The notes under the pieces are model-generated. The model searched no databases. It had not been told where the DNA came from and saw only the letters and a program-made list of their open reading frames with translations. Shown here piece by piece: positions 1 through 64,000 of a DNA stretch of 64,000 nucleotides. Numbering within the stretch: position 1 is the first letter of the stretch; each line of letters starts with the position of its first letter. The translations under genes were made by a program, and so were the position numbers. The stretch is from Deltaproteobacteria bacterium (GTDB lineage Bacteria > Desulfobacterota > Binatia > UBA9968). The stretch spans positions 1 through 64,000 of the forward strand of contig VGTH01000012.1 of the NCBI GenBank assembly GCA_016874755.1, read 5' to 3'.

Positions 1-148
1 AAATATAAAACACTAACCAGATACAAGTCAAGAAAAAACTCGCCCAATGGGCGAATCCCAATACCCCAAAACTTCCTGAAAACCCTACAGTTTCTGAAAC
101 CCGCGTGGGCTTAGAGCGGAGTTATGGTGAAACCAAGCGCCGCTAGAT

Positions 149-409
149 CTAATTCTCTCTAACGAATCCGCGCCCTTCCAATTGTTTGGCGCAAAGCTCA
201 ACCGTGGTGGCCAAGGCTTCAACGTTTTTGGATGTCGGCGCTTCGCGCGCACTGCAGGTTCTAAATTCCCGTGTAATCGGGTGCACCAAAGAGATCGACA
301 GCGGTCGACTCTGACTGCAAGCAAGCAATAACAAAGACGCGCCAAACCATCGCGCTAAGATTGCCGGCAAGCCGCTCTTGTGACACCGCGAGCGGGTAGC
401 GCTACGCAA
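149..409 (-). CDS. Possible small lipoprotein, unknown function
   Basis: An 86-codon frame whose product has a basic N-terminus, a hydrophobic stretch and a lipobox-like LLAC ending at about residue 31. This is followed by a short soluble part with an LVHP segment and two Cys (RTC, ELC). The HP...C...C...GF layout resembles small uncharacterised lipoproteins I recall from deltaproteobacterial genomes, but I cannot name a family. A TTG at 370 would give a more usual, shorter lipoprotein signal (MPAILARW...) than the start at 409. It could be a chance frame. If real, it is an outer- or inner-membrane lipoprotein. Confidence 0.4.
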   Translation of the reverse strand: MRSATRSRCHKSGLPAILARWFGASLLLLACSQSRPLSISLVHPITREFRTCSAREAPTSKNVEALATTVELCAKQLEGRGFVREN

Positions 410-486
410 AATTCACCAATGAATTCATGGAGCCGCGCCAGAAGAGGTAGCAAAGATCGCCCATGTCGTGTAACTTGCCTCAGTGC

Positions 487-508
487 GCGGGCAGGTGCAA
501 CTGCCCGC
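487..508. other. Perfect 8-bp hairpin just upstream of tRNA-Arg
   Basis: GCGGGCAG (487-494) and CTGCCCGC (501-508) form a perfect stem around a 6-nt loop. The hairpin is followed by an A-rich stretch and the tRNA begins at 530. It may be a terminator read from the other strand, or simply leader structure of the tRNA transcript. No T-run follows on the plus strand. Confidence 0.5.
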
Positions 509-529
509 TGCAAGAAAAAAATACCATAC

Positions 530-603
530 GCCCCCGTAGCTCAGGTGGATAGAGCACAGGATTCCTAATCCTGGGGCCGTGCGTTCGAATCGCGCCGGGG
601 GCA
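530..603 (+). tRNA. tRNA-Arg (anticodon CCU)
   Basis: A 74-nt cloverleaf. The acceptor GCCCCCG (530-536) pairs with CGGGGGC (596-602), with discriminator A603. The D arm contains AGCTCAGGTGGATAGAGC. The anticodon arm is CAGGA-TTCCTAA-TCCTG, giving anticodon CCT, which reads the AGG arginine codon. The T arm GTGCG-TTCGAAT-CGCGC pairs with one G-T wobble. The 3' CCA is not encoded. A terminator-like hairpin follows at 623-657, so it is probably a single-gene transcript. Confidence 0.96.
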
Positions 604-622
604 TTTACAAGCACTGCAAAGA

Positions 623-660
623 AAAAGGGATTGCTCAAATGGCTTTCCCTTTTCTTTTTT
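623..660 (+). terminator. Rho-independent terminator of tRNA-Arg
   Basis: AAAAGGGA (623-630) pairs with TCCCTTTT (646-653), followed by C and a run of T to 660. It lies 20 nt after the tRNA 3' end. Confidence 0.8.
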
Positions 661-929
661 AGTTTGCGAAAATCACAACATTGACAACCGCAAGACCGAT
701 CAGCAGGCGTTGAGTTTTCATCGGGGTTCTCCCCCCGTGTCTCTTTGGTCTATTTGTCGTTGCAGATCACGCAACCTTCGGCGTGCAGATTGACCTGATG
801 AATTGGGCATTGGCGAAATTCCCTCGGCGGCGCGATCCAACCAGCTCCAGCTCGTGCTGGGCTCGACAAATTTCACTACGTAGCTTTTCACCAGGCGGCG
901 CAAGTCGCGCAGATTGGGTTATCTATTGA
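661..929. other. Gene-poor stretch after tRNA-Arg
   Basis: I see no convincing gene here. A 61-codon minus-strand frame (718-903) has no recognisable motif and an Arg-rich, low-information composition. Together with the truncated remnant that follows, the stretch looks like eroded tRNA-flanking DNA. No integrase and no copy of the tRNA 3' end was found. Confidence 0.4.
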
Positions 930-1328
930 ATCAGCATTGCGGCACCCACACCAAAAGACGGCGCTCCATGGCCGTACAGCCAACCGACGTGGGTGTTCTC
1001 GACACGTTCGCTGCCAAATATTGCCGGCGCTAACCTGAACTTTGTGCGCGGCGACGTGCGTCCGGTTCATGAGCAGATGGTTCAGGCGGCTCGAGACCGC
1101 AATGTATGGCTGGTCGGTGGCGGTGAGTTGGTTGGTCAGTTCTACGATGCCGGGTTGCTGGACGAGATCCTTGTCCAAGTGGGGTCAGTGACCCTTGGCG
1201 TCGGTAAGCCACTGCTGCCGCGCCGCATCTCCTTCCCTCCCCTATCGTCAACTGCCGTCAACGCCGTCGGCGCGGGGTTTGCCGAGCTCAGGTACGACGT
1301 TCCGCGGAAGCGAAATTTGATGAAGTAG
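930..1328 (+). pseudogene. RibD C-terminal/DHFR-like reductase, N-terminally truncated
   Basis: The frame is open only from 930 (TGA at 927-929) and encodes the C-terminal two thirds of a dihydrofolate-reductase-fold (RibD C-terminal domain) protein. The evidence is the segment APWPYSQPTWVFSTR, then WLVGGGELVGQFYDAGLLDE, then PVTLG-like VTLGVGKPLLPRR, and a terminal ELRYDV strand. Family members are about 180-190 residues and start with the strand carrying the NADPH/substrate loop and the GRRTYE-type motif, all missing here. The first start codon inside the remnant is GTG at 993, after the conserved W. I infer a decayed gene, not a working reductase. Confidence 0.7.
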
Positions 1329-1459
1329 AAGTGCGTGAGAACAGGGCAAGCGGGCTATTTTCGTTATCGAAATCGTGCAGCGCCAGGCAAGGATCGCACC
1401 ACCCTTTTTTCTGCCCGTTTTCTTGACCGTCCACCACTCAGCCGATATGTTGCACCGAT

Positions 1460-1933
1460 ATGAAACAGAAGATTCGAGTGACGATTAACGGGCGGCTCTA
1501 TGAAGAAGAAGTCGAGCCGCGGATTTTGCTGGCGCATTTTCTGCGCGAGCAGATCGGTTTGACCGGTACCCATGTAGGCTGCGTCATCGGCGAGTGCGGC
1601 GCTTGTTCGATTCTACTCGATGGCAAGGTCGTCAAGTCTTGCTTGCACTTTGCCGTGCAGGCGGACGGCCGCGAGATTACGACCATTGAAGGTTTGGCCA
1701 AAGACGGCGAACTGAACCCAGTGCAGGAGGCCTTCGTCAAGAACTACGCTTTTCAATGCGGCTACTGCACGCCGGGCATGGTGATGACCAGCCATGCGTT
1801 GTTAAAAACCAACCCCGATCCTTCGGAAGAAGAAATCCGCAAAGCCTTGGCCGGCAATCTCTGCATGTGCACCGGCTATGTGCAGATCGTCAACGCCGTT
1901 AAAGACGCAGCAAAGGGAATGAAGAATGGCTAA
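1460..1933 (+). CDS. Molybdenum hydroxylase [2Fe-2S] small subunit (CoxS-like)
   Basis: 157 residues, the usual size for the iron-sulfur subunit of the xanthine dehydrogenase/CO dehydrogenase family. A plant-type ferredoxin cluster is ligated by Cys41, 46, 49 and 61 (C-x4-C-x2-C-x11-C). A second, helical-domain cluster is ligated by Cys100, 103, 135 and 137 (CGYC...CMC). It carries electrons from the Mo centre of the large subunit towards the FAD of the medium subunit. Its stop overlaps the start of the large-subunit gene by 8 nt, so the two are translationally coupled. The substrate cannot be told from this subunit. Confidence 0.93.
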   Translation: MKQKIRVTINGRLYEEEVEPRILLAHFLREQIGLTGTHVGCVIGECGACSILLDGKVVKSCLHFAVQADGREITTIEGLAKDGELNPVQEAFVKNYAFQCGYCTPGMVMTSHALLKTNPDPSEEEIRKALAGNLCMCTGYVQIVNAVKDAAKGMKNG

Positions 1934-4352
1934 GTTCGTAGGCAGCAAGACCCGCAGTCAAGAAGGGCCGCGCCATGTCACCGGGCGCGGGCTTTATACC
2001 GACGATTTTCAATTGCCGGGCATGTTGCAGGCGATGATCCTGCGCAGCCCGCACGCGCACGCGAAGATTCTCTCCGTCGACCCCTCCGAGGCGGTCAAGC
2101 ACCCCAACGTTTTCGCTGTAGTGACGCCCGACGATGTTAAAAAAATGACCAAACCCTTTAAGCCGGGACGCTACGCGGCGGGGTTGAAGAGACCAATTGA
2201 CGAATACGCCGGCGCCATCGATCGGGCGCGCTATGTCGGTGAGCCGCTCGGCGCTGTCGCAGCGCGCGACCGCGGCACGGCGGAAGACGCGCTGGAATTG
2301 ATCCAGGTCGAATACGACCCGCTGCGCGCCAACGTCGACGTGCGCGAAGCGATCAAGCCTTCAGCGGCGGCGCTGTTCGACGAGCTCGGCACCAACCTGG
2401 CGTGGACCGGTTCGCTGCAATACGGCGACATCGATGCGGCCTTTAAATCGGCCGACCGCGTGGTAAAGGAAAGCTTGAAGATTCACCGCTACAGCTCGAC
2501 GCCGTTGGAGCCGTTCGTGATCATCGCTTCCTACGACGCTGCCAGCAAGAGGCTCACTGTCTGGGTCACCGCGCAGGTGCCGGAAGTGATTTACGACGGT
2601 CTGCGCGAAGCGCTCGGCCTGCAAGACATTCGTGTGATCATTCCCGACGTCGGCGGCGGCTTCGGTCAGAAGATTCATCTTATCCGCAAGTATGTCGTGC
2701 TGGTTTCGCTGCTCGCCATCAAATCGGGTCGGCCGGTCAAATGGGTCGAAGACCGCAGCGAACACATGATGGCCGGCGGCCATGCCTGCAATCAAGAAGT
2801 CGAAGCCGAAGCGGCGGTGAAAAACGACGGCACGGTGTTGGGCCTCAAGTTTAAAGAATACGACGACGTCGGCGGCACGATTAGCACACTGACAATTCAC
2901 TTCACTAACAAGCTCAACAATCTCTCGAACACCTACAAAACGCCGGCCATCTACATGGAGGGCAACGCAGTCGTGACCAACAAGTGCCCGGTCATCCCCA
3001 ACCGCGGCATCGGCAAGCCGGGCATGTGCTGGATCTGGGAACGGATGATGGACCGCGTGGCGCAGGCGCTCAATATGAGCCCGGTGGAAGTGCGGCGCAA
3101 GAATCTGATCCAAGCCAATGAAATGCCCTACCAAACCATTAGCGGCAACGTCTACGACAGCGGCGACTATCCCGGTCTGCTGAAAACCCTACTGGAGAAA
3201 ATCAGCTACGAGAAGTTACTCGAAGAACAAACACAGGCGCGCGCCCAGGGCAAACTCGTCGGCGTCGGCGTCGTCATCGGCGTCGAACCCGGCGGCCGCA
3301 ACGCGGCGCGCGACATGGCGATATTTCCAGAAATGCAGAACCCGCCGGGCTCCGGCGGCGTCAACGGCGCTAAAATCAAGCTGGAGAAGAACGGCACCCT
3401 GACACTGCATCTAGGCTCGCCCAACTGCGGCCAGGCCCATGAGACCACGACGGCTCAAGTAGCGGCTGAGGTTTTGGGTTCAACCCCTGACAAATTCAGC
3501 ACCAGCATCCCCTTCGACAGCGATCTGTCGGCCTGGGGCGTGGCCGCCGCCAACAGCGGCAACAACTTTCATCTTTACGACATTGGCGCGGTGCATGGCG
3601 CGGCGTCAAAGCTGCGCGAGAAGATTCTCAAGCTGGCCGCGTTCAACTTGAAAGCCGATGCCGCCGAGCTGACCATCGAAGACAGCGTCGTCAAAGTGCC
3701 GGGCAACACGGCCAAGCAAATCACCTTCGCCGAGCTGGGGCGCATCGCCTACAACAACCAGCACCTGATTCCCGCGGACCTGGAAGCCGGCCTCGAAGCG
3801 ACCTTCTATTACACGTTTCCCCACGCCAACCCGAACATCGTCCCTGGCGCCGATCGAAAAGTCCGCGCCCAGTTTACCTTCTCCGCCGGCGCCCATGCGG
3901 CGATTGTCGAGGTCGACAAGAACACCGGCTCGGTGCACGTCAAGCGCTACATCATCGTTGGCGACAACGGCACGATCATCAATCCGGACGTCGTCAACGG
4001 CCAGGTCTATGGCTCGGCGGCGCACGGCATCGCCGTGGCCCTCGGCGAAGGCTTCATGTACAGCCCCGAAGGCCAGCCGCTGACAATTACCTATTTGGAT
4101 TATGGCAAGTGCTCGACGGCGGAGACGCCCAATGTCGAAGTGGTGCATCAACCGTCGCCCTCACCGTTCACGCCGCTCGGCCAGAAGGCTGCGGGCGAAG
4201 GCGCGGCCATCCCCTCCCCCGCGGCCATCGCCAGCGCGGTGGAAGATGCGCTGCGCGACTACAACGTCAAGGTCACCGACCTGCCGCTGACACCGGAGGC
4301 GGTGTGGCGCTTGCTCAATCACAACCCGGAGAAAGAGCGGAGGATTTTCTAG
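1926..4352 (+). CDS. Molybdenum hydroxylase large subunit (CoxL/XdhB-like)
   Basis: 808 residues, in the size range for the molybdopterin cytosine dinucleotide-binding catalytic subunit. An N-terminal a/b hammerhead domain (about 15-130, with GRGLYTDDF and RSPHAHAKI) precedes the Mo-cofactor domains. Visible motifs are the GGGFGQK loop near residue 242 and the C-terminal AAGEGAAIPSP with the expected catalytic Glu at 758. At the active-site loop where CO dehydrogenase has AYxCSFR and many relatives AYRGAGR, this protein has NRGIGKPGM near residue 359. It is therefore not a form I CO dehydrogenase; it probably hydroxylates an organic or N-heterocyclic/aromatic substrate. It needs MCD cofactor insertion, but no maturation gene (XdhC/CoxD/F-type) lies in the window. 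Confidence 0.92.
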   Translation: MAKFVGSKTRSQEGPRHVTGRGLYTDDFQLPGMLQAMILRSPHAHAKILSVDPSEAVKHPNVFAVVTPDDVKKMTKPFKPGRYAAGLKRPIDEYAGAIDRARYVGEPLGAVAARDRGTAEDALELIQVEYDPLRANVDVREAIKPSAAALFDELGTNLAWTGSLQYGDIDAAFKSADRVVKESLKIHRYSSTPLEPFVIIASYDAASKRLTVWVTAQVPEVIYDGLREALGLQDIRVIIPDVGGGFGQKIHLIRKYVVLVSLLAIKSGRPVKWVEDRSEHMMAGGHACNQEVEAEAAVKNDGTVLGLKFKEYDDVGGTISTLTIHFTNKLNNLSNTYKTPAIYMEGNAVVTNKCPVIPNRGIGKPGMCWIWERMMDRVAQALNMSPVEVRRKNLIQANEMPYQTISGNVYDSGDYPGLLKTLLEKISYEKLLEEQTQARAQGKLVGVGVVIGVEPGGRNAARDMAIFPEMQNPPGSGGVNGAKIKLEKNGTLTLHLGSPNCGQAHETTTAQVAAEVLGSTPDKFSTSIPFDSDLSAWGVAAANSGNNFHLYDIGAVHGAASKLREKILKLAAFNLKADAAELTIEDSVVKVPGNTAKQITFAELGRIAYNNQHLIPADLEAGLEATFYYTFPHANPNIVPGADRKVRAQFTFSAGAHAAIVEVDKNTGSVHVKRYIIVGDNGTIINPDVVNGQVYGSAAHGIAVALGEGFMYSPEGQPLTITYLDYGKCSTAETPNVEVVHQPSPSPFTPLGQKAAGEGAAIPSPAAIASAVEDALRDYNVKVTDLPLTPEAVWRLLNHNPEKERRIF

Positions 4353-4354
4353 TC

Positions 4355-5212
4355 ATGATTCCCGGTTCCTTTGAATATTACGCACCCCGCTCGTTAAGCG
4401 ACGCTGTGAAATTTCTCGCCGAGCATCGCGACGATGTAAAAATACTTTCCGGCGGCCAGAGTCTTTTGCCATTGATGAAGATGCGGCTGTCGAAGCCGGC
4501 CTACATCGTCGACATCGGGCGCATTCCCGATCTCGACAAAATCACCGAGCAGGGCAGCAGCCTGGTCATCGGCGCGCTGGTGACCCACGAACAGATCGAG
4601 CATTCCGCGCTGCTCAAACAAAAATGCCCGCTGCTGCCGCAAACCGCGACGACGATTGCCGACGTGCAAGTGCGCAACCGCGGCACCCTCGGCGGCAGCG
4701 TCGCCCACGCCGACCCGGCCGGCGATTGGCCGGCGGCTGTTTTGGCGCTCGATGCGGAGGTGCAAATTGCCGGTCCGTCAGGCCAACGGTGGCTCAAGTG
4801 CAGCGACTTTTTTCTCGGTCTTTTGATGAGCGTGCTCGAGCCGGATGAAATTGTCACAGCTGTAAGAGTGCCGGTTACCGGCGGCGACAAAACCGCCTAT
4901 CAAAAAGCCGCGCCACGCTCTTCCGGCTTCGCCGTTGTCGGCGTCGCCGCGCGATTCGCGGTGGACGCTGCCGGAGTTTGCACGCGCGCGGCCATCGGCA
5001 TCACCGGCGTGACCGACAAAGCCTATCGTCCGCAGCGCACCGAAGAATTGCTCACGGGAAAGAAGCTTGACGCGAACGTCATTCAGCAAGCCGCCGCCGA
5101 AGCGACCCGCAACATCGATGTCATCGAGGACATCAACGGCTCGAGCGAATACCGCGGCCATTTGACGCAGGTCTACGTGACCCGCGCGATAGAAGCGGCA
5201 CTGCACGGCTAA
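4355..5212 (+). CDS. Molybdenum hydroxylase FAD subunit (CoxM-like)
   Basis: 285 residues from ATG 4355, 2 nt after the large-subunit stop. The frame is open further upstream but inside the large-subunit gene, so that extension is rejected. The product starts MIPGSFEYYAPRSL, typical of the family. FAD-binding motifs are LSGGQSLLPLMKMRL (about 31-45) and the NRGTLGGSVAHADPAGD segment (about 108-123), followed by the CO_deh_flav_C domain. It passes electrons from the [2Fe-2S] subunit to the terminal acceptor. The gene order small-large-medium differs from the medium-small-large order of classical cox operons. Confidence 0.93.
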   Translation: MIPGSFEYYAPRSLSDAVKFLAEHRDDVKILSGGQSLLPLMKMRLSKPAYIVDIGRIPDLDKITEQGSSLVIGALVTHEQIEHSALLKQKCPLLPQTATTIADVQVRNRGTLGGSVAHADPAGDWPAAVLALDAEVQIAGPSGQRWLKCSDFFLGLLMSVLEPDEIVTAVRVPVTGGDKTAYQKAAPRSSGFAVVGVAARFAVDAAGVCTRAAIGITGVTDKAYRPQRTEELLTGKKLDANVIQQAAAEATRNIDVIEDINGSSEYRGHLTQVYVTRAIEAALHG

Positions 5213-5270
5213 CATGTTTCGGACGTGCTGCGCCAAGCAGCGTAGGTGGTGAGATTATGGACTCTTAGGA

Positions 5271-5298
5271 GCCCTTCGACCAAGCTCAGGGCGAACGG
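5271..5298. repeat. Short REP-like hairpin repeat (CCTTCGACC...AGGGCGAACGG type)
   Basis: GCCCT (5271-5275) pairs with AGGGC (5288-5292) in a 28-nt unit ending GAACGG. From memory, near-identical units occur as intergenic repeats in many uncultivated soil bacteria. It sits between convergent genes. Only one copy is in the window. Confidence 0.5.
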
Positions 5299-5402
5299 AC
5301 CGGAGGTCAAAACCCGTCGAGAGCAATCCGTTAAAGCGAGTTTTGCTGACCACCAGGTTGTCCCAGCACGCTTACGATTGTTTGGCCGCCTGCCAAGTAT
5401 GG

Positions 5403-6164
5403 CTACTGTCCGCGCGGGTGGCTCGCGAAAAACTCCCAGATTTTTTCATTGACCGCGATCTTATTCGCCCAGATGTGCCCAAGACCGGGAACCTCGACAT
5501 ATTCGACTTCGTGACCTTCGCGTCGATACTTTTCAACATTTTCACGGGCGAAGCTCACCGGGAAGATTTTGTCCGCGGTGCCATGCACAATGAAAACGGG
5601 AAATTTTCGCGCCGCTTTCACACCGCCTAAGGTTTGCAGCCCCAAAGGCCCTGAGTGCGATGCGACCGCGGCAATCGTGGTCGAACGCTCGCGGGCCAAT
5701 AAATGAGCGAAGTACCCGCCGTTCGACATCCCCAGCGCATAGATGCGCTCCGAATCGATGCGGTGGAGCTGCGCCAGGTGTTGCCGCAGGGCGTCGAAGA
5801 ACGCGATGTCTGCGACTGCCTTGCGCACCGACAGGCCCCAACTACCGCCCACCGCATTGGGATACACGACGATAAACCGGTGGCGCTCAGCCGTTTCATT
5901 CAGCTTGCTGTATTTTGGCATCAGGTCTTTGCTGTCGATGGCCATGCCATGGAACGCGAAAACCAGCGGCGCCGGATGCGTGAGATCTACCGATCTCGGG
6001 ACCACTAGGCGAAATATCCGAGTTGCGCCGCGCACGGTGAGCGACTCATTGGCGAACTCACCGTGCGCGCCGATTTTTAACCCAGCAACACCTAACGCTG
6101 GAGGCGTGACAGCAGCGACGAGAAATGCGACTGCCGCAATGGTTGGCAAGCGGTTGCCCAACAT
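5403..6164 (-). CDS. Secreted alpha/beta-hydrolase esterase (PHB depolymerase/feruloyl esterase-like)
   Basis: 253 residues with a hydrophobic N-terminal signal (about 1-24). The fold is alpha/beta hydrolase of the LpqC/PHB-depolymerase-like group: an oxyanion-hole segment FAFHGMAID, the nucleophile elbow GMSNGG with Ser147, an Asp at 198 in HGTADK, and His230 in GLGHIW. It probably cleaves an ester outside the cytoplasm; the natural substrate is unknown. Its ATG shares one base with the TGA of the upstream ModA-like gene (TGATG at 6164), so the pair is coupled. Confidence 0.8.
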   Translation of the reverse strand: MLGNRLPTIAAVAFLVAAVTPPALGVAGLKIGAHGEFANESLTVRGATRIFRLVVPRSVDLTHPAPLVFAFHGMAIDSKDLMPKYSKLNETAERHRFIVVYPNAVGGSWGLSVRKAVADIAFFDALRQHLAQLHRIDSERIYALGMSNGGYFAHLLARERSTTIAAVASHSGPLGLQTLGGVKAARKFPVFIVHGTADKIFPVSFARENVEKYRREGHEVEYVEVPGLGHIWANKIAVNEKIWEFFASHPRGQ

Positions 6165-6877
6165 CAGCGCGCTTCGATCGGTTCTAAGCCGCTCTTGGCG
6201 ATCGCCGCGCGCGCATCGGATGAAGCGAAAAAACCCAGCGCTCTGCGGGCGACGGCGGGGTCTTTGCTACTCGCCGCCACACCACCGGAAAACAGCGAGA
6301 CCTTCTGCACTTCTGCGGGCAGCGGCGTAATATGCGCAATGCCGGGCACCGGCATCAACTCGCTCATTTGCTGAAAGCCGAGCTCTGCTTCCCCGCGTGC
6401 CACCACAGCACCGACTCGCTCGCCACCGCCGATTAACTTGCTCTTGCGTAGAACCTGATCGGCGATGCCTAAGCGTTGATACAATTCGGTCGTAAGGTAT
6501 TCGCCGCTAACGCTCGCCGAGTAGGCGATGGATTGGGCGTTCACGAGCGTGCGTTTGAGCGCCTCAACCGAGCTGAGATCCGGCTTCGCCGTACCGGCGC
6601 GCACGGCCATGCCGATGGACGAGCGCGCCAGCGGCGTGTAGCTATCGGCAACAATCAAACCATCGGCGATGAATTGCTTGATCACGCCGTCGGCGACGAT
6701 GACGACGTCGACGACTTCGCCGCGCTTGAGGCGGTTGGGAATCGACGTCTCGCCCGTGCCGATGGAGGTTGCGGCCGTGACCAGCTTTTTCTGGGTCAAA
6801 GCCTCCACCTTGGGGATCAATTCAAGATAGGCTGCGGTAAACGCGCCCGAGGTCATAACAATGAGATCAGCATTCAT
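6164..6877 (-). CDS. ModA-like substrate-binding domain protein lacking a signal peptide
   Basis: 237 residues of the bacterial extracellular solute-binding protein family 11 (molybdate/ModA-like) type. It shows the N-terminal DLIVMTSGAFTAAY strand-turn with a Ser-Gly ligand loop, a VVDVVIVAD segment and a ...GEAELGFQQMSEL region near the C-terminus. It starts directly at the first core strand with no signal peptide, and a TAA lies in frame just upstream, so no longer form exists. It should therefore stay in the cytoplasm unless exported otherwise. No ModB/ModC gene is nearby. It may bind a small oxyanion or organic acid as a cytosolic sensor, or be a relic; the coupling to the esterase argues for a function. 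Confidence 0.75.
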   Translation of the reverse strand: MNADLIVMTSGAFTAAYLELIPKVEALTQKKLVTAATSIGTGETSIPNRLKRGEVVDVVIVADGVIKQFIADGLIVADSYTPLARSSIGMAVRAGTAKPDLSSVEALKRTLVNAQSIAYSASVSGEYLTTELYQRLGIADQVLRKSKLIGGGERVGAVVARGEAELGFQQMSELMPVPGIAHITPLPAEVQKVSLFSGGVAASSKDPAVARRALGFFASSDARAAIAKSGLEPIEAR

Positions 6878-7057
6878 GGTGACTTATTCTATTCGCCGCT
6901 GTCAGGAAGGCAATCGACGAGCGTAAAGATTTCGTCAATGCCTAAGCGAAGGTTTAGTATCGTCGCAAGAAATTTCATCGCAAGGTTCGCCGGTTTCGTG
7001 AGCTATCGAAATTCAGCCACTCAACGGATATAAAGAATTGCTTCAACAAACAATCGC

Positions 7058-8131
7058 ATGCATCTCCGCGAACAAATCCCCGGCATTCTCCGCGCCTTGA
7101 TCGTCGGCATAACTGCCGGCTTTCTGTTCGCCTACCTGCACACGCCAATTCCCTGGATGATTGGGCCGATGATTGCCGTCGCGGCGCTAAACCTCATGGG
7201 CGTGCGCATGCATTCACCGCCCTACGCGCGGCAGATGGGCCAGGTGATTCTTGGCTGCGGCGTGGCGCTTTACTTCACGCCGCCGGTGGTCGCCGCCTTG
7301 GCGGCCAACTTGCCGGCGATCTTAGCGGCCACCGTGGCGGTTTTCATCGTTGCCATCGTCGGCGCTTTGTCGTTAAGCAAAGCCTCCGGCGTCGATTGGA
7401 AATCGACCTACTTCGCCTCGATCCCGGGCGGCGCCATGGCGATGGCAGAGCTGGCCCATCATTACGGCGCGCAGATCTCCCCTGTCGCCATCGCCCACAG
7501 CCTGCGCGTATCGGTGGTCGTCATCGTCATTCCGTTCTTGTTGACTTACAGCGGCATCCCACTCGAAGCGGCGGCGTACAAGCCGAACCTGCCGCTAATA
7601 CCCATGGTCTTGGTAGTATGGTTGCTAGCAAGCGGAATTCTCGGTGAAGTCTCCGAGCGGCTGCACTTTCACAACGGCTGCCTGCTCGTGCCGATATTTT
7701 TCGGCGCCGCGTTGAATATGAGCAACGTGACACTCTCCGCCGTGCCGCATTGGCTCACCGATTTCGCTCAGCTCATGTTCGGCTTGGTTCTCGGCGCGCG
7801 TTACGAACGGGCGTTTTTCGCGCGGCACAAGATGTTTATTCCGTTTGCGCTGATCAATTCTTTCTTCATGCTGATCGCCTCGGCCATTGCCGGCGCAGCG
7901 CTGGCGTGGCTCTTCGGCCTACCGATCGCAACGATGCTCATCGCCACCTCGCCGGGCGGGCTCGCCGAGATGACAATCACCGCGCAAGCGCTGCACATCA
8001 GCGTGCCGTTGGTGGTGGCGTTTCACCTATTTCGTGTGGTGGTGGTGAATATGGGAACCCAGCATCTCTACGTCGCCACGGCCTGGGCGATGAACCGCAG
8101 CCGCCGCGGCTTAAAAGCAAAAGATTTGTAG
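7058..8131 (+). CDS. AbrB-family inner-membrane protein (PF05145, 'ammonia monooxygenase-like')
   Basis: 357 residues, almost entirely hydrophobic, with about nine to ten predicted membrane helices in two similar halves. The halves share a PWMIGPMIA-type and a SPGGLAEM-type motif. This matches the AbrB-type integral membrane family that databases misleadingly call transcriptional regulator or ammonia monooxygenase. Its role is uncertain; transport of a small metabolite is the usual guess. It stands alone on the plus strand, divergent from the ModA-like gene across about 180 nt, and is followed immediately by a hairpin. Confidence 0.82.
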   Translation: MHLREQIPGILRALIVGITAGFLFAYLHTPIPWMIGPMIAVAALNLMGVRMHSPPYARQMGQVILGCGVALYFTPPVVAALAANLPAILAATVAVFIVAIVGALSLSKASGVDWKSTYFASIPGGAMAMAELAHHYGAQISPVAIAHSLRVSVVVIVIPFLLTYSGIPLEAAAYKPNLPLIPMVLVVWLLASGILGEVSERLHFHNGCLLVPIFFGAALNMSNVTLSAVPHWLTDFAQLMFGLVLGARYERAFFARHKMFIPFALINSFFMLIASAIAGAALAWLFGLPIATMLIATSPGGLAEMTITAQALHISVPLVVAFHLFRVVVVNMGTQHLYVATAWAMNRSRRGLKAKDL

Positions 8132-8132
8132 G

Positions 8133-8150
8133 GGCGACCGGCTGGTCGCC
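8133..8150. repeat. Hairpin directly after the AbrB-family gene
   Basis: GGCGACC (8133-8139) and GGTCGCC (8144-8150) form a 7-bp stem with a 4-nt loop, starting 2 nt after the stop codon. It resembles short GGGGCGACCGG... intergenic repeats and could help terminate or stabilise the transcript. The following 220 nt to 8374 contain no convincing gene. A basic short minus-strand frame (around 8210-8320) may be a frameshifted remnant. Confidence 0.5.
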
Positions 8151-8374
8151 GTTTGCCTTTGCCGAACAAAAATCTCGATTCTAATCTCTTCTAAGAGCGG
8201 CAACGAGTTTCTCCTTGCGTTTCGCAAATGCTTTGACTCGTTTTATCGCTTCCTCGCCCGCTTTGGACGTTCGATTTTAACCTTCGTCTTTGTGTTTTTC
8301 ATTTGATTTCCTTTCCCCATAGTATGTAGCAATCCGATCAATCGTCGCAAGAAACATCGATATCCGTTGCGATG

Positions 8375-9403
8375 TTATTTCAGCAACTCCCGCAACTTAT
8401 TCACCACCTGGGGATCGGCTTTAAAAAATCCGTTGACGATCCGTTCCAAGTCTTCGCCGGCAACCGGCGTCAACTCAAAGTTGCCTTTCTTGGCCTCCGC
8501 GACGAAATCCGGGTCCTTCATCGTATCTTGAAATGCGCGGCGCAAGATTTGCGTGCGATCCTTCGGTGTGGCTGGAGGAAACGAGTAGATGTAGGTGATG
8601 GCACCAACGTCGTGAAGCCCCAATTGTAATAACTTCTTGCCCATGTCGGTTTTCGCTAGACTTATCGCCGTGGTCACATCCGGCAACTCCGCGTGCGGCG
8701 CGGCAGCATTCTGCAAGACTACTTTGATATCGCCCGCTTCGAGCTCCTTGCGCCAGGTTACTTTCGTCGATGCCCAGGCGAGGCCGCAAATCCCTGACAC
8801 TTCGTTGGCCGCGACCGCAAGGCGAATCTCCGCCGTACCCTTATAACCGGACACGATCTGCACCGGCACGCCGATCGCTTCTTTGAGTATCGCTACGTTG
8901 TCGTAGGCGCTCGACCCTGGCGGCGTTGCGCCCATTTTTACCAGCGTCGGCGAGCTTAGCCATTTCTGCGCGCTGTCGATGCCGCTGGCTTTCGACATCA
9001 CGCAGGTGTCGTGATTTTTTACCGGCGCGCCGATGTACTCGAACTTGCGCGCGTCAAACTCGACGCCGGGTTTGCCGATCACTTGATGAACGACCAGGTT
9101 GCCGATCCAGTTGCCCATGGTCAATCCATCCGGCTTGGCCTGGCGGTACAGATAATTGGTGCCAATCATGAAGGCCGCGCCCGGCATGTTCTCGACGACG
9201 AGAGTTGGATTACCCGGAATATGCTTGCCCATATGGCGCGCGATCATTCTCGAATAGGCATCGAAACCGCCGCCCGGCGTGGTCGCGACAACGATGCGAA
9301 TGGTCTTCCCACGGTAAAAGTCTTGAGCCTGGGCTTGCGCCGTCAGTCCCAGGACCCAAACCAGCCCAATGAGTTTCAAATTCAGAAGTGTCTTGCGTGC
9401 CAT
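8375..9403 (-). CDS. Bug/TctC-like tripartite tricarboxylate transporter SBP
   Basis: 342 residues with a signal peptide (1-26, cleavage after AQA). The mature protein starts QDFYRGKTIRIVVATTPGGGFDAYSR, the family's ligand-loop signature, followed by GNPTLVVENMPGAAFMIG and KPDGLTMG. These are periplasmic binding proteins for carboxylates, normally working with TctA/TctB permeases, which are not in the window. It lies 20 nt downstream of the PrpE-type acyl-CoA synthetase on the same strand, suggesting an acid is bound outside and activated to its CoA ester inside. Confidence 0.88.
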   Translation of the reverse strand: MARKTLLNLKLIGLVWVLGLTAQAQAQDFYRGKTIRIVVATTPGGGFDAYSRMIARHMGKHIPGNPTLVVENMPGAAFMIGTNYLYRQAKPDGLTMGNWIGNLVVHQVIGKPGVEFDARKFEYIGAPVKNHDTCVMSKASGIDSAQKWLSSPTLVKMGATPPGSSAYDNVAILKEAIGVPVQIVSGYKGTAEIRLAVAANEVSGICGLAWASTKVTWRKELEAGDIKVVLQNAAAPHAELPDVTTAISLAKTDMGKKLLQLGLHDVGAITYIYSFPPATPKDRTQILRRAFQDTMKDPDFVAEAKKGNFELTPVAGEDLERIVNGFFKADPQVVNKLRELLK

Positions 9404-9423
9404 GGTTCGCTGTTTCTCCTTTG

Positions 9424-11328
9424 CTAATTTCCTGCCTCTTTTAATGCCTCTTGGATCTGCTGCAACGCACCGGGATCCTCAATGGTAGTAAGATCGCCCG
9501 GATCGCGGCCCTCGGCAAGTGCCTGGATCGAGCGCCGCAAGGTTTTGCCGGAGCGTGTTTTCGGCAGCAAGTTGACGAAGTGCACCGCTTTCGGGCGCGC
9601 TATGGCGCCCAATTGACGGTCGACAGTTTCTAGTACTTCCATTTCCAGGGCGCGGCGTGCCGTCACGTCGACGAGATGCGAACTGTCTTTCGCGACAGCA
9701 AACGCCAACGGCATTTGGCCTTTGAGCGAATCGGCGACGCCGACAACGGCGCACTCCGCGATGTTAGCGTGCCTGTTGACTGCCTCTTCGATCTCGCGCG
9801 TGCCAAGCCGGTGGCCGGCGACATTGATCACGTCATCGGTGCGGCCGAGGATGTAGTAGTAGCCATCGCTGTCGCGAATGCCCCAGTCGGACGTGGAGTA
9901 AACCTGATACTTTGAAAAAGTCGAAAAGTAAGTTCTGACAAACCGGTCGTCATCGCCCCATACGGTCGAGAGACAACCCGGCGGCAGCGGCGGCACGATG
10001 GCAACAACGGCTTTCTCGTTATCAGCCGCGTCGCTGGCGTCACTTTCACGCAGCAGGCGGAGGTCGTAGCCGTAAACCGGGAAACTCGGGCTGCCAAACT
10101 TGATCGGCGTTCTTTCTACCCCCGGCATCGCCGACAAGATCGGCCAGCCGGTTTCGGTCTGCCAATAATGATCGATCACCGGCATGTTGAGCGCTTGGGA
10201 GATCCAAGCATGAGTCGGCTCATCGAGCGGTTCGCCGGCGAGAAACAAATGGCGCAGTGAGCTCAAATCGTATTTCGTCAGGAACGCTGGATCCTGTTTC
10301 TTGAGAACCCGGATCGCCGTCGGCGCAGAGAACATGACGTTGACCTGGTGGTCTTGAACGATCTTCCACCAAATACCGGCATCGGGACGGATCGGCACGC
10401 CTTCGTATATGATCGTCGTCAGGCCGGCGATCAGCGGCCCGTAGATAATGTAGGAGTGGCCGACCACCCAGCCAATGTCAGAGGTCGTGAACATGGTCTC
10501 CCCTGGGCGACCGTCGTAGATGTGCTGCATCGACGCCGCCAGCGCGACGGCGTAGCCGCCAACGTCGCGCTGCACGCCCTTTGGTTTTCCCGTCGTTCCC
10601 GAGGTGTAGAGGATATACGACGGCAGGTTCGATTCGAGCCACGCGCAGGGGACATTGGCGGTGGCATGCTTGGTTGCTAATTCTTGCCAGTCGACATCGC
10701 GCTCGGGGTTCATCCTCAGCGCCGTATCCAACCCACGCCGAAAGATAAGAACTTTTTTCGGCGGTTTTTGCGCCAACCTGACGGCTTCGTCCACGAGCGC
10801 TTTATAGAGGGTTATCTTGCCCAGGCGGCTGCCGCCATCCGCCGTGATCATGAGTTTGGGCTGCGCGTCATCGATGCGCGCTGCTAGACTCGCCGCGGCA
10901 AAGCCGCCGAAGACAACCGAATGGATCGCGCCGATGCGAGCACAGGCGAGCATTGCGAAGCAGGCCTCGGGAACCATCGGCATGTAGATAATCACCCGAT
11001 CGCCCCGCCTCACGCCCAGCGATAGCATCATTGCCGCCACACGCTGAACTTCGGCGTGCAGTTCTCGATAGGTGAAAGACTTTTCGACATCCAGCTCCGT
11101 GGAAATGTAGACCAGCGCCTTTTGCTCGCCGCGCTCAGCTAGGTGACGGTCAATAGAGTTGTAGCAAAGATTGGTTTCGCCGCCGACCAACCATTTTGCG
11201 AAAGGCGGGCGAGAGTAGTCTAAGACTTGCGAAAATGGTTTCTGCCAATGGATTAACTTGGCCTGTTCCGCCCAGAACCCTTCGCGATCTTCGACGGAGC
11301 GGCGATGAAAGTCTCGAAAACTCGTCAT
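9424..11328 (-). CDS. prpE: Propionyl/acyl-CoA synthetase (PrpE-like)
   Basis: 634 residues, full length for an AMP-forming short-chain acyl-CoA synthetase. Motifs: the ACAS N-terminal segment, P-loop YTSGTTGKPKG (about 238-248) followed by VQRDVGGYAVAL, which is characteristic of PrpE rather than Acs, the YWQTETGWP adenylate motif, GRTDDVINVAGHRL hinge, and PKTRSGKTLRR with the catalytic, acetylatable Lys595. It makes propionyl-CoA or a related acyl-CoA from acid, ATP and CoA in the cytoplasm. The adjoining SBP suggests a carboxylate scavenging unit. No prpBCD genes are near, so the fate of the product is not visible. Confidence 0.88.
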   Translation of the reverse strand: MTSFRDFHRRSVEDREGFWAEQAKLIHWQKPFSQVLDYSRPPFAKWLVGGETNLCYNSIDRHLAERGEQKALVYISTELDVEKSFTYRELHAEVQRVAAMMLSLGVRRGDRVIIYMPMVPEACFAMLACARIGAIHSVVFGGFAAASLAARIDDAQPKLMITADGGSRLGKITLYKALVDEAVRLAQKPPKKVLIFRRGLDTALRMNPERDVDWQELATKHATANVPCAWLESNLPSYILYTSGTTGKPKGVQRDVGGYAVALAASMQHIYDGRPGETMFTTSDIGWVVGHSYIIYGPLIAGLTTIIYEGVPIRPDAGIWWKIVQDHQVNVMFSAPTAIRVLKKQDPAFLTKYDLSSLRHLFLAGEPLDEPTHAWISQALNMPVIDHYWQTETGWPILSAMPGVERTPIKFGSPSFPVYGYDLRLLRESDASDAADNEKAVVAIVPPLPPGCLSTVWGDDDRFVRTYFSTFSKYQVYSTSDWGIRDSDGYYYILGRTDDVINVAGHRLGTREIEEAVNRHANIAECAVVGVADSLKGQMPLAFAVAKDSSHLVDVTARRALEMEVLETVDRQLGAIARPKAVHFVNLLPKTRSGKTLRRSIQALAEGRDPGDLTTIEDPGALQQIQEALKEAGN

Positions 11329-11447
11329 AGCTGCCTCCCAGAAAACATCAGTGTCTCAACTTGAAGCTTTCTTTACCACGTGCAAAGGGAGCGATGAAAC
11401 GATTTTTTTAACAAAGGGGCACTATGCCCATTGGAGAGGGATAAGCA

Positions 11448-11477
11448 TTGACAGCCAAGAAATCGCCGAGTTATAGG
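11448..11477 (+). promoter_or_regulatory. Candidate sigma70 promoter
   Basis: TTGACA (11448-11453) and TATAGG (11472-11477) are separated by 18 nt. They lie about 80 nt upstream of the CoA-transferase start at 11559 in the gap between divergent genes. Predicted by eye only. Confidence 0.4.
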
Positions 11478-11558
11478 TGCGCATGAAACACAACGCGCCA
11501 AATCCTGTTGGCATTGCTCTTACGCACTAGATCGCTGCTTCGCCATGATCGAGGGTTT

Positions 11559-12770
11559 ATGGATACCGTGCCGCGCAAAGGTCCGTTGGCAAGTTATCGG
11601 GTCTTGGATTTAGCCGGTCCGCCCGGGCTGCATTGCACCAAGCTGCTCGCTGACATGGGGGCGGACGTTATCAAGATCGAACCGCCCGGCGGTGAAGAAT
11701 CGCGGCGCATCCCGCCGTTCAAAGACGCCGTGCCCCATGCGGAAACCAGCCTTTATTTTTTGCACTACAACACCAATAAGCGCGGCATCACGCTCGATAT
11801 CGAAAAGCCTGACGGCATGGCGATCTTGCTCGAGCTTGTGCGCACGGCGGATGTGTTGATTGAAACTTATCCAGCGGCGCAGAGTGAGAAGCTCGGGCTG
11901 ACTTATGATAATTTAAGCGCGATCAATCCCCGCTTGGTCGTCACCTCCATCACGCCGTTTGGCCGCACCGGTCCGTGGCGTGATTACCAAGGCGACGATC
12001 TGACCAGCATCGCCCCGGGCAATTTGCTCTACATCGCTGGCGAACAGGGCAAGGAACCGATTCAACCGGCCGGCGAGCTTGGCTATGGAATGGCCGGGAC
12101 CTACACGGCGTTTGCTATCGCCACGGCGCTCTACCACCGCGTAAAGAGCGACCGCGGCCAACAGATCGACACGTCGATACACGAATGCGCTGCGCACATC
12201 GCCGGCTACGCGATTCCGCACTACAGCGCCAGCGGCATCAAACCCAAGCGCGCCAACCGTGCAAGCCGGGAGGCCGATCTTTACGATCCGTTTGCAGTCA
12301 AAGACGGCTACGTGCGGTTTTTCATCGTCGCCCGGGAGCAATGGCGCCGGCTGGTCGATTGGATGGGACGGCCGCCGTCGATCTCCGGTCCGGAGTTCGA
12401 GAAGACGGCTTATCGGCGCGCTAACCCGGCGGTCGTACAGGCAGCCATCGCCGAGTTCTGCCGGGGCTTTACCAAAGAAGAAATCTACGAGGAAGGCCAG
12501 AAGCGGCGCATCAGCGTCACGCCGATCAATACGGCGGGCGAGTTCGTCGAATGCTCGCAGACCAAGGCCCGTGAGCTCTTCGTTGAAATGGATCATCCCG
12601 TGGTCGGCAAATATCCAGAATATGCCGGTGTGCCACGGCTGACGGAATGCCCCGGCGCAATCGCGCGCAGGGCGCCGCTGTTAGGCGAGCACAATCGGGA
12701 GATCTATTGTGATGAGCTGGGATTGGCGTGCGACGACCTCGCAGCACTGCGCGCCAGCGGGGTGATTTAG
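11559..12770 (+). CDS. Class III CoA-transferase (CaiB/BaiF family)
   Basis: 403 residues from ATG 11559; the frame is open to 11508 but the family's N-terminal strand (SYRVLDLAGPPGLHCTKLLADMGADVIKIEPP) fits this start. It has the two-part CoA-binding fold typical of formyl-CoA and carnitine CoA-transferases. At the position of the catalytic Asp in formyl-CoA transferase it has Glu209 (DTSIHE), as in some relatives including alpha-methylacyl-CoA racemases. It is thus a CoA-transferase or racemase acting on an unknown acyl-CoA. A second member of the family follows after a hairpin repeat. Confidence 0.85.
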   Translation: MDTVPRKGPLASYRVLDLAGPPGLHCTKLLADMGADVIKIEPPGGEESRRIPPFKDAVPHAETSLYFLHYNTNKRGITLDIEKPDGMAILLELVRTADVLIETYPAAQSEKLGLTYDNLSAINPRLVVTSITPFGRTGPWRDYQGDDLTSIAPGNLLYIAGEQGKEPIQPAGELGYGMAGTYTAFAIATALYHRVKSDRGQQIDTSIHECAAHIAGYAIPHYSASGIKPKRANRASREADLYDPFAVKDGYVRFFIVAREQWRRLVDWMGRPPSISGPEFEKTAYRRANPAVVQAAIAEFCRGFTKEEIYEEGQKRRISVTPINTAGEFVECSQTKARELFVEMDHPVVGKYPEYAGVPRLTECPGAIARRAPLLGEHNREIYCDELGLACDDLAALRASGVI

Positions 12771-12782
12771 ATAAGCATTGCC

Positions 12783-12869
12783 CACCACGAAGGACACGAA
12801 GATCACGAAGGATTAACCGTTTCATACTCTACTCCGAGCTTCGTGTCCTTCGTGCCCTCCTTCGTGGTG
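12783..12869. repeat. Inverted-repeat element, CACGAAG type (copy 1)
   Basis: CACCACGAAGG (12783-12793) and CCTTCGTGGTG (12859-12869) are perfect arms. Inside are further alternating CACGAAG/CTTCGTG units, so the whole 87-nt block can fold into a long imperfect hairpin. A second copy of the family is at 45542-45622. It separates two CoA-transferase genes and ends 25 nt before the start of the second. Confidence 0.75.
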
Positions 12870-12893
12870 AATAAGCATTTAGAGGAAGCACTC

Positions 12894-14102
12894 ATGCACA
12901 AATTACCGCTCGACGGCATCCGCGTTATTGAACTCACCACCGGCGCCGCCGGCCCCACCGTGGGGCGCATGCTTTGTGAATTTGGCGCGGAAGTCATCCG
13001 CTGCGAGACCCGGCTGCGCGGCGATGGGCATCGCGGCGAAGATCCCAAGCTGTGGAACAAGAAGCCGGACTTTATGAAGCTGCAGCGCGGTAAGAAGTCT
13101 TTTACGGTCAACATGCAGACCGACAAGGGCCGCGAGCTGGTCACGCAACTGATTAAAAGGTCGGACGTGCTGATCGAGAACTTTGGTCTTGGCATTCTGG
13201 AAAAATGGGGGCTCGCTTATCCGCAGCTCCAGGAGATCAATCCCGCCTGTATTCTGATTCGCGTCAAAGGCATGGGCTGCACCGGGCCCCACGCGACGGA
13301 TCTGAGCTATGGCCCCAACGTGATCAACAACATGGGCGCGACTTATCTGTGGAACTATCCTGACACCGATACGCCTACGGCAGAAGCCAGAACCCAGCAT
13401 CCCGATTTCATGGGCGGCATCGCCGGCGCCTTCGGCGTCGTCTGCGCTTTGTTGCAGCGCACGCAGACTGGCCGCGGCGACATGATCGACAACGCGCAGT
13501 TGGAAATCGGCGCTTCGCTGCTCGGGCCGAAGTACATGGAATACTCAGTGAACAAACACGACCCCGAGCCGCTTGGAAATCTCAGCCTGGTCGCAGCGCC
13601 CTACGGCGCCTATCGGTGCCAGGGCAACGACCGCTGGTGCGCGATTTCGGTTCGCACTGAAGAAGAGTGGAAAAGTTTTGCCGCGCTATTGGCGAGATCC
13701 GGCATGGAGTCGAATGACAACTTCGCAACCCACTTGGGGCGCATCCGCAATCGCAAGGAACTCAACGAGTGGGTCACGCGCTGGACCAAAGAGCGCGATG
13801 CCTACGAAGTCATGGAGACTCTGCAAGCTGCCGGCGTCCGTGCCGCGGTGGTGCAAGACGTCGAAGACCAGTTCAAGCGCGACAAGCAATACGCCGCCAC
13901 GGGATTTTTGGTCGAACTGAACGAACCCGAGGCCGGCCCCATCGCCACCGAGAATGTCCCGGTGCGCATGTCGGAGACTCCAGGTGAAGTGCGCGGACTA
14001 GCGCCATTGATGGGCGAGCACACCTACGAAATCGCGAGAACGCTGTTGGGGTTGAGTGACTCTGAAATCAAACAACTCGATGAAGAAAAGGTGCTTTACT
14101 GA
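12894..14102 (+). CDS. Class III CoA-transferase (CaiB/BaiF family)
   Basis: 402 residues from ATG 12894, preceded by GAGGA with 7-nt spacing; the earlier in-frame start falls in the repeat element. N-terminus LPLDGIRVIELTTGAAGPTVGRMLCEFGAEVIRCE is typical. The residue equivalent to the catalytic Asp is Glu204 (NAQLE). It shares only the family framework with the preceding CoA-transferase. Its TGA overlaps by one base the ATG of an SBP gene (14102), which couples a cytosolic CoA-transferase to a periplasmic binding protein. I infer that the acid bound by that SBP is activated by this enzyme. Confidence 0.86.
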   Translation: MHKLPLDGIRVIELTTGAAGPTVGRMLCEFGAEVIRCETRLRGDGHRGEDPKLWNKKPDFMKLQRGKKSFTVNMQTDKGRELVTQLIKRSDVLIENFGLGILEKWGLAYPQLQEINPACILIRVKGMGCTGPHATDLSYGPNVINNMGATYLWNYPDTDTPTAEARTQHPDFMGGIAGAFGVVCALLQRTQTGRGDMIDNAQLEIGASLLGPKYMEYSVNKHDPEPLGNLSLVAAPYGAYRCQGNDRWCAISVRTEEEWKSFAALLARSGMESNDNFATHLGRIRNRKELNEWVTRWTKERDAYEVMETLQAAGVRAAVVQDVEDQFKRDKQYAATGFLVELNEPEAGPIATENVPVRMSETPGEVRGLAPLMGEHTYEIARTLLGLSDSEIKQLDEEKVLY

Positions 14103-15151
14103 TGGCCTCGCTCAACATCGCAAGAATTATCGGCACAGTATTGCTAGTGATAGCCATCCTCGATTTCGCCGCTGCCCAACCAAAAACCTTGAATGACCTG
14201 GCGCGCTACACCGGCGCCGACCGCGAGCGCCTGCTCTATCAAGGCGCGCAGAAGGAAGGCAAGCTGGTCTGGTACACCACGCTGACCGTTCACAAAGAGC
14301 TGGCCAAAGTTTTTCAGGCCAAGTACAGAGGTGTTGCGGTCGAGGTCTATCGTGGACCGGGCACCACCGTCGCGACCAAGCTCCTGCAGGAGAGCCAAGC
14401 CAAGCGCTTCATCGCCGACACGATTGAAACTCCCTTTCCGACGCTGCTTTTCTTGCGCGAGAACAACCTGCTCTTTCCATTCACCTCGCCCCATCTCGCG
14501 AAGTACCCCGAGAACGCCAAAGACAACGCATCTAGCGGCATGGTCTACACCGCGCTCTATCGCGAGTCCTACACTGGCGTTGTTTACAATACCAAGCTAA
14601 TTCGCGACGCCGACGTGCCGAAAAAGTTCGACGACCTGCTAAAGCCGGCGCTCAAGGGCAAAATGGGCCTGCCCAACGCCGAGTCAGCGCTGCGCGGTGT
14701 CGGCGCCATCGTTACAGCAAAGGGCGAAAATTTCTTGAAGAGTCTTGCCGGTCAAGGTATCAAGCAATACTCCATGGGTGCGCTTGGCTTGACCGACTTG
14801 ATCGTCACCGGCGAGCTGCCGCTGATGCTCACCGGCTTCAAAAGCAACGCCGACCTCGCAGCGTCCAAGGGCGCGCCGATTGCCTGGGCACCGATGGAAT
14901 TAGTCGCCACCAACGCCGGCGGCGCGGCGGTGGTCGCCAACGCGCCGCACCCTCACGCAGCACTGTTGTTTGTCGATGTTCTGATCAGCCCGGAGGGGCA
15001 AAAAGTCATGGCCGAACAGTTCGGTTATGGCAGCGCCGCGAAGGAATACGGTTTTAAGAAGTGGTACCCCGAGCAAGGCCTGTCCTATCAGAAATACGAA
15101 GAACTGACCGAAAAATGGCAGAAGCAGTTGGCCGAGCTAGTGCGCAAGTAA
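14102..15151 (+). CDS. Extracellular SBP, iron(III)/putrescine-type (family 1-like)
   Basis: 349 residues with a signal peptide (about 1-25, cleavage near AAA-QPK). Motifs are RERLLYQGAQKEGKLVWYTTL and the C-terminal KEYGFKKWYPEQGL, seen in many ABC-type binding proteins of uncultivated Deltaproteobacteria annotated as Fe(3+) binding. It has no adjacent permease or ATPase gene. It is translationally coupled to the upstream CoA-transferase (TGATG). The ligand is more likely an organic acid than iron, judging by context; this is inference. A paralogue with the same KDYGFKRWYPEQGL ending is at 47616. Confidence 0.85.
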   Translation: MASLNIARIIGTVLLVIAILDFAAAQPKTLNDLARYTGADRERLLYQGAQKEGKLVWYTTLTVHKELAKVFQAKYRGVAVEVYRGPGTTVATKLLQESQAKRFIADTIETPFPTLLFLRENNLLFPFTSPHLAKYPENAKDNASSGMVYTALYRESYTGVVYNTKLIRDADVPKKFDDLLKPALKGKMGLPNAESALRGVGAIVTAKGENFLKSLAGQGIKQYSMGALGLTDLIVTGELPLMLTGFKSNADLAASKGAPIAWAPMELVATNAGGAAVVANAPHPHAALLFVDVLISPEGQKVMAEQFGYGSAAKEYGFKKWYPEQGLSYQKYEELTEKWQKQLAELVRK

Positions 15152-15197
15152 GGCAAGCGCGCAAAGCGCAGCGCCAGAGAATCGACCAGCGGAAGTC

Positions 15198-17174
15198 TTA
15201 CGTAGGCTGAGGATTGACCAGGCCTGCGGCATCATCGAGCGCCCTATGATCGCCGATCAGGACCAGCCTGTCGCCGGCAGCCAAAGTAAACTCCGGGGCG
15301 ACGCTGACGAACGATTTCCCTTTTCGAACGATCGCGACGAGATTTACGCCGCAGCGGCCCGGGAGATCGACCTCGGCGATGGATTTGCCTGCGGCCGCTG
15401 AGCCTTCTTGAACTGATAGAATGTCGCTAGTGGCGCCGACGAGAAACCGGTTGAGCTCGTCTAGTTGGCGCCCTTCCAACCGCTGGCCGCGCAGCGTGCC
15501 GTAGTGCTCGCGCCGGATCAAATCCACTTGCAGCGAGATGACATTGCGCGGGATGTGAAACTCTTGCAGCACACGGGCGAAAATCTCGACGGAAGTCTCG
15601 AACTCCTCCGGAATGACTTGATTGGCGCCGAGCCGATAGAGCGACTCGATTTCCGTGACGTAGCGGGTGCGCACGATGATGAAAATTTCCCGGCGCATGC
15701 GCCGGGCTTGAGCGACGATGCGCGCGGTGGCTTCGCGGTCCGAGATTGCAGTCACGACGACGCGGGCGCTGTGAATGCCGGCCTGCTCCAAGATTTCCGG
15801 GCGCGTGCCGTCACCAAACAACATCGGCTCGCCTTCCCGTTTGGCCTGTTGCGCCACGTCCGGATTCATCTCCAAGAGCCGATAAGGAATCGCCACTTCT
15901 TTTAGCACCCGGGACAGGTTTTGGCCGTTGAGGCCGTAGCCAATGACGATCACGTGAGCGCTGACCGCGGATGTTCCTGCGCCCCTATCGGCCTGTTTGG
16001 TCCCTTTCGCCAGCGAATCCATGCCGTAGCTCCAGCGCTGCGCCGCCTGAACCATGAACGGCGTCGCGACCATCGTTAGAATGGACGCCGCCAGAAAGGT
16101 CTGTTCTTCGACCGAGGTGAGGAGCTTATGGCCGATGCCGGCTTTGGCAAGAATGAACGAGAACTCGCCGATCTGCGCCAGACTGAGCGCGACAATCATG
16201 GCAATACGCAGCGAGCGATAAAACCACCACACGATGGCAAAAATCACCAACGCTTTGAGGCTGACAATCAGCAAAAACTCGAGCAGTGCCGGCGTGAAAT
16301 CCCGCGATAGCAAGTCGACATTGAGCAGCATGCCGATGGAGATAAAAAAGATGCCGCTGAAGCAGTCGCGCAGAGGGAGCACATCGGCGACGATCTGATG
16401 GCTCAATTCCGACTCGGAGATCACCAACCCGGCGATTAGCGCGCCCAGCGCCAGAGACAACCCGGCCGAAGCAGTGGCCCAAGCGGTCCCCAGGCAGACC
16501 AGCACGATAAAAAGCAAAAAGATTTCCCGGTTGCGCAGGAGCGCGACTCGATGAAGCAGCCAGGGGAAAAGCTTGCGCGCGGTCCAGGCGATGACAGCGA
16601 GACCAATGATCGAGCGCAACAGGGTCCAGGCGACATCGGTCCAAGAACTGCCGCCATTCTGGGCCAACAACGGCACCAACAGCATCAGCGGCACGATGCA
16701 CAGATCTTGCAGCAGTAGCACACCGGTCACTAACTGCCCCTGCATGGAGCTGATTTCGCGCCGGTCGTTATAAATGCGCAGGACGATTGCCGTGCTGCTC
16801 ATGGCGACCAAAAAACCGTAGAAAAACGCCACCGGTGTGGCGACCCCAAGCGCAACCGCCACCAGGGCTACGATTGCGATCGTCAGCGCCACCTGCAGAA
16901 TGCCGGCGACGACCAGGCGGCGCTGCACGGAACGGAGCGAGTCGAGCGACAGCTCCACACCGATAATAAAAAGCAGCAGCACTACGCCCAGCTCGGCCAA
17001 GAACTCAACCTCCGATGCATTGCCGATAAGACGGAGTCCCCCGGGCCCGATGATAATGCCGGCGAGCAAAAACCCGACAATGCTCGGCAAGCGCAGCTTT
17101 TGGAAAACCAGAACAATGGCAATCGTCACCGCGAGGATAATGACGAGCTCAGCAAGAAAATGAGTATCGATCAT
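15198..17174 (-). CDS. Kef-type K+/H+ antiporter (CPA2) with TrkA-N and TrkA-C domains
   Basis: 658 residues. The first about 390 form twelve or so membrane helices of the Na+/H+ exchanger CPA2 fold (LRLPSIVGFLLAGIIIGPGG; LVTGVLLLQDLCIVPLML; LAQIGEFSFILAKAG). A TrkA-N Rossmann domain follows (VIVIGYGLNGQNLSRVLKE, about 405-520) for NAD(H) or nucleotide sensing, and a TrkA-C domain ends the protein. The expected role is regulated potassium efflux or proton exchange at the inner membrane. Convergent with the SBP gene; the 46-nt gap holds no clear terminator. Glutathione-regulated KefB/C cannot be claimed. Confidence 0.88.
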   Translation of the reverse strand: MIDTHFLAELVIILAVTIAIVLVFQKLRLPSIVGFLLAGIIIGPGGLRLIGNASEVEFLAELGVVLLLFIIGVELSLDSLRSVQRRLVVAGILQVALTIAIVALVAVALGVATPVAFFYGFLVAMSSTAIVLRIYNDRREISSMQGQLVTGVLLLQDLCIVPLMLLVPLLAQNGGSSWTDVAWTLLRSIIGLAVIAWTARKLFPWLLHRVALLRNREIFLLFIVLVCLGTAWATASAGLSLALGALIAGLVISESELSHQIVADVLPLRDCFSGIFFISIGMLLNVDLLSRDFTPALLEFLLIVSLKALVIFAIVWWFYRSLRIAMIVALSLAQIGEFSFILAKAGIGHKLLTSVEEQTFLAASILTMVATPFMVQAAQRWSYGMDSLAKGTKQADRGAGTSAVSAHVIVIGYGLNGQNLSRVLKEVAIPYRLLEMNPDVAQQAKREGEPMLFGDGTRPEILEQAGIHSARVVVTAISDREATARIVAQARRMRREIFIIVRTRYVTEIESLYRLGANQVIPEEFETSVEIFARVLQEFHIPRNVISLQVDLIRREHYGTLRGQRLEGRQLDELNRFLVGATSDILSVQEGSAAAGKSIAEVDLPGRCGVNLVAIVRKGKSFVSVAPEFTLAAGDRLVLIGDHRALDDAAGLVNPQPT

Positions 17175-17330
17175 GGAAACGTCCGGAGCGATCAGCGTCC
17201 CCTACTTTCTCATAATTTCGCAACCGAGGCGAGATTGTCTTAGCAATCTGCTTTTCGATTTTCTTCCCGGTTTCCGGATTGGCGCCGCTCGGGAATTGAG
17301 TGCGGCCGTTTCTTATGCAAATAATGACCA

Positions 17331-18380
17331 ATGCGCACCAAACGGCGTCTCACGCGTGTCTCAACTGGACTCATGGCGGTCGTCGGGCTCTCCTTTGCGC
17401 TTAGCGCGAAGGCAGCATCCCAGGACTTTTATAACGATAAAACCATTCGTTTCATCGTTGGCCTGGCCGTCGGCGGGGGTTATGATACTTATACGCGCAC
17501 CATCGCGCGCCATATCGCCAAGCATATCCCTGGCAACCCGAATACGTCAGTCGACAACATGACCGGCGCTGGCAGTCTGGTTGCCGCGAATTATCTTTAC
17601 AACAGTACTAAGCCGGACGGCCTCACCATTGCGAACTGGAACAGCGCTCTGGTGTTCAATCAGGCAATGGGCGATCCCAACGTCAGATTTGACGCCCGCA
17701 AGATGAGTTGGATCGGCGCGCCGAGCCGCAGTGTGCCGGTTTGTTTGATCATGGGCTTTACCGGCTTGAAGAGCTGGGACGAGATCGTGAAATCGGGAAA
17801 AGCGTTCCGCATGGGCGGCACTGGTCCAGGCTCCCACAGCATCGATATGCCGCTGATGCTGAACAAGATGACCGGCACCAAGTTTGCCGTGGTCACCGGG
17901 TATCAAGGCACGGCGCAGATCAAGATCGCCCTGCAACGCCGCGAGATCGACGGTCACTGCACCAACTGGGACTCGGTGGTCGCGACCCAGAAAGACTTGC
18001 TCGAGGGCAAAGGCGACGAGCGCATGATTCCGTTTATAATTCACGCGCGCATCAACGACCCCGACGCGAAGAGCGTCACGCTGGTCAGCGAAGCGATCAA
18101 GGACGAAGCAAACATGAAACTCTACCGTGTCTACATGGCGCAAATGGAGTATTCGCGGCCGCTGACGACGACGCCGGGGGTACCGAAAGAACGGCTGGAG
18201 ATATTGCGCCGGGCGTTCAAAGCGACCCTGTCTGACCCCGAGTACGTAGCACAGGCAAAAAAGCTGCGGCTCGATGTCGAACATGTTTCGGGCGAAGAAG
18301 CGGAAAAGCTCGTCGCCGAAGTGTTATCGATCTCGCCCAAGACCAGAGAAGAGCTGAAATACTTATCGCCGTTGAGATAA
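17331..18380 (+). CDS. Bug/TctC-like SBP
   Basis: 349 residues with a signal peptide (about 1-30, ending SAKAA-SQ). Ligand-loop signature DKTIRFIVGLAVGGGYDTYTR, then PGNPNTSVDNMTGAGSLVAANYL and KPDGLTIANW. It differs from classical Bug proteins in having GGGYD, as do the others in this window. It sits 26 nt upstream of an amidohydrolase on the same strand, so they probably form an operon in which the SBP binds the hydrolase's substrate or product outside the cytoplasm. No TctA/B genes are near. Confidence 0.87.
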   Translation: MRTKRRLTRVSTGLMAVVGLSFALSAKAASQDFYNDKTIRFIVGLAVGGGYDTYTRTIARHIAKHIPGNPNTSVDNMTGAGSLVAANYLYNSTKPDGLTIANWNSALVFNQAMGDPNVRFDARKMSWIGAPSRSVPVCLIMGFTGLKSWDEIVKSGKAFRMGGTGPGSHSIDMPLMLNKMTGTKFAVVTGYQGTAQIKIALQRREIDGHCTNWDSVVATQKDLLEGKGDERMIPFIIHARINDPDAKSVTLVSEAIKDEANMKLYRVYMAQMEYSRPLTTTPGVPKERLEILRRAFKATLSDPEYVAQAKKLRLDVEHVSGEEAEKLVAEVLSISPKTREELKYLSPLR

Positions 18381-18406
18381 AACGAAACACTCCTAAGGAG
18401 AAGCAC

Positions 18407-19528
18407 ATGGCCAAGCAAGGTTACAAAGCGATGGATTCCGACATGCACGTCTACGAACCCGCGGACCTCTGGCAGCGCTACATCGACAAGAAATATCTCG
18501 ATCGCGCGCCGAAAGGGCTCAATCGTTCATTTCGCGATCTCGGCATCGAAGTCGAAGGGAAAATCTTGCCGAAGCCGCGCACGCCGGAGAATCCGGCCCT
18601 GGCTAAATACCGCCAGGATTTCTTTGAAGAAAAATATGGCGAAGCCGGCAAGCGCAACTTCGATGGCGTGTCGCAACTGCAAGCAATGGACAAAGAAGGG
18701 CTGGATCTTGCGGTCATGTTTCCGACCCGGGCGCTAACCGCCCTGGGCATCGACGGCCTCGACCCCGACTTCGCCACCGCGATCGCGCGCGCCTATAACG
18801 ATTGGCTCCATGATTTCGTGCAGGCCGATCCCAAACGGATGTTCGGCGTCACCATGGTCGCGCCACATGACATCAGCGGGTCGATCGAAGAGATTCGCCG
18901 AACCGTGAAAGAATATCGCTTCCGCGGCATTTTCATGCGCCCCAACCACGTCAATGATAAAAAATGGAGCGACCCCTATTACGATCCGCTTTGGGCGGAA
19001 TGCGAGAAACTAAATCTACCGGTGGGCTTCCACGAAGCCGGCCGCGTCTATCTGCCACAGCCGGCGTTCTTTCATATCTGCTCGACCTTTTCTATGTTCA
19101 ACACTTTCGGCTTCCCGTTCGCCAACATGCTCGCCTGCGGCGACATGATTTTTGGCGGGGTCATGGAGCGCTTTCCGAAATTGAAAGTCGCTTTCCTGGA
19201 AGGCAACTGCTCCTGGGTGCCATGGCTGCTCTGGCGCATGGGCGAGTACGCCGAGACGACCGGCCAGGCGGAATATCCCGAGTTGAAACTCACGCCGCTG
19301 GAATACTTCCAGCGCAACTGCTACGGCGCCGTCGAATGCGACGAACACGTCGCCAAACACATCCCCGAGTACGGCTTAGAAGACAACATGGTCTTCTCCA
19401 CCGACTACCCACATCTAGATGTAAAATACCCGCACGCCATCGAGACGTTCTTAAAGCAGCCGTTCACGGATCAAATGAAACGCAAGTGGCTGTGGGACAA
19501 CTGCGCCAGAATGTATAACTTTGAGTAA
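18407..19528 (+). CDS. ACMSD-type amidohydrolase (Amidohydrolase_2)
   Basis: 373 residues; GGAG with 7-nt spacing precedes ATG 18407. It is a TIM-barrel metal-dependent hydrolase or decarboxylase of the aminocarboxymuconate semialdehyde decarboxylase type. Motifs are MDSDMHVYEP at the N-terminus (D-x-H in place of the common H-x-H), GFHEAGR in the middle, and FSTDYPHLD near the C-terminus carrying the last metal Asp. Members act on aromatic ring-cleavage products or carboxylated phenols. Its operon with an SBP supports a catabolic role. A long strand-mismatched hairpin follows its stop. Confidence 0.86.
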   Translation: MAKQGYKAMDSDMHVYEPADLWQRYIDKKYLDRAPKGLNRSFRDLGIEVEGKILPKPRTPENPALAKYRQDFFEEKYGEAGKRNFDGVSQLQAMDKEGLDLAVMFPTRALTALGIDGLDPDFATAIARAYNDWLHDFVQADPKRMFGVTMVAPHDISGSIEEIRRTVKEYRFRGIFMRPNHVNDKKWSDPYYDPLWAECEKLNLPVGFHEAGRVYLPQPAFFHICSTFSMFNTFGFPFANMLACGDMIFGGVMERFPKLKVAFLEGNCSWVPWLLWRMGEYAETTGQAEYPELKLTPLEYFQRNCYGAVECDEHVAKHIPEYGLEDNMVFSTDYPHLDVKYPHAIETFLKQPFTDQMKRKWLWDNCARMYNFE

Positions 19529-19540
19529 CGGAAGAAGAAT

Positions 19541-19610
19541 GGCCGGTGGAGTAGGTGAGCGAGCGATGTTTAGTTAGTGCAACACGACTCGCGCACCTAC
19601 TCTACCGGCC
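19541..19610. terminator. Bidirectional terminator-like inverted repeat between convergent genes
   Basis: GGCCGGTGGAGTAGGTG (19541-19557) and CACCTACTCTACCGGCC (19594-19610) pair over 17 bp with one mismatch around a 36-nt loop. It fills the gap between the amidohydrolase and xth stops, so I infer a two-way transcript end or REP-like element. There is no T-run. Confidence 0.65.
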
Positions 19611-19614
19611 GTTC

Positions 19615-20382
19615 CTATTCTGAGATTTCAACGATCACCGGCGCGTGGTCTGACGGGCGCTCTTTTGCGCGCGGGCCTTTATCGATGACGCAGCTTTTGC
19701 ACCTATTCGCCAGCTCCTGCGACAGGAGGATGTGGTCGATGCGCAAGCCCAGGTTGCGTTTGAAGCCGTTCAAGCGATAGTCCCACCAACTATAGGACTT
19801 CTCCGGCTGCTCGAATAAGCGAAAGCTATCCATTAGCCCGAGGCCGATAAGCTCACGAAAGGCCGTTTTCTCGGGTTCGCTGAACAGCACTTTGTCGGTC
19901 CAATACTTTGCATCGAAGACGTCCCGGTCTTCCGGCGCGATATTGTAATCGCCAAGCACTGCCAGCTTTGGATGACTGGCGAGCTCTTCTTTTAGCCAGC
20001 TAGTCAGCCTGCCGAGCCAGTCGAGTTTGTACTTGTACTTTTCTGAGTCGACGGCCTCGCCGTTGGGGATGTAAAGACAAATCAGCCGCACGCCGTCGAC
20101 CGTTGCCGCCAGAACCCTTTTCTGCACGTCGTCATGGTGCGGCATGCCGGCGTTCACCGACTGCGCCTCGCTGCGCGACAGAATCGCCACGCCGTTGTAG
20201 GTCTTCTGGCCCGAGAACACCACGCGGTAACCGGCTGTCGTGATTTCTTCGACCGGAAATTTGTCGTCTTCGGTTTTGGTCTCTTGCAAACAGAGCGCTT
20301 CGGGTTTGTGCTCTGAAAGAAATTCTAAAACATGCGGCAGACGCACTTTAAGCGAATTCACATTCCAGGTGGCAAGTTTCAT
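19615..20382 (-). CDS. xthA: Exodeoxyribonuclease III (AP endonuclease)
   Basis: 255 residues from ATG 20382, preceded by GGAGA with 5-nt spacing; a longer frame to 20451 is rejected on this ground and because the protein begins MKLATWNVNSLKVR like its family. Motifs: LCLQETK with metal Glu34, GDYNIAPEDRDV, GLRIDHILLS and the terminal SDHAPV with the catalytic His. It cuts abasic sites and removes 3' blocking groups in base excision repair. Confidence 0.95.
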   Translation of the reverse strand: MKLATWNVNSLKVRLPHVLEFLSEHKPEALCLQETKTEDDKFPVEEITTAGYRVVFSGQKTYNGVAILSRSEAQSVNAGMPHHDDVQKRVLAATVDGVRLICLYIPNGEAVDSEKYKYKLDWLGRLTSWLKEELASHPKLAVLGDYNIAPEDRDVFDAKYWTDKVLFSEPEKTAFRELIGLGLMDSFRLFEQPEKSYSWWDYRLNGFKRNLGLRIDHILLSQELANRCKSCVIDKGPRAKERPSDHAPVIVEISE

Positions 20383-20483
20383 GAAATCTCCTAGGGCCCA
20401 GAGTTCGTCGTTGTTTACCACGAGCGGCAAAGGCCCGCAAAGTTTTGCCATGGACAGTCGGATTTCAACCCGAAATTTACTTC

Positions 20484-20696
20484 ATTGAAGGAAACATGGA
20501 GCCCGCCATCGCCGAGCAATCCTTCGACCGCGCCATGCCCGCCTGGACAGCCAACGGCATCTCACCGGAAAAAGGCATCCTCATGAACATCGAACTTGCC
20601 ATGCGGGCGGGCGGCGTCAAGCAGCCGGTGCCGACCAGCCAGGTGGTCGACTGGAGCTTTGTCGAGGCGGAGCTGAAGGCGGGCGCAGCCAAATGA
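20484..20696 (+). pseudogene. C-terminal remnant of a NitT/TauT-type (NMT1) SBP
   Basis: The frame encodes only a tail: MEPAIAEQSFDRAMPAWTAN, then GISPEKG, then VPTSQVVDWSFVEAELK. This matches the C-terminal helices of NMT1/THI5-type binding proteins, which are about 320-340 residues. The N-terminal 250 or more residues, the signal peptide and the start are missing. I infer a deletion remnant left between xthA and the gluconokinase gene. Confidence 0.6.
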
Positions 20697-20746
20697 TAAA
20701 ACCATCGAGATTCTCCTGAAAAATCCATCCGGGCTCCTGCGACACC

Positions 20747-21229
20747 CTAGAGCGCAAGCGCCTGCCTTATCGATTGGATGATCTCATCGGTTGGCAAGGC
20801 CGCATCGACGACGATAGCCGTCTTGGGCTCTTCGAGTATGGCGAACTGGCTGTCGACCAGCGCAGGATTCATGAAGTGGCCTTTGCGTCGACGCAAGCGC
20901 TCGCGAATGACACTTCGGTCCGCCTGCAGATGGACAAAGGTCACGTCACCAGCACCGCGCAGTTGCGCGCGATAGGATCGTTTTAGCGCCGAGCAGGCCA
21001 AGACCCCGTTGTTGCCGAGCTTGCTTTCCCTGGCGATGATCTCGGCAAGCGCCCCCAGCCACGCCTTTCTATCGTCGTCGGTCAGCGCGACACCGGCTGC
21101 CATTTTTTCGATGTTGGCGACCGGGTGGTAGTCATCGCCTTCGAAAAACGGCCAGGCTAGCTCCTTGGCCAATTTTCGGCCAACTGTGCTTTTGCCGGCG
21201 TCGGTGACGCCAATAATGACGATAAACAT
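20747..21229 (-). CDS. gntK: Gluconokinase (GntK family)
   Basis: 160 residues, the usual size. The Walker A loop is GVTDAGKST (7-15; Lys13), with Asp-Ala where most have SGSG. The GntK signature FFEGDDYHPVANIEKMAAGVALTDDDRKAWL follows, then CSALKRSYRAQLR and the RKGHFMNPALVDSQFAILEEP substrate region. It phosphorylates D-gluconate to 6-phosphogluconate in the cytoplasm. It is transcribed alone, with no gluconate permease or regulator nearby. Confidence 0.9.
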   Translation of the reverse strand: MFIVIIGVTDAGKSTVGRKLAKELAWPFFEGDDYHPVANIEKMAAGVALTDDDRKAWLGALAEIIARESKLGNNGVLACSALKRSYRAQLRGAGDVTFVHLQADRSVIRERLRRRKGHFMNPALVDSQFAILEEPKTAIVVDAALPTDEIIQSIRQALAL

Positions 21230-21277
21230 AACGGTCTGGAGTTGTTCCTGCGCTAGCGCCGGTTTACAATTTGTACC

Positions 21278-22222
21278 ATGTTTAAAAGCGCAACACTCGC
21301 GGTGATCGCAGCCGTGCTATTTCTGGCTGCCGCTGCCAGCGCCAGGGAAATCGACCCATCGGTGAACTTGTGCGAAGCCATTGGGCAGACTCAAGCCGGC
21401 GGCGAGTTGATCTTGAAACCGGGCGACTATCAGGGCGGCTGCAAGATTCGCCGCTCGATGGTCATTCGCGCCGCGGACCTGCAGCGGCGCCCGCGCATCG
21501 TCTATCAGGCGCGCGCCTCCAATGTACTGGAAATCTACGCCAATCAAGTGACGATCTCCGGCCTTGAGATAGGCTCGACGCTGCCGCACGTCGACGCTGT
21601 CAGGATTTTTGGTGGCAACGACATCGTTGTCGAGGACAATGTGTTTCAGCGCTTAGGTGGCATCGCCGTCGTCGCCAACCATCAGAGCGTGCGCGGTCTC
21701 GTCGTGCGGCGCAATCAAATCTTCGACTCTCGAGCCACCGGTATGTATTTCGGCTGCCACGACGGTGGCCATTGCATCCTTTCTGATGTTCTCATGGAGC
21801 GCAACGTCATCGAGCGCGTGGACGCGCCGCCCGGCGAAGTGGGTTACGGTGTACAGTTCAAGCTGAATTCAACGGGCGTTATCCGCGACAATGTCATCGT
21901 CAACACCAAGGGACCGCCAATCATGGTGTACGGCGCTACAGACACAGGGAAGACCAGTATAGTGGAAAGAAATTATGTCGCAGGCTCGCGGACATCTTCG
22001 GGCATCGTCGTCGGTGGCGGCCCGGCAATCGTGCGCCATAATGTCGCTAAGCACAACGCCGAAGCCTGCATCGCTCTGTTGGACTATGGCAAACGCGGCC
22101 TCTTACGCGGTTTGGTGGTTGCCGAAAACCTCGCCGATGGCAACGGCAAAGCCGCTCTATTGGCGCCCCACGGAGTCAGTTACCAAACTGAGCTAGCGCC
22201 TAATCGCGCACCAGTAAAGTAA
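21278..22222 (+). CDS. Secreted right-handed beta-helix protein
   Basis: 314 residues with a signal peptide (about 1-22, AAASA-RE). The body is built of short repeats of the NVI/NxI..N type (EDNVFQR, RRNQIFD, ERNVIER, RDNVIVN, ERNYVAG, RHNVAKH, AENLADG), the hallmark of parallel beta-helix (PbH1) proteins related to pectate lyases and alginate epimerases. Two Cys pairs (GCHDGGHC; LC/GGC) may be disulfides. No catalytic residues can be assigned, so function on a polysaccharide is only a guess. Its 3' end overlaps the convergent RidA-like gene by 23 nt. Confidence 0.75.
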   Translation: MFKSATLAVIAAVLFLAAAASAREIDPSVNLCEAIGQTQAGGELILKPGDYQGGCKIRRSMVIRAADLQRRPRIVYQARASNVLEIYANQVTISGLEIGSTLPHVDAVRIFGGNDIVVEDNVFQRLGGIAVVANHQSVRGLVVRRNQIFDSRATGMYFGCHDGGHCILSDVLMERNVIERVDAPPGEVGYGVQFKLNSTGVIRDNVIVNTKGPPIMVYGATDTGKTSIVERNYVAGSRTSSGIVVGGGPAIVRHNVAKHNAEACIALLDYGKRGLLRGLVVAENLADGNGKAALLAPHGVSYQTELAPNRAPVK

Positions 22223-22661
22223 CCTCGGATTCCACCGGTGCGTCTTGGCTGAGCGATGACACGCCCAACGCGGCGCGCGTATGGCGGCCGTTCTCGCCGA
22301 ACACTTGCACTAGCAAGTCCGACTCGCCGTTCATGACTTTAGGCATGTCGGTAAACCCCGGTGCCGTATTCACCCAGCCGATGACCTTGATAATGCGCTC
22401 GACCTTGTCCAAATCGCCGAGCGCGGCTTTCATCGTCGCGATGTGATTCAAGCCGCAGTTGCGCGCCGCTTCGTAGGCTTGTTCCAACGTCACCTCGGCA
22501 CCGACCTTGCCGCGGTACTTAATCAAGCCGTTGACGCGGCCGATGTTGCCGCCGATGAAAAGAATATTGCCCGCCCGCACGTAGCCAATATAATTGGCCG
22601 CCGGCGTCGGCGGGTTTGGCAGCTCGATGCCGAGTTCTTTTAAGCGCGCTTCGATTTTCAT
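22200..22661 (-). CDS. RidA family protein (YjgF/YER057c/UK114)
   Basis: 153 residues, a little longer than E. coli RidA (128), owing to an N-terminal KELGIELPNPPTPAANYIGYVRAG segment typical of the larger LSPSP subfamily. The Arg of the active site is present in HTRAALGV, and VESEVTLL provides the terminal Glu strand. Classical RidA deaminates reactive enamines from PLP enzymes; members of this longer subgroup are less well known, so the substrate is open. It stands alone and is divergent from the HAD gene. Confidence 0.85.
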   Translation of the reverse strand: MKIEARLKELGIELPNPPTPAANYIGYVRAGNILFIGGNIGRVNGLIKYRGKVGAEVTLEQAYEAARNCGLNHIATMKAALGDLDKVERIIKVIGWVNTAPGFTDMPKVMNGESDLLVQVFGENGRHTRAALGVSSLSQDAPVESEVTLLVRD

Positions 22662-22779
22662 AAGTCCTCCGACATTAGAATGGATGCGGCGACTTTATGC
22701 GATGACCCGGTGTCTCAGCAAGCAAACCAGCGCTCGCTTGAAGAACGCGGCGGAGCACCTTAATCTTCTGCTTGCCCGC

Positions 22780-23448
22780 ATGATTACCACCATCATCTTC
22801 GACCTCGACGGCCTGCTCGCCGACACCGAACGGCTGCACTGCCAGGCCTATCGTGACGCACTTGGCGCCGAGAACATCGCGCTTAGCGAAGCCGAATATG
22901 CCGAGCATTGGGTGCGCTGCGGCAAGGGCATCGCGGAATGGCTCGCCGCGCGCGGCCACACCCAGGATCCGCTCGCCGTGCGTGCGGTCAAAAGCAAACG
23001 CTACCTCGATTTGCTCGCCTGCGAGTTAAAGCCGATGGCCGGCGCGCTGGAATTGCTCGACGCCCTACATGGGCGCAAGAAAGTCGGCCTCGCCTCGTCT
23101 TCCTATCGCGACGCCGTCGACGGCGTGCTCGGCGGGCTCAAGATCGGCCATTACTTTCAGGCGATTGTCAGCGGTCTCGACGTCGAGCGGGTCAAGCCGG
23201 CGCCGGATATTTTTCTCGCCGCCGCCAAACAGCTTGACGCCGCGCCGGCCGAATGTCTGGTGCTGGAAGATGCCGAGAAAGGCATCATCGCGGCCCATGC
23301 GGCCGGCATGCGCTCCGTCGCCGTGCCCAACGATTACACGCGCCACCATGACTTTTCCAAAGCCACCGCTGTGTGCGCATCGCTCAGCGAGATCTCCATC
23401 GACTCTCTCGAAACCCTTGACAGATTGGCGCCAAAGCAAGTTTTGTAG
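22780..23448 (+). CDS. HAD-superfamily phosphatase (beta-phosphoglucomutase-like)
   Basis: 222 residues from ATG 22780; the frame runs open upstream over the divergent RidA start and is rejected there because the fold begins ITTIIFDLDGLLADTE. Nucleophile and acid are Asp8 and Asp10. A helical cap (about 15-80), motif II LASSSYRD, motif III Lys in ERVKPAPDIF and motif IV LVLEDAEKGI follow. It probably hydrolyses or transfers phosphate on a sugar phosphate; the substrate cannot be told. Confidence 0.85.
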   Translation: MITTIIFDLDGLLADTERLHCQAYRDALGAENIALSEAEYAEHWVRCGKGIAEWLAARGHTQDPLAVRAVKSKRYLDLLACELKPMAGALELLDALHGRKKVGLASSSYRDAVDGVLGGLKIGHYFQAIVSGLDVERVKPAPDIFLAAAKQLDAAPAECLVLEDAEKGIIAAHAAGMRSVAVPNDYTRHHDFSKATAVCASLSEISIDSLETLDRLAPKQVL

Positions 23449-23571
23449 GCTGCGCCCCGCCCCGCTCGATCGCTGAGATCTGGGGAAACTCGTGTGAACT
23501 TTTTTCCATCGCCACCGTCTAACCCTGCAGAGTCCGCAAAGACGGACAAAATATTTTCAAAGGGGGAATAG

Positions 23572-24072
23572 ATGAATAACAAAGTAACGGTTTTAGCATT
23601 GGGCGGCGCCATCGCGGTGCTGTCGGCGGCGAGTTTACACGCCGTGGCCGATGATCGCGGCCCGGGCCGAATGGCCCATCGCGCCCAGTTTCAGCCGGGT
23701 AACCATGTGGGCGGCGATGCGCCCTGGATCAGCATCGCTCTACGCCACAAGTCTGAGCTGAATCTCACCAACGACCAGGTTGCCAACCTGGAGAAGATCA
23801 AGACCAATTTCCAAAATCAGGTAGGCCCGATTGCGCAACAACTAAAAGCCGTGGAGGGCGAGCTGCGGGCGATTCTCGACGCGTCGCCTGCCAATTTGGT
23901 CTTGGCCCGCACCAAGATCGATCAGGCTGAGAAGCTACGTTCCGACCTGCGCTATCTCCGCGTCGAGTCGATAGAGAACGGCAAATCGGTTTTGACGTCA
24001 GCCCAGCGCGACCAATTGAAGACTCTGTTCGCCGCCCGCCACCATGGCGGCCCCAAAGCGCAAAAGGGTTAA
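23572..24072 (+). CDS. Spy/CpxP-like periplasmic protein (LTxxQ motif)
   Basis: 166 residues with a signal peptide (about 1-26). The mature part is helical and carries the paired motifs ELNLTNDQVANLEKI and VLTSAQRDQLKTLF, the LTxxQ signature of Spy, CpxP and zinc-resistance-associated proteins. Such proteins are periplasmic chaperones or repressors of envelope-stress signalling. GGGGGAA-like spacing of an AAGGGGG box (23559 region) precedes ATG 23572. No CpxA/R pair is next to it. Its stop overlaps the convergent BON gene by 4 nt. Confidence 0.8.
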   Translation: MNNKVTVLALGGAIAVLSAASLHAVADDRGPGRMAHRAQFQPGNHVGGDAPWISIALRHKSELNLTNDQVANLEKIKTNFQNQVGPIAQQLKAVEGELRAILDASPANLVLARTKIDQAEKLRSDLRYLRVESIENGKSVLTSAQRDQLKTLFAARHHGGPKAQKG

Positions 24073-24488
24073 TACGGCTTAACCTCAGCGCCACCCTTCT
24101 GAAAAGCCCGGTCTCCTTCGCTGGAACCGGGATTTTCTTTTTCGGGTGTCAGCGGTTCGCAGCAGTCGGCAAGCGGATCGGCCGGAGTCGTCGCTGGGCG
24201 GCGGACTTTTGCGACGCGCAGCCGGTTCAGCACCGTGAAAGTCCCGGCGACGGCCTCCACCTTCGCGTGGGCCGTCTGTCGCACCCCTTCGGTTGCCACC
24301 TCCCCTTCCAAAACGATATTGCGTCCGTCGGCGGAAACGTGAAGGTTTTCGATCTTGAGACTCTGCAACGATTTCTCGGTGCGGGCGATCAAATCGTCCT
24401 CGATGGCGTCGACACTGAACTCGGCACACATCCACGCTAGCGCCAAACAGCTCCCCAACCCTATCAGCAATGCCCCCCACGGTTTCAT
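24069..24488 (-). CDS. BON-domain envelope protein
   Basis: 139 residues with an N-terminal hydrophobic segment (about 5-22) that could be a signal peptide or anchor. One BON domain spans about 28-95 (LHVSADGRNIVLEGEVATEG then VLNRLRV). BON domains bind phospholipid or sit in secretin and OsmY-type envelope proteins. A Pro-rich tail with two adjacent Cys (DCCEP) follows. A role in envelope integrity is inferred; convergence with a Spy-like gene hints at a shared envelope theme only. Confidence 0.7.
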   Translation of the reverse strand: MKPWGALLIGLGSCLALAWMCAEFSVDAIEDDLIARTEKSLQSLKIENLHVSADGRNIVLEGEVATEGVRQTAHAKVEAVAGTFTVLNRLRVAKVRRPATTPADPLADCCEPLTPEKENPGSSEGDRAFQKGGAEVKPY

Positions 24489-24520
24489 GGTTGCGTTGGA
24501 ACTCTCCCCGTATGTCGCGC

Positions 24521-27500
24521 CTAGGGCGCTACCTCGATCGTTAGTATCTGCGTCGTTGCCATCTTGCCACTCACTGCCCAGATGGGCACCTGGTGCAAGC
24601 CAAGCGGCGTGTTGCTGGTTGTATATAAACCAAAAGAAACCTCCTCGCTCATCTTTTTAGGCCCAAGCTTGGCGTGGGAGTCGGCAACCTGCCAGACCGC
24701 CCCGTTCAAGCTATTGTTGGGCGTGACGGTGACCTCGCCGGCGAAGCGGAACCTGCCTTTTACTAGCGCCTTCAGGCTCACCTCCCTGCCGCGCTGCACA
24801 CGGATGGTGTTTTGCGTCAACTCCAATGAAAAGCAAGTGCTCGCGGCGTCAAGCGGATTGGCGCCGCAGCGCTTCTCGTCCTCGTCGGGAAAACCGTCGC
24901 CGTCCTTGTCGGTGGATGAAACCGCTTGGATTGTTGCCGCTTCGATGGTCTGCGCGCAATTATCAACGCCGTTCTCTAACATTGCGTGGTTGTTGACGAG
25001 CAGAATCGTCTCCGCTTCAAGCTGCCCCACCCGCGCCACCACGCTGCGGGTGCCCCGTGCTCCCGGCGCCAAGTCGCCCAAGTGCCAGTAGGCCGAGTTG
25101 TCGCTGGCCGCCACGCCGCGATCGCTGGCGCTCACAAACGTCATCTCCTTGGGTAAAAAGCTGTGCAGCGCCACATCGCGCATGGTGTCGAGCGTGCTGA
25201 GGTTGATGTAGTTGAACGTGTACGTCACCGTAGCGCCGCTAAAAGCAGGCTGCGGGCTGTGCGAGCCTGACAGCGACAACATGGTCGAGCAGCGCGGCTG
25301 GCCAAAATTGGGCTGGGTAAAATTTGGCGCCTGATTGGGCGGCATCAATGGAGTGGTCGGCGCGCGCGGCGTCACCAGCGCCGGTGCGGGAGCTTGGAGC
25401 GGCACGCTACCGGGCGCCATTTCCGCCGGCGCGGCCACGGAAAATCCCGAGCTGCTTGCCGGCGTTGTGTCGGCGCCGACGCTCGCCGACTCTGCGTTGG
25501 TCGTCGCATAATTATTCGGCACGAAACCGCCGCCACCGGTGTAGGCAACCGTGGTGTTGGCTTGCGCCGACGCGCTCTGGCCTTGGCCGTTGCCAATGGT
25601 GGCGATGTTGGCGACCAAAGTGCCGCCGAGAACGGTCGAGCCGAGCTTAACAACCAGGGTCCGAGTTACGCTTGTTCCCGGAGCCAGACTGGCAATCGTC
25701 CAGGTAACGATGCCGTTGGCGAAGACGCCGCCGTCGCTTGCCGAAACAAAGGTCGCGTTGGCGGGAATCGTATCGGTCAAAGTCACGCCTGTGGCGGTCT
25801 GATTGGCCGCGCTCGCGTTGCTAACCGTGAACGTATACGTGACCTCGCCACCCGGCAGCACCGGGTCGGGGCTATCGATCACAGTCAACGCCAGCAACGG
25901 TGAGCTGTTTACCGTGCTCGACTGGCTCGCCGCGGCGCTGTTGCCAATCGTATCTTGCAAGCTTACTTGCGCGTTGAGGATCGTGCCATTGGGCAGAGGC
26001 GAATTCACCTGGACCACCAAGGTGCGCGTGCCGCTGGTGCCGGGCGGCACATCGCCAAGACTCCAAGTCGCAATCCCGCCGACCAGCGCACCGGCATTGC
26101 TCGCGGAAACGAAAGTCGCGTTCGCTGGTAGCGGCACACCGAGCGTCGCCGATGGGGCGGTTTGATTGGCGTTGCCGGCATTGCTGTAGTTCACGGTATA
26201 GGCGAGCTGACCGCCTGCCTGCACCGGGTCGGGACTGTCGGTCATCGACAGCGCGAGAATCGGCGCGCTCTGCACCGTTGTATTCTGGCTGGCATTGATG
26301 CTCGTGCTGGCGTTGTCTTGCAGGGTCGCCTGAGCGGTAAGAATCGTACCGTTGGGCAACGGCGTGTTCACTTGAACCACTAACGTGCGCGTGCCGCTGG
26401 CACCCGGCGCCAGATCGCCGAGCGTCCAGGTCACCAAGCCCGCCGCAAACGCGCCGCCGTTACTCGCCGAGACAAACGTCGTGTCGGCTGGAATCGTGTT
26501 GCGCAGCGTGACTTGCGAAGCGGTTTGATTGGCCGTCGTGGCGTTGCCGTAGGTAAGCGTGTAGGCAATCTCGGCGCCGGGCTGCACCGGATCGGGCGTG
26601 TCATCGATGGCCAGGTTGAAAGCAACGTTCGGCCCATCGTCATCGATGATCGTCGCCGTGACCTGTTGCAGGCCGGCCGCCGTGGCGTTGGAAACTAAGC
26701 CCATTGTGACAGCGATAGTTTCGTTGGGTTCGTCGATCGTATCTGAAATCGCGGCCAAGGTAATACTGCCGCTTAAACTTCCCGCAGGAATGACAATACT
26801 TGTGCTCGACGGCGAGTAATCCACGTTGAAAGTAGCGCTGCCGGAAAACGCCAAACCCACCGTGACTGCTTGACCGGAGATCGCGGACAGAGTCGCCGTC
26901 ACTGTCGCAATACCGCCGGTTTCGGCGATGGAAGTGCCGGCAATCGAAAGACTCACCGTCGGCATGGCATCGTCGTCGACAATGGTCGCCGTCGCTTGCT
27001 GCGTGCCGAGCTCGGTTGCGTTGGTGATCGAGCCGATGCCGACCACAATCGTTTCGTTCGCTTCGTTGAGCGTATCTTGAATCGCGGTAAGTGTGATTCC
27101 GCCCGTGAGACCACCGCCGGGAATAGTTATGACTGCCGACGACGCAGAATAGTCGGTATTGAACGTCGCTGTGCCCGAAAAAGTCAGATTGATCGTTACA
27201 TCCAAGCTCGAGACGGCCGAAAGCGCCGCCGTCACCGTGGCCACGCCGCTGGCTTCGGCCATGCTCGCGTTGGCAATCGACAGCGTCACCGTCGGCATGG
27301 CGTCGTCGTCGATAATGGTCGCAGTCACCTGTTGCGGCGTTAACGTGGTCGCATTGGTAGCCGATATTATATCGACAACAATCGTCTCGCTCGGCTCGTC
27401 GATGGCATCTTGAATCGCAGTTAAAGTGATACTTCCAGTTGTTGCGCCGGCGAGGATGGTGATCACCGAGGCCGAGGCGGTGTAGTCGTTGTTCAATGTC

Positions 27501-28537
27501 GCCGTGCCGGAAAATCCGAAGTTGACCGTCACGTCCTGTCCTGATACCGCTGACAGCGTCGCCGTGATCGTGGCCGCAGCCGCGGCTTCCGCCATGGCTG
27601 CACCGCTAATCGATAGCGTCACCGTCGGCGCCGCGTCGTCATCGGTAATGGTGTAAGTGTGCACGGTGGGCGCGCCCAGCGTTGCATTGACCGGATTGGA
27701 TAGAGTGATTTGAATAGTTTCGTCCAATTCGTCGAGGCTGTCGTTGTTGATGGTGACCGCAATATTTCGTGTCGTTTGACCGGTAGCGAACGTCAGCGTG
27801 CCGCTCGCAAGCGTGTAGTCGGTGCCGCTGCCGGTGGCGGTCCCGCCCGTCACCGCGAAGTCGATAGTCACCGTCGGCTCGGTAGCCACCGACAAAGAAA
27901 CCGGGATGTTCACGGTCGTTACCGATTCGACGCCGCTCGAGCTCACCGCGTTGAAAGCTACTGTGGGAACGGGATAGAGCGAGTATTTTTCGTTCAAGTA
28001 TTGTTCGGTCTGTTGTCGCTCCGCGGCGGACAATGCGCGGTCGTAAACCAGCACCTCGACGATATCGCCGTTAAAAAAAGTATTGTTGTTCCAGCCCCGG
28101 GCGATGTTGCCGGTGGGCTGAGTCTGGGCGATGTTGGCCAACTTGCCGGATTCGCTGTGAACCTGGGCGCCATTGACGAACAAGGTGTCCGTGCCGCTGG
28201 CGCCATCGTGGCGCGACACGGTCATTGAAAATTGGTTGCCGATGTTTGACGGCCGCGTGTAAACCGGCTGATTCCCTACCTGTGTGGTGCCAAACCGATA
28301 GGCGACTTCGTCCTGGAAGGGACCCAGATAAACGGTGCCCCCGCTCGCTGTCTCGTTCCAAAAAATCGCCGTGTTGTTGGCGTTGCTCGGCGCCGCAGGC
28401 GTGTGGTCGACGCTGTTCTTGGAAATCAAGAAAATGGTCATGCCCGACAAGCCGCTCACCGGCAAATTGTAGGCAAGAAAATCGTCGGAACCGTCGAACC
28501 GCAGCACCGGCAGCGTGTTCAGAGTATTGGCGACCAC
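24521..28537 (-). CDS. Giant secreted repeat protein, C-terminal part (LamG-like, Calx-beta, DUF11, TSP3-like)
   Basis: 1,338 residues as read, but it starts inside a domain and is best seen as the continuation of the frame ending at 28519. From the N-terminus: the rest of a LamG/concanavalin-like domain (1 to about 185, with LPVLRFDGSDDF and GDIVEVLVYDRALS), four Calx-beta repeats (about 190-635), three DUF11 repeats with SPDPV...TFVSAS...LGDLAPG (about 636-1000), a Pro-rich linker, a fourth DUF11-like unit, a Ca-binding DKDGDGFPDEDE motif near 1205, and an unassigned C-terminal beta domain. There is no visible LPxTG, PEP-CTERM or autotransporter barrel, so how it is exported or anchored is unclear. 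Likely a Ca-dependent surface or matrix protein. Confidence 0.8.
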   Translation of the reverse strand: MVANTLNTLPVLRFDGSDDFLAYNLPVSGLSGMTIFLISKNSVDHTPAAPSNANNTAIFWNETASGGTVYLGPFQDEVAYRFGTTQVGNQPVYTRPSNIGNQFSMTVSRHDGASGTDTLFVNGAQVHSESGKLANIAQTQPTGNIARGWNNNTFFNGDIVEVLVYDRALSAAERQQTEQYLNEKYSLYPVPTVAFNAVSSSGVESVTTVNIPVSLSVATEPTVTIDFAVTGGTATGSGTDYTLASGTLTFATGQTTRNIAVTINNDSLDELDETIQITLSNPVNATLGAPTVHTYTITDDDAAPTVTLSISGAAMAEAAAAATITATLSAVSGQDVTVNFGFSGTATLNNDYTASASVITILAGATTGSITLTAIQDAIDEPSETIVVDIISATNATTLTPQQVTATIIDDDAMPTVTLSIANASMAEASGVATVTAALSAVSSLDVTINLTFSGTATFNTDYSASSAVITIPGGGLTGGITLTAIQDTLNEANETIVVGIGSITNATELGTQQATATIVDDDAMPTVSLSIAGTSIAETGGIATVTATLSAISGQAVTVGLAFSGSATFNVDYSPSSTSIVIPAGSLSGSITLAAISDTIDEPNETIAVTMGLVSNATAAGLQQVTATIIDDDGPNVAFNLAIDDTPDPVQPGAEIAYTLTYGNATTANQTASQVTLRNTIPADTTFVSASNGGAFAAGLVTWTLGDLAPGASGTRTLVVQVNTPLPNGTILTAQATLQDNASTSINASQNTTVQSAPILALSMTDSPDPVQAGGQLAYTVNYSNAGNANQTAPSATLGVPLPANATFVSASNAGALVGGIATWSLGDVPPGTSGTRTLVVQVNSPLPNGTILNAQVSLQDTIGNSAAASQSSTVNSSPLLALTVIDSPDPVLPGGEVTYTFTVSNASAANQTATGVTLTDTIPANATFVSASDGGVFANGIVTWTIASLAPGTSVTRTLVVKLGSTVLGGTLVANIATIGNGQGQSASAQANTTVAYTGGGGFVPNNYATTNAESASVGADTTPASSSGFSVAAPAEMAPGSVPLQAPAPALVTPRAPTTPLMPPNQAPNFTQPNFGQPRCSTMLSLSGSHSPQPAFSGATVTYTFNYINLSTLDTMRDVALHSFLPKEMTFVSASDRGVAASDNSAYWHLGDLAPGARGTRSVVARVGQLEAETILLVNNHAMLENGVDNCAQTIEAATIQAVSSTDKDGDGFPDEDEKRCGANPLDAASTCFSLELTQNTIRVQRGREVSLKALVKGRFRFAGEVTVTPNNSLNGAVWQVADSHAKLGPKKMSEEVSFGLYTTSNTPLGLHQVPIWAVSGKMATTQILTIEVAP

Positions 28538-31500
28538 ACTGGGGCGGGAACCGCTCGATCCTTGAGACCGTCGCGCCCATTACCGGACTGATCCGCCCAT
28601 TGATCGACCACGCCGCCGTTCAAACTCACACCACGGTCGGCGCGCAACCAGAGCGCCTGGCTTGCCGCCGGGCCCGCGGAGCCCTCGTTGTCGGTGTTTG
28701 TCATCGAGAGATCAGCCGGATCGAGGTTGTGATAGTTGCCATCCGAGCTGCTGGCTGGCCCGATGACGACAGTGTAAGCGATGTGGCCGTCATCGATGAC
28801 GTCATCGACGCCCGTGACGGTGACCGTTTGTGCGGCGTTCCAATTGCTGGCGTCAAACGAGAGACTGGGCACCGAAACCGTGCCCTCGGCGGTGTTGCTC
28901 GATGAGATCGGAATCGTGACCGTCGCGGTCGGCGCTGAGTCAAGCACCACGGTAAACGTCGCCGTGCCTCCCTCTTCCGTCGTCGTTGGCCCGCTGGTGC
29001 GCGTAACCGTGATGCCAGCGGTATCGTCGTCGGCGATGGTTGCAGTCACCTGCTGGGTGCCCGATTCCGTGCCGTTGATGACGGTATCGATATCGACGAC
29101 GATCGTCTCATCCGGTTCATCGATATTGTCTTGAACCGCCGTCAGCGTGATACTCCCTGTCGTGTCGCCAGCTGTAATGGTGATCGCTGTCCCTGAGCGT
29201 GTGTAATCGCTTGTCAGTGTCGCCGTACCCGAGAAAGCCAAGTTGACTGTGACATCCTGCCCAGAAACCGCCGATAGTGTTGCAGTGACCGTTGCGACTC
29301 CAGCTGCTTCGGCCATCGGACTGCCGCTGATGCTCAGTGTCACCGTCGGCGCCGCATCATCGTCGGTGATTGTGGCCGTGACTTGTTGGGTACCAGACTC
29401 CGTACCATTGGTCACAGTGTCGATGTCGACGATGATTGTTTCGTTCGGCTCATCGATAGTGTCTTGAACGGCAGTCAGCGTGATGTTGCCCGTTGTGCTG
29501 CCGGCTGGAATCGTAATTGAAGTGCCAGAGCGAGTGTAGTCCGCAGTCAATGTCGCTGTGCCGGAGAACGTTAAGTTGACGCTCACATCCTGCCCAGAAA
29601 CCGCCGATAGTGTTGCAGTGACCGTCGCCACACCAGCCGCTTCTGCCATCGGACTGCCGCTGATGCTCAGTGTTACCGTCGGCGCCGCATCATCGTCGGT
29701 GATCGTCGCGGTCACCTGCTGAGTACCGGATTCAGTTCCGTTGGTTACAGTATCGATGTCGACAATGATCGTTTCATTGGGCTCGTCGATAGAGTCCTGA
29801 ACGGCAGTCAACGTGATGTTTCCCGTCGTGCTGCCGGCGGGAATTGTGATTGAAGTCCCCGAGCGCGTGTAGTCGGAAGTGAGCGTCGCCGTGCCGGAGA
29901 AAGTCAAATTGACGGTTACGTCCTGTCCAGAGACGGCAGACAGTGTCGCGGTCACGGTGGCCACGCCACCGGCCTCGGCCATTGGCGTACCCGAGATGCT
30001 CAACGTCACTGTCGGCGCCGCATCGTCGTCGGTGATCGTCGCGGTCACCTGCTGCGTGCCCGACTCCGTACCATTGGTCACAGTGTCGATGTCGACGATG
30101 ATCGTTTCATTGGGCTCGTCGATAGAGTCCTGAACGGCAGTCAGCGTGATGTTGCCCGTTGTGCTGCCGGCTGGAATCGTAATTGAAGTGCCAGAGCGAG
30201 TGTAGTCCGCAGTCAATGTCGCTGTGCCGGAGAACGTTAAGTTGACGCTCACATCCTGCCCAGAAACCGCCGATAGTGTTGCAGTGACCGTTGCGACTCC
30301 AGCTGCTTCCGCCATTGGTGTGCCGCTGATGCTCAACGTGACCGTCGGCGCGGCATCGTCGTCGGTGATCGTCGCGGTCACCTGCTGAGTACCGGATTCA
30401 GTTCCGTTGGTTACAGTATCGATGTCGACAATGATCGTCTCGTCCGGTTCGTCGATAGCATCTTGAACCGCAGTTAAGGTAATACTTCCAGTCGTGCTGC
30501 CCGCCGCAATTGTGATCGCCGTTCCCGAGCGCGTGTAGTCGCTGGTCAGCGTTGCCGTGCCCGAAAATGTCAGATTCACCGTCACGGCTTGCGTCGACGT
30601 GTGTGACAGTGTGGCGGTGACCGTGGCCACTCCTCCAGCTTCAGCCATCGGTGTCCCGCTAATGCTGAGGGTCACGGAGGGTGCCGCATCGTCGTCGGTG
30701 ATCGTCACGGTCACCTGCTGGGTACCCGACTCGCTGCCGTTAGTCACCGTCGTGATGTCGACGACGATCGTCTCATTGGGCTCATCAATCGTGTCCTGCG
30801 TCGCCGTCAGTATGATGCTGCCGGTCAGATTCCCCGGAGAAATCGTGATCGACGATGCTGAAGTCGTGTAGTCTGTGTTGGTTGTTGCTGTTCCGGAAAA
30901 CGCCAGATTCACGGTCACCGGTTGACCATAAGCTTGCGACAGAGTTGCCGTAACTGTCGCCGTCCCGCCGGCCTCCGCAATCGAACTGTTGTCGACGCTC
31001 AAAGTGACCGTGGGCGCGGTCGCCGGTGTCAACGCTACGCTCTGGGCGACACCGTCACTATCATTGTGCCCCACAATCGTCGCGCCTTTCGTACCGCTAC
31101 TGCCCGCCGCCGACAAAGCGACATAGTTCATCTCCATGGATTCGCCGCCGGTACCTGTGCTCGATGATCCCTCTCCCCCCTCAGTCATATCCAAAGGAGG
31201 TGACCAGGCGGATCCCGGCGTGCCCGAGGAAGGAACAGCGTACGCCGTGACTAGCATGGTGTTCGCTACGGTAGTCGTCACGCTGGGTGCTGTGACCACA
31301 AACGCCGAGATGTCCCCAGATCCCGCTACCTGTCCGCCAGAAACATTTATCGGCGTCGTCGTATCGACTCCATAAAAGGTCATGATTCCGCCGACTGCGC
31401 CGGTCGGCGCTCCGCTGAAAGTCCAGGTATAGTTTGCCGGCTCGCTGTTACTGGCGACGCGTCGATAGGTTGCAAGATTTTGGGTTATATTGGTGTTGTC

Positions 31501-33051
31501 GGGCTGCAATCGGATCAGAGTCCATCCGGCCGGCTCGGTGATTGCGGATGCGCTTGGTCTTACGGCGACCACGGCGATCATGACGTCGTTCTGCACGGTG
31601 CCGGCGGGAACGTTAAGCGTGAGTGTCGCGACTCCCGTACCCACACTCGCTTGCGTTGCGGAACGAAACCGGATTGTCGGATCGATGACCGTGTAGGTGT
31701 GCACCGTGTTGGCACCGAGCGACGCGTTGGTTGGATTCGCAAGTGTGATCTCAATCGTCTCGCCGCTGTCCGCTACGGTATCGTCGACTACCGTAATCGG
31801 CACATATTTAATGGTCTCTCCCGGGTTGAACGTCAGCGTGCCGCTGTTCAGCGTGAAATCGACGCCGCCAGGTGTGGCGCTTCCACCGGTGCGGGAGTAG
31901 TCCACCGCAACGGTCTGCCCAGACGCTGCTGATAGCGATACCGGTATCGAGACGGACGTGGTCGACTCTGCTCCGCTGGAACTGCTAGCGCCGAAGGATA
32001 CCGTCGGTGCCGCATCGTCATCTGTTATCGTTGCCGTCACTTGTTGGGTGCCCGACTCCGTGCCGTTGGTCACAGAGCTGATATCGACGATGATGGTCTC
32101 GTTCGGCTCGTCGATGCTGTCTTGAACCGCAGTCAGTGTGATATTGCCCGTGGTGCTGCCCGCTGGAATCGTGATCGACGTTCCCGAGCGCGTGTAGTCG
32201 CTGGTCAACGTCGCGGTTCCTGAAAAGGCCAAGTTGACCGTAACGTCCTGACTATGAGTATTGGACAGAGTGGCCGTCACCGTCGCGGTCCCGCCTGCTT
32301 CTGCCAACGGGCTACCGCTAAGAGACAAAGTCACCGTGGGCGGGACGGGTTTGATCGGCACTGCGCCGATGGCGGCTTCAGCTACCCCCGACCACGACAT
32401 GGTCACGCTCGCTGCTCCCGGTTCTGTGCTGCCGCCCCCGTAGGCGGTACCGCCGGAGCCGGCTCGACTCAAATTCCACCGTTGAGTTTGACCGCCGCCG
32501 ACCGAAATCGCGGAATCTTTGGAAACCACAGTATCGAAAACTAGCTCTCCTACCGCCGAACTCACGGTGACACTTCCGCTAGCGCTGGTTGAGCAGGTGC
32601 CCAGGGGTGTAGTCTGATCGACACCGGTGAACGTTGTCACTCCAACTACTTTTCCATGCCCCGAGGCGCCGGAGAAACTCACGACCACGTTCGCGGTAAC
32701 GGCGCCAGGATTTACCAGGCTCCATATCTCCGTGCGGGTGTCGGTGCCAAATGATTGTTCACAAACCTTTGTCAGACCGACTGAGTTATACGTGATGCCG
32801 CTTACGTCTACGCTGCTGCTCTCGACAATAAACGAAACGCCGACTAACATTAGCCGATCTGTTCCTGAAGTCGTATGGGAGATGGTAACGGTATTTGTCG
32901 TCGCGGTACCGCTGGAGACTGCGTCGACGGCAACGGCTCCCGACGCCGGCTTTGTCACGCAAAATACAGCCACAGCAATCAGCAATGCGGTCCAAACAGG
33001 CCATACCCTGCGAAGCTTCGCAATTCTCTGTTGCGTGAATTTGTATTCCAT
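28519..33051 (-). CDS. Giant secreted repeat protein, N-terminal part (Calx-beta array)
   Basis: 1,510 residues. A signal peptide (about 1-38, cleavage near ASG-AVA) is followed by a jelly-roll-like domain (about 40-235) and a Calx-beta repeat (237-347). A diverged Calx-beta, a second jelly-roll-like domain, and an array of six near-identical 111-residue Calx-beta repeats (about 679-1344) come next. Each ends in ITDDDAA, supplying the Asp cluster for Ca2+. The frame ends soon after LWLRADRGV and DQSGNGRDG, the start of a LamG-like domain whose remainder lies in the overlapping -1 frame (24521-28537). No Shine-Dalgarno is evident at 33051. Joined, the protein would be about 2,840 residues. Probable adhesin or biofilm matrix protein. 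Confidence 0.82.
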   Translation of the reverse strand: MEYKFTQQRIAKLRRVWPVWTALLIAVAVFCVTKPASGAVAVDAVSSGTATTNTVTISHTTSGTDRLMLVGVSFIVESSSVDVSGITYNSVGLTKVCEQSFGTDTRTEIWSLVNPGAVTANVVVSFSGASGHGKVVGVTTFTGVDQTTPLGTCSTSASGSVTVSSAVGELVFDTVVSKDSAISVGGGQTQRWNLSRAGSGGTAYGGGSTEPGAASVTMSWSGVAEAAIGAVPIKPVPPTVTLSLSGSPLAEAGGTATVTATLSNTHSQDVTVNLAFSGTATLTSDYTRSGTSITIPAGSTTGNITLTAVQDSIDEPNETIIVDISSVTNGTESGTQQVTATITDDDAAPTVSFGASSSSGAESTTSVSIPVSLSAASGQTVAVDYSRTGGSATPGGVDFTLNSGTLTFNPGETIKYVPITVVDDTVADSGETIEITLANPTNASLGANTVHTYTVIDPTIRFRSATQASVGTGVATLTLNVPAGTVQNDVMIAVVAVRPSASAITEPAGWTLIRLQPDNTNITQNLATYRRVASNSEPANYTWTFSGAPTGAVGGIMTFYGVDTTTPINVSGGQVAGSGDISAFVVTAPSVTTTVANTMLVTAYAVPSSGTPGSAWSPPLDMTEGGEGSSSTGTGGESMEMNYVALSAAGSSGTKGATIVGHNDSDGVAQSVALTPATAPTVTLSVDNSSIAEAGGTATVTATLSQAYGQPVTVNLAFSGTATTNTDYTTSASSITISPGNLTGSIILTATQDTIDEPNETIVVDITTVTNGSESGTQQVTVTITDDDAAPSVTLSISGTPMAEAGGVATVTATLSHTSTQAVTVNLTFSGTATLTSDYTRSGTAITIAAGSTTGSITLTAVQDAIDEPDETIIVDIDTVTNGTESGTQQVTATITDDDAAPTVTLSISGTPMAEAAGVATVTATLSAVSGQDVSVNLTFSGTATLTADYTRSGTSITIPAGSTTGNITLTAVQDSIDEPNETIIVDIDTVTNGTESGTQQVTATITDDDAAPTVTLSISGTPMAEAGGVATVTATLSAVSGQDVTVNLTFSGTATLTSDYTRSGTSITIPAGSTTGNITLTAVQDSIDEPNETIIVDIDTVTNGTESGTQQVTATITDDDAAPTVTLSISGSPMAEAAGVATVTATLSAVSGQDVSVNLTFSGTATLTADYTRSGTSITIPAGSTTGNITLTAVQDTIDEPNETIIVDIDTVTNGTESGTQQVTATITDDDAAPTVTLSISGSPMAEAAGVATVTATLSAVSGQDVTVNLAFSGTATLTSDYTRSGTAITITAGDTTGSITLTAVQDNIDEPDETIVVDIDTVINGTESGTQQVTATIADDDTAGITVTRTSGPTTTEEGGTATFTVVLDSAPTATVTIPISSSNTAEGTVSVPSLSFDASNWNAAQTVTVTGVDDVIDDGHIAYTVVIGPASSSDGNYHNLDPADLSMTNTDNEGSAGPAASQALWLRADRGVSLNGGVVDQWADQSGNGRDGLKDRAVPAPVWSPIL
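29020..31017 (-). repeat. Six tandem 333-bp coding repeats (Calx-beta array)
   Basis: Unit boundaries, marked by the codons for DDDAAPTVT, recur at about 29341, 29674, 30007, 30340 and 30673, exactly 333 bp apart. Units 3 and 5 of the array (around 30127-30290 and 29461-29624) are nearly identical to each other while the unit between them differs at many silent sites. This indicates a 666-bp higher-order duplication or gene conversion. Confidence 0.9.
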
Positions 33052-33412
33052 TTTTGCGGGCGCTATTTTCCGCGGTCGATATAAGCCAGAGCCGTGCCAT
33101 AGAGATCTTTCGTTTCATCCTTGTGCCGCGGAAAATAACTGCACCTACCGTTTGCTGGGAAAATACTTTCTGATCGATGAGTTAACGCCCTAACACTGCG
33201 GACAGCGACGAGCTCAGAGGGGAAAACAGGCAAAACTTGCAGTCGAAGAAGCTATCGACCAAAGGGCGAGGGGCAACGTTTACAGGACTGCTAACCGCCA
33301 CGTCAAAGTGCTGACGAGATTATTATGCGATTGACACGCACAATGACCGTCGACCACTGTCTGGCATTATTTTGACGGGAGACAATTTGCTCCCGCGCGG
33401 AGGTTTCGGAGA
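33052..33412. other. Intergenic region upstream of the giant repeat protein, with inverted repeat
   Basis: No gene is supported here. TATTTTCCGCGG (33064-33075) and CCGCGGAAAATA (33126-33137) are perfect 12-bp inverted arms 50 nt apart, 13 nt upstream of the start of the giant gene. They could be an operator or a leader structure occluding initiation. No riboswitch consensus was recognised. Confidence 0.5.
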
Positions 33413-33667
33413 ATGAAAGCTATCGTGCTCGCCATCTTGTTTAGCTTGACTCAAGCCGCACAGCTCAACGCTCAAACCTCTTTCTTTGAAGGCAAGACCA
33501 TCCGCATCGTCGTCGGCCTGCCCGCCGGCGACGCCTACGATCTCTACCCGCGCATGCTCGCCAACTACATGGGCAAATACATTCCCGGCAATCCAACGAT
33601 CATGGTGCAAAACATGCCTGGCGCATCGAGCAATCGGCGGCTTCAGCAGATCATCGACCAGCTTTGA
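33413..33667 (+). pseudogene. Truncated Bug-like SBP (N-terminal copy)
   Basis: 84 codons: a signal peptide (about 1-21) and the first 55 residues of a mature Bug-like SBP. From SFFEGKTIRIVVGLPAGDAY to MVQNMPGASS it matches the full-length copy at 34358 almost residue for residue. After GASS the sequence departs (NRRLQQII) and stops. A good ribosome site (GGAG, 4-5 nt) precedes ATG 33413. About 260 residues are missing, so it cannot bind ligand. It looks like a partial duplication whose end abuts a decayed toxin gene. Confidence 0.8.
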
Positions 33668-33714
33668 GTTGAGGGAACCGAAGTGGACTGTTTCTCGCGA
33701 GCGAAGGCGGCCGA

Positions 33715-33970
33715 TTACTGAGATTTCTTCCAGATTCGTAAGAATCGGCTCGGTGTCAGGATGGGGATGTTCTCGTATTGTTTCAGGACTAAAATATCAT
33801 CGTCGCCGGAGACAAGCCATTTCGCCTGCGCCGCAACTACACAGGCGATCACTTTATCATCGTCCGGATCTCACTCTACGACTGGCTCTATTTTGATGAA
33901 GGGACGATCTCAACCAGGCTCAAGAGCGATTCTATGACTTCAGCGACCGTTGTTTGCAGGAACTTCCGCG
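33715..33970 (-). pseudogene. PIN-domain toxin remnant
   Basis: In the minus strand the last 43 codons encode DPDDDKVIACVVAAQAKWLV then SGDDDILVLKQYENIPILTP and a TAA at 33715-33717. This is the C-terminal half of a PIN-fold (PilT N-terminus type) RNase toxin, with acidic residues of the active site. Upstream, VAEVIESLLSLVEIV lies in another frame, and a TGA sits between VVE and DPDD. So there is one frameshift, one in-frame stop, and no N-terminal half. The antitoxin gene lies directly upstream. Confidence 0.7.
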
Positions 33971-34131
33971 ACTCGTTCGGCAATCATCGACGGTTTGAGT
34001 GGACGCACTCGTTTGAGAACAATCATGTCTCCCTCCGTCCATACCGCCAGTTCACTCGATGTCGGGAAGAGCCTGAGCATTTCTTTAGGCAGCTTTATGT
34101 AACCGTTCGATTCTACTCTGATTGCTTTCAT
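33940..34131 (-). CDS. AbrB/MazE-type antitoxin, C-terminally shortened
   Basis: 63 residues: MKAIRVESNGYIKLPKEMLR is the swapped-hairpin AbrB DNA-binding start, followed by SELAVWTEGDMIVLKRV. GGAG with 6-nt spacing precedes ATG 34131. Family members continue for about 15-20 more residues that clamp the toxin; here the frame stops in VPANNGR as the PIN remnant begins. I infer a deletion joining antitoxin and toxin that removed the toxin-binding tail and the toxin's N-terminus. The DNA-binding domain may still be functional as an orphan regulator. Confidence 0.65.
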   Translation of the reverse strand: MKAIRVESNGYIKLPKEMLRLFPTSSELAVWTEGDMIVLKRVRPLKPSMIAERVAEVPANNGR

Positions 34132-34357
34132 ACGTTTCTCCGCGATCGCGGCCAGTGTCGAGCCCTTTGATCGTTCTTAATATACACCATCCGACAGATA
34201 GGTTGTACCGCCCATGAATGATCGGCTCGAAGAAAAATCGGCTGGTGGCTCCCGCGCCGGTGAAAGCAACCGTGCGGGGATCACAGCACTTATGCCATTT
34301 GACAGCTGCGCAAATATTCGACTAGTGTCAGTCGCGCAATAGCGAGACGGAACTGGT

Positions 34358-35392
34358 ATGCTTAAGAAAGTCTTGACGCTGGTGCTTTCACTTTTCCTGG
34401 CTCAAACCGCAGAGCTTGCGGCTCAGCCCCCTTTCTTCGAGGGCAAAACCATTCGCATCGTCGTTGGCCTGCCGGCCGGCGACGCTTACGATCTCTACCC
34501 GCGCATGTTGGCCAACTACATGGGGAAGTACATTCCCGGCAATCCGACGATCATGGTGCAGAACATGCCCGGTGCGTCGAGCATGATCGCCGCGAACTAC
34601 GTCGCCAACGTCGCCAAGCCCGACGGGTTAACGCTCGGCGCGACCCTGCCGTCGCTTTATTTCGATCAGTTGCTCGGGCGCAAGGAAGTGAGATTCGACT
34701 GGCGCAAGTACGGCTGGCTCGGCAGCTTCGAAGCATCGAACAATCTGCTCTACATGCGCACGGACACGCCTTTCAAAACCATTCACGACGTGACTAAAGC
34801 GGCGCTGCCGCCCAAGTGTGGCTCGACGGGCACCGGGTCATCGTCTTATTTTCTGGTGAAATTTCTCAACGAAGCGATCGGCACCAAGTTTGAAATCGTC
34901 ACCGGCTACCAGGGCGGCCAAGAGATCGACCTCGCGGTGGAGAAAAACGAAGTGGTCTGCCGCGGCTTCACCGTGACGACGTTCTTCGCGCGCGAGCCGT
35001 TTCACACCTGGCGCAAGAAAAATTTCGTCCGGGTGCTGTTTCAAACTGGCAAGAAGCGCGATCCGCGCCTGCCCGAGACTCCGACCGTGAACGAGCTGAT
35101 GGACGAGTACAAAACCCCGGAAGCGACCCGCAAGCTCGGTCATTTAGCGATGGCCTCCAGCGAGTTCGGCCGGCCGATCATGGCCACGCCCGGCACGCCG
35201 GCGGATCGTGTCAAGATATTGCGCGATGCCTTCGCGAAGTCTCTGAAAGATCCCGACTTGCTGGCCGAAGCGGCGAAGAAACGGTTGGAGATCGACCCGG
35301 CAAGCGGAGAAGAGCTCGACAATCTCGCCAAGGAAGTGATGTCGGTGAGCAAAGACATCATCGAGCGCTTGCGCCGGCTGTTGGAGAAATAG
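34358..35392 (+). CDS. Bug/TctC-like SBP (full-length)
   Basis: 344 residues with a signal peptide (about 1-23). Mature N-terminus PPFFEGKTIRIVVGLPAGDA and YDLYPRMLANYMGKYIPGNP are followed by MVQNMPGASSMIAANYVANV and KPDGLTLG. It is intact, unlike the partial copy at 33413. Stand-alone gene; no permease or enzyme partner within 1 kb on the same strand. Expected role: periplasmic carboxylate capture. Confidence 0.88.
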   Translation: MLKKVLTLVLSLFLAQTAELAAQPPFFEGKTIRIVVGLPAGDAYDLYPRMLANYMGKYIPGNPTIMVQNMPGASSMIAANYVANVAKPDGLTLGATLPSLYFDQLLGRKEVRFDWRKYGWLGSFEASNNLLYMRTDTPFKTIHDVTKAALPPKCGSTGTGSSSYFLVKFLNEAIGTKFEIVTGYQGGQEIDLAVEKNEVVCRGFTVTTFFAREPFHTWRKKNFVRVLFQTGKKRDPRLPETPTVNELMDEYKTPEATRKLGHLAMASSEFGRPIMATPGTPADRVKILRDAFAKSLKDPDLLAEAAKKRLEIDPASGEELDNLAKEVMSVSKDIIERLRRLLEK

Positions 35393-35469
35393 ATCGAAGG
35401 AGCTACCTGCGGTGAAGCGACAACAAGTCGAGGGTCGTCATTATTGTTGGGGCAATTTCCAACAGAGCG

Positions 35470-36984
35470 CTACAGACAGGCCTCGGCCACCGATTTTTCC
35501 GCACTCGCCAACGGCAAGGTAAATCTAAAATCGGTGCCCTGCCCGGGCATCGATTCGATCCAGATGCGACCGCCGTGGCGCTCGACGATCTTCTTGCAAA
35601 TAGCCAACCCAATGCCAGTGCCTTCGTATTCGGACTTGCCGTGAAGCCGCTGAAACAAAACAAAGACCTTCTCCGCATGCTCCGGCGCAATGCCTATGCC
35701 GTTGTCTTTCACAGAAAAGTGGCACTGCCCTTGGTCGAGCCAACCGCTCACTTGAACGACCGGCCGAACATCCTTTTTGCGGTATTTGATCGCGTTGCCG
35801 ATCAGGTTTTGGAAAAGCTGCGCCAACTGGGTCTCGTCGCCCATGACCACCGGCAGCGCTGCGACCGCGACGTTCGCGTTGGCGTCCTTGATCGAAGCCG
35901 ATAGACTGCGGCACGCGACGTTGACGAGCGCCGTCGCATCCACTGGCACCATCTCTTTGCCGCGGGTTCCGACTCGGGAATACTCCAGCAGGTCCTTAAT
36001 CAGGGTTTGCATGCGCTTGACGCCATCGACGGCAAAGTCGATGAATTCCAAAGCGTCGCCGTCGAGCTTGTCTTTGTAGCGCTTGGACAATAGCTGTGTA
36101 TAGCTGGAGACCATGCGCAGCGGTTCTTGCAGATCGTGCGATGCGACGTAGGCGAACTGCTGCAGATCATTATTGGATCGCGGCAGCTCGACCGTCTGTT
36201 TGGCCAACTCCGCCTCGGCCCGTTGGCGTTCGGTCACCTCGCGCTGAAGATCGTAGACCTTCTGCTCCAGCACCGCGTCGCGCGCTTCAATCTGACCCAA
36301 CATGGTATTGAAACCGTCGACCAACTCGCCGATTTCATCGCTCGCCGCCTTGGTCGCGCGGACAGAATAAGTCTTGCTGCGCGACACCTGCTTGGCAACG
36401 CTCGCTAAATCGACCAAGGGCTTCGACACGAACCGCTGCAGTTGCCTGGCGATGACGTAAGCAACCCCCAGTGACAGGACCAATACGATGAAGACGATCT
36501 GACCGTAGCTCCACATCCGCTCGCTAATCTCTCTAAGGTCGGCGTTGAGGGTCACCGAGCCCACCACTTCCCCACGAAACCTGATCGTTTGCGACAGCTC
36601 GACGCGGTCATCGTAAGTGCGAACTTCATCGCCACGCCTGGCGCAGCCCGAGGGAAAATTACCGCGACCGTCGCGGTCGTAGCTGGCGAAGCCGTCGCCG
36701 TCGCTGCGACAAACCACCCCCCAGACCACATTGGGAGTGACCGTAAACGCGGCCAGCGCTTCGGCGGCCATCTTTCGGTCCTGAAAGACTAGAGCGGCCG
36801 CGACGTTGTTACCGGTAACCGCGGCGAGCGACTTAAGGTCGCGCGCGACGTTGCGCGGCACGGTGACATATTCGTAAACCAGAAAACTGGCACAGGCCAA
36901 GAACAGTGCGATGGTGGTCGTGCCCATCATTATCATGGACAACTTTTTCGGAATCGATAAGTCGTGAAAGTTTAGACGGTGCAT
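35470..36984 (-). CDS. Orphan membrane sensor histidine kinase
   Basis: 504 residues. A membrane helix (about 15-38), a periplasmic sensor of about 110 residues resembling CHASE8 (NNVAAALVFQDRKMAAEALAAF), a second helix (about 161-180), HAMP (about 180-235), a coiled coil, then the HisKA H-box VASHDLQEPLRM with phosphoacceptor His283. The ATPase domain has N-box FQNLIGNAIKY (391-401), G1 DNGIGI (427-432) and G2 GTGIGL (455-460). The kinase should be active. No response regulator gene is in the neighbourhood, so the output is unknown. Two Cys in the sensor (91, 114) could form a disulfide or sense redox. Confidence 0.88.
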   Translation of the reverse strand: MHRLNFHDLSIPKKLSMIMMGTTTIALFLACASFLVYEYVTVPRNVARDLKSLAAVTGNNVAAALVFQDRKMAAEALAAFTVTPNVVWGVVCRSDGDGFASYDRDGRGNFPSGCARRGDEVRTYDDRVELSQTIRFRGEVVGSVTLNADLREISERMWSYGQIVFIVLVLSLGVAYVIARQLQRFVSKPLVDLASVAKQVSRSKTYSVRATKAASDEIGELVDGFNTMLGQIEARDAVLEQKVYDLQREVTERQRAEAELAKQTVELPRSNNDLQQFAYVASHDLQEPLRMVSSYTQLLSKRYKDKLDGDALEFIDFAVDGVKRMQTLIKDLLEYSRVGTRGKEMVPVDATALVNVACRSLSASIKDANANVAVAALPVVMGDETQLAQLFQNLIGNAIKYRKKDVRPVVQVSGWLDQGQCHFSVKDNGIGIAPEHAEKVFVLFQRLHGKSEYEGTGIGLAICKKIVERHGGRIWIESMPGQGTDFRFTLPLASAEKSVAEACL

Positions 36985-37112
36985 GTTATCCCTTTTTTTC
37001 GTGCAGCGTCTTGGCCAGTCTCAACAACCGGGCGCTCAATTTGATGCCGCCGCGGTCGGCGGCTTCGAGATTGACGTTGAAGCGAATTTGATTGTCTTCT
37101 TTCAACAGTAGA

Positions 37113-37748
37113 ATGATGCTGCCTGGATCGCCGGCGCTGGAACGTTTGGTGGTTTACCAAAAGCACATCAACATCGATTTCGCTGCCAAGTTAAAAGCCG
37201 ATCTAGGTCCCAGACCCAATCTTGAAGAAGTATTTCGCCTGGCGCTTCCCTATCATCATCCGGAACCACCCGCTCGTTGGATGAAAACCCATGGCGATGG
37301 CTATGTTTTCATGTCGCCATCGAACGATATGAGATACCTTGGTTCGGTCGTGTTGAAGCCTTCGGAACTAACAACCCGGCGATTTCATGGCTCTGTGGTC
37401 GGCATCGTGGGATTGCTGGTAGGTTTCGGCTCGAATTTTTTGAACGTCGTGCAATCCAAGAATCGGCTAGTCCTGCGCAACGGCAGCCACCGCGCCTACG
37501 CGCTGCGCGATCTCGGCGTCACCCACGCGCCGGCCATCGTACAAACGATAGAATCGCCTGATGATCTGCGCGTTGCCGATGGCGGCGCGCTGCGCGACAA
37601 TCCCGAACTCTACCTCGACAACCCGCGCCCGTCGATGTTAAAAGACTACTTTAACCCCAGGCTCAGAAAGGTTATCACCGTGCCACGCCAGCTGCGCCAG
37701 ATCAGGATTGAATACGAAACCCAAGAAGTGTTTGTGCCGGCATTGTAA
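37113..37748 (+). CDS. Uncharacterised protein with ParB-like NGxHRAxAL motif
   Basis: 211 residues from ATG 37113; TTG 37092 is the only earlier option after an in-frame TGA at 37089. No signal peptide. I do not recognise the family. The segment LVLRNGSHRAYALRDLG (about 120-136 of the TTG form) resembles the ParB/sulfiredoxin-like NGxHRAxAL loop that binds nucleotide in ParB, but the rest does not fit a partition protein. The C-terminus is basic and ends in a beta strand. It is divergent from the histidine kinase across about 110 nt and may share its promoter region. Confidence 0.6.
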   Translation: MMLPGSPALERLVVYQKHINIDFAAKLKADLGPRPNLEEVFRLALPYHHPEPPARWMKTHGDGYVFMSPSNDMRYLGSVVLKPSELTTRRFHGSVVGIVGLLVGFGSNFLNVVQSKNRLVLRNGSHRAYALRDLGVTHAPAIVQTIESPDDLRVADGGALRDNPELYLDNPRPSMLKDYFNPRLRKVITVPRQLRQIRIEYETQEVFVPAL

Positions 37749-37810
37749 AAGGGCAAGGCATCCTGAAAGTAAAATACCTTACCCCGAACAAATTGGACAG
37801 GGCGCTACAG

Positions 37811-38266
37811 TTAGCGTTCTTCCATCATGCGGTCCTGCAAACCTTTGAACAGGCGAATGATGTCTGTGGAGGTGATCAGGCCGGCTAGTTTGCCGTCGCC
37901 GCTAACCACGGGCAAACAGTTCACGCGGCGCGACAACATCTGCTCGGCAGCGTCCGAGAGCGTCGTTTCGGGCGAGACCGTCAATGCATTGGTGATCATG
38001 ATCTCACCGACTTTTTTGGCGCTCCAGTCGCTGACGCGACCCAACTGGCGATAGACGTCGCGGTCGGAAAGCACGCCCATCAAGTAGCCATCGACCGCAA
38101 TAATGATGTGATGAAAACTGTTGCTCGCCAACAGGCTTACAACATCGCCAAAGGACTGGTCGGGACCCAGGGTTTTGATGTCGCGGGTCATGACTTCACC
38201 GACAAATTTCGGAACTGGGGTCGCCGACGTTTTGGTTTCTTTCGCACCGTCGTTCAAGTTAAACAT
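37811..38266 (-). CDS. Tandem CBS-domain protein
   Basis: 151 residues from ATG 38266, chosen because GGGAGG stands 8 nt upstream; a longer frame to 38290 lacks this. Two CBS domains (about 20-75 and 85-145), each with the FHHIIIAVDGYLMGVLSDRD and CLPVVSGDGKLAGLITSTDI pattern ending in an Asp that typically contacts ribose of a bound adenine nucleotide. It is a stand-alone Bateman module, probably a cytosolic energy or adenosyl-nucleotide sensor; its target is unknown. Confidence 0.88.
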   Translation of the reverse strand: MFNLNDGAKETKTSATPVPKFVGEVMTRDIKTLGPDQSFGDVVSLLASNSFHHIIIAVDGYLMGVLSDRDVYRQLGRVSDWSAKKVGEIMITNALTVSPETTLSDAAEQMLSRRVNCLPVVSGDGKLAGLITSTDIIRLFKGLQDRMMEER

Positions 38267-38467
38267 TACTTCTGCCTCCCTAGGAAACACATCCGACCTT
38301 GTTACTAGCCTGATCGGCCAATCGCGCGGGTGCTTTAGAGTAGAGCGGCGTCACTTTGGTAGCTCTAAGACAACTCCGTCGCGGCACGTTCGCTTGAACG
38401 CTCCCACAGAGTGACGTAATTTAGCAAAAATCCGCCCGTTGGTCTTAGCAAAGGAGACTGGGGAGCT

Positions 38468-39469
38468 ATGGCTGCCGAAGAATTCATCGTCGACGTGCAT
38501 CACCACTACATGCCCGCAAAACTGTTCGACCGGCTGGCGGCGCAGGCCGGCGGCAAACGCATCGTCACCAACGAGATTAGCCTGACGCTGCATCCGTCGC
38601 GCAAAGATTTAGACGCCCATCTTAAAGCGATGGATCAAGCCGGCGTCACCTATTCGATCATCACCGACCAGGTGCAGGTGATGGGCGTCGACGTCGCCAA
38701 AGATTTGAACGACGGGGTCGCCGAATTGCAGCACAAACACCCCGACCGATTTCGCAGCGCGATTCATCTGCCGCTGCAAGATCCCGCGGCGGCCCAGCGC
38801 GAATTGCAGCGCGGCATCGACGAGTTGGGCTTGCGGGCGGTGGCACTGCTCGCCTGTCATTTGGATATTCAGCTTGACAACCCGATCATGTTTCCGCTCT
38901 ACGAGATTATTCAAAAGAACCGCCTGCCGATTATCATTCATCCGCAATCCAAGCCCACCGGCTCGGAGACGACTTATAGCCTGGACCGCTGTGTCTTTCG
39001 GCCGCTGGAAACGACCCAGTGTATCGTGCGGGTCATGAACGCGGTCTTGCCGCGCTATCCCGAGCTGAAATTCATTATGCCCCATCTGGGGGGCGCGGCG
39101 TCGTCCCTGTTGGGCCGCATGATGGCGTTCTTCGAAACCGACGACGCACCGATTCCGCCGGACATGCGCGGCTATTTGAAAACTCAAAACGAGCAGAAAA
39201 AATTTGGCGTCACCGAGCGCTTCAACAAACTCTTTAAGCAGCTTTATTTCGACACCGCCGGTACCGGCGCCTGGCTGCCGGCGATGGCGGCGGCGCTCAA
39301 CATCACGACCTACGATCGCATCATGTTCGGCAGCGACTACCCGCTCGAATGCAAAACCGCGGCGAACATCGTCGAGTCGCTGGAAATGATCAACCAAGCG
39401 CCCTGCTCCGCAGCGGAGAAAACCGCCATGCTCGGCACCACGGCTAAAGGGATGTTTAACCTCAAGTAA
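38468..39469 (+). CDS. ACMSD-type amidohydrolase (Amidohydrolase_2)
   Basis: 333 residues. Metal and active-site motifs are visible: VDVHHHYMP with the H-x-H pair at 11 and 13, LPIIIHPQS in the middle, FIMPHLGG, and MFGSDYPLE with the last metal Asp. The fold is a TIM barrel decarboxylase or hydrolase as in ACMSD, gamma-resorcylate and 5-carboxyvanillate decarboxylases. GGAG with good spacing precedes the ATG. A phosphatase-like gene follows after 7 nt, so they are co-transcribed. Only distantly similar to the amidohydrolase at 18407. Confidence 0.88.
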   Translation: MAAEEFIVDVHHHYMPAKLFDRLAAQAGGKRIVTNEISLTLHPSRKDLDAHLKAMDQAGVTYSIITDQVQVMGVDVAKDLNDGVAELQHKHPDRFRSAIHLPLQDPAAAQRELQRGIDELGLRAVALLACHLDIQLDNPIMFPLYEIIQKNRLPIIIHPQSKPTGSETTYSLDRCVFRPLETTQCIVRVMNAVLPRYPELKFIMPHLGGAASSLLGRMMAFFETDDAPIPPDMRGYLKTQNEQKKFGVTERFNKLFKQLYFDTAGTGAWLPAMAAALNITTYDRIMFGSDYPLECKTAANIVESLEMINQAPCSAAEKTAMLGTTAKGMFNLK

Positions 39470-39476
39470 TGCTTCA

Positions 39477-40037
39477 ATGGCGATGCGACGTTTGATCATA
39501 CTCTGCACTGCCTTGCTCTCGGTGGCACAGGTATGGGCCCAGAGCCCAGCAAGCGACCGCGCGCGCCTCGACCGCATCGAACAATCGCTCAAGGCTGACG
39601 TGCCGCGCGTGCGGTGTCTGAACGAGTCGATCACCACCGGGGCGCAGCCAACCGAGAAAGCTTATGCGACCGCGGCCGCCAACGGCTTTCGCTCGGTGCT
39701 GAGCTTGCGCACCGCCGGCGAGGGCTTCGATTTGGTCAAAGAACGCAGCGCCGTGGGAAACAGCGGTCTGCGCTACCACAACATCCCGGTGATTTCGGCG
39801 GCACCGCAACCTGAGCAGGCCGACCAATTTGTCCGGCTGGTTAAGGAGCCGGCCAATCATCCCATGCTAATCACCTGCGCCAGCGCCAACCGCGTCGGCG
39901 CTTTCATGATGATTTATCGCGTCGCGGTGCAAGGCTGGAGCGAAGAACGCGCACTCAGCGAAGCGCAGACCATTGGCTTGCGCAGCGACAACCTAAGAGA
40001 GTTTGCCCGCCACTACATAGCGCGCCACAAACAATAA
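39477..40037 (+). CDS. Secreted dual-specificity-phosphatase-like protein (DUF442 type)
   Basis: 186 residues with a signal peptide (about 1-21, VWA-QS). The body matches the DSP/DUF442-type phosphatase fold: ITTGAQPTEKAYATAAANGF, SVLSLRT, and the P-loop ITCASANRVGAF with the nucleophile Cys and the Arg four residues further on, a shorter C-x4-R spacing as seen in this subfamily. It would act in the periplasm, where protein phosphotyrosine is rare, so the substrate is puzzling. It follows the amidohydrolase by 7 nt. Confidence 0.75.
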   Translation: MAMRRLIILCTALLSVAQVWAQSPASDRARLDRIEQSLKADVPRVRCLNESITTGAQPTEKAYATAAANGFRSVLSLRTAGEGFDLVKERSAVGNSGLRYHNIPVISAAPQPEQADQFVRLVKEPANHPMLITCASANRVGAFMMIYRVAVQGWSEERALSEAQTIGLRSDNLREFARHYIARHKQ

Positions 40038-40227
40038 TCGAGAGTCCCTCGTACCAAATTGTGCGAGGTGACGCAGCGCGGCAACGCGGCTTGCCGTCTC
40101 GGCTGTCCACCTTTCTTCCCAAAACTTCACGAGGAGTTCCAGGCGCGTCACGCGGTCGCACTGGCATTTGCCTTGCTCTAGAGTCCGCCGGCTGAAGCAA
40201 AAAAAAAACTAAGGAGGAACCTGATCA

Positions 40228-40580
40228 ATGCTAAAGCTAAACATTAAACCATTTATTTTTCGGCGGCACTGGCCCTATCGCTGGCGGCAGGCATGCCGCA
40301 AGCGAATGCGGAGGAGATGGGCATCATGGCCGACCTCGAAAATGGCATCGTCTTCAAAGAAGTTTCTGATGTGGATTCCAACTACTGCCACATCAAATAC
40401 ATGGCGTTCACCGAGCGCGGTTTGAAGAGCGGCGATCTGGAGTTTCACCCAAGCGAAGTGATCGACCGTTACGGCAGCTGCTCTTTTGATCCGAAGGGGT
40501 CGGAGGAGGTGAAAAAACAACTGGCCATGATAAACCAAGTGAGCGGTGACGGCAGCGACGAAAGCGGCAGCGGCGACTAA
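40228..40580 (+). CDS. Small secreted protein, reading frame broken by 1 nt
   Basis: AAGGAGG (40211-40217) sits ideally before ATG 40228, which starts MLKLNIKPFIF. At the five-T run 40256-40260 the frame must slip by one to read SAALALSLAAGMPQANA, completing a perfect signal peptide with cleavage at ANA. About 70 mature residues follow (EEMGIMADLENGIVFKEVSD; two Cys), ending in a Gly/Ser/Asp-rich tail. Read without the slip, only the frame from ATG 40293 is intact and has no signal peptide. Loss of one T, by mutation or sequencing error, explains it. The family is unknown. A terminator follows. Confidence 0.65.
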
Positions 40581-40626
40581 TAGTTAACCCATCGACCCTC
40601 GTTCGCGGTAAACGAGCACAGACGGC

Positions 40627-40663
40627 AAGGCCGAGGGCTCCTTAACGGAGGACTCTCGGCCTT
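40627..40663 (+). terminator. Terminator hairpin
   Basis: AAGGCCGAG (40627-40635) pairs with CTCGGCCTT (40655-40663), and the inner CTCC/GGAG extends the stem. A short T-containing tail follows. It ends the small secreted protein transcript. Confidence 0.7.
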
Positions 40664-40721
40664 CCAGTTTCTAACGCTAACTTGGTGTTGTTTGGCGGCT
40701 GATTTCCGAACCGCCCATCGC

Positions 40722-41273
40722 CTATTGCGAATTTAAAGCAGACAAACAGCGCTCCGCGAGGGTCTCTGGATCGCTTGCGAAAAACACAGTTCCCGTCGCC
40801 TTTTTGCAAAACGCCAATACTTCTCGAATGTGATCCGCGATACCGCCGCTGCCCTCCAGCACGCCGATGATCTTGCCTTCGTCGTAGGCGATGGTGAATT
40901 CGTTCAACGTGCCAGTGGCGCCGCCAAAAATGATGACAATATCCGACGACCGAATGTTGATGACGTTACGGCCTTTGTAACCGAAGCCAGTGAAGACGAT
41001 GGCGTCGGCGGCCTCTTCTGGCAAGCCGTAGCTGTGCACATGTTCTGCTCGATTGGTCGCCGGCGATATGCCCAACGCAAACCCTCCGGCTTGACGGAAG
41101 GCTTGGGCGACCATGTCTGGCAACCCGGTGGTCGCACCTGTGATCAGAATACAACCTCGCCGCGCCAGCGTCGCGCCGAGCGTCTGTGCCAGCTCGGTCA
41201 AGCGGTTACGTTCCGCATTGCTCAACGCATCGTTGACCGATGCGCCCATGACGCCGACGGTCGGTTTGGCCAT
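40722..41273 (-). CDS. LOG-family (TIGR00725-like) nucleotide-binding protein
   Basis: 183 residues of the Rossmann-like lysine-decarboxylase-like/LOG fold: VGVMGASVND at the start, ILITGATTGLPDMVAQ, and GGATGTLNEFTIAYDEGK in place of the canonical PGGxGTxxE. Relatives include cytokinin-activating phosphoribohydrolases and molybdenum-cofactor-carrier-like proteins. The Glu of the GTxxE motif is kept (GTLNE). It starts one base after the stop of the CoA-transferase upstream, so it belongs to that operon. Function unknown. Confidence 0.8.
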   Translation of the reverse strand: MAKPTVGVMGASVNDALSNAERNRLTELAQTLGATLARRGCILITGATTGLPDMVAQAFRQAGGFALGISPATNRAEHVHSYGLPEEAADAIVFTGFGYKGRNVINIRSSDIVIIFGGATGTLNEFTIAYDEGKIIGVLEGSGGIADHIREVLAFCKKATGTVFFASDPETLAERCLSALNSQ

Positions 41274-42473
41274 CTAGATGACTTTGTCCTGCACGAGCTT
41301 CGCGATGCCGGCGCCGTCGTAGCCCAACTCACGCAAGATTGCTTCGTTGTTTTCACCCAACGCGGGAATCCGGTCGTAGCGCGCCTCGCTCTTCGACATT
41401 TTGAGCGCATTGGCGATCACCGGCACGGTGCCCACCGGCGAGTCGGCTTCGCGGATCAGTTTGCGGGCGATCACCTGAGGATGGGCCAATACCTGGGCGA
41501 CGCCGCGCACGATCCCGTGCGGCAGCTGGGCTTTCTTGAGCTGCGCGAGCCAATGGGTATGTTCGCGCGCCGCGAAAATATTTTCGATGGTCTCTTCCAG
41601 TGCGTTGCGATTCTTGCGGCGATCCTGCACCGAGACAAAACGGGGGTCGGTCAACATTTCCGGTTTTTCCACGACAACTTTACAGAAGACTTCCCAATCG
41701 GCCGGGCTCGCCACGGCGAGGTTCACATACTGCCCATCGCCGGCCAAATACGGGCCATAGGGGCAGACATAGTGATGGCGCATGCCGACGCGCCCAGGCT
41801 CTTCGCCCGCGTGCCAATAGTGATGGGGAAAATAGCCGAGCCACGAAACGATCGAGTCGAGCATCGAGACGTCAACTAGCTGTCCTTCTCCAGTTTTTTC
41901 GCGCTGATAGAGCGCCAGCAAGATACCAATCGCCGCGTACATGCCGGAGGCGATATCGGCGATGGCGATGCCGGCTTTGGCCGGTTTGTCCTCGTAACCT
42001 GTCGTCGCGATGATGCCGCCCTCGCCTTGAATCAACAGATCGTAGGCTTTCACGTCGCGATACGGCCCGTCTTGGCCGTAGCCTGATAACGAACAGTAGA
42101 TCAAGCGCGGATTCAGTTCGTTCAATTTTTCGTAGCCCAAACCCAATCGGCCGGCCACACCGGGCGCATAGTTTTCGAAAAAAACGTCCGACTTCTGCGC
42201 TAGTCGCCGCAGAATCTCTCGGCCTTTTTCGTGTTTGACATCGACGGTCAAACTGCGCTTGTTGCGATTCAGCCAGACATAGCCTGACGACAATCCTTTC
42301 ACCACCGAATCCCAGCCGCGAATCACGTCGCCGACACCGGGACGCTCGACTTTGATGACTTCGGCGCCCATGTCGGCGAGCAAGCAGGTCGCAAACGGGC
42401 CGGACAAGACTTGCTCGAAGGCGAGAATCTTGACGCCCTCCAAAGCGCGCGTCGGTTTGGAATTGTCTGCCAC
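41274..42473 (-). CDS. Class III CoA-transferase (CaiB/BaiF family)
   Basis: 399 residues with the canonical N-terminus ALEGVKILAFEQVLSGPFAT and C-terminal LGENNEAILRELGY. The catalytic Asp206 is present in VDVSMLD, unlike the two members at 11559 and 12894. Thus a conventional acyl-CoA:carboxylate CoA-transfer mechanism is likely. It lies 24 nt downstream of the MaoC-like hydratase and abuts the LOG gene. With the MaoC, CitE-like and acyl-CoA dehydrogenase genes around it, a branched or dicarboxylic acyl-CoA pathway (mesaconate/itaconate type) is a reasonable inference. Confidence 0.9.
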   Translation of the reverse strand: MADNSKPTRALEGVKILAFEQVLSGPFATCLLADMGAEVIKVERPGVGDVIRGWDSVVKGLSSGYVWLNRNKRSLTVDVKHEKGREILRRLAQKSDVFFENYAPGVAGRLGLGYEKLNELNPRLIYCSLSGYGQDGPYRDVKAYDLLIQGEGGIIATTGYEDKPAKAGIAIADIASGMYAAIGILLALYQREKTGEGQLVDVSMLDSIVSWLGYFPHHYWHAGEEPGRVGMRHHYVCPYGPYLAGDGQYVNLAVASPADWEVFCKVVVEKPEMLTDPRFVSVQDRRKNRNALEETIENIFAAREHTHWLAQLKKAQLPHGIVRGVAQVLAHPQVIARKLIREADSPVGTVPVIANALKMSKSEARYDRIPALGENNEAILRELGYDGAGIAKLVQDKVI

Positions 42474-42497
42474 TTAAACCTCGGCTTTCAGTTTCGA

Positions 42498-42998
42498 TTA
42501 TTCTTTGATGGTCGGAAAAGTATCGTTATTCGGCGCATGTGCCTTCTTCCACACCATCACGCTGCGCGCATAATCGATGACGATCTTGCCTTCTTGTTGA
42601 ATGCCGCGGGTGCGCACCTTGATGATGCCCCACTGCGGTTTGGACTTGGACGCGCGCTTTTCGAGCACTTCGGATTCCGAATACAATGTATCGCCGGCAA
42701 ACAGCGGATTGGGCAGCGTGATCTGGTCCCAGCCCAAAGCAAAACCGTTCTCACTCACGTCCGCAACGCCCATGCCGGCGACGATGGCGAGCGTCAGCGC
42801 GCCGTTGATCAGACATTTGCCGAACTCGGTCTTCTTGCCATATTCGTTGTTGAAATGAATCTGATTGGTGTTGTTGGTCAGCAAGGTGAACCAGATGTTG
42901 TCGGCTTCGGTAACCGTTCTGCCGAGTCGGCAGCGATAGATGTCGCCGACTTCGAAGTCTTCGAAATAACGGCCCTGCCAACCTTCTTTAACCGCCAT
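42498..42998 (-). CDS. MaoC-like enoyl-CoA hydratase
   Basis: 166 residues with one hot-dog fold. The N-terminal RYFEDFEVGDIYRCRLGRTV and hydratase motif NNTNQIHFNNEYG (with the active-site Asn/His) match MaoC dehydratases, the same subgroup as mesaconyl-CoA hydratase and fatty-acid hydratase 2. FAGDTLYSESEVLEKRASKS follows. It should add water to an enoyl-CoA in the cytoplasm. First gene of the minus-strand operon MaoC-CoA-transferase-LOG; divergent from the acyl-CoA dehydrogenase across 68 nt, probably sharing control. Confidence 0.88.
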   Translation of the reverse strand: MAVKEGWQGRYFEDFEVGDIYRCRLGRTVTEADNIWFTLLTNNTNQIHFNNEYGKKTEFGKCLINGALTLAIVAGMGVADVSENGFALGWDQITLPNPLFAGDTLYSESEVLEKRASKSKPQWGIIKVRTRGIQQEGKIVIDYARSVMVWKKAHAPNNDTFPTIKE

Positions 42999-43066
42999 AA
43001 GCGTCTCCCCTTTTTGCTCTCGTAAGAATTCCGCTGTAGTCTAACGGCTAATTATAGGAGGCATGG

Positions 43067-44227
43067 ATGGATTTCAACCTGACGACCGAGCAGCTGCAGA
43101 TCCGCGATGAGATCAAGAAAGTCTGCAAAGAATTTCCCGACGCCTACTGGCGCAAGGTTGACAGCGAGAAGGCTTATCCGGAAGCGTTTGTCAAAAAATT
43201 GGGCGATCTCGGCTGGCTCGCGGCGCTGATTCCCGAAGAGTTCGGCGGCACTGGCCTCGGCATCACCGAAGCCAGCATCATTTTAGAAGAGATCAACCAC
43301 TCCGGCGGCGTCGCCACCGCCTGCCACGCCCAGATGTACACCATGGGCACGCTGTTGCGCCACGGCAACGCCGAGCAAAAAAAACGCTACTTGCCGAAGA
43401 TCGCCACCGGCGAATTGCGCCTGCAGGCCTTCGGCGTCACTGAACCCAACGCCGGCTCGGAGTCGACGCGCATCCAAACCAACGCGATAAAAAAAGGCGA
43501 TCGCTATTTAGTCAACGGGCAAAAGATCTTCATCTCCCGCGTGCTGCAATCCGACCTGATGCTGCTGCTCGCACGCACGACGCCCTACGACGAACTCAAA
43601 GACAAAACCCGCGGCCTATCGGTCTTCATCGTCGACTTGAAAGCCAATCAAGGAAAACTTGAAGTTAAGCCGCTCGACTTGATGATCAATCATCACACCA
43701 ACGCGCTGTTTTTCGACAACGTGGAAGTGCCGGTGGAGAATTTGATCGGCGATGAAGGCATGGGCTTTCGCTACATCATCGACGGCTGGAACGCCGAGCG
43801 GATTCTTGTCGCCGCCGAAGCCATCGGCGACGGCCGTTGGTTCGTCGAGCGCGCGTCGAAGTACGCCAGCGAACGCCACGTTTTCGGCAAAGCCATCGGC
43901 GCCAACCAAGGCATCCAGTTTCCCATCGCCAAGGCCTACGCCAACATCGAAGCCGCCGATTTGGTGCGCTACCAAGCCGCGACGAAATTCGACCGCAAGG
44001 AAAAATGCGGCGCCGAAGCCAATCTAGCGAAATACTTGGCATCGGAGGCCGCCTGGGAAGCCGCCAACGCTTGCTTGACCACACATGGCGGCTACGGCTT
44101 CGCGGCCGAATATGACGTGGAAAGAAAATTTCGCGAGACGCGCCTGCTCACAGTCGCGCCGGTAAGCAACAATTTGGTGCTGGCTTATCTTGGGCAGCAT
44201 GTGTTGGGGATGCCGAAGTCGTACTAG
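43067..44227 (+). CDS. Acyl-CoA dehydrogenase
   Basis: 386 residues, normal length. Motifs are the LGWLAALIPEEFGGTGLGI N-domain, LQAFGVTEPNAGSE FAD-contact segment, SERHVFGKAIGANQGIQFPI, and C-terminal THGGYGFAAEYDVERKFRE with a Glu at the usual catalytic-base position (AEYDVER). GGAGG precedes the ATG. It introduces a double bond into an acyl-CoA, passing electrons to ETF; no etf genes are here. Divergent from the MaoC operon. Its stop is followed at once by a 21-bp inverted repeat. Confidence 0.92.
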   Translation: MDFNLTTEQLQIRDEIKKVCKEFPDAYWRKVDSEKAYPEAFVKKLGDLGWLAALIPEEFGGTGLGITEASIILEEINHSGGVATACHAQMYTMGTLLRHGNAEQKKRYLPKIATGELRLQAFGVTEPNAGSESTRIQTNAIKKGDRYLVNGQKIFISRVLQSDLMLLLARTTPYDELKDKTRGLSVFIVDLKANQGKLEVKPLDLMINHHTNALFFDNVEVPVENLIGDEGMGFRYIIDGWNAERILVAAEAIGDGRWFVERASKYASERHVFGKAIGANQGIQFPIAKAYANIEAADLVRYQAATKFDRKEKCGAEANLAKYLASEAAWEAANACLTTHGGYGFAAEYDVERKFRETRLLTVAPVSNNLVLAYLGQHVLGMPKSY

Positions 44228-44297
44228 CGTTTGGCGTCTAGCGTCTAGCGTTAGCGGAGTCCGACAACGCCAAACCCTAGACGCTAGACGCCAAACG
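44228..44297. repeat. Perfect 21-bp inverted repeat spanning a convergent junction
   Basis: The 21-nt arm at 44228-44248 (key unit GGCGTCTAGCGTCTAG) is the exact reverse complement of 44277-44297. The left arm begins one base after the acyl-CoA dehydrogenase stop. The right arm contains the stop codon (44277-44279) and last six codons of the MFS gene. Each arm itself holds a GCGTCTA tandem duplication. Confidence 0.85.
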
Positions 44298-45482
44298 AAC
44301 GTCTTCCCGTTGCTTTATCCGCCGCACCAACCACACGCCAGTAAAGAACAACACCGTCGAACCGATCGAGCCGATCACGAACACACTGGCGATACCGGTC
44401 GCGTGCGCAATCAAGCCGCCAATCGATGGGCCGAGGATGTTGCCGAGATCGCCGGCGGCATTGTAGACGCCGGAGGCCAAGCCGCGCCGGACGCGTGATT
44501 CGGGCACGTCCTGCACTAATCCCACCGCGTTGGCGACGATGACAATGGCGCGCATCAAGCCCGAGGCGACATAGACAAACATAATCATGCCAAAGCCCGT
44601 AAATAGCGGGATGATCATTAGGATCAACGATTGCAGCGGCAGACCCAAGTACGAAAGGTTACGATGGCCGATCTTGTTGACAACATGGCCGCTGACCGGC
44701 CGGGTGACGGCGTTGATGCCGGCGTAGCCGGCGCGGATAATGCCGATCTGTGTCAGGCTCATGCCCACCGACAACCCGTAGAGGGAAATAAACGTGCCGC
44801 CCATCTGATGCAGCAGGTTCAAAAACAACGCGACCAACACAACCGTGGCCAGGCCCGGCTCCAGCAAAGCTTTGAAAGATTCTTTCGAAGTGAGCTTGGC
44901 AGCTTCTTTTTCTTTGCCCTTGGCGGCGCCCGCTCCAGCCGGCGCGCGCATCAACCACAGAAGCCTAACTGCCACCAGCGACAACAGCGCGCCCAGTTTG
45001 AAGCTCCAGTGGTAACCCCAATGATCGGCGATCCAGCCGCCGAAAAAGTTTCCCGTCGAGTAGCCCACCGCCAAGACGCCGACATAGTAACCCATGGCAT
45101 GATTGCGATTTTCATCCGGCGCCAGGGAGTCGACATAGAACGCCATGTAAAGCGTCGTCACCGCGCTGTAAGCGAAACCGTTCAAACAGTGCACGACCGC
45201 AAACGAAAGCGCGTCATAGGAAAAGCCGTAAAGATAGTTGGTCACACCCATGGCCAAGATCGCCAGCGACACCAGCCAGCGGGCGCTTTCTCGTTTGTAA
45301 AGCATCCCCACCGGCAACCGCGCCATTAATGCAAAGATCGGCGCCAGGGAAATCAACGTGCCGATCAACGCCACGGAAATTTTCATATGGCTGAGATAAG
45401 GCGGAATGACAGTCGAAGACGAATTGCTTTGAATGGTTACGGCGACAATCGGCACTAGAAGCTTAGCGGTGCTGAGTTTCAT
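44277..45482 (-). CDS. Major facilitator superfamily transporter
   Basis: 401 residues, twelve hydrophobic segments. Visible are the loop ARLPVGMLYKRESARW (motif A-like, shortened) and RPVSGHVVNKIGHR in the second half. The family is drug/metabolite MFS; substrate unknown. The C-terminal codons and stop lie inside an inverted repeat, suggesting that the repeat's insertion or expansion redefined the C-terminus. Position between acyl-CoA genes makes an organic acid a plausible substrate. Confidence 0.85.
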   Translation of the reverse strand: MKLSTAKLLVPIVAVTIQSNSSSTVIPPYLSHMKISVALIGTLISLAPIFALMARLPVGMLYKRESARWLVSLAILAMGVTNYLYGFSYDALSFAVVHCLNGFAYSAVTTLYMAFYVDSLAPDENRNHAMGYYVGVLAVGYSTGNFFGGWIADHWGYHWSFKLGALLSLVAVRLLWLMRAPAGAGAAKGKEKEAAKLTSKESFKALLEPGLATVVLVALFLNLLHQMGGTFISLYGLSVGMSLTQIGIIRAGYAGINAVTRPVSGHVVNKIGHRNLSYLGLPLQSLILMIIPLFTGFGMIMFVYVASGLMRAIVIVANAVGLVQDVPESRVRRGLASGVYNAAGDLGNILGPSIGGLIAHATGIASVFVIGSIGSTVLFFTGVWLVRRIKQREDVRLASSV

Positions 45483-45541
45483 ATCCCTTCAATTATTGGC
45501 CAAAAGCGCGCGAGGTTCAACCGGCCGCAGAACCCAAGACT

Positions 45542-45622
45542 CACCACGAAGACACGAAGAGCACGAAGTTCGGAATAAGGAGGTCTTTCTCCGGCCTTCG
45601 CGGGCTTCGTGGCTTCGTGGTG
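45542..45622. repeat. Inverted-repeat element, CACGAAG type (copy 2)
   Basis: CACCACGAAG (45542-45551) and CTTCGTGGTG (45613-45622) are perfect arms. Inside are CACGAAG, GCACGAAG and CTTCGTGG units. It has the same design as 12783-12869. It sits in the gap between the MFS gene start and the CitE-like gene. Confidence 0.75.
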
Positions 45623-45689
45623 CAAATTGAATTCTGGTTAGACATTTTCCCGGCCATCAGGTAGAAATCTCCGCGAAGGAGAAAGCGGA

Positions 45690-46574
45690 ATGGACTTGAT
45701 TCGGTCGTGGATGTTCGTGCCTGGCCATCGGCAGAAGATGATCGACAAGGCGCTCGGCTTAACTGCCGATGCCATCATGCTCGACATCGAAGACGGCGTG
45801 GCGCCCAACGAGAAAGACGCGGCGCGCAAAAACATCGCCGATTCTTTAGGCCGCGGCAAAGCCGCCGGCACGCCGGCGCGCTACGTGCGCATCAATGCCA
45901 TCGGCCATCCGCGCATGAACGCCGACCTTGCCGCGGTCATCCGCCCGGGGCTCGAAGGGTTGGTTTGCCCCAAGGTCGACACGGTCGACGAAGTGCGCAA
46001 AGTCGACGGGATTCTAAGCGAGCAAGAGCCAAAGAATCAGCTGGCCAAAGGCAGCGTCAAGCTTTTGATCGCCATCGAAAGCCCCAAAGGTCTTTACAAC
46101 GCCCCGGCCATCGCCGCGGCATCGCCGCGGGTTACCGGCTTATTGTTCGGCGCCGAAGATTTCGGCCGCGAGATCAATCTGCCGGCGATTCGCGAAGGCG
46201 AGGCGCGCGACTTGATCTACGCCCGCTCTTCCATGGTCATCGCCGCCGCCAGCGCCCACGTGCAAGCCATCGACGGCGTCTGGGTCGATTTGAACGATAC
46301 CCAGGGATTGTTCGGTTTCGCCAAACAGTCCCGCCAACTCGGCTTCTCCGGCATGTCGTGCATTCATCCGTCCCAGGTCGACGCCATCAATACGACTTTC
46401 AGCCCGACGCCCGCGGAGATCGATTACTGCCAAAAAGTCCTGCAAGCCTTCGACGAAGCCAACGCGCGCGGCGACGGCTCCATCGCCTTCGGCGGCCAAC
46501 TGATCGACCGCCCGATCGTCGAGCGCGCGCGCCGCACCATCGAGATGGCCAAATCCCTCGGCCAGATAAAATGA
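45690..46574 (+). CDS. HpcH/HpaI-CitE family CoA ester lyase
   Basis: 294 residues. The N-terminus RSWMFVPGHRQKMIDKAL, the metal-binding stretch DAIMLDIEDGVAPNEKDAAR, LLIAIESPKGLYNAPAIA with the metal Glu, and LLFGAEDFGREI with the metal Asp match CitE-like malyl-CoA/citramalyl-CoA lyases. It should cleave or form a 3-hydroxyacyl-CoA in the cytoplasm with Mg2+. Its nearness to MaoC and CoA-transferase genes supports a mesaconate/citramalate-like route. GAAGGAG-type site precedes the ATG. A perfect 9-bp hairpin follows the stop. Confidence 0.88.
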   Translation: MDLIRSWMFVPGHRQKMIDKALGLTADAIMLDIEDGVAPNEKDAARKNIADSLGRGKAAGTPARYVRINAIGHPRMNADLAAVIRPGLEGLVCPKVDTVDEVRKVDGILSEQEPKNQLAKGSVKLLIAIESPKGLYNAPAIAAASPRVTGLLFGAEDFGREINLPAIREGEARDLIYARSSMVIAAASAHVQAIDGVWVDLNDTQGLFGFAKQSRQLGFSGMSCIHPSQVDAINTTFSPTPAEIDYCQKVLQAFDEANARGDGSIAFGGQLIDRPIVERARRTIEMAKSLGQIK

Positions 46575-46619
46575 CACGCCGGAAGCGGCGTGTCATCCCG
46601 AGCGCAGCGCGAGGGATCT
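46573..46619. repeat. Hairpin plus CATCCCGAGCGCAGCGCGAGGGATC-type repeat
   Basis: GACACGCCG (46573-46581) and CGGCGTGTC (46586-46594) form a perfect 9-bp stem with a GAAG loop. It is followed directly by a second palindromic unit with ATCCC...GGGAT arms (46595-46617). This second unit is one I recall as a common short repeat in uncultivated proteobacteria. The pair lies between the CitE-like and MBL genes. Confidence 0.65.
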
Positions 46620-46654
46620 CGCCTACGGCACGATAAAAAATAGGAGAATTATCC

Positions 46655-47587
46655 ATGAAGGCAAAACTCATCGCGATTGTCTCGTTGATTGGGTGTATGA
46701 CCACCGGGGCAGCGGCGCCGGTGAAAATGACGGCGGTCAAAGTGACCGACGGCGTCTACATGTTGGAGCACTCCCAAGGCTCCGGCAACTCGACAGTTGT
46801 CTTCACCAACGAAGGCGTGGTCGTGTTCGACTGCCACATCGACAACTCGGATCAAACCCTTGCCTTCATTCGTTCTATGACCGACAAAAAAGTTCGCTAC
46901 CTAATCACTTCGCACAGCGCCGGCGATCATGCCACCGGCTCGTGGCATTTCCGCGAAGACAAACCGATCTGGATCGCCACCAAGAACCAGATACACGACT
47001 TACAGATGCAGGAGCTCGAAGAGTTCAACGAGCGCAAGAACTCCAACGATCCGCGCAATATCGCCTACAAGGGCAAGGAGCTCGGCCAACCCGACGTAGG
47101 CTTCGACGGTAGTATGACGCTTTATTTCGGCGGTCTGACCTTCGTCATCACCGCCGAAGGACGCGGCCATAGCACCGGCGATTTGACCGTCTACATTCCG
47201 CAGAAGCGCGTCTTCTTGATGGGCGATCTGCTCGACACCGAAATTCATCCGGGCCAGGGTGAGTCGGGCGGCATCTTTTTTTCCAACGTCGCCGGTTGGA
47301 TCAGAATTTTAGACAACATCATGGCGCGCAGCCTGGCTGTCGACACCTACGTCCCCGGCCACGGCCCCGTGCACGTCGGCCGCGGCGTCAAAGATTTGGA
47401 AGAGCAGAAGCGCTATTTCGTGGTCATGCGCAACGAAGTGGCCAAGATGGTGCAAGCCGGCAAGACCCTCGAACAGATCACCAAAGAGTTCAGGGTTCCG
47501 GAGGAGTTCGCGCATTACAAGCGGCCCGAGCGGCTGCGCCAATTCTTCCGGCTGTTCTATCATCAGCTGGCCGAAACAGGTTATTAG
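46655..47587 (+). CDS. Secreted metallo-beta-lactamase-fold hydrolase with altered metal motif
   Basis: 310 residues with a signal peptide (about 1-20). The fold is MBL: TDGVYMLEH, VVVFDCHID, then the metal motif TSHSAGDHATG, GRGHSTGDLTVY, FLMGDLLDT, and VPGHGPV. In the first motif the canonical H-x-H-x-D-H reads H-S-A-G-D-H, so one zinc-binding His is Ala; the other ligands are present. It may use one metal, or have a changed activity. GGAG with 6-7 nt spacing precedes the ATG. An SBP gene follows after 28 nt. Confidence 0.82.
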   Translation: MKAKLIAIVSLIGCMTTGAAAPVKMTAVKVTDGVYMLEHSQGSGNSTVVFTNEGVVVFDCHIDNSDQTLAFIRSMTDKKVRYLITSHSAGDHATGSWHFREDKPIWIATKNQIHDLQMQELEEFNERKNSNDPRNIAYKGKELGQPDVGFDGSMTLYFGGLTFVITAEGRGHSTGDLTVYIPQKRVFLMGDLLDTEIHPGQGESGGIFFSNVAGWIRILDNIMARSLAVDTYVPGHGPVHVGRGVKDLEEQKRYFVVMRNEVAKMVQAGKTLEQITKEFRVPEEFAHYKRPERLRQFFRLFYHQLAETGY

Positions 47588-47615
47588 TATTCTTGTGTCG
47601 ACAAGGAGGAACTTG

Positions 47616-48665
47616 ATGAAACGTTTTCTGACCGCAGTGGCGATCACGCTGGCGCTGGCATCCGCTGGCTGGGCGCAGGGCAAGATGTCGATGGAGCAAC
47701 TCGCCGCCTACAACAAGCCGGACCGTGAGAATGTGCTTTACAACGGCGCCAAAGCTGAAGGCAAAGTGACCTGGTACACTTCGCTCGCCGGCGATTCCTA
47801 CAAACAGCTCGCCGCCGCCTTCGAAGCCAAGTATCCCGGCGTCAGCGTAGAATCCTACCGCGCCACGCGCCAGGAGATGAGCGCGCGCATCATGGCCGAG
47901 TCGCAATCGAGGCGCTACATCGTCGACACCCTGGAAACCACCATCCCGCTGTTGAAGCTACTCAAAGATCAAAAGATGCTCGTGCCCTATTACTTTCCGA
48001 CCCAGGGAAAATATCCCGACCATGTCAAAGAGAAAGCGCCCCGTGGTCTGGTGTACTGGGCGATTGACCGCGAGTCGCACATCGGCCTTTCCTACAACAA
48101 GAACCAGATCCCGGCCAATGCCGTGCCGAGAAATTATGAAGGGCTGTTGCGTCCCGATCTCAAGGGCAAGATCGCCTTTGCCGGCAGCGACACTGGCGTC
48201 ACGGTCATGGGCGCCATGCTCAAATTCAAAGGCGAAGAGTTCGTCAAGAAACTGCGCGCCCAAGCGCCGATCACCCATAACGTCTCGGGCCGCGCCCTCC
48301 TCGACATGGTGATCTCGGGCGAAGTGGGCGCCTCGCCGACGACCTTTCGCAACCACGTCGAAGTTTCGCTCAAGGCCGGTGCGCCGATCGAGTGGATACC
48401 GATGGACGTCGTGCCGTCAAACTCCGGCTCCACCGGTGTTTCGGTGCAGGCGCCTCATCCGCACGCGGCGCTGCTATTGGCCGATTTCATCCTTGGCGAA
48501 GGCGGCCAAGCGGTCTTGGAAAAATATGAATACGGCAACCCGGTCAAAGACTATGGCTTCAAGCGCTGGTACCCGGAACAGGGCTTGAGCGCCGAGCAGA
48601 TCGACAAGCTCGAAGAAAAATGGCGCACCACGCTGCGCGATTTGACCAAGCGTTCGTCCTTCTAA
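47616..48665 (+). CDS. Extracellular SBP, iron(III)-type (family 1-like)
   Basis: 349 residues from ATG 47616, preceded by AAGGAGGA at 5-nt spacing; the longer frame from 47595 lacks a site. Signal peptide about 1-21 (GWA-QG). NGAKAEGKVTWYTSLAGDSY and KDYGFKRWYPEQGL show it is a paralogue of the SBP at 14102. No ABC permease is present. It follows the MBL-fold gene in one operon and ends at a strong terminator, so the aldehyde dehydrogenase downstream is a separate unit. Confidence 0.87.
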   Translation: MKRFLTAVAITLALASAGWAQGKMSMEQLAAYNKPDRENVLYNGAKAEGKVTWYTSLAGDSYKQLAAAFEAKYPGVSVESYRATRQEMSARIMAESQSRRYIVDTLETTIPLLKLLKDQKMLVPYYFPTQGKYPDHVKEKAPRGLVYWAIDRESHIGLSYNKNQIPANAVPRNYEGLLRPDLKGKIAFAGSDTGVTVMGAMLKFKGEEFVKKLRAQAPITHNVSGRALLDMVISGEVGASPTTFRNHVEVSLKAGAPIEWIPMDVVPSNSGSTGVSVQAPHPHAALLLADFILGEGGQAVLEKYEYGNPVKDYGFKRWYPEQGLSAEQIDKLEEKWRTTLRDLTKRSSF

Positions 48666-48683
48666 TTTTTCATCTCACCCGCT

Positions 48684-48721
48684 GAACATCAGAGCATGGC
48701 GCTATGCTCTGGTGTTCTTTT
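48684..48721 (+). terminator. Strong rho-independent terminator
   Basis: GAACATCAGAGCAT (48684-48697) pairs with ATGCTCTGGTGTTC (48704-48717) around a 6-nt loop, nearly perfect over 14 bp, followed by TTTT. It closes the CitE-MBL-SBP group. Confidence 0.85.
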
Positions 48722-48768
48722 ATGCGCCCGTTGTATGATCGATAAAAAATTACCCGTGAGGAATTTCA

Positions 48769-50238
48769 ATGAACACCGGCTCTTATATCGACGGCAAGTG
48801 GTTCCATCCTAAATCACCGCGCCTGGTGCGCAACTTAAATCCGGCCAATCCCGACGAAGTGATCGCCGAATTTCCGGCAGCGACCGTTGAGGACGTGCAG
48901 CGCGCCATCGACGTCGCGCAGGCGGCCTTTCGCAATTGGAAAAAAACTCCCGGCCCGGAGCGCGGCCGGGTGCTCTGGCGCGCCGCCGACATTGCGCGCC
49001 AGCGCGCCGACGAGATCGCCCGCGCGCTCACACGCGAAGAGGGCAAAGTCCTGAAAGAAGCCAAGGGCGAAGTGATGAAAGGCATCTCACTGTTGGAGTT
49101 CTACGCCGGCGAGGGCTTTCGCATGCACGGCAAGACGCTGCCTTCCGAAGCGCGCGATACTTTTACGTACACCGTGCGCCAGCCCTTGGGCGTCGTCGGC
49201 CTGATCGCGCCATGGAATTTTCCCTGGGCGATTCCGGTCTGGAAATCGGCGCCGGCGCTGGCCGCCGGCAACTGTGTCATCTTCAAGCCGGCGGAGCTGA
49301 CGCCGGCGACGGCGACGCTGCTCACCGAGATCTACGCCGAAGCGGGCTTGCCGCCCGGCGTTTTCAACATGATCGTCGGCTCGGGCTCCGTCGTTGGTGA
49401 AGCGATGGTCCATTCGCCGGTGCTGCGGGCGATTTCGTTTACCGGCTCCAACGAGATCGGCGGCGGGCTCTACGTCAAAGCAGCGCAGCGCGGCGCCAAG
49501 GTCACCTGCGAGATGGGCGGCAAAAACGCGGTTATCGTTATGGCGGATGCGGACCTGGACAAAGCCGCCATCGCCATCCACGGCGGCGCCTTCGGCTCCA
49601 CCGGCCAGCGCTGCACGGCGACTTCGCGCGTGATCGCCCATCCCGAGGTAAAAAATAGTCTGCTCGACCGCCTCGTCGCAGCCGCCGGCAAAATCAAAGT
49701 CGGCCCCGGTCTCGATGAGAGCGTCGATATGGGACCAGCCGTCGACGAGAAGCAGTGGCGCACCGATTTCGACTACATCAAAATCGGCCAGGAGGAAGGC
49801 GCCCAATTGGTTCTCGGCGGCAGAAAGCCGGAACATCTCGGCAAAGGCTACTTCGTCGAGCCGACGATTTTCGATAACGTCGCGCCGACCATGCGGATTT
49901 TCAAAGAAGAGATCTTCGGCCCGGTGCTGTCGGTGACCAGCGCGAAAACTCTCGACGAAGCGCTCACCTACGCCAACGGTGTCGAGTACGGTTTGACGAC
50001 ATCGATTTTCACCGAAAACATCGACACCATCATGCGCTTCGTCGACGAGGTCGAGACCGGCATGGTGCACGTCAACGAGCCGACCATCGGCGGCGAAGCG
50101 CAGCTCCCCTTCGGCGGCACCAAATCGACCGGCGTCGGCGAGCGCGAGATGGCGGAGGAAGGTCTCAACTTTTTTACAGAATTAAAAACTGTGTTTATCA
50201 ACTACTCCGGCAAGGCGGAAAGATCGATGACGCGCTAA
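48769..50238 (+). CDS. NAD(P)-dependent aldehyde dehydrogenase
   Basis: 489 residues, full length. [20 protein letters not shown] cofactor-binding region, FTGSNEIGG, catalytic Glu in CEMGGKN (about 251) and nucleophile Cys in [12 protein letters not shown] (about 286), then [10 protein letters not shown]. The overall look is that of 2,5-dioxovalerate (alpha-ketoglutarate semialdehyde) or succinate-semialdehyde dehydrogenases. It oxidises an aldehyde to an acid in the cytoplasm. GAGG precedes the ATG. Its partner pathway is not fixed by context. Confidence 0.9.
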
Positions 50239-50306
50239 GCGCGCTGACGAGCCGCTGCGGCAGAGAATGATCGCCTTCTCATCAGCCGGGACGGTCAGTG
50301 GGCAAA

Positions 50307-51896
50307 TTATACTTTCTTCTTCTGATGCGACAGATAGTCGACTAGCAGGTATTCGCCCAAGCGATCCGGCCGGGTGTAGAAGGCGCGGCCTTTGTTGATG
50401 CGCGTCAGGTCGTCGACGAAGCCACGCAAGACCGGGCTGTCGTCGAGCATAAACGTGTTAATGGTGATGCCTTTGCGGGTGATGCGCTCGGCTTCTTTTA
50501 AAGTTTCTTCGGCTGCCCGTTGGCTAATGCCGCCGAAGCTGAGCGGCCATTCGCAGTAGAGCCGGCCTTGGCGACAGTAAGCGGTCGGCTGGCCGTCGGT
50601 AATGACGATCATCTGCTGGTTTTGGCTCGGACGCCGCTCGAGCATTTGCGACGCCAGATGCAGGCCATCTTGTAAGTTGGTAAACGGGTCGCCCATGTTC
50701 CAAGTGGCCTGCGGCAAGTCCTTGGCTTTCAGCTCGACGGCGCGGGTAAAGAAACCGACGATGCCAAAATAGTCGCGCGGGTGGAGCGAGCGCACTAGGC
50801 TCTCCATAGCCAGGGCGACTTTTTTCGCCGCGGCAAAGCGCCCCTCCCAACTCATCGACCAACTCATGTCGAGCAGCAATACCGTCGCCGCCCGGGTGTT
50901 GTACTCGGTTTCGTAGACCGCGAAATCGCCCGGCCCGATGCGCACCGGCACGCCGCCGCCGCGCAACAGCGCGTTCTTGAGCGTCTGGATCATGTTGATA
51001 TGGAGCGGCTCGCCCTGGACGTAGGGCTTGCTGGTTTCAATCAACAACTCTTGGCTGCCGCGGTTGCGCGTGTTGTGACGCCCCATGCCATCGCGCCGCA
51101 GCTGTTGATAAATATCGCGCAGCGCTAACTGGCCGACCCGGCGCACGCCTTTGGGCGTGAGCTCGAAGCGGTCGCCCCGCTCCATCACGTAGCCGCCCTC
51201 TTCGAGCAGCGACTGCATGCGCATGATGCCTTCAAAATCCTGCTTGGGGTCGCCGCCGAGAAGCTTTTCGAGCAATTCTTTGTCGACGTCTTTTAGCTGC
51301 ATGCTGGAGAGCTGGCCTTCCAAACGGCGCAGCTCTTCCATGCGCTCCATCATTTCCTGCGACTGTTGGAAGTCCATCGGCGTTTGGCCGCGGAACAGAC
51401 TGCCCTCGCGGCGCAGCCAATTTTCCAGCTTGCGAATCTGCTCCAGTTGCGCCAGCAGCTGCTGAAACTCTTTTTCCGAGTCGGGGTTTTCGAAGCTATA
51501 AGCAGTTAGTTTTTCGACGGCTTCGCTGGTTTTGCTCGGCAGGTCGTTTAAGAACTGCTTCTTCGACTGCATGTCCTGGCCGGACTGGTCGAGCTCTTCA
51601 AGCGTCTGCCGTTCCTGGTCGAGGGCGTGATCGAGCTGCTCCTGAACTTCGTCCATGGCGGACTGGAGCTTGTACTCGTCGTACATTTTGCGCATCTCTT
51701 TGGCGATCTGCGACAGCAAATCGTCGATGCCCTTGGTCTGCTTTTCTCCCCGCTTGATGCCTTTCTGCATCAGGCGGCGCATCGCTTGCTGCAGGTCGCC
51801 GGTGTCGTTCATGTTCTCGTTGAGCTGATCGAAGACCTCGTCGGAATTGAGCGAGTCGCGCTGTCGATCGTCCCAGCGGCTGTAGCGGATGTGCAT
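50307..51896 (-). CDS. VWA-domain protein, partner of MoxR-like ATPase
   Basis: 529 residues. A long charged, coiled-coil region fills the first half (about 20-230), followed by a short linker and a C-terminal von Willebrand factor A domain (about 330-515). The MIDAS motif is intact: LLLDMSWSMSWEG (D-x-S-x-S near 340), and ITDGQPTAY supplies the third metal residue. No signal peptide, so cytoplasmic. It lies 28 nt downstream of the AAA ATPase, matching the ChlI/ChlD and MoxR-VWA pattern in which the pair remodels or inserts metal into a client protein. The client is unknown. Confidence 0.87.
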   Translation of the reverse strand: MHIRYSRWDDRQRDSLNSDEVFDQLNENMNDTGDLQQAMRRLMQKGIKRGEKQTKGIDDLLSQIAKEMRKMYDEYKLQSAMDEVQEQLDHALDQERQTLEELDQSGQDMQSKKQFLNDLPSKTSEAVEKLTAYSFENPDSEKEFQQLLAQLEQIRKLENWLRREGSLFRGQTPMDFQQSQEMMERMEELRRLEGQLSSMQLKDVDKELLEKLLGGDPKQDFEGIMRMQSLLEEGGYVMERGDRFELTPKGVRRVGQLALRDIYQQLRRDGMGRHNTRNRGSQELLIETSKPYVQGEPLHINMIQTLKNALLRGGGVPVRIGPGDFAVYETEYNTRAATVLLLDMSWSMSWEGRFAAAKKVALAMESLVRSLHPRDYFGIVGFFTRAVELKAKDLPQATWNMGDPFTNLQDGLHLASQMLERRPSQNQQMIVITDGQPTAYCRQGRLYCEWPLSFGGISQRAAEETLKEAERITRKGITINTFMLDDSPVLRGFVDDLTRINKGRAFYTRPDRLGEYLLVDYLSHQKKKV

Positions 51897-51924
51897 GATA
51901 ACGCCTTAAAAAACTCGGCGCGTT

Positions 51925-53322
51925 CTATTTGCCGTAGTGCGCCCGGCCGCCTTCCACTTCCTTGTTCAGTTTCTGGTGCAAATGCAGCCCTTCGAGAACA
52001 AACTCGGTGGCCGATGCCATCAGCGAAGGCGATTCCGGTATGCCCAGGGTGCGAATCGCCTCCTTCAGGCCCGGCACCTGCTTGATGTCCTCAAGATATT
52101 CCTGCGACGCCATGGTGTCTGACACCTCGATACCCCAGCCCTGGTTGAAATACTCGATGACTTTCTGCAGCGAATTGAGGCTCAAATATTGATCGAAGAC
52201 TTTGACGATGGAACGGTTGAGCAGCTTTTCCACCAGCTCCTCTTCCTTGCGATCCTCGCCGGCATATTCCATCTCGATCTTGCCGTTGGTCGAAGCGAGC
52301 AGCGCGTGCAGATCGCTGACCCGCGGCACGATGTCGTTCTCTTTGCAGCGCAACGCGCGCTTCTCGGCGTTACTGATCAGGCTTTCGTAGTTATTGATGG
52401 TGACGCGCACGCTGACGCCGGAGGACTGGTTGATATCATTGGATTTGCGCGCCTCGAAGGTGAGATTGCCGATGATCTCCTTCATGAAACGCGGCACTTC
52501 GACCTTCTTGCTGCGGTCGTCCACGTTGGCCGCTTCCTGCTCCATGATCACCAACTCGTCTTCGACTTTTTTCGGGTAATGCGTCCGGATCTGCACGTCG
52601 AAGCGGTCCTTCAACGGCGTAATGATGCGGCCGCGGCTGGTGTAGTCTTCCGGGTTGGCGCTGGCGACGATGACGACGTCGAGGGGCAGGCGTATTTTGT
52701 AGCCTTTGATCTGCACGTCTTTTTCTTCCATCAAGTTGAACAGGCCGACCTGCACTTTTTCAGTCAGGTCAGGCAGCTCGTTGATGGCGAAGATGCCGCG
52801 GTTAGTGCGCGGCACCAAGCCGTAGTGAATCGTCTCCTCGTCGGCCAGGTAACGCCCTTCGGCGACCTTGATCGGATCGATCTCGCCGACCAGATCGGCG
52901 ATCGACACGTCGGGGGTGGCAAGCTTTTCGCCGTAGCGCGTGTCGCGATCGATCCATTCGATGGGCAGCTTGTCCCCCATCTCTTCGGCCATCTTGCGGG
53001 CGGCGCGCGAGATCGGCTTGAACGGGTTATCGTTGACTTCGGAGCCTTTGACGATCGGAATGCGCTCGTCGAGCAGGCTGATCAACGTGCGGATGATGCG
53101 CGACTTGCCCTGGCCGCGCTCGCCGAGAAACACCATGTGATGGCCGGAGAGAATGGCGTTCTCGATATCCGGCACCACCGTGTCGTCGTAACCCACGATG
53201 CCCGGCAATATTCGTTCGCCTTTTTCCAAGCAACGCACCAGGTTCTTGCGCATTTCGTCGCGCACCGACAGCACCGCGATGCCGCTTTGTTTTAACTCAC
53301 CTAAAATTTTTGGCTCGCTCAC
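51925..53322 (-). CDS. MoxR/ChlI-type AAA+ ATPase
   Basis: 465 residues from GTG 53322, with GGAGG 7 nt upstream. Walker A GERGQGKS (67-74). The Walker B-like segment reads GIFAINELPDL (176-186), with Asn-Glu where Asp-Glu is usual. ASANPEDYTSRGRIITPLKDRF contains sensor 1 and the arginine finger region. The NEL variant is, as I recall, conserved in a subfamily annotated magnesium-chelatase-like that always pairs with a VWA protein. No chlorophyll or cobalamin genes are near, so it is probably a chaperone for an unidentified enzyme; the molybdenum hydroxylase is one candidate, since CoxD-type MoxR proteins serve that family. Confidence 0.87.
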   Translation of the reverse strand: MSEPKILGELKQSGIAVLSVRDEMRKNLVRCLEKGERILPGIVGYDDTVVPDIENAILSGHHMVFLGERGQGKSRIIRTLISLLDERIPIVKGSEVNDNPFKPISRAARKMAEEMGDKLPIEWIDRDTRYGEKLATPDVSIADLVGEIDPIKVAEGRYLADEETIHYGLVPRTNRGIFAINELPDLTEKVQVGLFNLMEEKDVQIKGYKIRLPLDVVIVASANPEDYTSRGRIITPLKDRFDVQIRTHYPKKVEDELVIMEQEAANVDDRSKKVEVPRFMKEIIGNLTFEARKSNDINQSSGVSVRVTINNYESLISNAEKRALRCKENDIVPRVSDLHALLASTNGKIEMEYAGEDRKEEELVEKLLNRSIVKVFDQYLSLNSLQKVIEYFNQGWGIEVSDTMASQEYLEDIKQVPGLKEAIRTLGIPESPSLMASATEFVLEGLHLHQKLNKEVEGGRAHYGK

Positions 53323-53395
53323 GGACCGGCCTCCTGTTTGAACGTTTGTTTGGATTGTCGATGGTGGGAAGTTTTGGACTTGCTTTTACTCTACC

Positions 53396-53887
53396 CTATC
53401 TCATAAAATTTTCGAAATAGGGCTTCAACCGATCGTAGTTTTCTAAAAGGTGCAGCGGCATCACCCGGGTCTCGCCCAGGACCGGCATAAAGTTAGTGTC
53501 CCCTTCCCAACGCGGCACGATATGCCAGTGCATGTGATCTTCGACGCCCGCGCCGGCGCATTTGCCGAGGTTCATGCCGAGGTTCATGCCGGTCGGATGA
53601 AAAACTTTGCGCACGATATCGGCGGCATGGCGCAGCGCCTCATTCATGTCATCATATTCCGCGGCTGGCAAGCCGGACAGTTGATTTTCGTGGCGCTTGG
53701 GCGCCACCAGCAAGTGGCCGTTGTTGTAGGGGTACTTATTGAGCATGACCACCGAATGCTCGGACAGTGCAACGACGAGAGCTTCCCTGAGATCCGCGGC
53801 GCGCGGCTTGGTGCAAAAAATACAACCGAGCTCTTTGGTTTCTTGCTCGATGTACGTCATGCGCCAGGGCGCCCAGAGCTGTTTCAC
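53396..53887 (-). CDS. HIT-family hydrolase (Ap4A phosphorylase-like)
   Basis: 163 residues. Starts KQLWAPWRMTYIEQE, followed by CIFCTKP with a Cys pair that may bind zinc, YNNGHLLVAPKRH, and the histidine triad HMHWHIVPRW near the C-terminal half. HIT proteins of this type hydrolyse or phosphorolyse dinucleoside polyphosphates or AMP esters. The ATG overlaps the stop of ihfB by 4 nt (ATGA), so it is translated with it. This HIT-ihfB-sppA-rpsA order is familiar from Deltaproteobacteria. Confidence 0.9.
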   Translation of the reverse strand: MKQLWAPWRMTYIEQETKELGCIFCTKPRAADLREALVVALSEHSVVMLNKYPYNNGHLLVAPKRHENQLSGLPAAEYDDMNEALRHAADIVRKVFHPTGMNLGMNLGKCAGAGVEDHMHWHIVPRWEGDTNFMPVLGETRVMPLHLLENYDRLKPYFENFMR

Positions 53888-54204
53888 TCCGACACCTCGT
53901 CGTCGCCGTCCTCGGGATCATAGGGCTTGCCGTCAACGCGCAGGCGCAGCTCCTTGCCGACCTTAAAAAACGGCACCCGTTTGGCAGCCACTGAAACCAG
54001 CGCACCGCTTTTGGGGTTGCGCCCTTGGCGTGCGCGCCGCTGTTTAACCACAAAACTGCCGAAGCCGCGAATCTCGATGCGATCGCCCTGCACCAGAGCG
54101 TCGACCATGGAATCGAAAATGGCGTTGATAATAACTTCCGAATCGCGGCGCGATAAAGGAGGAAAGCGTTTGTTTACCTCGTCGATCAAATCCCTTTTCG
54201 TCAT
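53884..54204 (-). CDS. ihfB: Integration host factor beta-like DNA-binding protein
   Basis: 106 residues from ATG 54204 (AGGGG upstream); a GTG at 54216 would add four residues. N-terminal MTKRDLIDEVNKRFPPLSRR, IEIRGFGSF and the beta-arm tip GRNPKSG with intercalating Pro are typical of IHF/HU. An acidic C-terminal extension (EDGDDEVSE) is longer than in E. coli IhfB. It bends DNA as a dimer, presumably with an IhfA encoded elsewhere. Lies directly downstream of sppA and rpsA. Confidence 0.9.
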   Translation of the reverse strand: MTKRDLIDEVNKRFPPLSRRDSEVIINAIFDSMVDALVQGDRIEIRGFGSFVVKQRRARQGRNPKSGALVSVAAKRVPFFKVGKELRLRVDGKPYDPEDGDDEVSE

Positions 54205-54262
54205 TGCACCCCTCACAACACAATAGAAAACTCAAAAGCCAAACCGACTGGCAGGCCGCTCA

Positions 54263-55159
54263 CTACAGGAACGACGGCGACCATTCATAGCGCAACCAAC
54301 CGCGCTCCCGCCCCGGAAACGCTCTTCCAAACACCCCCATAAACATCCGCTCCCACCAACGTTCCTGCTCTGGGCGCGAATAGTAGACGCTCGGATGGGC
54401 GCCGACACCGCCGCGCTTAGCGGCAAGCTCAATGGCGTCTTCGAGGTTGCCTAATTGATCGACCAGACCCAGCTCTTTGGCCTGGGCGCCGGAGTAAATC
54501 CGGCCGTCGGCGAGCCGCCGGACCTGACCTTCATCGAGATTGCGTCCCTTGGCCACCGCGCTGACGAATTGGCTGTGCACGTTGTCGACCAGCGATTGCA
54601 GGATTTCGCGCCCCTCGACCGAGAGCGGCGCGAAGGGCGAACCGATATCTTTGTTGACGCCGCTTTTGATGTTGAGCCCCTTGACGCCGATCTTTTTCAT
54701 CAGCTCTTCAACGTTATTGAGCTGCATGATCACGCCGATGGAGCCGGTCAGGCTGCCCGGGTTGGCGACAATTTTTTCGCACGCTGCGGCGATGTAGTAG
54801 CCGCCGGAGGCCGCGGTGCTCCCCAAGGAGGCGATCAACGGCTTGGCTTTTCTGGCTTTCAAAATTTCTTCAAAAATTTCCTGGGTCGGCGCCACCGCCC
54901 CACCCGGCGAATCGATGCGCACCACCACCGCCTTGATCCACGGCGCTTCTTTGAATCGCTTCAACTCGCGCAGCACTTCGTGGGAATCCTCGATGGCGCC
55001 TTGCACTTGCAGCACGCCAACACCGTCGCCGGAAAGCAGCGCGAGGGTGCGCGATTCGCCGCCGGTTAAATAGGCGTAAAAGAATGTCGCAGTGAAAACC
55101 ACCAGGATAAAAACCGCGAGGATACCCAGCACTCTGAGGATCGGATGCTTAGACGCCAT
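54263..55159 (-). CDS. sppA: Signal peptide peptidase SppA (short form)
   Basis: 298 residues, the single-domain form. N-terminal membrane helix (about 9-30), then the S49 fold: VVVRIDSPGGAV, the nucleophile Ser118 in TAASGGYY and general-base Lys170 in SGVNKDIGSPF. It degrades cleaved signal peptides at the periplasmic face of the inner membrane. Lies between rpsA and ihfB on the same strand, 23 nt after rpsA. Confidence 0.93.
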   Translation of the reverse strand: MASKHPILRVLGILAVFILVVFTATFFYAYLTGGESRTLALLSGDGVGVLQVQGAIEDSHEVLRELKRFKEAPWIKAVVVRIDSPGGAVAPTQEIFEEILKARKAKPLIASLGSTAASGGYYIAAACEKIVANPGSLTGSIGVIMQLNNVEELMKKIGVKGLNIKSGVNKDIGSPFAPLSVEGREILQSLVDNVHSQFVSAVAKGRNLDEGQVRRLADGRIYSGAQAKELGLVDQLGNLEDAIELAAKRGGVGAHPSVYYSRPEQERWWERMFMGVFGRAFPGRERGWLRYEWSPSFL

Positions 55160-55182
55160 CGGTTAACGTGCCGGCAGAAGCC

Positions 55183-56922
55183 CTAACGCCCTTTGCGCCC
55201 CGGACCCTCTTCGTCCCGGTCCAGCCGCAGCTCATCATTGAGCAAGGTCTCGAAAGAGAAGCGGCCGCCTTCCTTTTCCCGCTTAAGATAGTTTTCCATC
55301 TCCTGGCGCTCTTCGGTGCGGCGCAGGGCGCGCACGCTGAGGGCGATTTTCCGCTCATGCAGATCGATATTCATGACCTCGGCTTCGACCTCGTCGCCGA
55401 CTTTATATAACGTCGACGGCTTATCGACCCGCTCGGTGCTGAGCTGGGAGACATGGATCAACCCTTCGACGCCTTCCTCGATGCGCACAAAGACGCCGAA
55501 GTCGGGTACGCTGGTAACTTGCCCTTTGACCTTGGAGCCCGCCGGATAGCGGTCCGAAACCATTTTCCAGGGGTCCGGCGCCATCTGCTTGATGCCGAGC
55601 GAAAAACGCGCATTCTCGACGTTGATGCCCAGCACTTTGGCTTCGACGATGTCGCCTTTCTTGAACAGCTCGGAGGGGTGTTTGATTTTCTTGGTCCAAT
55701 GCAAGTCGGAGATATGCACCAAGCCGTCGATGCCCTCTTCGATGCCGACGAAAATCCCGAAATCGGTGATGTTGCGCACCGGGCCTTTGATGACGGTGCC
55801 CACCGGGTATTTCTCCTTGGCTTCTTCCCACGGGTTGGCCATCACTTGCTTCAAGCCGAGCGAGATGCGCCGGTGATTGGGGTCGACGTTCAGCACCCCC
55901 ACCTCGACGTTTTGGCCCACCTGCAAGAGCTTCGACGGATGGGCGACCTTTTTGGTCCAGGACATTTCTGAAACATGGATCAACCCTTCGATGCCGCTCT
56001 CCAATTCGACGAAGGCGCCGTAGTCCATCAAGCTGATGACTTTGCCCTGGATGCGCGTGCCCACCGGATATTTTTCCGCCACGGTGTGCCAAGGATCGAG
56101 GGTGAGCTGCTTCATGCCGAGCGAGATGCGTTCTTTTTCCGAGTCGAACTTGAGCACCACGACTTTGATCTTCTCGCCCACCTGGACGATCTCAGACGGA
56201 TGATTGATGCGGCCCCAGGACATGTCGCTGATGTGCAGGATGCCGTCGATGCCGCCCAAGTCGACAAAGGCGCCGTAGCCGGTGATGTTCTTCACCGTGC
56301 CTTCGAGAATCACGCCCTCTTCGAGCACTTTGAGGATTTCGTGTTTGAGCGAGTCGCGCTCCTTTTCGAGCAGGGCGCGGCGCGACACCACGACGTTGCC
56401 GCGCGGCCGGTTGAACTTCACCACCGCGAACCGGTCGGTGGTGCCGATGAACTTATCGAGGTTGCGGTTGGGACGAATGTCGACATGTGACCCCGGCAGG
56501 AAGGCCGGCACGCCGACGTCGACCTTGAAACCACCCTTGACCTTACCGACGATGTGCCCTTCGATACCGCGCCCCTCGTTAAACGCCTTTTCGATGTCTT
56601 CCCAAATCTTCATGCTCTCGGCGCGCTGGCGCGACAGCACAATGCCGCCGTTCTCGGCCTCCGACGAATCGAAATAGACGTCGACTTCGTCGCCGACATG
56701 GGTTTGCACGTTGCCCTGGCGATCGCTGAACTCCTGAATGGGGATTGGCCCCTCGGACTTGTAACCGACGTCGATCAGGACGTGGGTGGAGGTGATGCCC
56801 ACCACGCGGCCTTTGACCACCCCGCCGGGCTTAACCGTGCGCAAGCTTTCCTCAAAGAGTGCTTCAAACTCGTTGGCGCCGCCTGCAGTCGCGCCGGTAT
56901 TGTCTTCTTGCTTTTCAGCCAT
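55183..56922 (-). CDS. rpsA: 30S ribosomal protein S1
   Basis: 579 residues containing six S1 (OB-fold) repeats, recognisable by the recurring GxVxxIxDYGAFVEL...GLIHVSEMSW...HPSKLLQVG pattern. Repeats 3-6 are the most regular; 1 and 2 are diverged and would contact the ribosome. It recruits mRNA to the 30S subunit. The start MAEKQEDNTGA is slightly extended and acidic compared with E. coli. Follows cmk after 20 nt. The ispH gene often found here in Geobacter-like genomes is absent. Confidence 0.95.
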   Translation of the reverse strand: MAEKQEDNTGATAGGANEFEALFEESLRTVKPGGVVKGRVVGITSTHVLIDVGYKSEGPIPIQEFSDRQGNVQTHVGDEVDVYFDSSEAENGGIVLSRQRAESMKIWEDIEKAFNEGRGIEGHIVGKVKGGFKVDVGVPAFLPGSHVDIRPNRNLDKFIGTTDRFAVVKFNRPRGNVVVSRRALLEKERDSLKHEILKVLEEGVILEGTVKNITGYGAFVDLGGIDGILHISDMSWGRINHPSEIVQVGEKIKVVVLKFDSEKERISLGMKQLTLDPWHTVAEKYPVGTRIQGKVISLMDYGAFVELESGIEGLIHVSEMSWTKKVAHPSKLLQVGQNVEVGVLNVDPNHRRISLGLKQVMANPWEEAKEKYPVGTVIKGPVRNITDFGIFVGIEEGIDGLVHISDLHWTKKIKHPSELFKKGDIVEAKVLGINVENARFSLGIKQMAPDPWKMVSDRYPAGSKVKGQVTSVPDFGVFVRIEEGVEGLIHVSQLSTERVDKPSTLYKVGDEVEAEVMNIDLHERKIALSVRALRRTEERQEMENYLKREKEGGRFSFETLLNDELRLDRDEEGPGRKGR

Positions 56923-56942
56923 GAACCAGAACTCCGATCTTG

Positions 56943-57665
56943 TTAGTTTGCTAGTGCCTTGTGTTGTATTGCCGCAACTACCTGACGAGCCACGCTGTCG
57001 GCATCGAGCGATGATGAATCGATGGCGAGAGCGTCGTCAGCCCGCCGCAGCGGTGCGATGTCGCGTTCAGTGTCGCGCCGGTCGCGCTCTTCCATTTCGG
57101 CCAGAGTGTCGGAAAAACTCACCGAGCGCCCGGCCTTTTGCAGCTCCTCGAAGCGCCGGCGCGCGCGCTCGCGCAGCGAGGCGTCGAGAAAGATTTTCAC
57201 CTCGGCTTCGGGAAATACCACCGTGCCGACGTCGCGGCCCTCGGCCACCACGTTGCCGCGCATGCCCAATGCACGCTGCAACTCAAGCATGCGCTGGCGG
57301 ACAATTTTTAACGCCGATGCTTTGGAAGCCATCTGACTGACTTCGGGAGTGCGAATCAGCCCTGAAACCTCTTCGCCATCCAGGTACACTTCGAGCCGGC
57401 CGTCCCGTTCGGCCAAATCGATGGAGGAATCCGCCACCAGTTGGGTCATGGCCCCATCATCCGCCAAATCCACACCTCGACGCAACACTTGCAATGCCAG
57501 AGCGCGATACATGGCGCCGGTGTCGAGATAGATAAACCCCAACTCCCTGGCTAATCGCTTTGCCAACGTGCTCTTGCCCGCCCCTGAAGGACCGTCGATT
57601 GCGACAATCAAGCTCGCACCTTTTCCGCAGGGACTATCCTCTGTATCTCGGTTTATTGCAAACAA
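56943..57665 (-). CDS. cmk: Cytidylate kinase
   Basis: 240 residues as read from ATG 57665, which overlaps the aroA stop by 13 nt. The family normally begins at the strand IVAIDGPSGAGKST, so a TTG at 57611 giving about 222 residues is an alternative start. P-loop GPSGAGKST, FIYLDTGAMYRALAL, GRDVGTVVFPEAEVKIFLDAS and RDRRDTERDIAPL are all present. It phosphorylates CMP and dCMP. The aroA-cmk-rpsA order is widespread in proteobacteria. Confidence 0.94.
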   Translation of the reverse strand: MFAINRDTEDSPCGKGASLIVAIDGPSGAGKSTLAKRLARELGFIYLDTGAMYRALALQVLRRGVDLADDGAMTQLVADSSIDLAERDGRLEVYLDGEEVSGLIRTPEVSQMASKASALKIVRQRMLELQRALGMRGNVVAEGRDVGTVVFPEAEVKIFLDASLRERARRRFEELQKAGRSVSFSDTLAEMEERDRRDTERDIAPLRRADDALAIDSSSLDADSVARQVVAAIQHKALAN

Positions 57666-58939
57666 ATCTGCCCCAGCAAATCGAAAAATGTCGGAAACGA
57701 AATATCGGCGCAGGCGGCATCGTCGATCGCCACCGCGTCTTGCGCAACCAAAGCGGCGATGGCGAAAGACATCGCCACGCGATGGTCGGCAAAGCTGCGC
57801 ACCGCGCCGCCGCGCACCGATTCCGCGCCATGTATGGTCATGGCATCTTCGCGTTCATCGACTTGCACGCCCAGCCGGCGCAGCCCCTCGGTCATGGCGG
57901 CAATGCGATCCGATTCCTTGTAGCGCAGCTCATGAATATCCGAGAACGTCGTCTTGCCCCTGGCCAGCGCGGCGGCGATGGCGAGTATCGGATATTCATC
58001 GATGGTGCGCGCGACATAGTCGGCACCGACGTCGATGCCGTGCAGCGCGCTGCCGATCACGCGCAGATCGGCGACCGCTTCGCCGGCGGCGCTGCGGACG
58101 TTTTGCTTTTCGACTTTTGCGCCCATCTGCTGCAAGAGCTCCAGCACACCGTCGCGGGTCGGATTACAGCCGACGTTGGTAATCGTCACATCGGAGCCCG
58201 GCACCAAAGCAGCGGCGACGAGAAAAAACGCCGCCGAAGAGATATCGCCGGGGATGCGCACCTCCTGGCCCGTCAACTCTTGCCCACCAGCCAAAGTAAT
58301 GACCTTGCCCTCGACGCCTAGCTGCGCGCCAAAACCGCGCAGCATGACTTCGGTGTGATCGCGCGAGCGCAGCGGCTCCTGCACGACGGTGGTCCCGGCG
58401 GCTTGCAGCGCCGCCAGCAAAAGCGCCGACTTTACCTGCGCGCTGGCGATCGGCATAGGATATTCGATGCCGCGCAGGCCGCCGCCGTCGATCTCCAGCG
58501 GCGCCAGACCGTTAGCGGTCTTGCTGCGAATCTTCGCACCCATGCGCGATAGTGGATCGATCACCCGCTGCATCGGCCGTTGGCGCAACGAGCCGTCGCC
58601 GTCCAGTTCGCTGTGAAAGGGCCGCCCGGCCAGCAGGCCCGACATGAGCCGCATGGTCGTGCCGGAGTTGCCGCAGTCGATCGCCGCCGCAGGCGGGCGC
58701 AGGCCGCCCCAGCCTTTGCCTTCGATGACTAGCGCTTCACCTTGCCGCTCGATCGCCACACCCATCCGGCGAAACGCCTTGACCGTGCGCGAGTTGTCGT
58801 CGCCGCCGGACAGATTGAAAACCCGCGTCGCGCCCTTGGCGATGCTGCCCAAGATTACCGCGCGGTGGGCGATGGACTTATCGCCCGGCACTGTGATCGT
58901 GCCGCGCAGCGGTTTCTTGATTGGCTCGATGCGCTTCAT
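57653..58939 (-). CDS. aroA: 3-phosphoshikimate 1-carboxyvinyltransferase (EPSP synthase)
   Basis: 428 residues. N-terminal PGDKSIAHRAVILGSIAKG, LSGGDDNSRTV, GNSGTTMRLMSGLLAG (class I-like GNSGT-x-MR) and C-terminal RYKESDRIAAM are present. It condenses shikimate 3-phosphate with PEP, the sixth step to chorismate. Whether it is a class I or II enzyme cannot be settled from these motifs; the LSGGDDN segment differs from class I LxxSDD. Its ATG abuts the tyrA stop without a gap. Confidence 0.95.
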   Translation of the reverse strand: MKRIEPIKKPLRGTITVPGDKSIAHRAVILGSIAKGATRVFNLSGGDDNSRTVKAFRRMGVAIERQGEALVIEGKGWGGLRPPAAAIDCGNSGTTMRLMSGLLAGRPFHSELDGDGSLRQRPMQRVIDPLSRMGAKIRSKTANGLAPLEIDGGGLRGIEYPMPIASAQVKSALLLAALQAAGTTVVQEPLRSRDHTEVMLRGFGAQLGVEGKVITLAGGQELTGQEVRIPGDISSAAFFLVAAALVPGSDVTITNVGCNPTRDGVLELLQQMGAKVEKQNVRSAAGEAVADLRVIGSALHGIDVGADYVARTIDEYPILAIAAALARGKTTFSDIHELRYKESDRIAAMTEGLRRLGVQVDEREDAMTIHGAESVRGGAVRSFADHRVAMSFAIAALVAQDAVAIDDAACADISFPTFFDLLGQICLQ

Positions 58940-59803
58940 TTAGCCAATACTTTCCCGCACTGTTTGCGCCCGGGCGAAAACCTTCTCCAGGACTGCGCCT
59001 CTGCCACCATCGATGGCACGCTTCAACTTTTCCAAGTTGCGAATGTAATTGCCCAAGGACTGTGACACCGCCTTGCGATTCGACAAACAGATGTCGCGCC
59101 ACAGCTCGGGCCGGCTGCCGGCGATGCGCGTGATGTCTTTGAAGCCGCCAGCGCAATAGGTTTTTAGATCGATGCCATCGATCTTGGTCTGGTCAAGGGC
59201 GTTCACCAAAGCGTAGGCGACCACATGGGGCAAGTGGCTGACAATCCCCAAAACCTTGTCGTGCTGCACCGCGTCCATGGTTTGCACTTTAGCACCGACG
59301 CGGCGCCATAGAAGCTCCATTTTTTTTAAAGCCGCAGGATCGGTGCGGCGCGTCGGCGTTAGAATACAACGCTTATTGACGTAGAGATCGGCGCGCGCCG
59401 CCTGGGCACCCCACTGCTCGCTGCCGGCGATCGGATGGGCGCCAACAAAGTGAATGTCCGGCGGCAGAATCTTTTCCATGCCGCGCACGATCTCCGCCTT
59501 GACGCTGCCGACGTCGCTGACGATGCATCCTGGCTGCAATCTCGGCAGAAACGCTTCGGTCAACGGCACGATGGTTTGCACCGGCGTACCGAGCATTAGG
59601 AAATCGGTATCGGTCGGAATCTCCGCCTCACGCAGAAAATAGCTGTCGATCAAACGCGCCTTCTTGGCGACCTTGAGATTCTCTTCGGTGCGGCCGTAGC
59701 CGACGACTTGTTTGACCAATTTGCGCCGGCGCATATCCAGCGCCAGCGAGCCGCCGATCAGCCCGACCCCCGCCACGACCATTTTGCGAAACATGACAGC
59801 CAA
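58940..59803 (-). CDS. tyrA: Prephenate dehydrogenase
   Basis: 287 residues from TTG 59803, chosen because GGAG lies 6 nt upstream; ATG at 59794 or 59782 would shorten it by 3 or 7 residues. Rossmann motif VVAGVGLIGGSLALDMRR, then PVQTIVPLTEAFLP and HPIAGSEQWGAQAA with the substrate-binding His. AGGFKDITRIAGSRPELW is the dimer domain. It converts prephenate to 4-hydroxyphenylpyruvate with NAD(P)+. No chorismate mutase domain is fused here; that lies on PheA. Confidence 0.94.
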   Translation of the reverse strand: MAVMFRKMVVAGVGLIGGSLALDMRRRKLVKQVVGYGRTEENLKVAKKARLIDSYFLREAEIPTDTDFLMLGTPVQTIVPLTEAFLPRLQPGCIVSDVGSVKAEIVRGMEKILPPDIHFVGAHPIAGSEQWGAQAARADLYVNKRCILTPTRRTDPAALKKMELLWRRVGAKVQTMDAVQHDKVLGIVSHLPHVVAYALVNALDQTKIDGIDLKTYCAGGFKDITRIAGSRPELWRDICLSNRKAVSQSLGNYIRNLEKLKRAIDGGRGAVLEKVFARAQTVRESIG

Positions 59804-59812
59804 CGAAAACTC

Positions 59813-60910
59813 CTAGCTCGCCTTGATAATCTGCGCCAATGCGTCAATAAACTTGCGATTCTCTACTTCGGTGCCGACGGTAACGCGCACATGTTCAGGA
59901 AATTTGTAGCCGCCCATGGGCCGCACAATCACACCGCGCTTGAGCAGCGCGGTGAAAACCTCTTGGCCCTTGCCGACCCGCACCAGCACAAAGTTGCCAT
60001 GGCTCGGCACATAATCGAGACCGAGCCGCTTGAATTCACCCGCCAAAAACTGCAACCCCTTGGCGTTTACTTCGAGACTGCGCTGCACATGCTCGCCGTC
60101 ATCCAACGCCGCTAAGGCGGCCCACTGCGCCACCGCGTTGACATTGAAGGGCTGGCGCACCCGCTGCATCATGGCGATAATTTCTTTGGGCGCCACGCCG
60201 TAGCCAACCCGCAGACCCGCAAGGCCGTAGAGCTTAGAGAAAGTTCGCAGCGTCAGGATCGCCCGCCCGGCTTCGTGATAGCGCAGCGAGTCGGGATACT
60301 CCGAATCTTGGACATATTCAAAATAGGCTTCATCGACGATCAACAAAATGTCCGGCGAAACTCTTTTCAGAAACGCTTCCCACTCGGTGCGGCGAACAAT
60401 CGTCCCGGTGGGATTGTTCGGATTGGCCAGAAACACAATTCGAGTGTTAGCTGTGATCGCATCGGCAATGCCTGCTAAATCGTGGGTGAAATTCTTCAGC
60501 GGCACCTGTTTGCTCTTGCCGCCCACCGCTTGCACGATGAGCTGATAGACCACGAACGCCTGTGCCGCCATCACCGCTTCGTCGCCGGCGCGTAGAAAGG
60601 TCCGCACCGCCAGCTCGATGATCTCATTGGAGCCGTTGCCGAACATCAACGTCTCCGGTGCAACCCCGAGTTTCCGCGCCAAGCCCTGCTTCAAATAGAA
60701 ACAATCTCCGTCGGGATAAAGATGCAGTTGCTCGAGCTTGGCGCGCATAGCGGCTAGAGCTTTGGGCGAAGGGCCCAAGGGATTTTCGTTGGACGCCAGC
60801 TTAACCGAGTGGGCAATGCCGTATTCGCGCTCGACCTCTTCGATCGGCTTGCCGGGCTCGTAGGGAATCAACGAGCGGATGTATTCGGGTACTTGTTCGA
60901 TGATCTTCAT
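59813..60910 (-). CDS. hisC: Histidinol-phosphate/aromatic aminotransferase
   Basis: 365 residues from ATG 60910; the frame is open to 61036 but only inside pheA. PLP enzyme class I/II: ASNENPLGPSP, NPNNPTG (163-169), DEAYFEY with Asp193, and TFSKLYGLAGLRVGY with PLP-Lys226. The position between pheA and tyrA suggests it also, or mainly, transaminates phenylpyruvate and 4-hydroxyphenylpyruvate. ATGA overlap of 4 nt with pheA indicates translational coupling. Confidence 0.92.
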   Translation of the reverse strand: MKIIEQVPEYIRSLIPYEPGKPIEEVEREYGIAHSVKLASNENPLGPSPKALAAMRAKLEQLHLYPDGDCFYLKQGLARKLGVAPETLMFGNGSNEIIELAVRTFLRAGDEAVMAAQAFVVYQLIVQAVGGKSKQVPLKNFTHDLAGIADAITANTRIVFLANPNNPTGTIVRRTEWEAFLKRVSPDILLIVDEAYFEYVQDSEYPDSLRYHEAGRAILTLRTFSKLYGLAGLRVGYGVAPKEIIAMMQRVRQPFNVNAVAQWAALAALDDGEHVQRSLEVNAKGLQFLAGEFKRLGLDYVPSHGNFVLVRVGKGQEVFTALLKRGVIVRPMGGYKFPEHVRVTVGTEVENRKFIDALAQIIKAS

Positions 60911-61983
60911 ACACCGCTCGGATAGGAACCTAAGATTTTCAAGAACGTGCAGTTTTTTTCCAACGTCGCGATCGCGCGCTTCACCGTTCCCTGCTCGCGA
61001 TGGCCGCGCATGTCGAGGAAGAACATATATTCCCAAGGTTTGTTCTTGAGCGGCCGCGATTCGATCTTGCTCAGATTGATGCGGCTTTTGGCGAAGGGCT
61101 GAAGCATGCGATAGAGCACCCCCGGCTTGTCCTTCACCGAAAAGACCAGCGAAGTCTTGTCGTCGCGGCTCGGGCTCGTCTGCATTTTGCCGATGACGAG
61201 AAAGCGCGTGATGTTGTTGCTGCGGTCCTCGATATTGGCCGCCACCGCTTTCAGATCGTAGACTTCCTTCGCCATCGCGCTAGCGACCGCAGCCACCGCG
61301 CCGTCCTGCGCCGCCGTTTGCGCGGCGTGCGCCGTGCTGGCAACTTCTTCCACCGCAACGTTGGGAAAACGGCTGGTCAACCAACCGCGGCATTGCGCCA
61401 GCGCCTGCGGATGGGACAGAATCCGCCGCACGTCTTCGGCGCGGCCGCTCTTTGACAGCAGATTGTGGTGAATGTCGAGAAAAATCTCGGCGCAGATCTG
61501 CAGCTCGGAATCGACCAAGCAATCGAGCGTGTGCGCGACCACACCTTCGGTGGAATTTTCGATCGGCACCACGCCAAAAGCGGTGCGTCCCTGGGTCACT
61601 TCCTGAAACACCTGCGGTATGCTCGCCGTCGGCAACAACGTCGTCGAAGCACCGAACTTCTCCCGCGCGGCCAAATGGCTGTAGGTCGCCTCGGCACCGA
61701 AAAATGCCACTTTCATCGGCGCTTCGAGGGAGCGGCAGCCGGAAACGATTTCGCGAAAGACGGAACGAATGGCGGTGGCAGAGAGCGGGCCGCGGCTCAA
61801 CTCGGCGGCGTGTTGTAAGACTTCTTGTTCGCGATGAGGAACGTAGACAGGAGCGTTGCTTAAACTCTTGGTCTGACCAATCCTGCGGGCCAGGCTGGCC
61901 CGGTCGTTTAGCAGGGCGACTATCTTTCCATCAATCTGATCGATCTTTTTTCGAAGGGCATCGACCGACTCATTACGGCTCAA
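60907..61983 (-). CDS. pheA: Bifunctional chorismate mutase/prephenate dehydratase (P-protein)
   Basis: 358 residues from TTG 61983, with GAGG 6 nt upstream; the frame runs on to 62136 but that part has no homology and lies over the start of the divergent RluA gene. Chorismate mutase (AroQ) helices occupy about 5-85 (VDALRKKIDQIDGKIVALLN), prephenate dehydratase about 90-265 (VAFFGAEATYSHLAA, PIENSTEGVV, NNITRFLVIG with the TRF motif), and a regulatory ACT domain about 280-350 with ESRPLKNKPWEY for phenylalanine. First gene of the aromatic cluster. Confidence 0.94.
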   Translation of the reverse strand: MSRNESVDALRKKIDQIDGKIVALLNDRASLARRIGQTKSLSNAPVYVPHREQEVLQHAAELSRGPLSATAIRSVFREIVSGCRSLEAPMKVAFFGAEATYSHLAAREKFGASTTLLPTASIPQVFQEVTQGRTAFGVVPIENSTEGVVAHTLDCLVDSELQICAEIFLDIHHNLLSKSGRAEDVRRILSHPQALAQCRGWLTSRFPNVAVEEVASTAHAAQTAAQDGAVAAVASAMAKEVYDLKAVAANIEDRSNNITRFLVIGKMQTSPSRDDKTSLVFSVKDKPGVLYRMLQPFAKSRINLSKIESRPLKNKPWEYMFFLDMRGHREQGTVKRAIATLEKNCTFLKILGSYPSGV

Positions 61984-62073
61984 TGACAACCTCACCAAGG
62001 CACACCGCAAGATGTGCCCACAAACTAGTACGCTGCGGCCGTAACTTATCTTAATCCCTAAAGAATTGCAAAT

Positions 62074-63018
62074 ATGGCCAAACTTTCCCTTGCCCCCAAT
62101 GGGGCCACCAGCTATGACTTTAGTGCGATGCGCCAAATCGAGATCACGCCCGCCGACAACGGCAAGAAACTAGAGAATTTTCTCAAGAAAGAATTTCCCA
62201 TCGGTTACGTCAGAAAATTGTTTCGCAAAAACGCTGTCCGCGTCAATGGTCAAAGAGTCAGGCCGAATTGCCTAGTCCGCTCAGGCGACAGCGTGCAACT
62301 CTACATTCAGTTCGAAGCCCAGACCAAATCCGGCCGCTCCGTTGCAGTGAAAACGCCACTGCCGATCGTCTTCGAAGACAACGAGATTCTCATCATCGAC
62401 AAGCCTGCCGGGCTGGCGGTGCACGAAGCGAGCGGTATCCAGCGCCGCGACACCGTGATCGGCATCTTGGAAGCGCAATATCGCGCGCAGCCTATGCGAC
62501 CGCGGCTGGTGCACCGCATCGATCAAGATACTTCCGGGCTATTGCTAGTAGCCAAAAATGACCAATCCAAAGAGACCCTTGAAGGACTCTTCGAGACGAA
62601 GAGAGTTGAGAAAATCTATATCGCGCTGGTGTCCGGTCGGCTGCCACAGCCCTCGGGAACCATCGACTTCCCGCTGCCGGGCCGCGACGACCAGCCGGTG
62701 CATGCGGTCACCCATTACAAGACAATTCAAAAATTCGCTGAAACGACACTGGTGGAAGCTCGGATCGACACCGGCAGAATGCATCAGATTCGCCTCCACT
62801 TCGCCAAGCTGGGCTATCCGGTGGTCATGGACGAGCGCCACGGCGACTTCGCCTTCAACCGCCGATTTCGCAAAGACTATGGTTTGAAGCGCCAGTTCCT
62901 GCACGCGGCGAATTTGTCGCTGGCTTATGGCGGAAAGAAAAAGAATTGGCACGCTTCGCTGCCGGAAGACTTAACCGATGTGCTGACGCAGCTATCCAAG
63001 GAAAACCGGGCGCGCTGA
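62074..63018 (+). CDS. RluA-family 23S rRNA/tRNA pseudouridine synthase
   Basis: 314 residues from ATG 62074; ATG 62128 (MRQIEITPADNGKKL) is an alternative that removes 18 residues of no homology. S4 RNA-binding domain (about 22-85), then the synthase domain with LVHRIDQDTSGLLLVAK, catalytic Asp150, and RIDTGRMHQIRLHFAKLGYPV. The RluC/RluD branch is most likely. It isomerises uridine in rRNA. Divergent from pheA across about 90 nt. Confidence 0.92.
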   Translation: MAKLSLAPNGATSYDFSAMRQIEITPADNGKKLENFLKKEFPIGYVRKLFRKNAVRVNGQRVRPNCLVRSGDSVQLYIQFEAQTKSGRSVAVKTPLPIVFEDNEILIIDKPAGLAVHEASGIQRRDTVIGILEAQYRAQPMRPRLVHRIDQDTSGLLLVAKNDQSKETLEGLFETKRVEKIYIALVSGRLPQPSGTIDFPLPGRDDQPVHAVTHYKTIQKFAETTLVEARIDTGRMHQIRLHFAKLGYPVVMDERHGDFAFNRRFRKDYGLKRQFLHAANLSLAYGGKKKNWHASLPEDLTDVLTQLSKENRAR

Positions 63019-63076
63019 ATCGCGCCCTTACCGCAGATTTCCGCAACGGCTGGAACAGCTGGAACGAGTTAACCCG

Positions 63077-63712
63077 TTAGACTTTGTACACCAGCATCAA
63101 GCCGTCGCGCACGGGCAATAAGACATTCTCCACCCGCGCATCGTCGCGAATCTTTTTATTCAGTGCATTGACTTCAGCCACCCCCGGATCTCTGGGGTCG
63201 AGGACCTTGCCGCTTTGGACCATGTTGTCGATGACGATCAAGCCGCGCGGCCGCACCAAGTCGACACAGGCATCGTAGTAGGCGCCGTAGTTCTCGCGAT
63301 CGGCGTTAATGTGGCAGATGTCGAAAGGCCCGGTGACAACCTTGAGGAAGGTGAGCGCCGGCAGCAGTTTCAGTTGAATCTTCTCGCCGTGCTGGGTTTC
63401 GGCGAAATAGTGCTTGGCAAAGTCGGTGGTCTCGCGATTGGTATCGCAGGCGATCACCGTGCCGCCGCGCGGCAGCGCTTCGGCAAATGCCAGCGCGCTG
63501 AAACCCGTGAACAGCCCGAGCTGCATGATGCGCCGCGCGCCGGTCATTAGCACGAGCATCTTGAGAAACTCGGCTTCCAAGGCCCAGCCCATCATCTTCG
63601 TGCTGTGCCCCATATTGAAGGTTTCAAGCCAGAGTTTTTCCAAGGAGCTTGAGAGTGGCTTGCTGTAACGCTCAACGTAGTCTTCGATGCCTAAAGGTCG
63701 GAGCTCGATCAT
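63077..63712 (-). CDS. SAM-dependent O-methyltransferase (caffeoyl-CoA OMT-like)
   Basis: 211 residues. Rossmann methyltransferase of Methyltransf_3 type: MQLGLFTGFSALAFAEALP (motif I, with LGLFTG for the usual IGTFTG), GGTVIACDTNRE, FDICHINADRENYGAYYD where the metal Asp is usually IDADK (here INADRE), and GLIVIDNM. It may methylate a catechol or similar hydroxyl group, with some change at the metal site. Stands between the RluA gene and a partial SDR gene. Confidence 0.86.
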   Translation of the reverse strand: MIELRPLGIEDYVERYSKPLSSSLEKLWLETFNMGHSTKMMGWALEAEFLKMLVLMTGARRIMQLGLFTGFSALAFAEALPRGGTVIACDTNRETTDFAKHYFAETQHGEKIQLKLLPALTFLKVVTGPFDICHINADRENYGAYYDACVDLVRPRGLIVIDNMVQSGKVLDPRDPGVAEVNALNKKIRDDARVENVLLPVRDGLMLVYKV

Positions 63713-63812
63713 TGCCTCTTCCTACACCAATTACCGCGCAAGGGTTGCAAGCATCCGTTTTACCGAAACATTCGTTTCCGATTTTTTCCCGTTGCCAATT
63801 TTTCGGTCCTGC

Positions 63813-64000
63813 CTACGGTCCCATCAAGCGCTGTCCGCCGTCCACCGGCAGGATGGCGGCAGTGACGAACGAGGCCTCATCCGATGCCAGATAAACCGCG
63901 GCGTACGCAACATCCTCCGGCTCGCCGATGCGGCCCAGCGGCACGCGGGTTTTGTAGCGCGCCAGCTTCTCCGGCGTCGACGTATCCACCATCGGCGTGC
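63813..64000 (-). CDS. SDR-family oxidoreductase, C-terminal part (continues beyond window)
   Basis: The minus-strand frame from the window edge to TAG 63813-63815 encodes the C-terminal 62 residues of a classical short-chain dehydrogenase/reductase. It has [20 protein letters not shown], then [20 protein letters not shown] and [14 protein letters not shown]. These are the family's substrate-loop end, GRxGxPEDxA and DGG motifs. The coenzyme-binding and catalytic parts lie outside the window. Confidence 0.88.

Follow-up and report, generated by a model that had tools for sequence, protein, structure and literature searches.

Two adjacent reading frames assigned to one giant Calx-beta/DUF11 repeat-protein gene, apparently split by a net one-base indel within a LamG-like domain

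Comparison with relatives indicates that two adjacent open reading frames on the minus strand (28519..33051 and 24521..28537) are one gene carrying a net one-base indel, because a LamG-like domain that is split over two frames here is found in a single frame in those relatives. We place a rough probability of 0.52 on the reading that a single gene, about 2,840 codons long, was broken by this indel and that the change is most likely a real, recent loss-of-frame mutation. The window, meaning the whole stretch of DNA that was analyzed, comprises 64,000 nt.

The upstream half (28519..33051, minus strand) starts at an ATG at 33051 and encodes 1,510 aa. The downstream half occupies a 1,351-codon open frame (24521..28576, minus strand) whose first start, a GTG at 28537, would give a product of 1,338 aa. 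The two ORFs are offset by -1. An in-frame TAA at 28577-28579 bounds the downstream open frame, which opens at 28576 and reads RPSVVANTLNTLPVLRFDGSDDF from there. This TAA and the stop of the upstream frame at 28519 confine the frame switch to 28519..28576, a stretch of 58 nt between the limiting stops in which both frames are open. GC3 was followed in 300-nt steps; frame 1 was highest in 13 of 15 steps from 33051 to 28851, with ties at 0.60 in two steps of the upstream half (32751 and 29751), and from 28551 on, the -1 frame was highest in 13 of 14, the lone exception (24651) extending beyond the end of the gene. The change-point in codon usage is spread widely, the best positions being 28569 or 28560 with 28539 nearly as good, and thus supports a switch of frame without locating the break. 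Alignment of homologues puts the break at the boundary of GRDG and SQGS, near 28567. A preliminary description of this DNA had proposed a one-base frameshift, which the ORF offset, the stops, and the GC3 switch between frames bear out. Its 19-nt overlap was confirmed from the ORF coordinates, and its break zone of 28561-28572 contains the homologue-based position. The upstream frame, described as ending shortly after DQSGNGRDG, runs for 15 more codons to its stop; the proposed single frame of about 2,840 codons fits in size, and both sides are otherwise open, as had been stated.

The domain that spans the junction was recognized from both sides. The upstream frame closes with a LamG-like block running from LWLRADRG to QWADQSGNGRDG (28567..28653, minus strand, ending in NGRDG), for which the profile search listed no Laminin_G_3 match, and the remainder of the domain lies in the downstream frame (27970..28567, minus strand). 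There, Laminin_G_3 (PF13385) matched at 28019-28378 (minus strand; profile positions 33-149 of 151) with a whole-protein E of 5.8e-11 and 43.2 bits against a cut-off of 27.6. Calx-beta (PF03160) and DUF11 (PF01345) profile matches above cut-off occur elsewhere in the gene: the genome profile search listed eight Calx-beta domains in the upstream half (29023..32307, minus strand) and four in the downstream half (26636..27967, minus strand), and the best of four DUF11 stretches in the downstream half is at 25583..25888 (minus strand). The downstream half also has a TSP3-like motif below the Pfam cut-off, and the N terminus of the upstream half resembles a signal peptide as judged by eye. The Calx-beta tandem units measure 333 nt and flank the break on both sides but are absent from the break itself. 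The gene product is probably a secreted protein built of repeats. ARAGORN also called a tRNA-Arg (acg) at 31526-31609 (plus strand), within the Calx-beta frame; it is missing from the Rfam matches at gathering score, so the call is probably false.

Relatives of the LamG-like domain were taken from nine loci on eight contigs of named genomes, together with the matches from the phylum. The tail of the upstream frame matched the starts of the relatives' domains (E down to 5e-9 among the matches listed), and the start of the downstream frame matched the continuation of those same domains (E down to 3e-19 among the matches listed). When the two fragments from the window were placed in a multiple alignment as rows of their own, they abutted on seven relative domains, with just two columns between them, both filled by L022 alone. 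The frames of the two blocks were compared by searching each block in all frames and accepting an upstream block if it matched at E 0.01 on the same strand, no more than 400 nt away. This gave 26 downstream-block matches on 13 loci, 11 of which had an upstream block nearby; the other 15 had none at E 0.01 and are uninformative on the junction. Both blocks shared one frame in all 11 relative domains and differed in none, the 11 representing 8 distinct domains since L025 repeats three domains of L021 (same contig). The abutting fragments and the single-frame relatives uphold the proposal of one gene broken inside a LamG-like domain. Relatives in which the halves are separate genes, named in the preliminary description as the case against its reading, were seen in 0 of the 11 usable domains (8 distinct). 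Structure prediction of one intact relative LamG-like domain (alignment A2) returned a mean pLDDT of 41.6, too low for use.

The LamG-like region had no match in the four other genomes of the genus, and its own genome was the only one with a match among the 25 of the family (which include the genus's five) and among the 35 of the order; judged from this distribution, the giant repeat-protein gene looks accessory. Five of 395 genomes in a phylum sample matched the region, its own included; L029 did so with E 1.1e-10 and 26% identity, and the three others with E 6e-5 to 7e-4. The matches in G002 are to Calx-beta only and stop short of the junction. No second match to the LamG-like region was found in the same genome, and plasmids (DNA and protein) and phages (protein) gave none; a PDB sequence search returned 37 matches, the best with E 0.12, which were taken as chance. 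A second Calx-beta protein is encoded in the same genome (C10:62157-63587, within a 1,224-codon open frame). Among the neighbors of the giant gene, the kinase has a best match in the genus that is 63% identical, and the HAD-type gene has matches 59-65% identical in three of the four other genus genomes.

The strongest competitor of a real mutation is a consensus or assembly error, whereby the organism has an intact gene and the break is present only in the draft sequence; we regard this as a substantial possibility, somewhat short of an even chance. The draft comprises 101 contigs, each half is open and shows codon bias apart from the break, and the gene contains near-identical repeats, among them an exact repeat of 161 nt. 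Indel errors that fragment genes are a known artifact of long-read assembly according to the available text of PMC12007338. As described there, such errors are mostly linked to homopolymers, and those outside homopolymers comprise a small share of deletions, as well as insertions after C-runs followed by A. The 58-nt interval contains one C-run followed by A, near 28544-28541, but this is not where the homologues put the break, and no homopolymer longer than 4 occurs at the break. The sequence at the break is also unique and lies outside the Calx-beta repeats, with each 15-mer of 28500-28600 occurring once in the window.

The general quality of the draft was gauged from other genes. A CoA_transf_3 profile search of the genome gave 29 rows, of which 27 are full-length copies (at least 350 of 366 profile positions) in 23 unbroken open frames; the other two rows are pieces of one short remnant (C8:134099-134368) and lie in the same frame. 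No frame-split copy was thus found among the 27 domain copies and one remnant, and by our own arithmetic, with error breaking one gene in five, the chance of 23 intact frames would be about 0.006, in a control that strongly tests only about 30 kb. All 65 TctC matches in the genome lie in stop-free open frames of at least 333 aa, a control composed mostly of weak matches, in which split genes could be missed and the window's own partial tctC copy is unlisted. Of 40 other window ORFs selected for scanning, 38 have a Pfam match with an E of 0.001 or lower (some below cut-off), and none was seen by eye to be split or to continue the profile of a neighbor. The unbroken CoA_transf_3 frames indicate that the draft is not generally indel-ridden. 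A single slip would nonetheless fit this one site as well as a real lesion does. The same searches recorded two features of the genome itself: its 5.56 Mb hold the 65 TctC-type receptor matches (on C12 and elsewhere), 10 of them clustered at C6:79711-90749, and four open frames of 790-811 aa (on C4, C6, C8, and C28) each contain two full CoA_transf_3 copies in tandem.

Gene debris is located just beyond the 5' end of the giant gene. A partial tctC-like copy (33413-33667, plus strand), an 84-aa frame, repeats the opening part of the TctC gene at 34358-35392 before breaking off abruptly. An ungapped comparison of the two, flanks included, found 189 of 280 nt identical, and the copy has no Pfam match of its own. 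It is followed by a PIN-domain remnant (33718-33870, minus strand) that retains only the end of the PIN_3 profile, positions 91-113 of 115, in a match below cut-off (E 9e-5). This debris at 33.4-33.9 kb makes a real lesion in the giant gene plausible and adds a little to that side. Further along is a shortened ORF (33943-34128, minus strand) with no Pfam match, which we take to be antitoxin-like. Its relatives, 76-82% identical over 53-55 residues, occur in four (G002, G004, G007, and G009) of the order's 34 other genomes; the tails of three of these four were read and differ from the tail of the window ORF. A second frame break in this ORF was considered and dropped, given the different tail of the intact relatives.

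In our judgement, a single error is possible and a real lesion slightly more likely; we infer a real, recent, and inactivating lesion. If real, it must be recent, since both halves are otherwise open. Translation would then stop 15 codons past the break, leaving a 1,510-aa stump whose LamG-like domain is incomplete, and the C-terminal half would not be produced as a secreted protein. The site looks like an ordinary broken gene or sequencing slip, with no special mechanism. As a real lesion, it would represent one more decayed accessory repeat-protein gene; as an error, it amounts to a quality note on this draft. For annotation, both ORFs are best entered as a single frameshifted gene, since the second "protein" would begin in the middle of a domain.

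Four further explanations would assign the break a function or remove it, and none fares well. It is very unlikely that the break is real, has become fixed in a living population, and leaves either the stump or small amounts of recoded full-length fiber functional, with the length of a giant surface fiber tuned without a recognized slippery site. Phase variation, in which a base is reversibly gained or lost to switch a protein on and off, often targets surface proteins, and the break had been called phase-variation-like. That label was not supported: across the 81 nt surrounding the break, homopolymers reach 4 at most and no unit of 2-6 nt exceeds two copies, and the only tandem array in 28400-28700, a weak one at 28483-28501, falls beyond the interval. 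Adding or losing a Calx-beta unit would preserve the frame, 333 being a multiple of three, and we give phase variation almost no credence. Short overlaps are common between neighboring bacterial genes, so an overlap of merely 19 nt would not be unusual for two separate genes, the second starting from the GTG at 28537. That arrangement is nevertheless highly improbable, as the ORF boundary cuts one domain, both blocks occupy one frame in all 11 relative domains, the downstream-frame codons ahead of the GTG align with relatives (SQGSSGSRPS), and the second half has no signal-like N terminus by eye. None of 11 starts in the downstream frame (28537-28141) has a Shine-Dalgarno-like motif (AGGA, GGAG, GAGG, or AAGG within 22 nt upstream), a weak mark here because the upstream half's own ATG at 33051 also lacks one. 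Production of the full-length protein by programmed -1 ribosomal frameshifting or transcriptional slippage would suit the -1 direction of the shift and the 58 nt over which both frames are open, but it is extremely improbable: within the overlap the upstream frame contains no X XXY YYZ heptamer, no homopolymer is longer than 4, and the LamG-like domain is single-framed in relatives; the lack of a slippery heptamer, long run, or repeat makes both programmed frameshifting and repeat-based phase variation unlikely.

The preferred reading of one gene broken by an indel has familiar counterparts. Frameshifted pseudogenes and gene-fragmenting indel errors, as presented in the available text of PMC12007338, involve a small indel that splits a gene, and the same is seen here; the errors of that study are mostly homopolymer-linked, whereas the window site has no run above 4. 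The intact protein would resemble the fibrillar adhesins of PMC9210967, which have a stalk of repeated domains with DUF11 among the stalk domains in the portion of that paper available. A stalk of repeated domains was likewise found here, in the profile matches and the 333-nt units, and the window protein also bears Calx-beta; the word Calx has 0 mentions in the text of PMC9210967. By this likeness, the protein may act as a surface fiber or adhesin, and the LamG-like domain is a candidate for its adhesive domain. Among the relatives, L029, from the same phylum, combines DUF11 with a LamG match in one 487-aa open frame, where the LamG match scores 24.4 bits against a cut-off of 27.6 and so falls short of it. 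L021, a Cyclobacteriaceae MAG (JANQST010000235.1), shares the combination of LamG-like and Calx-beta domains with the window gene; one of its open frames, of 3,583 aa, carries 12 Calx-beta and three Laminin_G_3 stretches. The identity of the downstream block to L021 and L029 is only about 24-29% (tblastn, among the matches listed), and both keep the LamG-like domain in one frame, unlike the window gene, in which it is divided.
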